NCBI GenBank assembly: GCA_016215105.1
Contig: JACRLJ010000070.1
Coordinates: forward strand, 1-45,084
From: Candidatus Hydrogenedentota bacterium
GTDB lineage: Bacteria > Hydrogenedentota > Hydrogenedentia > Hydrogenedentales > SLHB01
Reading direction: 5' to 3'
Length of the DNA stretch: 45,084 nt
Made by a program: the position numbers and the translations under genes. The notes under the pieces are model-generated. The model was not told the origin of the DNA. It made no database searches and was given only the letters and a program-made list of their open reading frames with translations. Shown here one piece after another: positions 1 through 45,084 of the stretch (position 1 is the stretch's first letter; every line of letters begins with the position of its first letter).

Positions 1-306
1 CCGAATGGCCACTCACCAAATTCGCCGCTCGCGAGCGCCGCAACTACCGCTCGCGTTAGGCCGTTTTCCCCGCTCGCGCTACCCCGAATTCACCAACTGC
101 TCGCGCCCGAAATATGCAACTATGGTCCGGAATTCGTTGAGGCTGTGGCGATGAGGTATGGGCATTCCGACCTCGGAAGCCTTAGACGCAAGGTCCGGTA
201 CTACGCAGTAGTGGACCAAGTGGACACTATTCTGCACGGTGGAAGTCGTGCCCTTGTTGGCCAAAAAGCGGAGGCGTGGCGCCGCCTCAGTCAGTTCCTC
301 CAGTAA
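1..306 (+). pseudogene. possible 3' end of an unidentified gene
   Basis: Frame +1 is open from the first base to a TAA at 304-306 (101 codons) with no good start inside it, so this would be the C-terminal end of a gene beginning before the window. The last 70 or so codons read like protein, with mixed charge, aromatic residues and a Trp-Arg-Arg segment near the end. The first 25 codons are low in complexity, with repeated GCTCGCG words, and may not be coding. I recognise no family. It could equally be a chance open frame in GC-rich DNA. Confidence 0.25.
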
Positions 307-952
307 GGGCTGTGAGGAACTTGCACTCTCAAGTAAACGCGCCGTGCCGGGCCCACTAACGAAGAAAGGACCTACATCGCCTCAAATCCTAAGCGCCTAC
401 ACCCCCCGAAGTCATCGGCGAACACGTAACGCCGGCTTCCAGCCGGCAAAGTCCAGTCGCCACGACGCCGACAAGATGTCGGCGCTACATCCGATGACTA
501 ACGGTTTTGTTACACGTTCTAAGAGCGGAAGCAACCTGACGAAACCGCAAATCCGCCACCGAGACTTCACGAACCGCCGCGCAGTTCACGCCTTCGACAA
601 CTACGCAAATCGCGATTTTGTCAACTAAATCACCCTCGTCTCGCCTGCGAAGCTAACCACCCTGGACCCTGAACCCCATCCAATCCCGTTCCGATGGCTC
701 CTCTCCAACCAACAATGCCCCAACGACTTATATGCGCTTACCCCTTGTATCGAAAGCGCTGTCATTCGCCCACGTCCAACCGAAGACCTCTCTCCGGCCC
801 CCTTGTTTCGCGCACGGAAGCGCCCACCCGCACCCGCCTCTCCGCGTTCCTCCGCGTTCCTCCGCGCTCTCCGCGACTCTGCGTTACGGCTCTTCGCACT
901 CCTCAAACCGCCTCCCAAGCCGAAACGACTACCCCTTACATATAGGGAGATA
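307..952. other. intergenic, repeat-rich, no credible gene
   Basis: Short open frames exist on both strands but have biased, low-complexity composition and no ribosome binding sites. The stretch holds two adjacent hairpins (431-483) and a cytosine-rich run at about 830-890 in which CTCCGCG/TCCGCG words repeat, resembling the dispersed intergenic words common in environmental bacterial genomes. I see nothing else. Confidence 0.5.
431..484. repeat. paired hairpin repeat
   Basis: Two hairpins lie 19 bases apart. The first is GCCGGC-TTCCA-GCCGGC (431-447). The second is CGCCGAC-AAGAT-GTCGGCG (466-484). Both have stems of 6-7 pairs and 5-base loops. They do not follow a recognisable gene end, so they look more like an interspersed palindromic element than a terminator. 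Such 'GCCGAC...GTCGGC' words recur between genes in many environmental genomes (from memory). Confidence 0.55.
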
Positions 953-1300
953 TTGCGAACGGGCCACACGACGCATTACTCAGAAACCGACACGGTGCTC
1001 GTGGCGGTGAGTCCAGCGGGTTCCGCCGCTGGCGATATCTCGGTTCAGAAGCGCAGTCCAGGCGGCCTTGCTCAATTCGCTTTCGCCAACCGCAATGCAG
1101 TTCGCATGAACGTGCCCGTGCCCGCTAGCGGTTCGTACCGCGTGTCGGGTCTCGAACCAGGCCGCTATACCGTTGTGGCTGTCCAGGCGCCGCCCAGAAA
1201 CGAGATGACCGATCCGCACACACCCGTCGTTCGCGTCGTCTCGGCCACCGTAGACATTGCCCAGGAAACCGAATATCGCTGCGACCTGAACTTGGAATAG
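953..1300 (+). pseudogene. remnant of a carboxypeptidase-regulatory-like (beta-sandwich) domain protein
   Basis: From about 960 the frame ending in TAG at 1298-1300 reads like protein. The last 60 residues have the alternating hydrophobic pattern and the YRVSGLEPGRYTVVAV segment typical of carboxypeptidase-regulatory-like or prealbumin-like beta-sandwich domains at the end of large secreted proteins. A TTG at 953 has AGGGAG three bases upstream, which is too close for a normal start. Upstream the frame runs into low-complexity repeat sequence. The simplest reading is a 5'-truncated gene of which only the C-terminal domain survives. A short secreted protein starting at TTG 953 (115 residues, no signal peptide) is less likely. 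Confidence 0.4.
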
Positions 1301-1334
1301 AACCACCAACAAACGAACGAACGAGAGCAAGGCC

Positions 1335-1360
1335 GGTCGGCGGGGACGCCGACCCTCCCG
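1335..1360 (-). terminator. GGGAGG-hairpin downstream of the V-ATPase operon
   Basis: On the minus strand this reads GGGAGG followed by GGTCGGCG-TCCC-CGCCGACC, a perfect 8-bp stem with a 4-base loop, about 20 bases after the stop of subunit D. No T-tract follows, so it is not a classical intrinsic terminator, though it may stabilise the mRNA 3' end. The same design (GGGAGG, stem, TCCT loop, stem) occurs at 34181-34205, so it may be a member of a repeat family. Confidence 0.5.
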
Positions 1361-1372
1361 GGCTGGCACGCC

Positions 1373-1966
1373 CTATCGCACGCTCTGCGATGCCTTTTCG
1401 AGACTTTCCTTGACGAGTTTCAGACTGAACAGCGCCTGGCGGTCGGATTCTTCGAGGGAGTCCTGGACGTATTTCAGGGTTTCTTCGTAGTCGGGGATGA
1501 GGATTTTTTCGAGGGCGTTGACTCGGCGAATCGTTCGTTGAATCGCCCGGGCGAGGCGCACTACCGCGATCCGGGCTTCGGCTAGGCCGGCGATGGCGCG
1601 CAGGGCGTCCTGGAACCGCGCGACGGCCTCGTCGAGCCATACCGAGGTCGTGAACGTGCCGTAGACGCCCATGACGCGCCGCTCTATCGCGGTAATCTTC
1701 GGCTCGACGTTTACAGTCTCGGCCGCCGAGGAGACACCGGTCACACCGTTCGCGATCAACGCCTCTCGCAACGCGGCGTAGGCCCTTGCCAACTCCGCAT
1801 CGACCTCCTTTTGGGCGTCGGCAGCCCGGGCCGTAAGCTGCTTGAGTTCGAGCAGCAGTATCTGCCGCTTCTGTTCGAGCAGTTCATGGCCTTCTCGGAC
1901 CAGCGAGAGGTCCGACTTGATGCCGAGAAGATTGGTGCGGGTCGGGGCTACTTCGTATCGAGCCAT
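1373..1966 (-). CDS. atpD: V/A-type ATPase subunit D
   Basis: This is the 197-residue central-stalk (rotor) subunit D of the V/A-type ATPase. It transmits rotation between the A3B3 head and the membrane ring. The N-terminus, with the V-x-PTRTNLLGIKSDLSL pattern followed by a long helix rich in Glu, Leu and Arg, is diagnostic, and the C-terminal helix pairs with it as a coiled coil. Length matches the family (about 200). It starts two bases after the stop of subunit B and is the last gene of the operon. A hairpin follows. It should not be confused with the F-type beta subunit, which is also called AtpD. Confidence 0.95.
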   Translation of the reverse strand: MARYEVAPTRTNLLGIKSDLSLVREGHELLEQKRQILLLELKQLTARAADAQKEVDAELARAYAALREALIANGVTGVSSAAETVNVEPKITAIERRVMGVYGTFTTSVWLDEAVARFQDALRAIAGLAEARIAVVRLARAIQRTIRRVNALEKILIPDYEETLKYVQDSLEESDRQALFSLKLVKESLEKASQSVR

Positions 1967-1968
1967 GC

Positions 1969-3384
1969 CTATTTCCCGTAGTACTTTCCGATTTCTTCCT
2001 CGGTAATCCGGTGCAGTTCTTCCCGAGGTAGCGACGAAAGTACATGCCAGCCGAGGTCCAGGGTTTGTTCGATGGATCGGTTCTCTTCGTAATCCTGCTT
2101 GAGAAACTTCTGCTCAAACGCGTCGCCGAACTGGAGGTATTGGTGGTCGAGGGGGCTGAGTTCGTCTTCGCCGATCACGGACGCTAAGGCGCGGATTTCC
2201 TTGACTCGCGCGTATCCGGCAAACAATTGACTGGCGAGGTGGGCGTGGTCTTCGCGGGTCATGCCCTCGCCTATTCCGTCCTTCATCAACCGCGAGAGCG
2301 AAGGCAATCCCGCGATAGGCGGATAGATGCCCCGTTGCGCCAAGTCGCGCTCGAGCACGATCTGGCCTTCGGTGATATACCCGGACAAGTCGGGAATCGG
2401 ATGCGAAATGTCGTCATTGGGCATCGATACGACCGGTACTTGCGTTATCGAGCCGACCTTGTCTCGGATCATTCCGGCGCGCTCATAAATGCTTGCCAAG
2501 TCGCTGTAGAGGTAGCCGGGGTATCCCTTTCGGCTCGGAATTTCTTTCCTTTGGGTCGATATCTCGCGAAGGGCTTCACAGTAGTTCGTCATGTCCGTAA
2601 GCACGGTAAGCACGTGCATGCCCAGGTCGAACGCCAAATACTCCGCGACGGTAAGCGCGGTTCGCGGAGTCACGAGCCTCTCGACAGACGGCGCGTCCGC
2701 CAGGCTCAGGAACACGATGACCCGTTCCATTGCCCCCGAATCCTCGAAACTCTTGAGATAGAACGTGGCCTCGTCGTGCTTGATGCCCATCCCCGCAAAC
2801 ACGACGGCAAACGGCGCGTCTTCGCCGACGATCTTGGATTGCCGCGTGATCTGCGCGACCAACTGCCGGTGGGGAAGCCCGCTGCCGGAGAAGATGGGAA
2901 GTTTCTGGCCTCGAACCAGCGTGTTCATGCCGTCAATCGCGGAAACGCCGGTCTGTATGAACTCTCGAGGATACGCACGCGCCGTGGGGTTGACCGGCAG
3001 ACCGTTTACGTCGCGCTCTTCGCCGATGGGATCGGGACCGCCGTCAATGGGCCGCCCCAAGCCGTCGAAGGCCCTGCCCAGTAACTCCTCGGAAACCGGC
3101 ATGGCCAGCGGCTCGCCGCGGAATCGTACCCTGGTGTGTTCCAGCGTCAAGCCCGACGTCCCCTCGAACACCTGAGCCACGGCGGCGCCCTCGGACACCT
3201 CGAGCGTCATCCCGAGCCGTACTTTACCCCGGCCGTCGGTGATTTCCACCAGTTCGTTGTATCCGACGTTGTGGATGTTCCGTATGGCTACGATGGGCCC
3301 GGAGACCTCGTCTACTCCGAGATACTCACGTCTATCGAGCAGTTTGGCGTTAGTGACCTCATGCGGTGGCGCCGGCAAGGGCAT
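1969..3384 (-). CDS. atpB: V/A-type ATPase subunit B
   Basis: The non-catalytic regulatory subunit B (471 residues) alternates with A in the A3B3 hexamer. The FSGSGLPH segment (about residue 165) replaces the P-loop of the catalytic subunit, as expected for B, and the [12 protein letters not shown] and [19 protein letters not shown] blocks are typical. It is full length. Its start lies inside the 3' end of subunit A (26-base overlap), implying coupled translation. No unusual features. Confidence 0.96.
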
Positions 3385-5128
3385 GGAATGACCTTTCGAT
3401 GTTTTCCAGGAGCTCGCGCAAACCGGCCGCGTTGTCGTTGGCGTACTGATACTTCATGCGCATGACGTCTCGCATAACCGGCAGTTTTTGGATGGCCTCG
3501 AGCGTTACCCCATTCTTTATGGATTCCGCCGCGCAATTGTGCAGAGTAACGATCGTCTTTAACATTAGATACTGTTTTTCCGCAACGCAGAATGCATCCA
3601 CTTTGTCAAAGGCGCTTTGTTGCAGGAAGGCATTCTTGAAGATGCTGGCGACTTCAAGGATAAGGCGCTGGCTGTCGGGCAGAACGTCGGCGCCGACGAG
3701 TTTGACGACCTTCTGCAGCCGGGCCTCCTGTTGCATGATCGAGAACAGACCGGTTCGTAATCCGTACCACTCCCCGTTCGTTTTCCCCGACCACCATTCG
3801 GACACGTCCTCGACATATTCGCTGTAGCTGTCGAGCCAGCTAATAGCGGGGTAATGCCGGGCGTTGGCCAGTTGCTTGTCGAGCGCCCAGAACGCCCGCA
3901 CGAACCGTTTGGTGTGTTGGGTCACCGGTTCCGAGAAATCACCTCCCGGTGGCGATACCGCGCCAATCGTGCTGATGGACCCTTCGGCGCCGTTGAGCGT
4001 CCGAACCGAGCCCGCGCGCTCGTAAAACTCGGCCAGCCGCGTGGGCAGATATGCGGGGAACCCCTCGTCGGCCGGCATTTCCTCCATGCGGCCTGACAGC
4101 TCGCGCAACGCTTCCGCCCAGCGCGACGTTGAATCCGCCATGACCGCGACGTGCATTCCCATGTCTCGAAAGTACTCGGCAATCGTGATTCCGGTGTAGA
4201 TGCTCGCTTCTCTCGCCGCGACCGGCATGTTGGACGTATTTGCGATCAGTATCGTCCGCTCCATCAGCGACCTGCCGGTCCGCGGGTCCGTCAACTTCGG
4301 GAAATCCGTCAGCACTTCGGTCATCTCGTTGCCGCGTTCGCCACAGCCGATATAGACGACCAGGTCTGCGTCGCACCACTCCGCGAGCGCATGTTGCACC
4401 ATGGTCTTTCCGGTGCCGAACCCGCCGGGAACGACCACCACGCCCCCTCGGGCCACGGGAAGCAGCGTGTCTATTACCCGCTGTCCCGTAATCAACGGCG
4501 TCGAATGAGCGAGCCGCGCCGTATACGGTCTCGGCGCACGCACCGGCCAGGTCTGAAAGAGCGGAAGCTCGAGCACGCCGTCTATCGTGCGCACTCGCGC
4601 CACGGTGTCCGTAACGTGGTATTCGCCCTCGGCGGCAATCTCAACAAGTTCGCTGCTCATGTTTGGCGGAACCATGATCTTGTGTTGAATCAGTTCGGTT
4701 TCTTTCACGGTTCCGATTACCATCCCGGCGCTCACCGGACACGGCGGCGTGACGGACGGAACGAAGCGCCAGGTCCGCATACGATCCAGCGCGGGCATGC
4801 TGGCTCCTTTCGAGATGAAATCGCCCATTTGCAGCCGGATCGCGTCGAGCGGACGTTGTACCCCATCGTAGATGCTTCCGACCAGCCCAGGACCGAGTTC
4901 AACCGAAAGCGGCCTCCCATAGCTCGAAATCGGAGCCCCTGGACGCAGCCCCGTCGTATCCTCATACACCTGAACCCAGGCCGAGTCACCCTGGATGTGC
5001 ACGACTTCGCCAACAAGCCGATGCTCGCCGACGAGCGCCAGCTCCAGCATTTGGACACGCGTCGTTCGCCGCGCTTCCACGACGGGGCCGACGACCCGCT
5101 TCACGTCTCCTACGACGCGGTCATTCAC
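3359..5128 (-). CDS. atpA: V/A-type ATPase catalytic subunit A
   Basis: The catalytic ATP-hydrolysing or -synthesising subunit of the cytoplasmic head. The P-loop reads GGFGTGKT (family usually GPFGSGKT), followed by the [10 protein letters not shown] catalytic block and the V-type 'non-homologous' bulge region before it. I place the start at GTG 5128, which gives 589 residues, the normal family length. A longer open frame reaches an ATG at 5269, but it would run 140 bases into subunit E and adds non-homologous residues. The GTG overlaps the E stop (CGTGAATGA) and has GGAAAG upstream. The product sits between E and B in the operon. Confidence 0.95.
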
Positions 5129-5771
5129 GGCTCTTTCCGATCTCGTCGATAATCGACGGCCCAATATGCGTCTTGGCTTCGGTAAGTCTCCGCGCAAATG
5201 TGTTGTCCAGACGCACACGTCCCCCCAACGATGCCGCGACGCATCCACCGCCCAGATCGCCATCGTCAAAACGCAAATCGGCCTCGATGTCGAAGCCTAG
5301 TCGCTGATTCGTCCTCGATTTCACTTCATCCATCAGGACGTCGTCCACCAGTCCCCGATCTGCCGCGCCTAGTGTGATAGCGACGTTCTTTTCCGCTACA
5401 CCTTCAATAGCTTCGCTCATGAGATACACCAACGCGCGCCGGTAGCGCGCGGGATCACTCTTGATATCCTTCAGCGACCGTTCAACCAGGGTAAGCACAT
5501 TTCGGACACCCTCGTCCCGCGCCCGCATTAGAATTCGCCGGGCCTCGAGGCGCGCATTGGCCAAGCTCCGTGCTTTCAGTTTCGCCGCATCCCGCTCCGC
5601 GCGGGCGCGGGACTCGGTCAACGCCACTTCGGCCTCCCTGGACGCGTTTTCCAGTTCTGTCCGCGCCACGCCCTCCGCGTTTTCCACAAGCAACCGCGCC
5701 TGTGACTCAGCATCCCAGCGAATGCTGTCCACCATGGCTTGCTCCGGCGCGCCAGTCGTCTCGTCGGTCAT
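5121..5771 (-). CDS. atpE: V/A-type ATPase subunit E (peripheral stalk)
   Basis: 216 residues. The N-terminal half (about 15-100) is a long charged helix rich in Ala, Glu and Arg that would form the peripheral-stalk coiled coil with subunit H/G. The C-terminal half is the globular head-binding domain, with the GGCVAASLGGRVRLDNTFARRL segment typical of E subunits. The start ATG overlaps the F stop by four bases (ATGA). It acts as a stator linking the head to subunit I. Confidence 0.9.
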   Translation of the reverse strand: MTDETTGAPEQAMVDSIRWDAESQARLLVENAEGVARTELENASREAEVALTESRARAERDAAKLKARSLANARLEARRILMRARDEGVRNVLTLVERSLKDIKSDPARYRRALVYLMSEAIEGVAEKNVAITLGAADRGLVDDVLMDEVKSRTNQRLGFDIEADLRFDDGDLGGGCVAASLGGRVRLDNTFARRLTEAKTHIGPSIIDEIGKSRE

Positions 5772-6073
5772 AGATTCATTCCCACCGCCCGGCGGACCGC
5801 GTCCTCGACAGTCAGACGGCCCGAAACCGGACCGGACGCATCGGGTATGTCTAGGACTAGCGGGAAACCGTGCCCATATAACCGCGCATCGAACTCATCG
5901 CGAATGCTGTTCGCGACCTTCTCGGTCACGAGAATTAGGCCTACGTCCTTCCGCGCGACAGCTTCACGTAGCGCGGTGGCCGCTTCCGCCTCGGAGGTCA
6001 CGACAACACCCTCGACCCCGGCAAGACGGAATCCTAGCACGGCCTGCCAGTCTCCGATAACGAAGAACTTCAT
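5768..6073 (-). CDS. atpF: V/A-type ATPase subunit F
   Basis: A small (101-residue) central-stalk subunit with a CheY-like fold. It shows the MKFFVIGDW N-terminus, a GVEGVVV strand, and the GLILVTEKVANSIR block usual for subunit F. A GTG lies one codon upstream, but the ATG at 6073 has AAGGTG at a suitable distance. It begins directly after the K subunit stop and overlaps subunit E by four bases. It binds D on the rotor and modulates coupling. Confidence 0.9.
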   Translation of the reverse strand: MKFFVIGDWQAVLGFRLAGVEGVVVTSEAEAATALREAVARKDVGLILVTEKVANSIRDEFDARLYGHGFPLVLDIPDASGPVSGRLTVEDAVRRAVGMNL

Positions 6074-6076
6074 CAC

Positions 6077-6412
6077 CTACACCTTACCCAGGATCATGAT
6101 GGCGATGATGAGACCGTAGATGGCGATCCCCTCGGCGAGACCGACAAATATCAGGGCGCGGGCGGCAATCCCCGGATTCTCGGCCACACCCGCGATGGCG
6201 GCGGCGCCGACATAGGCGACGGCGATGCCGGCGCCCAGACAGCCTAATCCCACGCTAAAGGCCGCGGCGACATACGCCCACTTGGCGCCATCCTGGTTCA
6301 GCGCGGCCTCGGCGCCCGGCTCCGCGGCATAAGCCGCGGCGTTGAGCGCAAGTATCACCAGCGGTAGGGCAGCGAACAGCAGCCCACCGGTACGCATTCG
6401 GAACCGGTTCAT
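6077..6412 (-). CDS. atpK: V/A-type ATPase proteolipid subunit K (c-ring)
   Basis: The membrane rotor subunit, 111 residues. It has an N-terminal hydrophobic leader ending near Ala29-Ala30, then a single two-helix hairpin: helix 1 about 46-72 and helix 2 about 84-108. The ion-carrying carboxylate is Glu94 (GLAEGIAIYGL). The layout resembles the Thermus-type proteolipid (leader plus one hairpin) and not the duplicated four-helix form of Enterococcus. I see no Gln in helix 1 and no Ser/Thr after the Glu, residues usual in sodium-binding rings, so proton coupling is inferred. The start ATG 6412 has GGAGG seven bases upstream. Confidence 0.93.
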   Translation of the reverse strand: MNRFRMRTGGLLFAALPLVILALNAAAYAAEPGAEAALNQDGAKWAYVAAAFSVGLGCLGAGIAVAYVGAAAIAGVAENPGIAARALIFVGLAEGIAIYGLIIAIMILGKV

Positions 6413-6442
6413 GGTCAATCCTCCCGTCGGCTGGCATAGCGC

Positions 6443-8428
6443 CTAGCTTCGATACTCCCCGATGACATCGGCATAGCGAACAGGTTTGTATTTCACACCA
6501 GACTCGTTAAAGAACTTGCCAAAGAACTCGTAATACTCGAGGCGAAGAACCTGAATGGTCGCGACGACACCTTCAAAGACGATGACCAACGCATTCCCGG
6601 CGACCAGCACCACAACAGACATCAACCCTCCGGCCGGGGCGTGGCTCACGATGTCACTCACGCTGAACACGGCGACGAGCAATCCGGCGTGCGCAAGACC
6701 GAACGCGGCTACGCGAATAAAGGAGACCGTGTTGGCCAGGTAGCCCATGACAAACTCGGCGATTTCTATCGTGCCCTCCATCCCGTACATCAACATGCCC
6801 TCGGGAAAAACACGCTCTTCTTTTCCAAGGAGACGCAGTACCGGGCCTTTTAGAAAGAACGACAGCAAGAGCGCCGCAAACACCCACAGCGCCGCATTGA
6901 GATGCGAGAATTCCAGGGACGGCGATACGAGTTTGATGGCGATCCCCACACCGAGCCAGTAGGCGGCAGCGCCGAGCGGTCCGGATGGCTCGAAGAACCG
7001 CTTCGCCAAAGTATGTGTTCGCACCGCGTTAACAATGCCGAGCAAAATGCCCAGGCTGAGCAGGGTCACCCCGAAGCCGATCGCCGCCGTGAACAGGGTT
7101 TCAATGTTTTCCGTCGGGCGAATCCACAGCGCACGCAACAGTGTCTCGAATCCGAATACACTGCCGAACAGGACACCAAACACCGACGCCGACGCGCCGC
7201 AATAGGTAATGAGTCTCCCGGCATTCCGAAATGCCGGGTATTTCACCGCCAGGAAGATACCAGCCGCGGCGAGAACCGCCCCGTGACCCAGATCCCCGAA
7301 CATCATGCCAAACATCGCCAGAAACGCCACGGACGCGAAAAGGGTTGGATCGATAGTCCGGTAGGCGGGAACACCATAGTTCTCCAGGAGCGGCTCAAAT
7401 GGTTCGAGGAACCGGGGATTCCTGAAAAGTACAGGGACATCGATTTCGATGCCATGTTCTCGGGCCACTTCTTCAGCCGCAACAACGTCAACAACCGCCC
7501 TGCCCGCGGCGCACTTTTTCACCGCCACGACGAGTTCGACCGATTTCGCCCTTGGAAGCCACCCAGTAAACAGACACGACGCTCCGGTAACTCTGCACAC
7601 GGATTTGATCCTGGAAATAGCTGCCGCGGCCTCGATATGTTGAAGCGCATCCATCAATTCGGGCAAGGCGGTGGTACGCGCTTCCTCGATCTTCTTGGCG
7701 GCTACGGTGAGTTCGGCCTCAATACGCGCAATCTCGGCGCGAAGAGCGGAATCATCACCACTCGCCGCGTCAATCAATTCCGAGGGAAACGTTAGCTCTC
7801 GAAATCCAGCCGCCTTCAGCGATTGCTCCAGCAGGCTTTGATCCCGTCGTAGCGCCACGCAGACAAGGGTGACGGCGGCGCCCTCCTTCCGAAGGGGAAT
7901 CATGACCGTCGGCCCTAACGCCAGGAGACTCTCCAACCTTTTCAATTGCCCTTCGTCCACCGTGCCCACAACACTCACGAGGAATGGCGACCGCGCAAAC
8001 AACGTCACAGGCGCCCCGATAGCACGAAATGAATCGAGTTGCGCCAGTGCGGTTTTGAGCGCCTCACGTCGTGATTCGCTCGACTCACGTTCCAGGAACA
8101 GTGGCGTGACGCCCGCTTCGATACGGGCAATCACGGCGTCGCTCTCGTCGAGGGTTGCTGGCCGGATCTCTCGTACTTCTTCCCTGACTGGCCGTTGATG
8201 CTCCCTTCCCAGTTTATCGAGGAGCTGTTCTATTCTCTGCCGTCTCTTGCCGTACTCGTTTTCCGAATCGGGGGCTTCGAGGGCCTCCAATTGCCCTGCC
8301 CAGGCGTCGATTTCCTCCACTCGGGCGGGATGGAGCAACCCTGCCTCGGCAATCGCCGCGAAAACGGTATCGGCGTCTTCCCTCAGAACGAGCACGCTGA
8401 TTCGATCCATCTTCTCCGCGAACAGCAT
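6443..8428 (-). CDS. atpI: V/A-type ATPase subunit I (membrane stator, a-subunit homologue)
   Basis: 661 residues. The N-terminal 340 or so are cytoplasmic, with long helices, and bind the peripheral stalks. The C-terminal half has about seven membrane helices, beginning near the FASVAFLAMFGMMFGDLGHG block characteristic of the family, and ends with the segment around NTVSFIRVAAFGLAHAGL that contains the half-channel Arg. It starts three bases after the stop of subunit C, behind a G-rich run. An internal ATG six codons later (MDRISVLV) is an alternative start. Confidence 0.95.
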   Translation of the reverse strand: MLFAEKMDRISVLVLREDADTVFAAIAEAGLLHPARVEEIDAWAGQLEALEAPDSENEYGKRRQRIEQLLDKLGREHQRPVREEVREIRPATLDESDAVIARIEAGVTPLFLERESSESRREALKTALAQLDSFRAIGAPVTLFARSPFLVSVVGTVDEGQLKRLESLLALGPTVMIPLRKEGAAVTLVCVALRRDQSLLEQSLKAAGFRELTFPSELIDAASGDDSALRAEIARIEAELTVAAKKIEEARTTALPELMDALQHIEAAAAISRIKSVCRVTGASCLFTGWLPRAKSVELVVAVKKCAAGRAVVDVVAAEEVAREHGIEIDVPVLFRNPRFLEPFEPLLENYGVPAYRTIDPTLFASVAFLAMFGMMFGDLGHGAVLAAAGIFLAVKYPAFRNAGRLITYCGASASVFGVLFGSVFGFETLLRALWIRPTENIETLFTAAIGFGVTLLSLGILLGIVNAVRTHTLAKRFFEPSGPLGAAAYWLGVGIAIKLVSPSLEFSHLNAALWVFAALLLSFFLKGPVLRLLGKEERVFPEGMLMYGMEGTIEIAEFVMGYLANTVSFIRVAAFGLAHAGLLVAVFSVSDIVSHAPAGGLMSVVVLVAGNALVIVFEGVVATIQVLRLEYYEFFGKFFNESGVKYKPVRYADVIGEYRS

Positions 8429-8431
8429 CGT

Positions 8432-9574
8432 CTACGCCCCCCGCTTCTTCGATAGCACCGTCTGAGCGAGGCTCGCAGGTGCTGTTGACAACGAAACCTT
8501 GGCGTTGACATGGGCATCGCCGCCGAACCGCTCCAGGCCGTGGAGCTTCGCCAGGATAGCCTCGCCGTCGAGGCCACTCGCCTTTCCCGCAAATACGGCG
8601 CGAAGATTCTTGAGCTCAACTCGTTTGAGAATGTACAGCGCGAGAATGCAGGTAACGCGAAAAGGAAATCCGCTGAATGACTTCCGAGCCAAATCAACCG
8701 TCAATTCGATCATCATGGTCTCGAGCAACGCGACCTTGTCGAGCAACGGGAGCTTCGCTGCCATCCCGGGAAAGCTTCCCTGTAGATGCGCGAAGAGAAT
8801 GTCGTTGAACGATTCCGGGGTCAAATCGGAATCTGCAAGGCGGCGCGTCAATAGTGACAGACTGGGAATGACCAGTTCGCTGAGGTCCCCGAGAGCCGAT
8901 CCTTGGTAGTAGTGGAGGCGCCTCGCAATCGCGGCGAGATTCAGCACATCGACCTCGGCGGCGATCAGAGTTTCGGCGTCGCGGCTGTCACTGTTGCCTA
9001 GAGCCCTCACTGCGGCAAATAGCCGCTCATAGTAGTTTCTCTCCAGAGCGGTCTCGACGATGGACATGGACCGCTTCTCTCCGTAGGCGGGCGCGATCTT
9101 CAGAAGCGGACTCCCGTACGGTGTCTTGCGTAGCGCCTCGGTGATCTCCAGCAGGTTTTCAGCCTTCGAAATCGCCGCGGTCGAAAGGTCGTCAACCAGC
9201 CCAGGGTAGTTGTATTCGTCCCCTTCGGAACGCGCCTCGCCGTGCCAACGCCTTAGTGTCAGTATGAGCGCGTCCAAGTCCCAGCGGGACAGTAGTATCA
9301 ACGCCACCTTGCGAGGCCTTCCTCGAAGGCTGCTGATGGCCCTTCGAAATCGAGACCCAGTGGCGATATGGAGCAGCCGCTCCACTTCGAGCGGAGTTTG
9401 TTCAGAATAGTGCGGCAGAAATTCCCCGAAAGCGGTGTTCTCTAAAACCGCCCAAGCCCCTGCCATCGAATCGGCTTCCACGATTTCGGTGAGATCTTGC
9501 TTTGTCAGGATTTCCGAAAGTGATACCCTTGCCCCCACGTTGCCGATGGCGTACCTGGTTAGGGATCTCATCAT
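8432..9574 (-). CDS. atpC: V/A-type ATPase subunit C (rotor cap, d-like)
   Basis: The 380-residue funnel-shaped subunit C joins the central stalk to the proteolipid ring. The sequence is largely helical and loosely conserved. Identification rests on length, on the N-terminal YAIGNVGARV segment (the family begins YayanARVRa), on the repeated DLDALIL/DVLNLAAI helices, and on the position between the H/G stalk gene and subunit I. The start ATG overlaps the upstream stop (ATGA). Confidence 0.88.
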   Translation of the reverse strand: MMRSLTRYAIGNVGARVSLSEILTKQDLTEIVEADSMAGAWAVLENTAFGEFLPHYSEQTPLEVERLLHIATGSRFRRAISSLRGRPRKVALILLSRWDLDALILTLRRWHGEARSEGDEYNYPGLVDDLSTAAISKAENLLEITEALRKTPYGSPLLKIAPAYGEKRSMSIVETALERNYYERLFAAVRALGNSDSRDAETLIAAEVDVLNLAAIARRLHYYQGSALGDLSELVIPSLSLLTRRLADSDLTPESFNDILFAHLQGSFPGMAAKLPLLDKVALLETMMIELTVDLARKSFSGFPFRVTCILALYILKRVELKNLRAVFAGKASGLDGEAILAKLHGLERFGGDAHVNAKVSLSTAPASLAQTVLSKKRGA

Positions 9575-9885
9575 TCCAATCCGGCGATTCTGTTGATAAT
9601 GCTCCCCAACGCGGCGGGATCTACTCCGCGTGACCGGTTGATGAGGCGTTCCGCATCGCGTTTCGCCTCGTCGACAATTGCTTGGCTTTCGATCTGAATT
9701 TCCGCGGCGGCGCGATCAAGAACGATCTGCGCCTCTTGCCGCGCACGCTCGGCGGATTCGTCGACCTGCGCTCTCCCCCGGGCTCGAGCTTCGTCCATAA
9801 TCGAACGAGAACGCTGCTCCGCCTCCGCGATTGTGCGCTTTGCCTCTTGTTCTGCGCGCAGAATATTCTCTATTGTTGTTTTCAC
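9571..9885 (-). CDS. atpH: V/A-type ATPase subunit H/G (peripheral stalk coiled coil)
   Basis: A 104-residue, almost entirely helical protein with regularly spaced Ala, Glu and Arg, expected to pair with subunit E in the stator. The first gene of the operon. I choose GTG 9885 because the family normally begins just before this helix (VKTTIENILRAEQEA). A GTG at 9918 would add eleven non-helical residues. A GGGGAG about eleven bases upstream is the likely ribosome site. The stop overlaps the subunit C start by four bases. Confidence 0.85.
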   Translation of the reverse strand: MKTTIENILRAEQEAKRTIAEAEQRSRSIMDEARARGRAQVDESAERARQEAQIVLDRAAAEIQIESQAIVDEAKRDAERLINRSRGVDPAALGSIINRIAGLE

Positions 9886-10086
9886 GGATCCGTGGTCTCC
9901 CCTCGAAACCCCGTTCACCGTTCACCGCCATTGACTAGCGCTGTCGGCCTAAATCAAGTGTACCACACCCGTTTGGTCAACTTTGCGGGGCGCGATCACG
10001 TTAAGACTCACAACCGATTGTAGCCACTAGACTTACGCGACAACAGCCCCATCTCGTGGAGCAAAGCACATTGGTTAACGTGCGTG
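9886..10086. other. intergenic region upstream of the V-ATPase operon
   Basis: About 200 bases between the TIR-like gene and the ATPase operon. I see a short tandem CGTTCACCGTTCACCG (about 9912-9927) but no convincing -35/-10 pair on the minus strand. Confidence 0.4.
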
Positions 10087-10512
10087 TCACACGCTATTAA
10101 TTGCCGCCAATATCGAATCGACCGTGAACGATTTGGCCCAAGTCGGCCTCTTTCCATACAGCGGGTTTGGCCACGCATTCGTTGGCTCGATTTTGACCGC
10201 GACGAGCCCCATTCCTTCCTCTTCCGATTTCTGAATTTCGAGCCACTGCCAGTTCCGCGCCCCAATCCCATCTTTGTCCTTGTGGTACTTGTTGGCGCAA
10301 CTTCCAACGATTACCAGCATGTGCGTGGCTTGGTGGAGACGGCGAGCAAGTTCCTCTCGTGTTTCCGTGATGTCTTTCTTGACGGTTTCTTCCGGATTGA
10401 ACTCCTCGAACGCGACCTCGGAGTTGGGCAGGGAAGACAGCGCATTGAGCAGGTCGCGATGCTCGCTATCGTGGCCGTAGTCGAAACTGATGAAGACGTG
10501 CTTCTTGGCCAT
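10087..10512 (-). CDS. stand-alone TIR-like (MTH538/DUF1863-type) protein
   Basis: 141 residues from ATG 10512, which has GGAGG eight bases upstream (a longer frame to 10587 lacks one). The start KHVFISFDYGHDSEHRDLL is strand A and helix A of the MTH538 TIR-like family, to which the Thoeris ThsB proteins belong. HMLVIVGS is a central strand. NWQWLEI carries the Glu (Glu92) in the position of the TIR catalytic residue. Family members make signalling nucleotides from NAD or bind partner proteins. No Thoeris effector, SLOG, SIR2 or other partner lies nearby, so the function is open. It is co-directional with the ATPase operon but about 200 bases upstream of it. Confidence 0.75.
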   Translation of the reverse strand: MAKKHVFISFDYGHDSEHRDLLNALSSLPNSEVAFEEFNPEETVKKDITETREELARRLHQATHMLVIVGSCANKYHKDKDGIGARNWQWLEIQKSEEEGMGLVAVKIEPTNAWPNPLYGKRPTWAKSFTVDSILAAINSV

Positions 10513-10673
10513 GACAGGTCCTCCGATAGCAATTATACCCCATTTGTCCGCGTGCCGCAGGACCTTTCCTGTGACTCGAACACCCAAGTATCTTTGAATT
10601 CGGCCTGCGCCAGCTCGCCGGAATGCGTCCGGCTACAAGACACCCCGTCCAATCGGAAACAGCGCCGTCAACG

Positions 10674-10770
10674 TGTCATTCTGAACGACGTGAAGAATTT
10701 GCCTCGCGCAAATCAGGCGCTATGCCTATTACGCGTGGCTATCGCACCTTGGCCACAGATCCTTTGCTAG
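10674..10770. repeat. dispersed intergenic repeat (TGTCATTCTGA type)
   Basis: The stretch opens with TGTCATTCTGAACGACGTGA then AGAATTTGC and closes with an imperfect inverted copy (AGATCCTTTGC, near 10757-10767). It matches a repeat word seen between genes in many environmental bacteria (from memory), which often gives spurious CHSERREE-type open frames, as it does here. Confidence 0.5.
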
Positions 10771-10782
10771 CGGCGCGGTCAA

Positions 10783-11080
10783 AAAGCCGACTTTCTGGCC
10801 GGATTCCTGGCGATCAGGACGACACGGTGCGGGGCCTTTCCAAAGGGCGGAAGAACGCCGCAGGCGTAGAAATTATCGTCCGTAAAGTTACCCGGATTAC
10901 TTTCGATTGAGCCGAACCCCACTGATCCTGTAGATTCAATGCCGTAGACGTAGTTCAGTGGCGGCGGTGACGCTTCATCCTGACGTTCGTTTACCCAGTT
11001 TACTGTACATGCGTTCTCGTGTCCGAATCGCCAATCGCGGAGTTTCGAAGATGAAACAGCAAATTTCCCGCAGGTCCTTT
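10783..11080 (-). pseudogene. open frame without start, possible gene remnant
   Basis: On the minus strand a frame is open from just inside the oxidoreductase gene (about 11080) to TGA near 10783, roughly 98 codons with no ATG. Its translation is unusually protein-like (Trp, Tyr, Asn-Pro-Gly, a CGVLPPFGKAPHRVVLIARNP segment near the end), unlike the biased spurious frames elsewhere. It overlaps the 5' end of the oxidoreductase. It could be the 3' remnant of a lost gene or chance. I do not recognise a family. Confidence 0.22.
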
Positions 11081-12385
11081 ATCAAACAGGTCTCCGTTCT
11101 AGGCGCGGTTGCGCCACTCATTCTCCCGCGCTTGAGCTTCGCCTCGCCGCCGTCAAGCCGCTTGCAGCACGCGGCGATCGGTGTGGGCGGCCAGGGGGCC
11201 TATGACCTGCAGAACATTCACGAAAGTGGGAAGGTCGATGTCGTCGCGTTGTGCGATGTCGATGAACTGACGCTGCAGAAGGCGGCCCAGCTATACCCGG
11301 GCGCGCGGCTCTATCGAAACTGGCGCGAGATGATGGAGAAGGAAGAGAAGCGTATCGACTCCGTAAACGTCTCGACCCCGGATCATACGCACGCCCCGGC
11401 GTCAATGACGGCGATTCGAAAAGGGAAGCACGTCTTCTGCGAAAAACCCCTTACCCACGAAGTGTACGAAGCGCGGCGTATCACCCTTGCGGCCCGCAAG
11501 AAGAAAGTCGCCACCCAGATGGGCATTCAAATCCACTCCCACGACTTCTACCGTACCGGAGTCCAGTGGATTAAAGAAGGCGCCATCGGCAAGGTCAAGG
11601 AATGGCATTCCTGGTGCGCCGCCGTCTACACCACCAAGGATAAGAAACGCCCCGAAGGCTCGGACCCAATTCCCCCAAATCTCGACTGGGACCTCTGGCT
11701 CGGCGTCGCGCCGGAACGCCCCTACAAGGACAAACTGTATCACCCGTTTTGGTGGCGGAACTGGCGGGACTTCGGCGGCGGCACGATGGGCGACTTCGGC
11801 TGCCACATCTTTGACCCCGTCTTCACCGCGCTCGACATTGCCCCGCCGCTCACCATCGCCTGCGACGCGGAGTGTATCAGCGACGAGGTCTGGCCCGAAT
11901 GGATCAAGGCCACGTACGTGTTTCCCGGCGGCAGGATGATTGCAGGCAAGACCATTCAAGCCACTTGGATGGACGGCGGTAAAATGCCATCGGCGACGGT
12001 ATCCCCTCATCTGCCCAAGGACTATGAGCTTCCCAAGAGCGGGTCCATGCTCATTGGCGAAGACGGCACCATGATACTGCCCCATGTCGCCGCCCCACTT
12101 TTGTTCCCTGAGGAGAAGTTCAAGAACTACCCCAAGCCCACACTCGAACCGAAAAACCACTATCACGAGTTCGTCGAAGCGGCGCTTGGCAACGGAAAAG
12201 CGGGCGCAAATTTCGATTTCGCCGGCCCCCTCGCTGAAACCGTCCTCCTGGCCAACATCGCCAATCGTTTCCCCAACAAGACCCTTGAATGGAACGCCAA
12301 GCGGCTGCGCTTCACCAACTGTCCCGAAGCCAACAAGTACCTCCGGAGAAAATACCGCAAAGGTTGGAAGGTACGTGGACTCTGA
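11051..12385 (+). CDS. Tat-signal Gfo/Idh/MocA family oxidoreductase
   Basis: 444 residues from ATG 11051, with GGAG eight bases upstream. Residues 1-31 form a twin-arginine signal (SRRSFIKQ, then a hydrophobic stretch ending SFA), so the protein is probably exported folded with its cofactor. The Rossmann domain follows (AAIGVGGQGAYD; ALCDVDE), then the CEKPLTHEVYEARR block with the family's EKP lysine. The C-terminal half is the alpha/beta substrate domain. Such exported NAD(P)-dependent oxidoreductases act on sugars or inositols and are strongly expanded in Planctomycetes-like bacteria. The specific substrate cannot be read from sequence. It stands alone, with no co-directional partner. Confidence 0.88.
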   Translation: MKQQISRRSFIKQVSVLGAVAPLILPRLSFASPPSSRLQHAAIGVGGQGAYDLQNIHESGKVDVVALCDVDELTLQKAAQLYPGARLYRNWREMMEKEEKRIDSVNVSTPDHTHAPASMTAIRKGKHVFCEKPLTHEVYEARRITLAARKKKVATQMGIQIHSHDFYRTGVQWIKEGAIGKVKEWHSWCAAVYTTKDKKRPEGSDPIPPNLDWDLWLGVAPERPYKDKLYHPFWWRNWRDFGGGTMGDFGCHIFDPVFTALDIAPPLTIACDAECISDEVWPEWIKATYVFPGGRMIAGKTIQATWMDGGKMPSATVSPHLPKDYELPKSGSMLIGEDGTMILPHVAAPLLFPEEKFKNYPKPTLEPKNHYHEFVEAALGNGKAGANFDFAGPLAETVLLANIANRFPNKTLEWNAKRLRFTNCPEANKYLRRKYRKGWKVRGL

Positions 12386-12466
12386 AGATGATACTACGTC
12401 AATCTTAGCGCAAACGAAGCGGCGCTGCCAGCCGCGATAGGGCTTCCGAGCATCGGAGCGAAGGAC

Positions 12467-12721
12467 TTGACCGAGTCGTCCAAAGATACAAACAAACGCT
12501 GCCCAGCGCCTGAACCATCAACACCGATTCCCGCTGAATGGCTCGCAGAATTTGAGGCGGCGGCACAGCGGTCATTGGAGACACGCATCCGTTACGCGTT
12601 CATCCATACCTATAAGCCAGTCCTAGATGATGAACCCTACCGCGCCTTCGACACCATGGCCGAATATCGACGCTGGTGTGAGGAAAACCTCCCCGATTGG
12701 CTGGGCTATGGCCGCGTTTGA
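12467..12721 (+). CDS. small conserved protein preceding a nucleotidyltransferase
   Basis: 84 residues, starting at TTG 12467 with GGAG about eight bases upstream. No ATG is available in frame after the previous stop. It is acidic and ends EYRRWCEENLPDWLGYG, an ending I associate with small proteins placed directly before MNT-type nucleotidyltransferases. The next gene starts 14 bases before this one stops, so the two are translationally coupled. It may be the partner in a toxin-antitoxin-like pair, but it shows no HEPN motif. Function unknown. Confidence 0.55.
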   Translation: MTESSKDTNKRCPAPEPSTPIPAEWLAEFEAAAQRSLETRIRYAFIHTYKPVLDDEPYRAFDTMAEYRRWCEENLPDWLGYGRV

Positions 12722-13178
12722 ATACCGGCAAGCCGAGGAAATTCGTGACGCGTTTGCAGCGCACGGAGTCCGCTATCTATTCATCGGCAAGTCAGGAGCC
12801 ATACTTCTTGGCTTTCCGGACACGACGCAGGACGCCTACCTGTACGCCGAGAAGAGTCCAACGAACGGCCGCGCCATTGTAGCCGCATTACGCGCTCTTG
12901 GTTTCGTACTCTCAGACGAACATGCGGCGGAAATCGAACGTGGTAAGGACTTTGTCCAATTGAAGGACGGTCCATTCGACCTCGATTTGGTCTTTGCGCC
13001 CGACGGCATTGAACGATTCGACGACGCGTGGCAGCGGCACGTGGAAGTTGAAGGATTCCCCGTATGCCATTTGGATGACATCATCGCAAGCAAAGAAGCG
13101 TCAGGCCGGGCCAAAGATCTGGAATCACTCCCGCGCTTGCGATCATTTAGGACCTACTGGCTCGCACACCACAAATAG
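12708..13178 (+). CDS. MNT-like nucleotidyltransferase, active-site motif altered
   Basis: 156 residues from ATG 12708. YLFIGKSGAILLGF followed by TTQDAYLY is the nucleotidyltransferase core of the family that usually reads G-x-S-G-A...TTQDxDL. The first metal-binding Asp (Asp42) is present, but the second position is Tyr44 where an Asp is expected, a change reachable by one base (GAC to TAC). A later FDLDLVFAPDG segment could supply the third acidic residue. The protein may be inactive as an enzyme but still act as an antitoxin or binding protein. It is coupled to the preceding small gene. Confidence 0.65.
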   Translation: MAAFEYRQAEEIRDAFAAHGVRYLFIGKSGAILLGFPDTTQDAYLYAEKSPTNGRAIVAALRALGFVLSDEHAAEIERGKDFVQLKDGPFDLDLVFAPDGIERFDDAWQRHVEVEGFPVCHLDDIIASKEASGRAKDLESLPRLRSFRTYWLAHHK

Positions 13179-13227
13179 GAATCGAGCTCCACGCATCGAT
13201 GGCTCACCAAGGCGTATCAAGACTCTC

Positions 13228-13887
13228 TCACTCTTTCTTGTTGAAGTAAAGGGATTCAATCCGCTTGCGGGTTGCATTCAATACGTTCGGCAACGAGTCC
13301 TTCGTGAGTATATCGACGATCCATCCGAGGCCGGCGGGAATCTTCCCGGGATCGGTGTAGACGTGATGCACGGCCAGGAGATATCCTTCCTTATCGGCCG
13401 GCACGACGGTCCAGTTACCAACCGTATCCGCGATGGTCTCGTAGTCCTTGAGCCCCTCCCAGGGCACTTTTGTCCAGAATATCCTGAGTTTATTCTCGGA
13501 GCGCTCACTCCAGAGCTTCAACCGATACTTCTTGATTTTACCCAACGGCAGTTTCAGCGTGTAATTGACCGTAGTTTCGTTATCCTTGCGCTCGACAATT
13601 TCCGTGGCCGACACGTTCGGCATGAACTCTGGGTACCGCTCGTAGTCGCTCAACACCGCATATGCCTGATCGAGTGTGCCGCGCATCAGCGCAATAGCGT
13701 CGTACGTCTTGCCCGGCTTACCGAGATTGGCGACTTCCCGGACCACCACCCCCATACCGTCCACACGCGCCTTCTCAGCCGGGCTCAAGGCCGGCGCAGG
13801 AGCCGGCGTCGTGTCCGCAAACGGGCGCGCGCCCAGCGTCACCGCGAGAATCGAGCAGCAGATTAGTATCCGCGAGAGTACTTTCAT
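13228..13887 (-). CDS. exported SRPBCC/START-like domain protein
   Basis: 219 residues. A signal peptide covers about 1-24 (cleavage near PFADTT), followed by a Pro/Ala-rich spacer and a START/SRPBCC (polyketide cyclase or COQ10-like) domain from about 60 to 215. The TLDQAYAVLSDYERYPEFMPNVSATEIVER stretch is the hallmark helix-grip entry. Such proteins bind hydrophobic ligands in a deep pocket. The exported form is common in environmental bacteria but not functionally defined. It is convergent with the nucleotidyltransferase and has no operon partner. Confidence 0.75.
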   Translation of the reverse strand: MKVLSRILICCSILAVTLGARPFADTTPAPAPALSPAEKARVDGMGVVVREVANLGKPGKTYDAIALMRGTLDQAYAVLSDYERYPEFMPNVSATEIVERKDNETTVNYTLKLPLGKIKKYRLKLWSERSENKLRIFWTKVPWEGLKDYETIADTVGNWTVVPADKEGYLLAVHHVYTDPGKIPAGLGWIVDILTKDSLPNVLNATRKRIESLYFNKKE

Positions 13888-14110
13888 AGCTGTTCCTGAT
13901 CGTGAACCGGTATAGTAGACGGCGCTTACGCCCTAATATTCTATTGGACCTGTCACCAGCTAGATCCCGGTGTAACGCATAAGGCGTGAAGCCACGCTGC
14001 GCAAGATGGGAATCTGAGTTGATTTGCCACGAGCACAACGATATCTTACAACCCCATGGTGACATCAACTTGTAGCAAAGGCCAAATCGCATTGGCGTCT
14101 TATCTGAACC
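13888..14110. other. intergenic, nothing recognised
   Basis: About 220 bases between divergently oriented genes. I find no clear promoter, repeat or RNA. Confidence 0.4.
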
Positions 14111-14368
14111 ATGCAGCCCAAGAATAGTTCTCGCCGGAAAAAGAAGCCAGGACTCATTGAAACCGTCTGCCTGCTTCTTGCGGTCCTTTTCGTGGCCTCC
14201 CTTTACGCCATTGGGTTTGTGGGCGAAATAACGGGGAAAGTTCGCGAGACTAATAGGGAAAGACGTGCCGCCGAAATCATAAAAGGCCAGATCCAGCCGC
14301 CACTGCCCGGCGCCGCAATGAAAAAAAGCATTGGCGGGCAATCTGCCGCGGGCGCAGAGAAGAGATGA
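14111..14368 (+). CDS. small single-span membrane protein
   Basis: 85 residues: a Lys/Arg-rich N-terminus (residues 1-13), one hydrophobic helix (about 14-38) and a hydrophilic tail. The positive-inside pattern suggests the N-terminus is cytoplasmic and the tail external. No Shine-Dalgarno precedes the ATG, which lowers confidence. It lies 94 bases upstream of the propeller-protein gene on the same strand. No family recognised. The antisense frame here is longer but lacks protein character. Confidence 0.4.
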   Translation: MQPKNSSRRKKKPGLIETVCLLLAVLFVASLYAIGFVGEITGKVRETNRERRAAEIIKGQIQPPLPGAAMKKSIGGQSAAGAEKR

Positions 14369-14462
14369 TCCAAGTTCGCTTGAAATCTTACAGCGAGACC
14401 TCTACGCTTCCCATACAGACGTTTCCCGCGGAAATCATAGCCGCACACAGAAGGAGCTGATC

Positions 14463-15686
14463 ATGTCCACCCGTTTCGCGCGATGGTCTCTGGTACTCTC
14501 GATCGCACTAGTCACTACTCACGCCTTCAATGCAATGGCTCAAGCTGACTGGCCAAGTTTCCGAGGTCCAGATCACGATGGGAAGAGTCCCGATACGGGT
14601 CTGCTTAAAGAGTGGCCCGCGGAGGGGCCGAAGTTGCTCTGGAGGGCTCCCGATATCGGAAAAGGCTATTCCAGCGTTTCGATTGGCGGCGGCGCCATCT
14701 TCATTACCGGTGACGTCGGTGACAAGCTCGTGATCTTTGCCCTAGACATGGACGGCAAGCTAAAGTGGAAAAAGGACGCGGCGCCTGCCGGAGCGCTGGA
14801 CCGTCCAGGTTCGCGTGGCAACGTAACTCTGGACGGCGATACGGGGTTTCTTCTTTCCGGGACAGGAATCCTGTCTAGCTTCGACGCCAAATCAGGCGAC
14901 GTTAAGTGGTCGAAGAAAATGGAAGAGTTTGGCGGCGCTCCCAGCAACTGGGGATACGCGGAGTCTCCGCTCATCGCAGGTGATCGGCTCGTCGTCAAGC
15001 CCGGCGGCGCGAAGTGCATCGTCGCCTTGGAGAAGGCGACCGGCAAGCCGATCTGGGCCAGTCAAGGGTTCTCGGCGGCGCCGGAATATGGCTCCTGCCT
15101 TCCGTTCACGTTCGACAATGTCCCCATGATTGTCACGGGCACTAACGCCGGTCTTGTTTGCGTGAAAGCTCAAACCGGAGAACTCGTGTGGTCCAATCCC
15201 TTCTCCGCGAAGAACACTGCAAACTGCCCCACGCCGGCCTTCTCGGATGGCTACGTCTTCTGGGCGAACGGCTACGGAAGAGGCGGCATCTGCCTGAAGC
15301 TCGAGCCCGGCGGAAAGGCCACCGAGGCGTGGAAGACAAGCGAGATGGTCTGCCACCACGGCGGCTACATCATTGACAAGGGCTACATCTACGGAGACAA
15401 CGGAAAAGGTATTTCCTGCCTGGACCTCAAGACGGGCGAACTAAAGTGGAAAGATCCCGCAGTGGGTAAGGGCTCGCTGTGTTGGGCAGATGGAATGCTT
15501 TACCTCTTCAGCGAGAAGAACGGTCAAGGCGCGCTGGCCGCCTATTCACCCGCAGGCATGCAGATCAAAGGCCAAGTCAAGGTGGATGGGACCGGTCCGA
15601 GTTGGGCGCATCCGGTGGTAATCGGAGGGAGACTTTACCTGCGCTACGACACGACGCTTTACTGTTTCGATATAAGGGCGAAGTAG
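14463..15686 (+). CDS. exported PQQ-type beta-propeller protein
   Basis: 407 residues from ATG 14463, with AGAAGGAG upstream. A signal peptide spans about 1-26 (ending AMA-Q). DWPSFRGPDHDG is the standard start of the 'outer membrane protein assembly/PQQ-like' propellers of Planctomycetes. Repeated blades contain D-x-x-TG-x-x-x-W motifs (SFDAKSGDVKW, ALEKATGKPIW, CVKAQTGELVW, CLDLKTGELKW). No dehydrogenase catalytic residues or heme motifs are evident, so it is likely a scaffold or binding protein in the periplasm. A longer frame upstream is not supported. Confidence 0.85.
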   Translation: MSTRFARWSLVLSIALVTTHAFNAMAQADWPSFRGPDHDGKSPDTGLLKEWPAEGPKLLWRAPDIGKGYSSVSIGGGAIFITGDVGDKLVIFALDMDGKLKWKKDAAPAGALDRPGSRGNVTLDGDTGFLLSGTGILSSFDAKSGDVKWSKKMEEFGGAPSNWGYAESPLIAGDRLVVKPGGAKCIVALEKATGKPIWASQGFSAAPEYGSCLPFTFDNVPMIVTGTNAGLVCVKAQTGELVWSNPFSAKNTANCPTPAFSDGYVFWANGYGRGGICLKLEPGGKATEAWKTSEMVCHHGGYIIDKGYIYGDNGKGISCLDLKTGELKWKDPAVGKGSLCWADGMLYLFSEKNGQGALAAYSPAGMQIKGQVKVDGTGPSWAHPVVIGGRLYLRYDTTLYCFDIRAK

Positions 15687-15740
15687 CAGACGATACCTAG
15701 GCCGGTGGACGATTACGGACGTCTGCCCGTCGTGCCCTCG

Positions 15741-15995
15741 TCAAGTCTTCTTGGCGGATGTTCGCGGCGTAGCAGAGCGGAACCTTTCGAGGCACTGATC
15801 TGCTGACGCGCACCATTTGGCGCAGCCAAGATCGATTCGCGGGTTGCGCACTTCCCGCTGACACCCGGGACACATCCGAAATGGTTCGTCTTTCCAGATT
15901 TCGATCTCGCTTCCACACGAAGGACACACGGCATACGCGATATCCTCCGGGCGCCACTTGCTCAGGTCTTGTCCGGGACATCGCGACTCAGGCAT
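15741..15995 (-). CDS. zinc-ribbon protein at the end of the CODH/ACS operon
   Basis: 84 residues from ATG 15995, with GGAG nine bases upstream. Eight cysteines form CPGQD (Cys6), CPSC (24, 27), CPGC (42, 45), CAKWC (58, 62) and Cys68. The two central CxxC pairs make a zinc ribbon. The flanking cysteines could hold a second metal. The pattern CPGQDL...W+PEDI...CPxCG...NPxIDLGCAxWC recurs in small proteins of anaerobes, and I recall it beside corrinoid or CODH genes, though this cannot be checked here. It follows the corrinoid activator by 54 bases on the same strand and is probably the last gene of the operon. Function unknown. Confidence 0.65.
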   Translation of the reverse strand: MPESRCPGQDLSKWRPEDIAYAVCPSCGSEIEIWKDEPFRMCPGCQREVRNPRIDLGCAKWCASADQCLERFRSATPRTSAKKT

Positions 15996-16049
15996 TGGAC
16001 TGCACTCCGTGGCGCGGGGACGTCGAACGCATGTTGAGTCCAATCACAT

Positions 16050-17957
16050 TCATCGCTCGGCCAATTGGGCAGATACGGTAGGGAAAAGCTCCGCGTGCGT
16101 GTGGGGAAGAAACATGGCCCCCATGTACTCTTCCATATACCCAGGGTAATTGCTGAGGTCCACATAGGTCATTCGCCGAGCCAAATCTAATTGGCGCTGG
16201 CGGTAGTCTTGCGACACCACCACCATGTACGAGCCCATCAGCGACGCATTGCCGATGAACTGAAACCGATGACGCTCGATATCGGGAATGAGACCAAGCG
16301 TGATAGCCTTTTCCAAGTCGAGGTAACGGCCAAATCCACCTGCGACGTAAATCCGAGCGAGATCCTCGATTCCAACACCCACTTGTTTGAGGAGCACAGC
16401 GCACGCGGAAAAGATCGCTGCCTTCGCGCGAATGATGTTCTCGATATCCATCTCGCTAATCGCAACAGGCTCACCTGTCGCGCTCCGGTCGGCGGGAGCG
16501 ATGATATAGCGCGCCTGTTTGCCTTTCACCTCAATGTTTGGCGAATGCCGAGTCGTATCTAGCTTCCCAGCCGGATCCAGCCAGCCCGCCGTGAATAGGT
16601 TCGCAATTACGGCGATCATGCCGGACCCGCAGATACCCCGGGGCGGCGCGTTGCCAATGGTCCAGTACTCGCAGGCGCCGGTTTCGGCGTCCACTTCGAC
16701 GCGCTCGATTGCGCCAATGGCCGCACGCATTCCACAGCCGATGCCTCCGCCCTCAAAGGCGGGGCCTGCCGAACACGCGCAACTGATCAGGAAATCGTTA
16801 TTGCCGATAACCAATTCGCCATTGGTGCCGATATCAATGAACAAGCACAATTCGTCGGTCCCCGCCGCGATATCGGTACACAATAGTCCGGCCGTAATGT
16901 CACCGCCAACGTAGCTGCCAATGCTGGGCGAGAAGCAAATCCACGAGTCCGGGTTGATGTTCAGCCCTACTTCGTCAGCGGTTACGTACGGGGTTTCAAG
17001 GACGGTCGGCGTATAGGGAGCAAGGCGTATGAAGTCCGGCTTCAGACCCAGCAATAAGTGGGTCATCGTCGTGTTTGCGGAGACAACCGCATTGGTGATC
17101 TCCTCGAGCGCAATGCCGCGATTGCGAACCAACTCCGTCAACAAGCGGTTGATCGTTTCCAACACGCGCGTACGCAATCCCTCCAGGCCGCCAGGACGCC
17201 CCGCATAGTCAATGCGGCTGATGACATCGAGCCCGCACGCGACTTGGTCGTTGTACGCGCTTTGGGTGGCGACGATCTGCGCCACCGTAAGATTGATCAA
17301 CTGCACTGCGACGGTGGTCGTGCCGACGTCCACCGCGATCGCGTAGTGTCGCGTAGTTTGATCGCCCGGTTCAATGCGAATGACGTTCAGCTTCCACTCG
17401 TCGAGAACCAGCGTTACCGTAGCCTGGCCTTCGGACGCGCGCAAGACGTCCGCTGTTTCGCGTATGATCCGTATCGGATACACTACCTCCAGCTTGCCCC
17501 ACTGTCGCTGAATGGCTCGCGTCAGACGGTCGATATCCGACATTCCATCTTCTGGCTGCGGCGAAGCCACCTGAAGCAACCACTTGACGGCGAGTGGGCC
17601 ATACTCCCATTTCGTCGGCAGTAGTTCGCGACGGACCAAGTACGTTTCGTCACCGTCACCAAACTGTCCCCCGGACCGGGCGGCAATTTCTGGGGTCTCG
17701 ACGGTGATCGGGCTATCCTGAACGCGGGTCTTGCACGCCAGCACGTATCCCTCGACCACCGCCGTGTTCGGGAGCACCCCCAGACTGTCCGACTCCACGT
17801 CGCCGTCCACGACGCGAACGATGCAACGGCCGCACGTGCCTTTGGCGCCGCAAGGCGTGTCGATCTCTACGCCCGCGCGCCGCGCCGCTTCGAGCAGTTC
17901 CGTGCCCGGCGGCGCGTCGATGACGATGGATGACGGCAGGAACGTTATTTCAGGCAT
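16050..17957 (-). CDS. RACo-like corrinoid reductive activator ([2Fe-2S] plus ASKHA ATPase)
   Basis: 635 residues. The N-terminal plant-type ferredoxin domain (about 1-95) has Cys36, 42, 45 and 75 for one [2Fe-2S] cluster. A linker domain follows, then an ASKHA-fold ATPase (DUF4445) from about 205, with VDVGTTTVAVQL, an IDIGTNGELVIG phosphate loop and VAGGFGRYLD. In acetogens RACo uses ATP binding to reduce the inactive Co(II) corrinoid of AcsCD to Co(I). The location directly downstream of acsC fits this. No strong ribosome site precedes the ATG. Homologues also serve methyltransferase corrinoid proteins, so the partner is inferred from position. Confidence 0.9.
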   Translation of the reverse strand: MPEITFLPSSIVIDAPPGTELLEAARRAGVEIDTPCGAKGTCGRCIVRVVDGDVESDSLGVLPNTAVVEGYVLACKTRVQDSPITVETPEIAARSGGQFGDGDETYLVRRELLPTKWEYGPLAVKWLLQVASPQPEDGMSDIDRLTRAIQRQWGKLEVVYPIRIIRETADVLRASEGQATVTLVLDEWKLNVIRIEPGDQTTRHYAIAVDVGTTTVAVQLINLTVAQIVATQSAYNDQVACGLDVISRIDYAGRPGGLEGLRTRVLETINRLLTELVRNRGIALEEITNAVVSANTTMTHLLLGLKPDFIRLAPYTPTVLETPYVTADEVGLNINPDSWICFSPSIGSYVGGDITAGLLCTDIAAGTDELCLFIDIGTNGELVIGNNDFLISCACSAGPAFEGGGIGCGMRAAIGAIERVEVDAETGACEYWTIGNAPPRGICGSGMIAVIANLFTAGWLDPAGKLDTTRHSPNIEVKGKQARYIIAPADRSATGEPVAISEMDIENIIRAKAAIFSACAVLLKQVGVGIEDLARIYVAGGFGRYLDLEKAITLGLIPDIERHRFQFIGNASLMGSYMVVVSQDYRQRQLDLARRMTYVDLSNYPGYMEEYMGAMFLPHTHAELFPTVSAQLAER

Positions 17958-17986
17958 TGTGATTCTTGCGGCATTGTATGGTCATA

Positions 17987-19224
17987 TCACGACGCCAGCG
18001 CCGACTTAACAAAAGTTTCCAAATCACCCGCCTCCTGCGGACCGACAATGACCTCCCATCCGGGCATCGATTCTTCAAGTTCGCCCGAGATTTGGGCCAC
18101 GTATCCTGGGATGATGATCTTGCGGCCCCTAATCTGCTCGTTGAGACCAATCTCCTTCGCAAACGAGCCAATCTTAGCGCCGCTGAATTTGCCTGCGGCC
18201 CACGCGGTGAGACCGCTCATGCCTTCACACTCCGGGATAAGCAACCACGCAGACACGGTTCGACCTGTATCGGCTTCTGAGGATCGGTATAGATGTTCTG
18301 GCGCAGCGCCAGCAGGGAGACAAACGTGGACGGATCAAAAGTTGGCAGGATCGCTACGCCGCCGTATTTCACAATCTCAATCCCGGCCTCGACCGCGTCA
18401 TCCAACGCGTTCCCGGTGTCGATGTATCTCAACATGGGATAGCCCAAGTCCTTAATTCCCGACTTCAGCGCGCCGCGGCGAATGATCGTATTGTTCTGTA
18501 CATGCTCGCACAAGGTATCGGCGCTCAATTCCAGCAGGATGTCCTTGAAGTCGATAGAACGGAGCGTCTCGACCATTTCAGCCAATTCATCGAACTCGTC
18601 CGACGCGACAGCCAGCGCCGCTTCATTGGCCTTGGCGATCTCCCCCAATTCCTTAACCGTGTCAGGTGTCGCCGAAGCGAGGAGCGGCCTTCTTCCGCGC
18701 AGGGCCTCCGCGGCGGCGCGCAAATCGCTCACCTCCGCGCTGCGTACGACCACGACTTGATCCCACAACTCGGCCACCCGCTGTATCACGGCGAGAAACC
18801 GGGCCGAAGATCCGTTCTTGCGGGCCACGCTCACCACATTCGGGCGAAGCTCCTCGCCTACGCGCTCCAATCGGTACTCGGCTATCGCCTTCACGCGCCG
18901 CTCGATTTCGTCATCGGTCAACGTGTCGTCCACGGAGATTCCTAGACCCATCGCGTTAACGAAGGTCTTCTCGTGGCGAAACATAACCGTCTCGCCGCCA
19001 ACCGTTATTCCGTTTGGCGCGCCAAGCTTGACGGTACGGATTGGCGGCTCCGCTGCTGCGCCCAACTCCGCCTTCGCCTCTTCCGAGACATACGGACAGG
19101 CGGACAATTCCGCCTTCTTCGCGGCAAGCTTCATCGCAAACGCGAGGCACGTATTCGATCCGCATTCCTTGCAGTTCGTCTTCGGCAGCAGCTTCTGTAT
19201 CTGTAGGCCGGACAATGGGGCCAT
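17987..19224 (-). pseudogene. acsC: corrinoid iron-sulfur protein large subunit AcsC, broken by internal deletion
   Basis: AcsC carries cobalamin and a [4Fe-4S] cluster and delivers the methyl group to ACS. The start (ATG 19224, GGAG upstream) gives TNCKECG-x3-CLAF and Cys42, the normal cluster motif, then the TIM barrel up to YTDPQKPIQVEP. There the frame diverges and ends at TGA 18217 (335 residues). The C-terminal continuation, VSAWLLIPECEG then GLTAWAAGKF and IPGYVAQISGELEE, runs in another frame to 17987. Compared with known AcsC, about 32 residues including the TTNFSLTYF-type segment are missing at 18257-18265, where GGTCGAACC fits both flanks in different frames. Either a true deletion or an assembly collapse. 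Confidence 0.88.
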
Positions 19225-19226
19225 GG

Positions 19227-20696
19227 TTATTTCTCCATTCGTTCCGCGCCACGCGGAAAGAGCTTTGCGACGTTCCGGCGAAGCGCGGCCAACGATTCTG
19301 GGTGATAGAGTACGACCAGATCCGCCCCCGAAAGGACCAGCGGCATCGCAGTCTGAATCTCCCAAAGCACGCTGCGTTTTGCCCGGTCACCCCACTGCGG
19401 GAACGCCGATTCCGGCGCATGACCCTCTTTTGCCTTCCACGCTTCCTGACCGACGTGGGCGATCATTGGAAAAGTCAGTGCCGCGTCTCCACCGAGTCCC
19501 GTCAGCCGTATTCGCTCCATGACCGAGTACGTGTATTCCAGGCCATACCCTAGCGCGCCCGTCATCGGGTCCATCACGATCCGATCACGTGGCAGGTCCA
19601 TGTTGGTGAGCAGGATGTTCAGTTGCTTTGCCAGATTGACGTCAATCGGACTCTGCGCGACCAGGCAATGGCCATACGCTAACGCCGCGCCGGCGATGGT
19701 CCGATAGTTGTCTCCTTCCACCCAATTCAAGAGGAGTCGCTCTCCCTTGCATCCGGCCGCAATTGCCTTCATGACCTCGTTAGTTGCGTCATAGTGACTG
19801 TGGCCCGTAATGATGAGGGGCACATCGACTGCGTTAAGGACCCCCCGCACCAGCGCCAAGGCATCCTCGGGAGACTTCCCGCCTTTCTCCGGATGCGTAC
19901 CTTCGAGACGAATTGAAATCGCATCGGCCCCATGTTGCTCGACGCACGCTTTCGCCATCTCCACGGGATTGCCGAGCAGATCGCCCCACGTTTCCCGTAG
20001 CACTGGCGAGAGTTTGGCGCTGACGGTATCGAATACTTCGAGCGCAAATGCCGGCGGATGCGGAATCGTTCCCTCAAAATGATGGAACGCGAGACAGTTC
20101 TGGCCCCCCAGCGCCAGCGTGCGGCCGCGTGTGCCACCTTCCTCGCGCGTCGCGCCCAATTTCACTTCCTGTATGCGTTCGCTCGATTCCTCTTTCGGTA
20201 TTGCGAAACTCCTGACTGCGGCAAGCTTCTGCTCAGCCGAGCGAACAATTTGCTTCTTCGTTGAAGCCGGAACAGACGCAACAGGCTTCGAAGCCACTTC
20301 TTTTGCTGGCGCCGGCGCCAACGCGGGTACGTTCGCCGGAGGCTTAGGAACTTCTGCCTTTGGAGCCGGGCTAGACGGTGTGACCACTTCAACCGCGCGA
20401 TGCGCAACCGGCGCCAAGGGCGCTTTCATTTCTGGCGCTGAGGGCACGGACGGAACGGATACTATCGGAGCTTTTGTCTGAACCGTCTGCGCGGGCGCAA
20501 CGCCATTGATCGCTCCTAATAGGGACGCAGCGACTTCTCGCGTGATATCTTGCCTCAATTCGCTCGATATCGGTCTCAACTTCTCCTGAATATCCGCTTT
20601 CAGCATTTCGCGCAGTTCGCCGGCAAGCTTGTCCTTGATTGAGTCTGCTATCTGCCGTGAAACCGAAGATACCATCTGCTGGAATAGAGCCGACAT
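19227..20696 (-). CDS. acsD: corrinoid iron-sulfur protein small subunit AcsD with N-terminal extension
   Basis: 489 residues from ATG 20696, overlapping the acsB stop (TGATG). From about 175 (IQEVKLGATREEGGTRGRTLALGG) to the end it is a normal AcsD TIM barrel (family about 320), with FHHFEG, MDPMTGALGYGLEYTYSVMERIR and PMIAHVGQEAW. Residues 1-65 form a charged amphipathic helix or coiled coil and 66-160 a Pro/Ala/Val/Lys linker, neither found in the acetogen protein. Archaeal CdhD also has an N-terminal extension, but of different sequence as I recall. With AcsC it forms the methyl carrier of ACS. It precedes acsC by two bases. Confidence 0.93.
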   Translation of the reverse strand: MSALFQQMVSSVSRQIADSIKDKLAGELREMLKADIQEKLRPISSELRQDITREVAASLLGAINGVAPAQTVQTKAPIVSVPSVPSAPEMKAPLAPVAHRAVEVVTPSSPAPKAEVPKPPANVPALAPAPAKEVASKPVASVPASTKKQIVRSAEQKLAAVRSFAIPKEESSERIQEVKLGATREEGGTRGRTLALGGQNCLAFHHFEGTIPHPPAFALEVFDTVSAKLSPVLRETWGDLLGNPVEMAKACVEQHGADAISIRLEGTHPEKGGKSPEDALALVRGVLNAVDVPLIITGHSHYDATNEVMKAIAAGCKGERLLLNWVEGDNYRTIAGAALAYGHCLVAQSPIDVNLAKQLNILLTNMDLPRDRIVMDPMTGALGYGLEYTYSVMERIRLTGLGGDAALTFPMIAHVGQEAWKAKEGHAPESAFPQWGDRAKRSVLWEIQTAMPLVLSGADLVVLYHPESLAALRRNVAKLFPRGAERMEK

Positions 20697-23218
20697 CAGC
20701 GCGACGGGATCGGCGTCAAGTTTCTGAGGCGGCGGCGTAGTAACGATGGCGTAACAGGGGCTTCTGGCGCTTTTGCCACAGGCTCGCGCTTGCTGGCCGC
20801 GTCGATGATCGGAGTCGCGGCCTCCGGCGCGGCTTTCAACGGCGCGGCGTTCTGAACTACGCTGGGCAACGGTCCCACACATCCGCGTCCATGCCGGTGC
20901 ATGGGCTGGTCTACCGGGTCGAATGACGATTCGGCTGATTTCGCGCTGGACGAACTCGCCTTTTCAACCCTTGCGATCTCCCCCTTTCCGTTCGTAGGCG
21001 CCGGCGCCGCAACCGGGACCTCCAATCCTTCCCACAAGGTATCCATCGCGGGAAGCTCCAGGGCCGGGTGTCCCACCTTCTCCATGTACGTGCGAATGTC
21101 ACCCGGCGCGGTCGCGATGCTTTCGTCCGCTATGAGGTCCCACAGTTCCGGAACGCCGTCCGCCTCAATGCGCGCATGAAAATCGTCGGATATGATTCCC
21201 TTCAATTCTTTCGGCATCCACACTACGCGCCGGACACCGCCTTCCGCGGAAAGAAACTTCGGGCTGCACAGGAAGGCTTTCCCCACGCCCATAAAGCCGG
21301 GAGTCTGCACACCTCCGCCCACCATCCCCGCCAAAGTACTGAATGTCATCCCCACCGGGGTATCGGCCATGAACTCGCGATTCACAATCATCACGCCATT
21401 GCACTCGGGTACGTAAGCGATAATCGCCTCGAAACAGCCGCACGAGGTCATTGGGTGACTCATTAGGCTGTACGCGGTAAAGATCTTCGTCTTCTTATGG
21501 GAGTTCTTGAAAACGTACTCGTTGACCCCCTCCCAGACACCTCGCACCGGATCCAGGCATCGCCCTTTCTCCACAGGCTGATTAGGTCCTGTCTCATCAA
21601 TTTCGTGCGCCGCTTTGCCGTCGAGCCAGTTGTAGGCCCCGCACAACCCCAGCCGCTCCGGCGTGATTACGCATACATGGTCAGGCGCAAAGGATTGGCA
21701 CAACAGGCAGCTGTAAAACGTGTCTACCGACTCGTCGGTCATCGCCGCCAAGCGGTGGTTCCGTTCAACGTACACCTTGCGGGCGTGCTCGAGACGCCGC
21801 TCCACCTCGTCGCGGTCAGTGATGAGCGTCACCTTCACTTTGTCCACGATCGCCGGGTAATCGTTTAGGAGTTTCGTGTGCAGAATCTCGCCGTAGTGCC
21901 GCAGCCGGAATCCTCTGGCAAAGGCGTTCTTGCTAACACGCGTCCAGATGATATCGCGCTGCCCCATGTGCCAGATCCCCTCTGCACTATTGATCAGATG
22001 GTGGATTTGGCGTTCGAGAATGGGTTCGAAGTCGCTCTGCATCTTACGGCCCGCCGCTTCCACCCAAATTGCGAGCGGCAACGCCGTGCCTTCCGGGACC
22101 TCATCAATATCTGGGCCGATGATTTCAATGGCTCCATCTTCGATTTCATCAAGACTGGCGGATTGTACAAACTCGAAGCCCGGTGTGATGTTCCCCCCGA
22201 ACTCCGCGTGAACGTCCACCTTACGGATGCGTTCGCCCTCGAACGCCGGACCGAACGCCACGGGGATCGGCACTTTGGCAATCTTTACCTTGCAGCCGCG
22301 TACTTCCAGCGCTTTGGCGACGATCTTGTCATGAGGCACATTGCTTACGACGTGCTCGTAGGTGCAGACGCCCGTCGGCAGAATCTCCGGAATATCCGTA
22401 TCGGCAATGGTCGGGAATCCGTAGTTGATCGCGCCCGCGGCAGCGGCGTATTTCTCGTCGTCCACCTCGCCCAGAGCCAGCACGAACGCGAAGATGCGAT
22501 TCTTGTTGTAGCGCAGGTTACGCTCGAAATCGCCCGGCGCCACGCCACCGAACGACAACGCCGCGCGATTGGCAAATCCGAGCGCATAGATCGCCGCCGA
22601 CACGTCCCTGCCAAACGGAACTAGCCGCGTTTCCCACCCCAGTTGCACGCCTTCGGATTCAAGCTGCTCGGCGAACGTGACACCGTCCACAGCCCCCGCC
22701 ATGAATACATACAGATTCTTTTCTTGAAGCTCGCGGGCAATCCGCACTGCCGTCTCAGAGTCCGGAGCGGCCCCGACCACCGCAGCAAACCCCGGGGCCG
22801 TTCCGTCTACGAACTCGATTCCCCGCTCGCGCATAATGACGTCGTTCGCCGCGCCAAGCCAAATCCCATCAACCGGACTCGGGCCAATTACGGTCTTGCA
22901 TGCCTCGATCACTTCAAACGCGAACAGCGTTGCTGCGCCTGCGTCCAGCGCGTTGCCCAGATAGGGTAGCCACACGTCATCGGACGGTGGCGCCGACACC
23001 AGCCCGCGGCACTCGTCAAGGATCGCCGTCATGTCGCCAAGCTTCTCGACCTTGCTGCCCGTAAATGAATAGATTACCGGAAGATAGTAGGCCGTGTCCG
23101 GAAACGCGACCGGATGATCTGCTCCTTTCTCCGCGATGGCCTGCGCCAATATCGCGTCCGCGCGCTCGACCGTGTCCCTGGCCCCAATGATTGCGCTCGA
23201 ACAAATGAGCTTAGACAT
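20696..23218 (-). CDS. acsB: acetyl-CoA synthase catalytic subunit AcsB with C-terminal tail
   Basis: 840 residues. ACS joins CO, a methyl group and CoA to acetyl-CoA at the A cluster. The cluster ligands are visible: CLLC-x8-C-x9-C for the [4Fe-4S] part and S-CGC-FEA for the distal nickel. The N-terminal CODH-binding domain is present, so this is the bacterial form and not the short archaeal CdhC. The usual end (HPALELPAM) comes near 725, then a tail of about 115 residues rich in Ala, Pro, Ser and Lys with a basic end (LLRRRLRNLTPIPSR). It starts eight bases inside acsA, with GGAGAGAG upstream, and runs into acsD. Confidence 0.95.
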   Translation of the reverse strand: MSKLICSSAIIGARDTVERADAILAQAIAEKGADHPVAFPDTAYYLPVIYSFTGSKVEKLGDMTAILDECRGLVSAPPSDDVWLPYLGNALDAGAATLFAFEVIEACKTVIGPSPVDGIWLGAANDVIMRERGIEFVDGTAPGFAAVVGAAPDSETAVRIARELQEKNLYVFMAGAVDGVTFAEQLESEGVQLGWETRLVPFGRDVSAAIYALGFANRAALSFGGVAPGDFERNLRYNKNRIFAFVLALGEVDDEKYAAAAGAINYGFPTIADTDIPEILPTGVCTYEHVVSNVPHDKIVAKALEVRGCKVKIAKVPIPVAFGPAFEGERIRKVDVHAEFGGNITPGFEFVQSASLDEIEDGAIEIIGPDIDEVPEGTALPLAIWVEAAGRKMQSDFEPILERQIHHLINSAEGIWHMGQRDIIWTRVSKNAFARGFRLRHYGEILHTKLLNDYPAIVDKVKVTLITDRDEVERRLEHARKVYVERNHRLAAMTDESVDTFYSCLLCQSFAPDHVCVITPERLGLCGAYNWLDGKAAHEIDETGPNQPVEKGRCLDPVRGVWEGVNEYVFKNSHKKTKIFTAYSLMSHPMTSCGCFEAIIAYVPECNGVMIVNREFMADTPVGMTFSTLAGMVGGGVQTPGFMGVGKAFLCSPKFLSAEGGVRRVVWMPKELKGIISDDFHARIEADGVPELWDLIADESIATAPGDIRTYMEKVGHPALELPAMDTLWEGLEVPVAAPAPTNGKGEIARVEKASSSSAKSAESSFDPVDQPMHRHGRGCVGPLPSVVQNAAPLKAAPEAATPIIDAASKREPVAKAPEAPVTPSLLRRRLRNLTPIPSR

Positions 23219-25199
23219 GCAACTCTCTCCGATCTTTCATGTCCAGCAGCTTGCGCTCGACTTGCTTGTTAATGCCCAGCGCATTCCGCTTCTTTTCGAG
23301 GTGCTCACAGATAACTTCCACGGCCCTCGCCGGATTGGAAATGTAATGGAACTTTGCGCCAACTATGGACTCGAGTTCTCCGCAAAGCAGCTTAGTGACG
23401 TTCTTCGATCCCATCGTATGGAACGGGTGGCCAAGCACCACATCGACCCCGGATGCCACAAAGTAATGCCCAATCGCGATGGCCTTCTCGCTCATCCATT
23501 CCGGCGCCGCGCCAATCACCGGCGCCTCCGACAGGTCCGCGCCAAGGCCCCCTTCCTCGACGATGTAGGTCACCGCCATGAGCAACCGCGAGTTGTCGAC
23601 GCACGACCCCATGTGCAGCACGGGCGGAATGCCTACCGCTTCGCACACTTCGCGCAGGGTTGGCCCGGCCATTTCAAGGGCCGTTTCCGGCGTAAGAAAA
23701 CCCGCCTTGCCGCAGGCCACCGCCGCGCAACCTGTCTGGAGGACTAATACGTTACGGGCGATCAATTCCTGCGTCAACGTTAGAATGTACTCGTCCATCT
23801 TCCCGCGCGCGTTCGTGCAACCGACGACTGCGCACACCCCGCGAACACGTCCGGTAATGATGGCGTCGTTCAGCGGACGGAAACTCCGGCGGAATCGGCC
23901 GCCCAGCATTTCGAAAATGGTCTCATTGCTAAACCCCGCGACCAGCGGCTTCTGTTGATTGGGTATCGCCACTTTCTTCGGATCGCGATGGGGATAGTTG
24001 GCTATGGCTTTCCGTAGAATCTCTTTTGCGCACTTGAGGCCCTGCTCGGGCTCAAAATGCACCGCCTCCGCGCCGTCATTGCGCGCCAACGGATTCGATG
24101 TCAATATCTTCGTGTGGTAGCACTTCGCTACCTCCGGTAGCGACGCCATGCAGCACTGTACGTCCGTTACCATGAGTTCCACGGCCCCGGTAACGATGGC
24201 CAATTCCTGTTGCAGGAAATTCCCGGCCACCGGCACGCCGTGACGCATTAACACTTCGTTCGCGGTGCAGCAGATTCCGGCCAGGTTCACCCCTTTGGCG
24301 CCGACGGCCGCCGCCGCAGCCCGGATCTCGGGGTCGTGCGACGCGACCACAAGCATCTCTGTCAGAGCCGGTTCGTGCCCATGCACCAACACGTTAACCA
24401 TGTCCGCTTCGAGCACGCCCAGGTTGGCGCGCGATTTCACGGGTTTTGGTGTGCCAAACAGGATGTCACTGATCGTGGTGGCTATCATCGAACCGCCCCA
24501 GCCATCCGCAATAGCGACTTTGAGCGCGCCCTTAATGAGATTGCGGTAATCGTGGTCAACGCCCATGTTTGTGCGATGCATTGCCTCGACAATGGTCCGA
24601 TCAATTCCCGATGGCGCTATCTCCGCGCGCTTCCACACTGCTTGGCGTGGCTTCGGCGCCAACTCCAGCGTCTTCAAACTGCCGTCCTGAAGCCGGAACT
24701 CCTCTGTAAAAAGTTCAGCAAGGCGTCCAGCGCATTCAAGCGTCTCCAAGTCGTGTTCCTCGATACCCCAGAGGCGCGCGGCGGCCCGAAGACGGGTCTC
24801 ATCGCTAATCCGATAGTGTCCCCCGCGGCCTTGGGCGACATCCGCAAGCAGATGCACAAGGTGTCGCGCGTGGTCAGAGTGGGCGGATGTTCCAGCGGCT
24901 ACCTGACGCAGCAGATTTCTTGCGGCGACGGTATCCACCGTCGCTCCGCATACCCCTGGCGCATATTCGGATATCTTGCAGGGCCCCATGTGACAGATGC
25001 GGCAGCAGACGCCGTCCGTGCCAAATACGCACGGCTTGCCCTGCTCATCCGCGCGCGAGAACGCATCGTTCTCGACTCCATCCGCATCGGCTTTCTCGAG
25101 CATCGCGATGCTCGCTTCGTCCACGGCGATCTCGCGGGGACTCCGTTGTCTCTCTTCAGCCATCCATCTCTCCAAGCCGGCCTCAGCCGGTTTCGCCAA
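23211..25199 (-). CDS. acsA: anaerobic nickel CO dehydrogenase catalytic subunit
   Basis: 662 residues, the usual length. CODH interconverts CO2 and CO at the NiFeS C cluster and passes CO through a tunnel to AcsB. The N-terminal Cys57, 65, 66, 69, 74 and 84 (CCRICHMGPCKI) hold the B and D clusters. Downstream, LVHGHEP, GICCTANE, VGCTNARG, TGCAAVACGKAG and MGSCVDNSR supply the His and Cys residues of the C cluster. The start is TTG 25199, just after cooC1. ATG 25163 (MAEERQRSPRE) is a possible alternative, but its GGAG is very close. The product forms an operon complex with acsB. Confidence 0.95.
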   Translation of the reverse strand: MAKPAEAGLERWMAEERQRSPREIAVDEASIAMLEKADADGVENDAFSRADEQGKPCVFGTDGVCCRICHMGPCKISEYAPGVCGATVDTVAARNLLRQVAAGTSAHSDHARHLVHLLADVAQGRGGHYRISDETRLRAAARLWGIEEHDLETLECAGRLAELFTEEFRLQDGSLKTLELAPKPRQAVWKRAEIAPSGIDRTIVEAMHRTNMGVDHDYRNLIKGALKVAIADGWGGSMIATTISDILFGTPKPVKSRANLGVLEADMVNVLVHGHEPALTEMLVVASHDPEIRAAAAAVGAKGVNLAGICCTANEVLMRHGVPVAGNFLQQELAIVTGAVELMVTDVQCCMASLPEVAKCYHTKILTSNPLARNDGAEAVHFEPEQGLKCAKEILRKAIANYPHRDPKKVAIPNQQKPLVAGFSNETIFEMLGGRFRRSFRPLNDAIITGRVRGVCAVVGCTNARGKMDEYILTLTQELIARNVLVLQTGCAAVACGKAGFLTPETALEMAGPTLREVCEAVGIPPVLHMGSCVDNSRLLMAVTYIVEEGGLGADLSEAPVIGAAPEWMSEKAIAIGHYFVASGVDVVLGHPFHTMGSKNVTKLLCGELESIVGAKFHYISNPARAVEVICEHLEKKRNALGINKQVERKLLDMKDRRELHV

Positions 25200-25200
25200 C

Positions 25201-25977
25201 TTAGACGGCGCCTACCGTAACTTTCGCCGACTCCACACATCGTTTCATGAGTTCATTCAGCGCGACATAGACCGGGTTATTCGCAGGCAATCCCAGGATC
25301 GGGTCTCCGGCCTCATCGCGTTGTCCGAGTTCCGAATTCTCCGGCAGCGCTCCCAGGACCTCAACTGGTGTGCCTGCAAACACCGCGCGGGCCCGGTCCA
25401 CGCATTCCGTGTCGCGCGCCCGGTTCAGCACGACGCCCATACGGCCCGCCGTGATCCCCATTTCGAGCGCGAGCTCGTAAAGCCGACGGGCGGTAGTCAA
25501 TCCGCGAAAAGATGGGTCTGTGACGAATACCAGCACGTCCGCCACCTGGACGGTGCGCCGGCTCAGATTCTCGAGCCCCGCCTCGTTGTCGATCACTACC
25601 GTGGGGTAGCGTTCGGCCAGGCGGCCCAGCACGCCGCGCAGCACATTGTTTGCATAGCAGTAGCACCCCGGCCCTTCGGAGCGGCCCATCGCGATCAGAT
25701 CGAACTGGTCAGACTCGATCAGCGATTCCTGAATCTTGAGATCCAGCAATTCCTGCTTGCCAATCCCCCCTTGAGCAATCTTCTTTGCGTCTTCCCGGAC
25801 GGAACCAACGGTATGATGCGCCTTAACCCCAAGCAAGGCGTCGAGACACGTGTTCGGATCGGCGTCCACCGCGAGGACGGGACCTCGTCCGTGTTCTCCG
25901 AGCCAACGCACGGCCATCGCCGCCAGCGTAGACTTGCCCACACCGCCCTTGCCCGTAATTGCCAATGTCCAACTCAT
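25201..25977 (-). CDS. cooC: CooC-type nickel-insertion ATPase (copy 1)
   Basis: 258 residues of the SIMIBI/MinD class. A deviant Walker A (GKGGVGKST, residues 9-17) opens the protein, VDADPN is the switch region, and CYC (Cys105 and Cys107) is the CxC metal site that lets CooC dimers bind nickel or zinc. Family members use ATP to help mature the CODH C cluster. The gene lies immediately before acsA (one base gap). A second paralogue opens the operon. Confidence 0.92.
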   Translation of the reverse strand: MSWTLAITGKGGVGKSTLAAMAVRWLGEHGRGPVLAVDADPNTCLDALLGVKAHHTVGSVREDAKKIAQGGIGKQELLDLKIQESLIESDQFDLIAMGRSEGPGCYCYANNVLRGVLGRLAERYPTVVIDNEAGLENLSRRTVQVADVLVFVTDPSFRGLTTARRLYELALEMGITAGRMGVVLNRARDTECVDRARAVFAGTPVEVLGALPENSELGQRDEAGDPILGLPANNPVYVALNELMKRCVESAKVTVGAV

Positions 25978-26011
25978 GGCAGGAATGTCCTATGTTGGGA
26001 GCTAAGCACGA

Positions 26012-26917
26012 TTAGCCGTTCCCGCGCATCGTTGCGGCGACAACTCGAATGTGCTCGGGAGACGATCCGCAACACCCGCCGATAAACCGCGCCCCAGCTG
26101 CGAGCAGGGGAGCCACTGAACTCTGGTACAGCTCCGGTCCCGCGTGATAGCGTACTTTTCCGTCAGCCCCAAGCTCCGCTTTCCCAGCGTTGCCCTTAAT
26201 CCAAATCGGCAGTTCCTTACCACAGGCCGCGAATTGCTCCGCGATATTTGCGAATGTCTCAATCCCCGCCCCGCAGTTCGCTCCAACGAAGCTCGCGCCG
26301 CCCGCCTTCGCCAACGCGTACGCCTCCGCCACGCTGGCCCCCATCATCGTGTGATCGTTATTCGCGCCGGCGTCGAATGTGAACGACACCCCAACGGACA
26401 GATCGCACGCCCGCAAACAGCCCCGAAGCGCCGCTTCGGCTTCCACAAGATCGGTCTGGGTTTCCACGACGATGGCGTCCGCGCCACCGTCAGCCAACGC
26501 CGCGGCCTGTTCCGCCGCCATTTCCTCGACTTCTTCCGGGCTGGCTTCGCCCATCATGACCATCTTCCCGCAAGGACCAATCGACGCGAAAACATAAGCC
26601 CGGCTTTGGGCCGCGCGTTTCGATATCTCCGCGCCGGCTTTGGAAAACTCCGCGGCGCGCTCCGCCATTCCGTGCTTCGCCAGGACGAAGCGATTGCTAT
26701 TGAACGTGTTCGTCAGAATGATTTGGGCGCCCGCGTCCACGTACGACTTCGCGACGGAGAAGACTTTCTCCGGTTCGCTGACGTTCCACTCGTCGCACAT
26801 CTGGCCCGGCTGCGCGCCGAGCTTCGCCATTTCCGTGCCCCACGCCCCGTCGGTGCATAGCGGTGGAAGCGCGTTGAGGTTCTTCCGTGTCAGTTTCACA
26901 GTCGAATCGAATCCCAT
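26012..26917 (-). CDS. homocysteine S-methyltransferase family protein
   Basis: 301 residues from ATG 26917 (a GTG four codons upstream is possible). It is the Hcy-binding TIM barrel of the MetH N-terminal module or BhmT type: CTDGAWGTEM at the start, ILTNTFNSNR, then VGANCGAG and GGCCGSSPEHI carrying the three zinc-binding cysteines. It activates a thiol, usually homocysteine, for methyl transfer. It lacks the folate and cobalamin domains of MetH, so the methyl donor must be another protein. Its place between cooC1 and a URO-D/MetE-like gene in the CODH operon suggests AcsCD or another methyl-corrinoid as donor (inference). Confidence 0.85.
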   Translation of the reverse strand: MGFDSTVKLTRKNLNALPPLCTDGAWGTEMAKLGAQPGQMCDEWNVSEPEKVFSVAKSYVDAGAQIILTNTFNSNRFVLAKHGMAERAAEFSKAGAEISKRAAQSRAYVFASIGPCGKMVMMGEASPEEVEEMAAEQAAALADGGADAIVVETQTDLVEAEAALRGCLRACDLSVGVSFTFDAGANNDHTMMGASVAEAYALAKAGGASFVGANCGAGIETFANIAEQFAACGKELPIWIKGNAGKAELGADGKVRYHAGPELYQSSVAPLLAAGARFIGGCCGSSPEHIRVVAATMRGNG

Positions 26918-26973
26918 CGTTCGTCTCACTTTCTTGGTGTCGGTTGCGCAATTGGCCGGGCACGTGCCGCTGC

Positions 26974-27904
26974 CTACGCAAAACCGTGATTCTTCCTCAG
27001 CTGCTGGCTTGTTTGTCCCAAGAGTTCAAATACCCGCTCCGCATCGGCCACTTCCATCGAGCCCGTACCGCAGGACGGCGTCACAAATGACCGCTCGACG
27101 ATCAGGCGCTTATCGATATGAGCCTTCTCGGCCAGATGCTCCGTCAAGCGTTCAAACCGCTCGACGAGGCTGGACACGGATTCGTTGCGGATCGCGGTAC
27201 TGGTCGGCGCCACGCCCCACGCCAGCGCGTTCTTACGTTCGACCAGATGCGTTCTCATTTGTTCGGGATACAACGCCACCGTTTCGCCGAACTGAAACGC
27301 GTCGAAGTTCACGATGTCCACTCCGGCGTCCACCAGGATCGACCACTCCGTGTTCCCGCAGCAATGCACTCCCGCGAGGCCGCCGTCGGTGTGAATAGCC
27401 GCCACAACTTCACCGATCTTCGCGACCACGTCATCCCGCTGCACGGACACATAGGTCGAGCTGCCAAACGCCGAGAGAATCGGCTCGTCAATAAAGCACA
27501 CGACATCGTCGGCGTACTGCTTGAACTTCTGCACCTGCCAGCGGCACTTCATCGCCAGTCCTTTGACCACCGCATCAACGAATTCCTCATTGTAGAATAT
27601 AGATCGCTATCGAACAGTCCCCCGTGTCCTCCCCGGCCATATACCCCTCGTAGAAGGCCGCCAAGTCCTCTGAATAATCGCCGCCTGTGTTGAAATACAT
27701 CCGTGCCTTGGCTTCATCAATGACAACGCGCGGCATTCCTTCCGAATACTGAATCTCCATCTGTTCGTGCAGACCCCGCTTGGAAAGCTGCGGCCAGATC
27801 GGCGCGTCGGGAATCGTGCTAAATATGACGTCCATCGCCCGGGACGGTTCAGCGTACGGCATCGAACCAATGGCCGTCGCAATACACCGCGGTTGAATCT
27901 CCAT
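26974..27904 (-). pseudogene. URO-D/MetE-like methyltransferase barrel, broken by internal deletion
   Basis: The start (ATG 27904, GAGGAG upstream) gives CIATAIGSMPYAEPSRAMD and a YSEGMPRVVID block. The frame stops at TGA 27587 (105 residues). A different frame resumes near 27600 (SIFYNEEFVDAVVKGLAMK) and runs to 26974, with VHCCGNTEWS (an H-x-C zinc-type site) and TPSCGTGSM (the position of the last MetE zinc Cys). The KGxxTGP block that normally lies between is absent from both parts, so a few dozen residues appear deleted as well as the frame changed. The intact protein would be a folate-independent methyl transferase acting on a thiol, in line with its neighbour (inference). Confidence 0.7.
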
Positions 27905-27965
27905 CGAATGTCTCCTCGCTATTCCTGTCAGTTCATTCCCCAATTCGTAATTCTCAATTCGTGAT

Positions 27966-28778
27966 TCATAATTTCCTTGTATTCTCTGCCGCTCCCGAGC
28001 CCGCCAGTTCCTTCACTTTGGCCCAAAGCCCCCGGAACTCCCCCAGCAACTCTGCGTCCGCAATGTCCACCAGCGGCACGCTCTCCCTATCCGCGCGGCG
28101 AATCGTTTCGTTGTACGGAAGAACTCCCAACAACGCCGGTCCAGGAAACGCCGCTTGGAGAAACGCACGATCCTCTGCAGTCGCGATCTTGTTGCCGATG
28201 ACAACCACCCGCTTGACGCCAATTTCGCTGGCCATCTTCTTCACGCTCGCTGCAGTCTCGACGGCCCGGCCACCCGGTTCCACGACCACAACCAACAAAC
28301 TGACGCCCTGCGCCGTCGCACGCCCCAAGTGCTCCAGCCCGGCCTCAAAATCGATGATGACGCAGTCGTCTTTGTACAGCACCACGTCCGTCAGCAACGC
28401 CCGAAGCATAATGCTCTCGGGACACGCACACCCCGTGCCCCCACCTTCAATCGCCCCCAACACCAACAGATGAATTCCGCGAAACTGCGCGGACTCGTTC
28501 TCGGCGATGTCCGACACATCAGGATTCAGTTTGAAGATTTGTCCGTACTGCTTTACCTTCGCGCCGGTCCTCTCTTCGATCAACGCGCGTCGCTGCGACA
28601 GTGGGACAATCGCCTTTCGGTCCTCGGGTGACATGCCCAACGCGGCAGCCAAGTTCGCGTCCGGGTCCGCATCGATCGCGATCACGCGAAGCTCCTCGGC
28701 GGCAAGGTGCGCAAACATCGCAGCCAAAGTGGATTTGCCCACTCCACCCTTACCGCTTATCGCTAGTTTTAGTCCCAA
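27966..28778 (-). CDS. cooC: CooC-type nickel-insertion ATPase (copy 2), first gene of the CODH/ACS operon
   Basis: 270 residues from TTG 28778, which has GGAGG five bases upstream. No ATG fits near the P-loop. Walker A is GKGGVGKST at 9-17, IDADPDANLAAALG follows, and GCACPES contains the CxC metal site. It differs from copy 1 in length and sequence, so it is an old paralogue and not a recent duplicate. One may serve CODH and the other ACS, since AcsF-type relatives activate ACS, but I cannot tell which. It is read from the promoter at 28847-28876. Confidence 0.88.
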   Translation of the reverse strand: MGLKLAISGKGGVGKSTLAAMFAHLAAEELRVIAIDADPDANLAAALGMSPEDRKAIVPLSQRRALIEERTGAKVKQYGQIFKLNPDVSDIAENESAQFRGIHLLVLGAIEGGGTGCACPESIMLRALLTDVVLYKDDCVIIDFEAGLEHLGRATAQGVSLLVVVVEPGGRAVETAASVKKMASEIGVKRVVVIGNKIATAEDRAFLQAAFPGPALLGVLPYNETIRRADRESVPLVDIADAELLGEFRGLWAKVKELAGSGAAENTRKL

Positions 28779-28824
28779 CAGGGCCTCCGTACAACGCACT
28801 TGAGAATCGCCACAACGCAATAAC

Positions 28825-28842
28825 CATCACATCCCATCACAT
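28825..28842 (-). promoter_or_regulatory. putative operator of the CODH/ACS operon
   Basis: CATCACATCCCATCACAT, i.e. two CATCACAT words ten bases (one helical turn) apart, just downstream of the minus-strand -10. The reverse-complement word ATGTGATG also appears twice in front of the divergent GntR gene. A likely site for that regulator (inference). Confidence 0.55.
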
Positions 28843-28846
28843 ACAG

Positions 28847-28876
28847 AGAGTACATCAAGCCGCAGTCACCTGTCAA
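28847..28876 (-). promoter_or_regulatory. putative sigma-70 promoter of the CODH/ACS operon
   Basis: On the minus strand, a consensus TTGACA (28876-28871), an 18-base spacer and a weak -10, TACTCT (28852-28847). It lies about 70 bases upstream of the cooC2 start. Confidence 0.5.
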
Positions 28877-28893
28877 TGGAAATCCAATTATAA

Positions 28894-28915
28894 AATAGCA
28901 TAACTTGGTGCTATT
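28894..28915. promoter_or_regulatory. inverted repeat between the divergent promoters
   Basis: AATAGCA-N8-TGCTATT, a perfect 7-base dyad, in an AT-rich patch between the two -35 elements. Suitable as a site for a dimeric regulator, different in sequence from the TGTGATG operator words. Confidence 0.5.
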
Positions 28916-28942
28916 AAATGAACTGCGTTGTAAGATGGACAA

Positions 28943-28971
28943 TTGACAGCGCCAATTGGATACGGTATACT
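28943..28971 (+). promoter_or_regulatory. strong sigma-70 promoter of the GntR gene
   Basis: TTGACA (28943-28948), a 17-base spacer and TATACT (28966-28971), eleven of twelve positions matching consensus. The expected start of transcription is near 28978, at the edge of the operator repeats. Confidence 0.75.
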
Positions 28972-28978
28972 CGGAGGC

Positions 28979-29010
28979 GTGATGTGATGAAGTCAACGTG
29001 TGATGTGATG
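28979..29010 (+). promoter_or_regulatory. putative operator: two GTGATGTGATG repeats
   Basis: GTGATGTGATG occurs at 28979-28989 and again at 29000-29010, 21 bases (two helical turns) apart, between the -10 and the ATG. A bound regulator would block transcription of its own gene. The same core faces the CODH operon at 28825-28842. Confidence 0.6.
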
Positions 29011-29023
29011 GAACGTTCACCAT

Positions 29024-30064
29024 ATGGAATCGACCCCAGAGACCCACGCCCCGATATATCAACGCCTCTTCGAGCGATTTCGGGAGGACATTACCGCGTT
29101 CCGCCTCCCTCCAGGCGCCCAGATCGATTCGATTACGGAACTCCAATCGAAGTATCGGGTCGGACGCGAAACGGCCAAGCGAGTCCTCGGTATGCTAGCC
29201 GACGAGGGCTATATCGTCCAGTTGCGAGGTAAGGGATCGTTCGTGGCCGACCTACGGCCTCGTCAAAAGGTCTGGGGCCTCATTTTCCCGTTCTACTCCA
29301 TTCAATACGAAGAGCTGATCACCGAAATCACCGGACACGCCACCGCTCACGGACGCACGCTCCAGCATTTCTGCAATTACAACAGTTACGAGGAAGAAAT
29401 CCGGCTGGTCAGCAAGATGCTCCGCGAACGCTATGAGGCGGTCGTGGTCATTCCCACTCTGGATGAGTCCAAGACCTGGAACAGCTTCTATTCGCGCCTC
29501 CCCACCGCCGAGTCGTCTGTAGTGCTGCTGGATCACACGATGATCAGCAGCGATTTTCGATTCGTGGTACAGAGTTACGACCTCGGAGTCACGCGCGCGC
29601 TCCAGTACTTGCTGGAGCAGAAACCCGGCGGTGTCGCGTTTGTCGAGAATGAGCTCTGGGCAGGGCGAAACATGGTGCTCGAACTCATGCGCGGGACCTG
29701 TCTCGAGCATCTGCGGGTGAATCGGCCCGACCCGCCGCCGCTGCTCCTTTCCCGCGCCAGCTTGATCCACGCAGATCTTCTCCGCAGACACGGAATTACG
29801 GGGGTGTTCTGTTGCGACGACACCAGCGCCATCCAGGTAATAGGCCAACTACGCGAACAAGGAATGCCAATCCCGGGCGAGGTAAACGTCGTCAGCTACG
29901 GCAATACCGGTCTGGCGCGCTACTTCAGCCCACCCATCACTTCCGTGGACCCCCACAACCGCGAAATGGCCAGCATCTTGAGTGACCTTCTTACGGGAAA
30001 CAACCGTAAGCCAAGCGAGCGGCAATTCGTCGTACAGCCGGAATTAATAGTCCGCGGCACATAA
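29024..30064 (+). CDS. GntR-type transcriptional regulator with LacI-like sensor domain
   Basis: 346 residues. Residues 1-75 are a GntR winged helix (APIYQRLFERFREDI, LPPGAQIDSITELQSKYRVGRETAKRVLGMLADEGYIVQLRGKGSFV). From about 85 a periplasmic-binding-protein-like sensor of the LacI/GalR type follows (WGLIFPF, VSYGNTGLARYFSPPITSVD), so it should respond to a small ligand, perhaps a sugar. It is transcribed divergently from the CODH/ACS operon and convergently to the sugar operon. The promoter at 28943 and repeats at 28979 indicate autoregulation. The effector is unknown. Confidence 0.85.
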   Translation: MESTPETHAPIYQRLFERFREDITAFRLPPGAQIDSITELQSKYRVGRETAKRVLGMLADEGYIVQLRGKGSFVADLRPRQKVWGLIFPFYSIQYEELITEITGHATAHGRTLQHFCNYNSYEEEIRLVSKMLRERYEAVVVIPTLDESKTWNSFYSRLPTAESSVVLLDHTMISSDFRFVVQSYDLGVTRALQYLLEQKPGGVAFVENELWAGRNMVLELMRGTCLEHLRVNRPDPPPLLLSRASLIHADLLRRHGITGVFCCDDTSAIQVIGQLREQGMPIPGEVNVVSYGNTGLARYFSPPITSVDPHNREMASILSDLLTGNNRKPSERQFVVQPELIVRGT

Positions 30065-30146
30065 CGCTAACGGGAGATACGTGAAGCACGCGACTTCGAA
30101 TGGGTATTAAATATACAATATATATCACGTATACTATTAGCTTGTA

Positions 30147-30161
30147 TGAATGGACCATTCA
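30147..30161. terminator. palindrome between convergent genes
   Basis: TGAATGG-A-CCATTCA, a perfect 7-base dyad overlapping the stop of the FGGY kinase, beside an AT-rich run with TATA-type words at 30105-30140. It could be a termination or protein-binding site. No T-tract follows. Confidence 0.35.
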
Positions 30162-31673
30162 ACAACAAGTCGCGAGAGCCTTCAGGTAGCTCCTCATCGT
30201 GGGCCACATGGTTTGATATAAAGCGAAACGGCTGTTGTATTTAGAACGCTGGCCGCTCTGGGGTTCGAAGGCGCGATCCAGCCGAACGACCGCTTCCGCG
30301 CCTTGCTGGTGGGTTCGATACACTCCTACGCCAACCCCGGCCAGGATGGCCGCGCCGAGGGCTCCGGCTTCAGTCTGCTTCGGGCGAATGTGCGGTTTAC
30401 CAAACACGTCGGCGCTGAGTTGTACCCAGGCGTCGGATTTACTGCCTCCCCCGACTACTCGGAACGAGTCAATCTTGATTCCGGCGCCGGGCAGAGTTTC
30501 GACACACTCACGCAAGTAGAACGCCGCCCCTTCGAGAATCGCTTTCGCGATTTCACCCCGAGTTGTATCTAGCCTCAGCCCGGCGATCACCCCGCGAGAT
30601 TCAGTTATGAACTCTGGGGGTCCGGTTGCGGCGAAATGGGGTAACACCATGACGGAACTGGGCCCCTCGGGCATTTCCGACAGCAGTTTGGAGTAGATGT
30701 CGCTACCTTCCGAGAGTGCGGCTTCTCGCTCCACGCGGGCGAAGGTGTCGCGGTACCACTTCAGCAGGCTGCCCCCTTGGTTGTAAATGAATGACACAAA
30801 CAGCCCTGGAACAGAGTGGTGTTCGGTATTGAGGCCGCGCGGCAGCATTAGCGCAGGCGCCGGCGACTGGCGGTACACGGGCGCGATACACAAGTAGGTG
30901 CCCATCCCCAGCATGGCCTGGCCTTCCTCAGTCGCGCCGCAACCTAGCGCGTTGGCGCACTGGTCATGTGCGCCGGCGGCGATAAGCACTTTGGAGGGCA
31001 AACCGAGTTCCTGTGCGACATGCGGGTCAACCCGTCCGACAACCGTTCCGGATGGAACGGGCTTTGGCAGCTTGTCTGCGTCAAGGCCCGCAGCTTGCAG
31101 CAATTCGGCGGACCACGTCGCCTGATGAATGTCGAAAAGCAGGGTGCGGTTGGCCAGCGAATAATCCACCGCGGCCTCTCCGCCCAACATGAACGAAACA
31201 AATCCCGACCAATGCAGGAACTTATACGTCTTGGCGTACACCTCCGGGCAGTGGTCCCGCATCCACAGCAGTTTGGTTAAGGTGTAGTGGTTACCGAGAG
31301 TATTGCCGTTGACCGCGTATAGCCGCTCGGGCTTTAGCGCGCCTCCCAACGCCTCCAAGTATTCCGAACCGCGGATGTCTTCCATCAAGATCGATGGGCC
31401 GAGAATGCGGCGATCTTCGGTCACAGGGATGACCGCTTCGCCCATGGACGAAACGGACAGGGCCTTGATGGGGTCGTCTCTTGTTTCGCGAGCAACGATT
31501 CCTATGGTCTTCTTAACGGTTTCCCAAATCGCATTCGCGTCCAATTCCGCCCAGCCCGGGCGTGGACGGATCACGTCGTATTCGCGGTACGCGGACGCAA
31601 TCACTTGGCCGGTCTCCGAAAAAGAGATAACTTTGCAGCCGGAGGTGCCAACGTCTATCCCCAGCAGGCTCAT
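30159..31673 (-). CDS. FGGY-family carbohydrate kinase (xylulokinase-like)
   Basis: 504 residues, family length. LLGIDVGTSGCKVISF is the first ATP-binding phosphate loop and GAHDQCANALG contains the catalytic Asp of FGGY kinases. RVVGGGSKSDAWVQLSADVFGKP is the second adenosine motif. Xylulokinases look most similar, but FGGY specificity cannot be read reliably from sequence. It is the last gene of an isomerase-aldolase-kinase operon and overlaps the aldolase stop by four bases, so it would phosphorylate the ketose made by the isomerase. Confidence 0.87.
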   Translation of the reverse strand: MSLLGIDVGTSGCKVISFSETGQVIASAYREYDVIRPRPGWAELDANAIWETVKKTIGIVARETRDDPIKALSVSSMGEAVIPVTEDRRILGPSILMEDIRGSEYLEALGGALKPERLYAVNGNTLGNHYTLTKLLWMRDHCPEVYAKTYKFLHWSGFVSFMLGGEAAVDYSLANRTLLFDIHQATWSAELLQAAGLDADKLPKPVPSGTVVGRVDPHVAQELGLPSKVLIAAGAHDQCANALGCGATEEGQAMLGMGTYLCIAPVYRQSPAPALMLPRGLNTEHHSVPGLFVSFIYNQGGSLLKWYRDTFARVEREAALSEGSDIYSKLLSEMPEGPSSVMVLPHFAATGPPEFITESRGVIAGLRLDTTRGEIAKAILEGAAFYLRECVETLPGAGIKIDSFRVVGGGSKSDAWVQLSADVFGKPHIRPKQTEAGALGAAILAGVGVGVYRTHQQGAEAVVRLDRAFEPQSGQRSKYNSRFALYQTMWPTMRSYLKALATCC

Positions 31674-32593
31674 GCGGCGGCCACCGCCGAACAGATCCGG
31701 CCGCGTGTTCCGGACAGTTCAATGTAGGACTCCAAGTATCCCATCGTGCGCTCGTACACGGCCTCCTGGGCCTTGCGCACATCTCCGGTCTCTTTCAGAG
31801 TCACCTCGTAGGGCTGGCGAATCTCCGTCGCCACGTTGACTTTGGCAATACCGCAGGCTATCGCGCCCAGCAGATATTCTTTCTTTATACCGGTGCCCCC
31901 GTGCAACACCAGAGGCAGCCCCGTCGCGTCGGCAAGCCGCCCGAGGTGGTCGAGGTCGAGGCGCGCTTCGTCCTTCTTCCTGTCTTTGAACGCCGCCGAA
32001 ATCGCGCCGTGAATGTTCCCCGCCGCTACGGAAAGCCAGTCGCAAGCGGACTCGCGCGCAAAGCGCTCCGCCTCATCTACGCGCGTGAATCCCTTGCCCG
32101 CTGCGAACAACTCCTCGTACGGAGGTAAGGGGCCGGACTCGTGGCCAAGAATAGCCCCCAGTTCGGCCTCGCACGGAATGCCGGCCGCGTGGGCGGCGTC
32201 GGCCACCGCGCGCGTGGCCGCGATGTTTTCGTCCAGAGGCAATCGCGAACCATCCACCATCACGGAATCGTAGCCGAGCGCGATTGCGGATTGAATGACT
32301 TCCAGATAATCCACGAGAAGCCCATCTTCGTCAATGACGGGCACGTGGTCGAGATGCAAGCGCACGTGTTTCGGATTCGCGTAGCGCCGGTATTCCGACA
32401 ACGCCTCCGCCAATCCCCGCGCCTCGAACTTGATCCACTCCAAGCGCGCCACTTCCAAGAACGCCACCGCGTCCGAGTCCACTACCGCCCGGATGATCGG
32501 CTCGGCCATCGGCAGGTATGGCACGTTAAACGCCGGAACGGCCAGGCCTGCTTTTCGCGCGGCGCGGACGAGTTCAGCGCTCGATGCCGGCAT
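31670..32593 (-). CDS. class II (zinc) ketose-bisphosphate aldolase
   Basis: 307 residues of the fructose/tagatose-bisphosphate aldolase family. LHLDHV gives the zinc His and catalytic Asp, SVMVDGS and EAELG the loop and metal Glu, GNIHG and LVLHGGTG further zinc/phosphate residues, and KVNVATE the phosphate-binding end. It cleaves a phosphorylated ketose into two trioses or a triose and an aldehyde. It lies between the isomerase (20-base overlap) and the kinase. Substrate unknown. Confidence 0.88.
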   Translation of the reverse strand: MPASSAELVRAARKAGLAVPAFNVPYLPMAEPIIRAVVDSDAVAFLEVARLEWIKFEARGLAEALSEYRRYANPKHVRLHLDHVPVIDEDGLLVDYLEVIQSAIALGYDSVMVDGSRLPLDENIAATRAVADAAHAAGIPCEAELGAILGHESGPLPPYEELFAAGKGFTRVDEAERFARESACDWLSVAAGNIHGAISAAFKDRKKDEARLDLDHLGRLADATGLPLVLHGGTGIKKEYLLGAIACGIAKVNVATEIRQPYEVTLKETGDVRKAQEAVYERTMGYLESYIELSGTRGRICSAVAAA

Positions 32594-34016
32594 ACTTTCC
32601 CCCTTGCGGCATCGCCACCTCGAAATCCAAGTAATGGTTGAGGGCTTCTGCCAGCGCCGCTGTGTGCGACCCAGGAGTAATGTTCACGTGATGACGATGT
32701 CCGACCCGCCCAACGTGCAGAAACACGTCTTGCAGGTTGTCGATCGCGGCAACCCCCGCGACTCCGAAAAAGCGCTCGTCTATGGGGTCGCTCGTGATCT
32801 CTCCCTCGCCAAAATAGAACCTGAGCTTGCCCGCGTCCGTGAGCATGTTGCCGAACGTGAACGCGACCGGCGCGATACGGCCGACATTGGGACCATAGGA
32901 GCGCCCAGGTCCAAGCGTGGTGGCAAGGATCGAATGGTCCACGACGCGGCCCTTCTCCGTCATCATTGACGGCGGCACCGGTCCGCAGTGAAACAGGATG
33001 CACTTGTTGTCGTCGTCACCGTAGTTGTTGTTCCAATCCAGACACGCGGTGGGGCCGTTCGACGCCAGACCGAGCGCGTGCATCGCCACGGCGCTGCCAA
33101 CATCCACCTCACACGCGGAATGCAATCCGCGATCGTTAAGTTCACCCATTACCAAACAGGGCGAAATGCCGAGCAGCTCCTGCAACTCAATCCAGCAGCG
33201 CACCGCAATGGCGTTTAGCTTGTACTGGTCGACAACTTCGTCGATAACGACCCCGAGCTTGGCGATGTTCTGAAACGCCGCTTCGGGAACGCCCTCCCAC
33301 CTCGTCAGGCCCCGAAGTTTGTCCGCCTTGGCCTTGTACGCTTTCGCGGCGGTGTCAATCGCCAGCGTGCGCGCAATGATGCTCGACATGTCCAAGGTCT
33401 CGACCGTAATGCCGTGCTTCTGCAAGGCAAGTTCGTCAATGCGCACCGTCTTGAACGGCGTCGTCCGCGCGCCCAAGGCCCCCAGCACGAAATTCCGCAT
33501 GCCATTCACGACGCGGCACACTTTGTCGAAGAACTCGATGTTCTCGCGGAAACGCGGACTCGTCGGGCTCACCGTGTGGGGCTTCTGTACCGTAAACCGG
33601 ATTCCGTACTGGCAGAACACGTCCATGATTGAGAACTTGCCGCAGAACGAGTCGCGGCGTGATTCCGGCCCCAATTCATTCGGATCGTCCGGATACGCCT
33701 GGATAAAGATCGGCACGCCGGCTTCCCTAAGCGCCGTGACCGCCCCCGTTTCGTCGCCGAAGTTGGGCAACGACAAAATGATTCCGCCGAACTTCCCCCG
33801 GTTCTCGCGCAGCCATTGGGCGTACTTCTCCCCCTCTTCCGGCGTTTCGACGGAACCATAGCGGGTCGCGTCGGCGGGCATCATCAACGAGTCGTAACCC
33901 ATCGCTTTCAACGCGCGCGGCAATTCCTCGCGTGCCCCACTCATGTGGGACGCCGGGAAGAATCCCCGGTTGCCAAAATACAGCGCAAACGTGGTCTTGC
34001 CGTTATCGGCCTTCAT
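32574..34016 (-). CDS. L-fucose/L-arabinose isomerase family protein
   Basis: 480 residues from ATG 34016, with GGGAGG eight bases upstream. The C-terminal half has the metal ligands of the FucI/AraA fold: CEVDVG (Glu and Asp), CLDWN (Asp) and FHCG (His). N-terminal domains are of the Rossmann type. It is divergent from true fucose isomerases (about 590 residues), and likely belongs to the broader family acting on aldoses or their derivatives. First gene of the operon with the aldolase and kinase, so it should convert an aldose to a ketose. Confidence 0.82.
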   Translation of the reverse strand: MKADNGKTTFALYFGNRGFFPASHMSGAREELPRALKAMGYDSLMMPADATRYGSVETPEEGEKYAQWLRENRGKFGGIILSLPNFGDETGAVTALREAGVPIFIQAYPDDPNELGPESRRDSFCGKFSIMDVFCQYGIRFTVQKPHTVSPTSPRFRENIEFFDKVCRVVNGMRNFVLGALGARTTPFKTVRIDELALQKHGITVETLDMSSIIARTLAIDTAAKAYKAKADKLRGLTRWEGVPEAAFQNIAKLGVVIDEVVDQYKLNAIAVRCWIELQELLGISPCLVMGELNDRGLHSACEVDVGSAVAMHALGLASNGPTACLDWNNNYGDDDNKCILFHCGPVPPSMMTEKGRVVDHSILATTLGPGRSYGPNVGRIAPVAFTFGNMLTDAGKLRFYFGEGEITSDPIDERFFGVAGVAAIDNLQDVFLHVGRVGHRHHVNITPGSHTAALAEALNHYLDFEVAMPQGGKYAGIER

Positions 34017-34180
34017 CGTATTACCTCCCTGAAACCGTACCCGCTTTTGCGAGCACACACTGTTTAGCCGGCGCCCGTGACATCGCGGCGACCGCGCACT
34101 CGGTAAAATTCTGGAGCACAGAGTCTACCCCGTTTCACCAACCAGAAGAAACCTCGAGCAAAACCAGCGATGAAGCGAAT

Positions 34181-34205
34181 GGGAGGGCGAATGTCCTCAT
34201 TCGCC
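34181..34205 (+). repeat. GGGAGG-hairpin repeat
   Basis: GGGAGG followed by GGCGAATG-TCCT-CATTCGCC (stem 34186-34205, sharing one G with the GGGAGG), a perfect 8-bp stem with a 4-base loop. It has the same layout as the element at 1335-1360, with a different stem sequence. The loop is complementary to GGGA in the leader. It lies between the epimerase gene and the sugar isomerase. Confidence 0.5.
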
Positions 34206-34237
34206 GGTGATGAGTTCTGGACCCGAACGAGGCGTCC

Positions 34238-35080
34238 CTAGCCCGCCGCGCGTATCCACTCCAAGCTCCGCCGCATATACGCCAAATCCGCCTCCGCCGC
34301 CACGCGCGGGTCCCCCGCACCGCAATACTCCACGCACATCGGCCCGTCATACCCCATCCCGGCAATCTTCTCCAGCCACTTGTACACATCGATGTGCCCA
34401 TCGGCCAACCTCACGCTGAAGTCGTATGCGCCGCGGTCGGCGCGGCAGTTCTTGAAATGGTAGTACCCGATGCGCCCTCGAAGCCGCTCCAATTCTTCCG
34501 GGTCCTTCTCCGCGGTCGAGGTCGCGTACATGTTGCCGCAATCCGGATTCGCCCGCACATTATCCAAGCCAATCAGATCGAGAAGCCGCGACGTCGAATT
34601 TATTGTGTCAGTCAGCATATTCATGTGAATCTCAAAGACAATCGTAATGCCGCTCTTGGCGGCAAGCGCGCCCAGGTGCTTCATCGCGTTCGCGGCGCGC
34701 TCGTAATGAACATCCTTGGCAAGCGCTGAACCGTTCTTTCCATAATCAGTCGTATCCACCGCCAACCGGCCGACACCTCCATTGATCAGGACGACCCCGC
34801 AACGGGCACACGCCTCGATATCCCGTTCCATACGCGCGACTTCCTTCTCGACGACTCTTGAATCGTCATTGATAAAGTCGCCGCCGGAATCCACGCACCG
34901 GATCGCAACACCGTATTCACGCCCAAGTTCAACAGCGGCGGGCAACTCCACATCAAGCTTCCCACTATCGAAATGGCAAGGCTGCAATTCAATTCCGTCC
35001 CAGCCAAATCGCTTCGCGTTCACGAACGCCTCGCGCAACGAGTAGGATCGAAAGGTGTAACTGTGCATGATCAACTGCAT
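34238..35080 (-). CDS. sugar phosphate isomerase/epimerase (xylose-isomerase-like TIM barrel)
   Basis: 280 residues. MHSYTFRSYSLREAF begins the AP-endonuclease-2/xylose-isomerase barrel. Metal-type residues are seen in WDGIELQPCHF, FEIHMN, ANPDCGNMY, YYHFKNC and MCVEYCG. Family members isomerise or epimerise sugars or ketoses. The start has AGGAGAAG upstream. It is separated by about 220 bases from the isomerase operon on the same strand, so it may be transcribed with it or alone. Confidence 0.83.
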   Translation of the reverse strand: MQLIMHSYTFRSYSLREAFVNAKRFGWDGIELQPCHFDSGKLDVELPAAVELGREYGVAIRCVDSGGDFINDDSRVVEKEVARMERDIEACARCGVVLINGGVGRLAVDTTDYGKNGSALAKDVHYERAANAMKHLGALAAKSGITIVFEIHMNMLTDTINSTSRLLDLIGLDNVRANPDCGNMYATSTAEKDPEELERLRGRIGYYHFKNCRADRGAYDFSVRLADGHIDVYKWLEKIAGMGYDGPMCVEYCGAGDPRVAAEADLAYMRRSLEWIRAAG

Positions 35081-35301
35081 GGCGACTTCTCCTGTTCCAT
35101 CTCAGTAGCACGTTCGCCCCAAGAACGCCGGCCACCGTCACTTTGCGCTAACCGCGCATGCCCTAAAATACCAGCAACACGACGCTCTACGCCAGTTAGC
35201 CACAGCTCATTTGCGGACAGCCCCGCCAGGCCGCATAATGCGTGTTACTCACGACCTGACGATTTGCGGTGCGAATCCGAACCACGGGAGGAACGAAGAC
35301 G

Positions 35302-36537
35302 GTGATAAGCGCGCAGGATCGCAATATTCTAAGGGAACTCGCCGGACAGATTGCAGAAATTGCCGCACTCCCGGCACAGCAGGAGACCATCTCGCTCTGG
35401 AAGGCGCTCAACGCCCTGAAGCCGGTACGCCCCATGGTCATGATCGACCAGATCCCCTGGCACGAGATGGAGGTCGAGCATGAACTCACACTGCAGTGCG
35501 AAAACGATTTCTGCCGCGAGTACGAAACACGTCTTCGCCGCACCCTGTATCGCTGGAAACACTTGCGGGGTGACATGGTCGTCGAGCCGATGATCGATGT
35601 GCCTAGAGTAATACACAACTCCGGCTTCGGGATCGATGTGGTTGAGAACAAAGCCGTGCTGGACCCGAAGAATGATGTCGTCGGCCACTACTATATCGAT
35701 CAGATGAATACGGAAGAGGACGTTCAGAAGATCCGCGCCCCGCATATCGAACTCGACCAGGAAGCCACTGCCCGCGCGCTCGAAATGACCCACGAGATCT
35801 TCGATGGCGTCCTCACGGTACGCCTGCAAGGCGTGCATCCTTCATTCGCCCCGTGGGACGTCATCGTCGGATGGCACGGTGTCGAGAGTCTGCTGCGCGA
35901 CCTCATCGAGCGGCCTGAATTCATGCACGAGATCATTTCCCGCCTTACCAACGCCTATCTCTCCATGCTGGACCAACTTGAAGGGAAGGGGCTGCTCGGC
36001 GCCCCACAGGGCACGATTCACTGCTGCGGCGCGTACACCGACGAGCTTCCCGCGCCGGACTACAATCCCGAGCAGGTCCGAGCGAAGGACCTCTGGACCT
36101 GCGGCATGGCGCAGGTTTTCTCCGCCGTTTCACCAGCAATGCACCAGGAGTTCGAACTGAATTACGCCGTGCAATGGTACGAGCGCTTCGGCCTCGTGTA
36201 TTACGGATGTTGCGAACCCCTGCACGACAAGATTGATATCATCCGCAGGATTCCGCACGTGCGCAAGATCAGCATGAGCCCCTGGGTCGATACCGAGAAA
36301 GGGGCCGAACGGATCGGACGGGATTTCGTATTCTCCCGAAAGCCCAGCCCCGCGTTCCTCGCCGTTCAAGACTGGGAACCGGACGCCGTGCGCGCGGACC
36401 TCCAGGATACCCTAAGCCGGTGCGCGCGCCACGGTTGCCCGCTCGAACTCATCCTCAAAGACATCAGCACCGTCCGCTACGAGCCGCAGCGGCTATGGGA
36501 GTGGGCGGAAATCGCCATGAAGTTGGTCCAAGGATAG
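35302..36537 (+). CDS. URO-D superfamily barrel protein (MtaA-like)
   Basis: 411 residues from GTG 35302, preceded by GGGAGGA. An upstream ATG (35269) has no ribosome site. The barrel resembles the uroporphyrinogen decarboxylase/methylcobalamin:CoM methyltransferase superfamily. GTIHCCGAYTDE offers an H-x-C zinc-type site, and YYGCCEPLHD with SMSPWVD form later strands. It does not have the arginines expected for true HemE. Likely a methyltransferase or related activity in small-molecule metabolism. It stands alone on the plus strand. Confidence 0.7.
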   Translation: MISAQDRNILRELAGQIAEIAALPAQQETISLWKALNALKPVRPMVMIDQIPWHEMEVEHELTLQCENDFCREYETRLRRTLYRWKHLRGDMVVEPMIDVPRVIHNSGFGIDVVENKAVLDPKNDVVGHYYIDQMNTEEDVQKIRAPHIELDQEATARALEMTHEIFDGVLTVRLQGVHPSFAPWDVIVGWHGVESLLRDLIERPEFMHEIISRLTNAYLSMLDQLEGKGLLGAPQGTIHCCGAYTDELPAPDYNPEQVRAKDLWTCGMAQVFSAVSPAMHQEFELNYAVQWYERFGLVYYGCCEPLHDKIDIIRRIPHVRKISMSPWVDTEKGAERIGRDFVFSRKPSPAFLAVQDWEPDAVRADLQDTLSRCARHGCPLELILKDISTVRYEPQRLWEWAEIAMKLVQG

Positions 36538-36553
36538 AGAACTATCCGCCGCC

Positions 36554-38575
36554 TCACTTCACGGACGGCTCAAGCTTCACGTAGTCCAGGCCGACCATGT
36601 ACGCCGGTTTCGCCTTCGGATTGGTCCCCGTAATCTCAAACGTCAGTTTGTGGTCACCCTTCTCGAGCTTCTGGACGCCAAGATCGACGACGCCCGAAGC
36701 GGCGACGCCTTCACTGTATAGGTCAATCGGCGAACCCGCCTTCTCGCCGTCAACATAAACCTGAACAATCCCGTAGTCAGGCGCTTTCGTAAGCTGCACC
36801 GTCAGCGTATAACTGCCCGCTTTGGCGACTTCGAGACGGAGGTCAAGCTTCGCGCCCGGCTTGGCCTCAGTCCACCACAGTTGAGCCCCGCCGCTCCACG
36901 CGTCCCCGAAGCCGTCCATCGCTTGCTCTTGCGTCGTGCCGGCCGTCTTACTCAGCACAGTCATCTTTTCGCATTCAATCACGCCCTCGAGGCGCTTGAC
37001 CACCGGCTCGGGCCAGTTCAGGCGGTCCGCCAAGGGAACCGGTCCGTACGGGTCCTTGCCGCCCGGCGCCAAATACCAAAACGCCGTACACGCGTACAAG
37101 GTCGGACGGCTGTTGGGAAAATACTTCTCGATACAACCCTCGAACGACTTTTGGAACGGAACGTTATCATTGATATGCCAACGGTTCACCGCAATATGCC
37201 CCGCGTTGTTCATCGAAAGGACCTGGTTATGGTAGGGACGCGAAAACAAACCAGGATCGCCCCACGCGTAACCGAAATAGTCCTCAGACCCGGTGCCAAA
37301 GGTCGAAGGAAACTTCTCGCCGTCCACGAAGAATTTCTCGTCACCCTCACCCCACCATCCGCCGCGCGGATTCCAAACATGCAACAGCACGCCGCAAAAA
37401 CGGCCAACACCCTCGGTCTTGAGCATCGGCCAATCAATCTTGCGCTCCGGCTCAGCGGGCGGGAAGGCATCCAAATGCCATTTCGCATGAAAACGCCCCA
37501 GCTTTTCAATGGACATATTTGAAGGAAAAGGCTTGGTCATCCCGATGAAGGTGACGTTCCGGTCGGTCTTGCCCTCATTGTGAAGCTCGACGTGCGCCTT
37601 CTTCGCAAAGGGCATGTACCAACGCGAGTAAAACGAACCATCCTTGTTTAACCCCGACGGCAACGACGCGTACGGATTTGCGCCGGCCGCCGTACCGAAG
37701 AAGTCGCCCAACGGCGCCCACACGCTTGGCTTCGGGTCGTCGTCCCACGTAATGCTGATCGTCAATTCTCGCAGCACGGTTCGGTCGCCTGGCGAAGGTG
37801 GAAGATTGTCTACCTTGACCCATATTCCCGAGAAAGCGCCAGGGCCACTATTAACATCCCAAGCATCTACGCCACCAGCCTTGAGTAAATGCCCTGACTG
37901 GCTGTCCACGTCTCCTCTTACCCCCATGCCCGTTTGCGACAACTCCCGATCCGCCGCGTCCAGCGCCGCGGCATCCTGTGCGGACAGCGGAAGCCTAAAC
38001 GTCGGGACCTGCGTGCCTCGTGGAAACGTGGTGTACGTGAAATGGAAGTAATTTCCCCATCCTTTATCCGCGACGACCTTGCACGACTTCTGATACGGAA
38101 TCGGCACGTAGCAGTCCCAGCCCTTGGCGGCCTCGTAGCACAATGACTTCCGTGTGAACGGCTCGCTCGTTCCATCGAAGTATCCCTTGAACGGCAAATC
38201 CACGGCCGGTTCCGCCGCCCCATCGAGATAAATTCGCACATGGCCGTCGCCCGGCGCCGCGGACCAAATCCGCCTTATGCAGCCCGGTCCTTCCATCTCC
38301 GCCATGACGATTTGGCCATTCTCCTCTCGAACAAACCCTTGGCCGTCGCCGTTAGCGTCCCACGCCACGTATTTGCCCGTCTTCTCATCGTACCGGCTCG
38401 CCCGGTCGTAGCTCGACCACTGCGCGCACGTCTCCCCCGGCGCGGGCAGAGTCGCGAGGTACTCCACATCTGTCAATCGTCTGGCAAGATCCGCGTACGT
38501 AATGGTCCCCTGCGCCCCAGCCATAGGACACAGTACCGCCACTATCGCCATCAGAGTCCCAATCCGCCGCGTCAT
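36554..38575 (-). CDS. exported DUF2961 (GH172-type) glycoside hydrolase
   Basis: 673 residues from ATG 38575, with GGGAGG upstream. A signal peptide covers about 1-22 (ending AGA-Q). The DUF2961 fold spans about 30-560, with CAQWSSYDR, MEGPGCIRRIWSA, YMPFAKKAHVEL and GTGSEDYFGYAWG blocks. The last hundred residues form a beta-sandwich (ECEKMTV...YTLTVQLTKAPDYGIVQVYVDG) like a carbohydrate-binding module. GH172 enzymes act on fructofuranose/arabinofuranose links, so polysaccharide breakdown outside the cytoplasm is likely. It is followed by a sialidase-like gene on the same strand, 92 bases upstream. Confidence 0.83.
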   Translation of the reverse strand: MTRRIGTLMAIVAVLCPMAGAQGTITYADLARRLTDVEYLATLPAPGETCAQWSSYDRASRYDEKTGKYVAWDANGDGQGFVREENGQIVMAEMEGPGCIRRIWSAAPGDGHVRIYLDGAAEPAVDLPFKGYFDGTSEPFTRKSLCYEAAKGWDCYVPIPYQKSCKVVADKGWGNYFHFTYTTFPRGTQVPTFRLPLSAQDAAALDAADRELSQTGMGVRGDVDSQSGHLLKAGGVDAWDVNSGPGAFSGIWVKVDNLPPSPGDRTVLRELTISITWDDDPKPSVWAPLGDFFGTAAGANPYASLPSGLNKDGSFYSRWYMPFAKKAHVELHNEGKTDRNVTFIGMTKPFPSNMSIEKLGRFHAKWHLDAFPPAEPERKIDWPMLKTEGVGRFCGVLLHVWNPRGGWWGEGDEKFFVDGEKFPSTFGTGSEDYFGYAWGDPGLFSRPYHNQVLSMNNAGHIAVNRWHINDNVPFQKSFEGCIEKYFPNSRPTLYACTAFWYLAPGGKDPYGPVPLADRLNWPEPVVKRLEGVIECEKMTVLSKTAGTTQEQAMDGFGDAWSGGAQLWWTEAKPGAKLDLRLEVAKAGSYTLTVQLTKAPDYGIVQVYVDGEKAGSPIDLYSEGVAASGVVDLGVQKLEKGDHKLTFEITGTNPKAKPAYMVGLDYVKLEPSVK

Positions 38576-38667
38576 CGTTCCATCCTCCCGGACCAATGCC
38601 CGTTGATCTGGTTTGCCTTTGCCACAACGCATCGCACGGTACAGAACACATCCCAAGAACTAGTGCG

Positions 38668-41091
38668 CTAGCGATTGACCGGCTCCACGCGATCCTCCTT
38701 GACGCGCACGAGTTGCGCAACCAACGGCTGACTGCGCTCGGCGTTCATGTAGGCGCACAACAGCACGTCCGGTTCAACTTCGACGATACATCCCATTCCC
38801 CACACTGGGTAATCAATGACCGTGCCGGCGTCCCAGTTGAGTCCGCCATCCCTGCTCACGTTAACCGCGCATTGCGGATAGCGGTGCGCGCACACAATCG
38901 CGCCCGATTGCGTCCGCGCAATGGACTGCGCGTACCCTGGAAAAGTCGCACGGGACGCCGCGTCCCAGGTAAGCCCCGCATCGCTCGACCAGCACTGCCA
39001 CATCGTCTCGCTGTACACTGGACGCACGAGAACCGTGACGGTATTCCCCATCACCACCGCCGACGGCTCGGTCAAGTCCAGCGATCCCGGAAACTCGCCG
39101 CGCTTGGCACCGGTCCACGTCGGCCAATCCAGATCGATCGGGGCCGACCAGATTGCCCCTTGGTCCGTGCTTCGAGTTACGTAGGCTTTCGCGTGAGTCG
39201 CGCCCCACGTCCGCACGTCAGTAAATACCGCGCCGTCTTCCTTAGCGCCCCCCAGCAGAAAGCGCAGCCAAGTACCGTCGTCCGTGATCAGTACCGGCCC
39301 GTACGGCACTAGGCTTTTCGGAATACTCGGCCAAGCCGCTGCCACTTGGGAGGGTACCGGATCCGACCATGTCGCGCCGTTGTCGCGCGATGTCGCAATG
39401 GCGATCTCCGGCGCGGGCTTCTTTACGGCGTCCTGGGGCCGATATACCATAACACGCAGCGTGTCGCCCGCGCGGAACAGCGCGGAAGTGTAGTCGCCCA
39501 CGTCGCCGAGCGACGCAGGCAGCGCTTCCACCGCGCCCCAGGTGCGTCCGCGGTCTTTCGAGCGGACCAGTTTGCTCGCCTGCGCGAGTATCACGTCGCC
39601 ATTCGGCGCGATGCATCCACTCGGCATGATCTGACTGTCAAGTCCCACGGTAAAGCTGTGCGAGGGAAGCGGCACAGGCTTCCACTCATCCGCCTGTGAC
39701 GCCGCGCCGGCCACGCGCACATTGCGAAACGCATACCACCCGTACCCGGCGAATCCTAAGCGGCCACGTGAGTAAGCGTTGTCCGTCACATCCAATGCGG
39801 CGCGCCCGTCTACCCAAACGCGGATGCGCGGCCCTATCGCCTCGACCCGCACGTGATACCAGCGATCGGTCTCGCTCGGCACGCCAGGCACGTATTCAAA
39901 CGCGACGTGTCTCTGGTAAGCGTCGCCATCGATCGTCGCCACACCCGCCCAGAAATGTTTCGCGCGCAATTGCTGGCCGCCCCACGGAAAATGAACGTAG
40001 TAGAAATGATTCGGGTCCGATGCGCGCAAAATCAGTCCCGCGTCACCCGTACCGGTCTCGCGGTAATTCGCGTTGTAGTCGAACTCCACGCTCACATCTC
40101 CAAATGCTTCCGTCGTATAGAAGGCGCGGCTGTGGAGATTCCGCTTATCGGGCGGACGCATCACGCCCTCCGCATCCTCCGTCCACGGCTCGCCGGAGAA
40201 GTTCCACGCCTCCGAACCACTTAGGCGCAGCGAGCGTTCGCTTGGTGTCTGGCCAGTGCGCTCGCGTATCCATTGCGCCGTTTGCAGGACTGTGTCGGGC
40301 TCGTTGTTGATGGTCAGGTACACGACCCCGGTGATACGTTTGTCCCGGGCAAGCGCCAGCGCGGTTTCGTTTTGTTGACGAAGGAGATCGGCGGGAACGG
40401 TTCGGCCCTCGCCGTAGTCGTGCAAGTACAATCCAACCACGATGGGCTTATCCGGCCACTGCGCGGCGCAATACGCTACGTTTTCTTCGAGTTTCGGGAG
40501 GTCGCGCGCGTGCCACGTCCACAGGTTGATCACGTCGAGTTCGCGCACATACGCCGCAAGGGCGGGCTCGCGCAAGTTCATCGTGTACACCACGCCCCAG
40601 ATCCGTATGCGCGCGTTGTCGGCCCCCAACTGATCGCGAATTCCCCGAATATGCTCCGGTTTGAGCCCCGCCTTGACCGCGATCGTGCTCATGTCATCGA
40701 GCAGCACACCCTCGATTTTGGGATGCCGCGCGGCAAACCGTCTGATCCGCGCAATGGTCTCGGTGTAATCAAACGGGCCCTGGCCACCTTCCTTGCGGGG
40801 CGCTATCTCCCAGACGATGTGTTGCGCGTCATTAATCGCCGCCATGTGCTTTTCGGCCGCCTCGTCCGACTCCGGCAACCCATTGCCCGCCATAATCACG
40901 TTAGGAACACCAAGAATTCGCGCGCGTTCCATCGGCGTGGCCTGCGCGAACGACGCGGTGCTGTGGCCACCCGGCTGCCCCATCTCCGGATTGCCCCACA
41001 CCCAGAGCATTTCACGAAGAGGCTCCTGCCCCTCCGCTCGGACAAACGTCACCAAACACGTCGCAATCAGTAATGCGGACAGGCGATTCAT
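38668..41091 (-). CDS. exported three-part protein: TIM-barrel-like, DUF1080 and BNR-sialidase-like domains
   Basis: 807 residues, with AGGAGG ahead of ATG 41091 and a signal peptide of about 19 residues (ending VRA-E). Residues 25-285 resemble a barrel (IEGVLLDDMSTI, RIRIWGVVYTMN, PIVVGLYLHDYG). About 295-465 is a DUF1080/concanavalin-like jelly roll (AGLILRASDPNHFYYVHF, WYHVRVEAIGPRIRVWVDG). About 475-800 is a sialidase-like propeller with five Asp-box segments (SKDRGRTWG, SRDNGATWSD, STDQGAIWSA, SSDAGLTWDA, SRDGGLNWDA). True sialidase Arg triads cannot be confirmed. Probably binds or cleaves extracellular glycans, together with the GH172 protein. Confidence 0.75.
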   Translation of the reverse strand: MNRLSALLIATCLVTFVRAEGQEPLREMLWVWGNPEMGQPGGHSTASFAQATPMERARILGVPNVIMAGNGLPESDEAAEKHMAAINDAQHIVWEIAPRKEGGQGPFDYTETIARIRRFAARHPKIEGVLLDDMSTIAVKAGLKPEHIRGIRDQLGADNARIRIWGVVYTMNLREPALAAYVRELDVINLWTWHARDLPKLEENVAYCAAQWPDKPIVVGLYLHDYGEGRTVPADLLRQQNETALALARDKRITGVVYLTINNEPDTVLQTAQWIRERTGQTPSERSLRLSGSEAWNFSGEPWTEDAEGVMRPPDKRNLHSRAFYTTEAFGDVSVEFDYNANYRETGTGDAGLILRASDPNHFYYVHFPWGGQQLRAKHFWAGVATIDGDAYQRHVAFEYVPGVPSETDRWYHVRVEAIGPRIRVWVDGRAALDVTDNAYSRGRLGFAGYGWYAFRNVRVAGAASQADEWKPVPLPSHSFTVGLDSQIMPSGCIAPNGDVILAQASKLVRSKDRGRTWGAVEALPASLGDVGDYTSALFRAGDTLRVMVYRPQDAVKKPAPEIAIATSRDNGATWSDPVPSQVAAAWPSIPKSLVPYGPVLITDDGTWLRFLLGGAKEDGAVFTDVRTWGATHAKAYVTRSTDQGAIWSAPIDLDWPTWTGAKRGEFPGSLDLTEPSAVVMGNTVTVLVRPVYSETMWQCWSSDAGLTWDAASRATFPGYAQSIARTQSGAIVCAHRYPQCAVNVSRDGGLNWDAGTVIDYPVWGMGCIVEVEPDVLLCAYMNAERSQPLVAQLVRVKEDRVEPVNR

Positions 41092-41139
41092 ACCGACCTC
41101 CTGGCAGTTGAGAATCCAAAGTGGATGCAGTGAAACGAA

Positions 41140-42261
41140 CTAGTACCGGCATTCTCTAGCGGCCGCGGCGTACGCCTTCAAATTCTCCGCAGGCGCATCG
41201 AAAAAATGGTCGGAAGCCGAGAGAATATAGCCGCCATCCGGGCCGAAGCCTTCAAATAGGCGCCGCACTTCGTCACGAATCGTTTGCGCCGTGCCCGAAG
41301 TCAGCACATTGAACTGGTCCATACCCCCAATCATCGCAACCCTGCCCGCATAGACCTCGCGCACCTTCGCGGGGTCGGTGATATTTCCTCCCGTGCCGGG
41401 CGGCGATAGCGTCTCGGACGCGTCGGTCTCGTTTTCCACGATCTGATCGAGGATGTGCATCATCCCGCCGCAGGTGTGATACGTCGAGATGTGACCAATG
41501 CCGTGGATGGCGCGGTGCATCTCGCGGTCATACGGAAGACAGAACTCCCGGTGCAACGCGGGAGAAATCACGGTATCGCTGCTCGAACCGCCACCCGTTT
41601 CGATCAAGTCAAACGAAGTCCCTTTCAGTGACTCCTCGATAAACCGCCGCTTCTTGTCCAGAAGAATACGCATGAGGCGATGAACCCAGTCCGGATCCGT
41701 CATTGCCTGCTCAATCAGGTGTTGCGGCTCCGTAAGACAACACGCGTGCTGCCAGCACCCCGCCTGGTCGCCCCACACAAACCCGCGCAAGATGCCCGCG
41801 TCTCCGACCTCGTCGTAGGCCGCCGCAATCTTCTTCTTGTCGAGTTTGGCGACCGGCATATACTTCTCGATCAGTTCAATGTCGTCCTGCTGCTTGATCA
41901 GGTACTCGATAATCCAGGTGGTAGTGAGATTGCCGCGCGTCTTGTACGTAAGATCCCCACCCGGAGTGGTAATAACATGATGCAACTCCTTATGGAGCGG
42001 GTGCGGATCGATGACCGTGATCTTGTCCTGCCATTCCTGGCTTTGAAGCACGTAGCGCTCGGCGTTTGGAATCCAGAACTGACCCATCGCCTCGAAATAC
42101 TGGATGGACGCGTCCATCCCCGTGGTTGCGAAAGCGGAAAGCGCATCCATCCCGTCCATGTACTGATCCAGATGGAATTGCTGCCACTGATGCACCGTCA
42201 CAGGCAACCGGTCCGGCTTCTCGCGGCGCAACGCCCTCAACATGCGCTCTTTAGATGTCAT
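41140..42261 (-). CDS. URO-D superfamily barrel protein
   Basis: 373 residues from ATG 42261, preceded by GGAGGTGG. MTSKERMLRALRREKPDRLPV is the classic URO-D superfamily start. STYHTCGGMMHI provides an H-x-C zinc-type site as in the MtaA methyltransferases, and NITDPAKVREVYAGRVAMIGGM follows. It lacks HemE arginines near the N-terminus, so heme synthesis is unlikely. Probably a methyl-transfer or similar enzyme of unknown substrate. It sits directly upstream of the sialidase-like gene with a 48-base gap. Confidence 0.78.
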   Translation of the reverse strand: MTSKERMLRALRREKPDRLPVTVHQWQQFHLDQYMDGMDALSAFATTGMDASIQYFEAMGQFWIPNAERYVLQSQEWQDKITVIDPHPLHKELHHVITTPGGDLTYKTRGNLTTTWIIEYLIKQQDDIELIEKYMPVAKLDKKKIAAAYDEVGDAGILRGFVWGDQAGCWQHACCLTEPQHLIEQAMTDPDWVHRLMRILLDKKRRFIEESLKGTSFDLIETGGGSSSDTVISPALHREFCLPYDREMHRAIHGIGHISTYHTCGGMMHILDQIVENETDASETLSPPGTGGNITDPAKVREVYAGRVAMIGGMDQFNVLTSGTAQTIRDEVRRLFEGFGPDGGYILSASDHFFDAPAENLKAYAAAARECRY

Positions 42262-42321
42262 AAGCCCACCACCTCCGTCACGCCAGTCCCCAGAAACTGG
42301 CAATCGTCCCCGACGCCCGGA

Positions 42322-44013
42322 CTACGCTTTGACAATCTTACGATAGCGATGGCGCCGGTTCTCGAACAACTTCGACCCGAATTCCTTCATCCGCCACGCC
42401 TCGTATTCCTGGTAATTCCCCGTGAACCACCGTACAACACCGTCCCCCTCAAACACCAACAGATGCGTGCTAACCCGGTCTAGGAAGAACCGATCATGAC
42501 TGATCACGAGCGCGCACCCCGAAAACTGCTGAATGGCCTCTTCGAGCATCCGAAGCGTGTTCACATCGAGATCGTTCGTCGGCTCGTCAAGCAGGAGTAC
42601 GTTCCCGCCCACCTTCAATACCTTGGCGAGGTGGCAGCGGTTGCGTTCACCGCCAGACAAGTCCTTCACGGCCTTTTGCTGGTCCGTGCCGCGAAATCCA
42701 AACCGCGACAGATACTGCCGGATCGGCACTGCCCGCTTCCCTATCATCACGTCCGACGCGCCGCCACCGACCTCCTCGAGCAGTCCATGCTCGACCTGCA
42801 ACGATTCCGCGCCTTGTTCCGCGTACGCAAACGCCACCGACGGGCCAATAACGATTTCGCCCGAATCGGGCTTCTCCTGCCCCACCAGCATACGCATCAG
42901 CGTGGTCTTTCCTGTCCCGTTCGGGCCAATAACGCCCACAATCGCCCCTTTAGGCACGGAGAAGCTTATGTCTGAAAAGAGTGGATCACCACCGTACCCC
43001 TTTGACACGCCTTTGAACTCGATCACCTGGTCACCAAGCTCCGGCCCCGGAGCAATTTGAATAACACCCGAATCCTTGACGTCGTCTTTTTGCGCCGCCG
43101 CCTCGCGCGCAACCAACTGCTCGTACTCGATCAGGCGGGTGCGCGAAAGCTCGTGCCTATCGTGGTTGCTCATCCGTATCCACGCCAGCTCGCGCGCCAA
43201 GGCGCGGCCACGCGGAGAATCCTTCTTCTCGTCCGCCGTGGACATCTTGGTCAGCTTCTGTTCCAGCCACGACGAATAATTTCCCTCGTACGGGATGCCG
43301 TGCCCACCCTCCAGTTCGAGAATCCACTTCGTCACGTTATCCAGGAAGTACCGGTCGTGTGTCACGATGATCACCGTGCCGGGATAGTCGCGCAGTTGTG
43401 TTTCGAGCCAATCCACCGTCTCCGCGTCGAGATGGTTGGTCGGCTCATCCAGCAACAAAAGGTCGGGACGCTCAAGAAGCGCTTTACACAGCGCAACGCG
43501 CCGCTTCTCGCCGCCACTCAAGGTCCCCACGACGCGGTCATCGTCTGGCAGACACAACGCCTCACTGGCCTGGTTCAATCGCTGATCGAGGTTCCACGCG
43601 TCCGCGGCATCCAGCTTGTCCTGCAGCTCCCCCATGCGGTTGATCGCCTTTTCCATCTCGTCATCTGACATGGGCTCGCCCATACGTACCGTAAGTTCCT
43701 CGTACTCGCGCATGAGACTCATGGTATCCGCAAACGCAGATTCGAGCGTCTGCCGCACGGTCAGGCTCTTGTCGAGAATCGGATCCTGCATCACGATGCC
43801 TGCGCGGTATCCCTTGGACAGATCAGCTCGGCCGTCAAACTCGCCGTCTAGGCCCGCCATGATGCGCAGGACCGTGGACTTACCCGATCCGTTCTCGCCA
43901 ACGATCCCGATCTTAGCCCCCGGGAAAAAACACAGATATATGTTCTTCAGCACCTGCCTCTGGCCGTAGAACTTGTTCAAACCGATCATTGTGAATATGT
44001 ACTGCTCCGCCAT
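42322..44013 (-). CDS. ettA: energy-dependent translational throttle EttA (ABC-F)
   Basis: 563 residues, two ABC domains without membrane parts. First domain: GENGSGKST, LSGGEKRRVALCKALL, LLLLDEPTNHLD. The linker arm lies at about 245-300. Second domain: GPNGTGKTT, LSGGERNRCHLAKVL, LLLDEPTNDLD, and the end FENRRHRYRKI. EttA binds the ribosomal E site and gates the first peptide bond according to ATP level. Both Walker Glu residues are present. Length and ending match the EttA group better than Uup or YheS. Confidence 0.93.
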   Translation of the reverse strand: MAEQYIFTMIGLNKFYGQRQVLKNIYLCFFPGAKIGIVGENGSGKSTVLRIMAGLDGEFDGRADLSKGYRAGIVMQDPILDKSLTVRQTLESAFADTMSLMREYEELTVRMGEPMSDDEMEKAINRMGELQDKLDAADAWNLDQRLNQASEALCLPDDDRVVGTLSGGEKRRVALCKALLERPDLLLLDEPTNHLDAETVDWLETQLRDYPGTVIIVTHDRYFLDNVTKWILELEGGHGIPYEGNYSSWLEQKLTKMSTADEKKDSPRGRALARELAWIRMSNHDRHELSRTRLIEYEQLVAREAAAQKDDVKDSGVIQIAPGPELGDQVIEFKGVSKGYGGDPLFSDISFSVPKGAIVGVIGPNGTGKTTLMRMLVGQEKPDSGEIVIGPSVAFAYAEQGAESLQVEHGLLEEVGGGASDVMIGKRAVPIRQYLSRFGFRGTDQQKAVKDLSGGERNRCHLAKVLKVGGNVLLLDEPTNDLDVNTLRMLEEAIQQFSGCALVISHDRFFLDRVSTHLLVFEGDGVVRWFTGNYQEYEAWRMKEFGSKLFENRRHRYRKIVKA

Positions 44014-44077
44014 AACCTTCCTTCCTCAATTTCATTGTCAAATGCACCCCCCCCCGCCAAGCCAATTTGCCGGCGCT

Positions 44078-44716
44078 CTACTCGTCTGGAAATCCCACCC
44101 AACGCACCGCATTGATCACAAGCTTCTGAAAGTTCTCGTTTTCCGTCTGCTGCTTGTCATGACCCAGGGCGGTGTATACGATTCGACCGTGTCCATAAGG
44201 TTTTACCCACGTGATGGGACGCTCGAATCCCTTGAACCAGGTTGACATGATAACTTCGAAATGACCGTAGGTCTCCATCAGGTAGAGTTCATCCGCCATT
44301 TGAAAGTCCTCCAGCCCGTGTACAACCGGATGATGACGATTCTTGATATTCAAGACAAGTTCCGGCCAGTAGCTCGGGTGCGTCAAGAACTTGCCGCCGA
44401 CCATGTTCAGGTAACCGGGTGTCTCCTTGAACGAATCCGCGGCCGAGTGAACGCCGACAAATCCTTTACCCTGGATGATTCCCCCCATGAGGCCCTGCGC
44501 CTGCTCCGGCGTCAGGTTCTCGCCCGTTGTATAGCACACGACCACATCAAACCCTTTGATGCGCTCCGCCAGAAAATCGTCCCGGTCTTCCGTAAGCGTG
44601 ACGTTGACGCCCGCGTCGGTCAAGAACTTCTTATAAATCGGTCCCATGATGGAAAACACGTGAAATCCTTCCGTGTGTCCCCCCATCACCATCACGTTGA
44701 GTCGCTTATCCGCCAT
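44078..44716 (-). CDS. ThuA-like (glutamine amidotransferase-fold) protein
   Basis: 212 residues from ATG 44716. A start ten codons earlier is open but lacks a site. VMVMGGHTEGFHVFS, VVVCYTTGENLTPEQ, GKGFVGVHSAADSF and RIVYTALGHDKQQ follow the ThuA (trehalose-utilisation, PF06283) fold. Many such proteins accompany Gfo/Idh/MocA oxidoreductases and sugar catabolism in Planctomycetes-like genomes, where their role is poorly defined. Directly downstream in its direction is ettA, 64 bases away. Confidence 0.83.
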   Translation of the reverse strand: MADKRLNVMVMGGHTEGFHVFSIMGPIYKKFLTDAGVNVTLTEDRDDFLAERIKGFDVVVCYTTGENLTPEQAQGLMGGIIQGKGFVGVHSAADSFKETPGYLNMVGGKFLTHPSYWPELVLNIKNRHHPVVHGLEDFQMADELYLMETYGHFEVIMSTWFKGFERPITWVKPYGHGRIVYTALGHDKQQTENENFQKLVINAVRWVGFPDE

Positions 44717-44817
44717 TTCTCCATCCCTTCCGTCCACGTGGTTCATGATGTTCGTTCAGCCGAAGCTACCCAAAATCGCTAAATACTACCACTGAAAGGC
44801 CCGCCTGCGCGTCTTTT

Positions 44818-44845
44818 TTGCGAGCCGCTGCCCGCATGCTATCAT
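44818..44845 (+). promoter_or_regulatory. possible promoter for the URO-D-like gene at 44951
   Basis: TTGCGA, a 16-base spacer and TATCAT. The -10 matches five of six positions. It lies about 105 bases before the ATG. Confidence 0.35.
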
Positions 44846-44950
44846 GCCGACGGGGTTTGAGCCTGTGCGGAAGCCGCCGCGAACGGGCATTGCGCGTGAC
44901 CTCTGTTCCGAGTCACATTACGAGTGGTGGGACGTATTACGGGAGGACAT

Positions 44951-45084
44951 ATGACGAACGGCGCACTGGCCAAGAAAAACCGAGTGATTTCCGCGCTCGA
45001 GGGGCGCGAACCGGACCGGGTCCCCATCGGAGAGTTCTTCTGGAGCAACTTTTTGCAGCGTGTCCGAAACGAAATGCCGGTAGG
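44951..45084 (+). CDS. URO-D superfamily protein, N-terminal part only
   Basis: The window ends after 44 codons. The ATG has GGGAGG upstream (spacer four), and the start LAKKNRVISALEGREPDRVPIGEFFW is the common N-terminus of URO-D-like/MtaA-like barrels (ERhxxAlxgexpDRvPv). It is the fourth member of this superfamily in 18 kb. Function cannot be judged from the fragment. Confidence 0.65.
   Translation, partial: MTNGALAKKNRVISALEGREPDRVPIGEFFWSNFLQRVRNEMPV

Follow-up and report, generated by a model that had tools for sequence, protein, structure and literature searches.

The 106 bp missing from acsC, the gene for the large (gamma) subunit of the corrinoid iron-sulfur protein (CFeSP) of carbon fixation, are in all likelihood an error of assembly in a scaffolded draft genome, because similar short losses occur in indispensable genes such as secA of the same draft; the organism's own acsC is very probably intact, with about 445 codons. 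The window, that is, the whole stretch of 45,084 nucleotides that was analyzed, comprises bases 1–45084 of the 53,437-base contig C125 of genome G000 (171 contigs, 6.68 Mb, 95% complete), probably a metagenome-assembled genome of Candidatus Hydrogenedentota. The gene order of its acs cluster, acsA-acsB-acsD-acsC-acsV, is also that of the Candidatus Hydrogenedentota genome G009 (locus L099). The features on which the argument rests are all on the minus strand:

16050..17957, minus strand: acsV-like gene for a corrinoid activation protein, intact (NF040756 over its full length, 4–626 against 2–632 of 632, below the curated cut-off)
17990..18256, minus strand: acsC, C-terminal part of the cobalamin domain (VSAWLL...KSALAS), in the other frame (PF03599 307–386 of 387; PRK04165 363–446 of 450; 70–74% identity to the nearest relatives)
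18254..18258, minus strand: Junction 1, in acsC; 106 bp absent in comparison with relatives, including the near-invariant TTNF..TYF..E segment (spacing 105 bases in 84 of 85 loci, −1 here)
18256..19224, minus strand: acsC, N-terminal part with 4Fe-4S motif and TIM barrel, 323 codons to ...IQVEP (PF03599 7.8e-48; PF04060; PRK04165 3–328 of 450; 2h9a_A 7e-71)
19227..20717, minus strand: acsD (CFeSP small/delta subunit), intact (PRK04452 family 4.5e-111; 0 of 50 invariant columns changed)
20717..20966, minus strand: AcsB–AcsD linker, with a frame switch here; the two are fused in a single frame in 15 related loci
20696..23218, minus strand: acsB (acetyl-CoA synthase), catalytic part intact (NF040764 1045 bits; 0 of 134 invariant columns changed)
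23211..25199, minus strand: acsA (CO dehydrogenase catalytic subunit), intact (TIGR01702 623 bits)
26980..27606, minus strand: UroD/MtaA-like methyltransferase gene, C-terminal part, in the other frame (tblastn, 66% identity to residues 147–355 of the intact 361-aa G009 protein)
27598..27606, minus strand: Junction 2, in the methyltransferase gene; an out-of-frame loss of about 140 bp (the same residues are 171 bases apart in G009 and 31 here)
27602..27904, minus strand: UroD/MtaA-like methyltransferase gene, N-terminal part (tblastn, 71% identity, 101 residues aligned to G009 L099:6035–7120)

In Pfam and NCBIfam the two acsC pieces correspond to complementary stretches of one family. The N-terminal part, whose frame runs from 19224 to 18256, carries the 4Fe-4S motif (PF04060, 49.1 bits against a cut-off of 23, with KTNCKECGSNTCLAFA found) and the CdhD-type TIM barrel (PF03599, 163.6 bits, profile positions 2–272), and reaches 336 bits against PRK04165 (cut-off 306). 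The C-terminal part starts with VSAWLLIPECEG at 18256 in a different frame and ends at a stop codon at 17987–17989. A preliminary description of this DNA had put the frame switch at 18257–18265, which is right to a base or two, and its assignment of the 3′ part to the C-terminal end of AcsC is borne out by the PF03599 and PRK04165 profile positions and by the identity to the nearest relatives. As given, then, acsC does not encode a complete C-terminal cobalamin domain in one frame. The solved CFeSP large subunits (2h9a, 4djd, and 9fzy), which phmmer matches over the N part at 7e-71 to 3.8e-59, are one continuous chain of 442–450 residues, whereas acsC here lies in two frames. Likewise, the intact acsC genes of Candidatus Hydrogenedentota (G009 L099, G012 L004) and of other phyla (L017–L022) have the same domains but carry the 35 codons absent here; the closest relatives share 63–66% identity over the N part and 70–74% over the C part.

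The size of the loss follows from the spacing of the two conserved parts, which is 105 bases in 84 of the 85 other acsC loci and 108 in the remaining one; here the parts overlap by 1 base, a shortfall of 106 bp (35 codons and one base) that also shifts the frame. The out-of-frame loss described earlier thus stands, and the accompanying estimate of about 32 residues gives way to this larger figure. The alignment with relatives' acsC that had been proposed as a check found the exact short form in none of the 85 other loci, by the same comparison of spacing, and a short acsC as a lineage trait was rejected; likewise, the 6.68-Mb genome has no second, intact copy of acsC. Among the 35 residues lost are some that relatives keep invariant or nearly so (TTNF, Y, E), and judging from this conservation a real lesion would presumably put the cobalamin domain out of function. 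Could the two pieces nevertheless form a working, split large subunit, with the C part translated separately? A GTG stands exactly at the C-part start, at 18256, with an open frame of 89 codons, but the near-invariant segment of the cobalamin domain is gone and no relative is split, and we regard such a subunit as exceedingly improbable.

The loss had further been placed at a short repeat that satisfies both flanking frames. However, GGTCGAACC occurs a single time in window positions 18000–18700, and its translation in the downstream frame is GRT, against NSG in close relatives, so that the sequence fits the upstream frame only. A deletion at a direct repeat was therefore rejected, and the relatives' codons suggest that the true overlap at the acsC junction is at most about 2 bp. 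Signs of decay in the gene itself are few and equivocal: both parts are free of internal stops, and among the invariant columns none of 55 differs in the N part and 1 of 11 in the C part. The altered residue is a V to G change at about 18212–18214 (minus strand), in GMSVLTAWAAGKF, at a position that is valine in 84 of the 84 relatives compared.

The acsC break has company in its own cluster. At a distance of 9.3 kb, a corrinoid-methyltransferase-like (UroD/MtaA-like) gene at 27904–26980 has a second out-of-frame loss, of 140 bp; up to 7 bp (AGCGATC) at its Junction 2 are compatible with both sides. Third, AcsB and AcsD form a single fused frame in 15 related bacterial loci (L099, L017–L019, L021, L025, L026, L029–L033, L035, L036, and L042), with about 108–250 codons between the conserved parts, and here the frame switches within this linker. 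The AcsB frame in the window terminates in a TGATG, which overlaps with an ATG in frame with AcsD, so that the switch might be tolerated through translational coupling; the acsD reading frame itself is open further upstream, to 20882. Of the earlier statement that everything else in the carbonyl branch looks intact, acsA, acsD, acsV, and the catalytic part of acsB hold, and the loss at 27602–27606 and the frame switch between AcsB and AcsD do not.

Two clear breaks and a linker frame switch inside 9.4 kb of one pathway cluster, with none in the window's other ~32 kb, at first suggested pathway decay, that is, a real and recent loss of function in which the carbonyl branch of the Wood–Ljungdahl pathway is decaying in the lineage, and an operon freed from selection has been hit in turn by the acsC deletion, the methyltransferase deletion, and the AcsB/AcsD linker shift. 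The altered invariant residue in the AcsC C part, the lack of a formyl-THF synthetase match in the G000 genome, and the lack of a recognizable acsE in it (two Pterin_bind matches only, one of them within a 1262-codon frame) are also on the side of decay. Against it, acsA, acsB, acsD, and acsV are full length, and the 134 AcsB and 50 AcsD invariant columns are unchanged. Moreover, G009, whose cluster is intact, is also without a formyl-THF synthetase match, so that this absence is no marker of decay. Together with the losses elsewhere in the genome described below, these points make decay unlikely in our judgment, and it is just as unlikely that a Hydrogenedentota lineage has been caught in the act of losing its carbonyl branch, at a stage when acsC and the methyltransferase gene have freshly suffered deletions and acsA, acsB, and acsD have so far been spared.

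What distinguishes decay from artefact is the kind of gene that is hit: decay should leave lesions in dispensable genes only, whereas a fault of assembly may leave them anywhere, including in indispensable genes. About 1.48 Mb of G000 outside the window were therefore scanned with a codon-model frame-switch detector, which recovers both breaks in the window, and candidates were then checked against family models and relatives. The single-copy secA (contig C11, L208 about 7690) is split in two frames and is exactly 70 bp short in comparison with all six relatives that have both parts. At the border of tmk and holB (contig C15, L143 about 15525), 69–70 bp are gone, comprising the tmk stop, the holB start, and the first ~22 holB codons; holB is otherwise single copy, and the relatives' orthologues continue upstream in one frame. 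A gspE-like gene (contig C30, L154 about 1155) is 59 bp short in comparison with two relatives, to which it is 79% and 82% identical. Family models are also split between frames in a Ser/Thr kinase gene (L191 about 1578; PknB 5–179 and 201–369) and in dnaX (L195 about 14689; 1–320 and 321–575). Further candidate frame breaks lie at L209 about 12306, L210 about 9366, L201 about 2028, L193 about 5686, L117 about 2339, and L151 about 3832. Those at L107, L112, L153, L161, L105 (10142), L113, L148, L157, and L160 were dismissed by eye as ordinary neighboring genes or antisense frames. Random pieces of G000 were also compared by homology with 0.4 Mb of genome G006, an approach that was dropped because the two had too little sequence in common.

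A growing cell without SecA is impossible, and the delta-prime subunit of the clamp loader is essential in the bacteria that have been studied. The losses in secA and holB are thus taken as faults of the assembly and not of the organism. Lesions of this type are not confined to the pathway genes, and the 70 bp missing from secA and about 70 bp missing at tmk/holB show that they also strike single-copy genes of this assembly that a cell cannot do without. Because a control run of the detector on G006 yielded for the most part ordinary overlapping gene pairs and N-gap sites, raw counts are not a break rate and only homology-checked cases are firm; on that footing there are at least 3 firm breaks, perhaps up to about 11, in the 1.48 Mb outside the window. 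At this background rate, the chance of a second break this near acsC is very roughly 4–14%. The clustering of breaks within 9.4 kb, as well as the changed invariant residue, has been counted against an artefact. The claim of an unusable CFeSP in this organism is nonetheless left unsupported, given like out-of-frame losses of 59–140 bp in the single-copy secA, in holB, and in the gspE-like gene. Of the two readings offered at the outset, an inactivating deletion or a collapse of the assembly, the data favor the collapse; the losses in these same three genes argue against a real deletion. Additionally, one may imagine a mixture of strains, in which intact and deleted acsC coexisted in the population and the assembler took, or spliced together, the path with the deletion: metagenome-assembled genomes do merge strains, and a single path is seen here. 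The losses in secA and holB would, however, go unexplained, as no viable strain should carry them, and we hold such a mixture to be very unlikely.

How might an assembly error produce these losses? Two adjoining contig ends around a short unassembled stretch may have been treated as touching and joined with no Ns, at the loss of what lay between. Many N runs of 1–86 bases are present across the G000 contigs, so the assembly looks scaffolded; one of 86 bases, at C125 45085–45170, lies directly past the window's last base. The gap sizes are unreliable by tens of bases. At L105 2237–2243, 7 N separate contig ends that share an identical stretch of 21 bp, and at L118 2391–2415, in a uvrA-like gene, 25 N separate ends that share one of 35 bp, which puts the two gap sizes off by about 28 and 60 bases, respectively. 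The errors that can be read directly are of over-sized gaps, whose flanks overlap, whereas the losses would need an under-sized gap; losses of the observed kind would result if a true gap were estimated at zero or less and its ends joined with no Ns. Alternatively, a chimeric read could have led to the same artefact, and would be indistinguishable here from a mis-sized scaffold join. The short out-of-frame losses in unrelated genes, the odd-length N runs, and the exact overlaps beside N runs resemble the scaffold-join artefacts of draft genomes; in contrast to these, the overlap at the acsC junction is apparently very short (about 2 bp).

The acsC break, as an artefact, is of low biological interest in itself, and cautions against inferring loss of function from this genome. 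As losses of 59–140 bp in otherwise healthy genes are this frequent, any lone broken gene here is suspect, despite the 95% completeness. Checking for like breaks in indispensable genes is cheap and can be transferred to other apparent pseudogenes in metagenome-assembled genomes. Titles and abstracts in the literature held nothing bearing directly on this genome.

Finally, the cluster and its surroundings hold several features of their own. Both G000 and G009 have the CODH/ACS/CFeSP cluster and are without a formyl-THF synthetase match, a combination which suggests that the methyl group comes from another source, for example through the cluster's methyltransferase-like genes. A homocysteine S-methyltransferase-like gene lies within the cluster at window positions 26012–26929 and is missing from the equivalent place in G009. 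At the other end, 3′ of acsV, a gene for a small Cys-rich protein (window 15738–15995) ends after about 85 matched residues, with about 155 more in G009 (L099 17123–17848); in five other loci, the first ~70 residues alone match.
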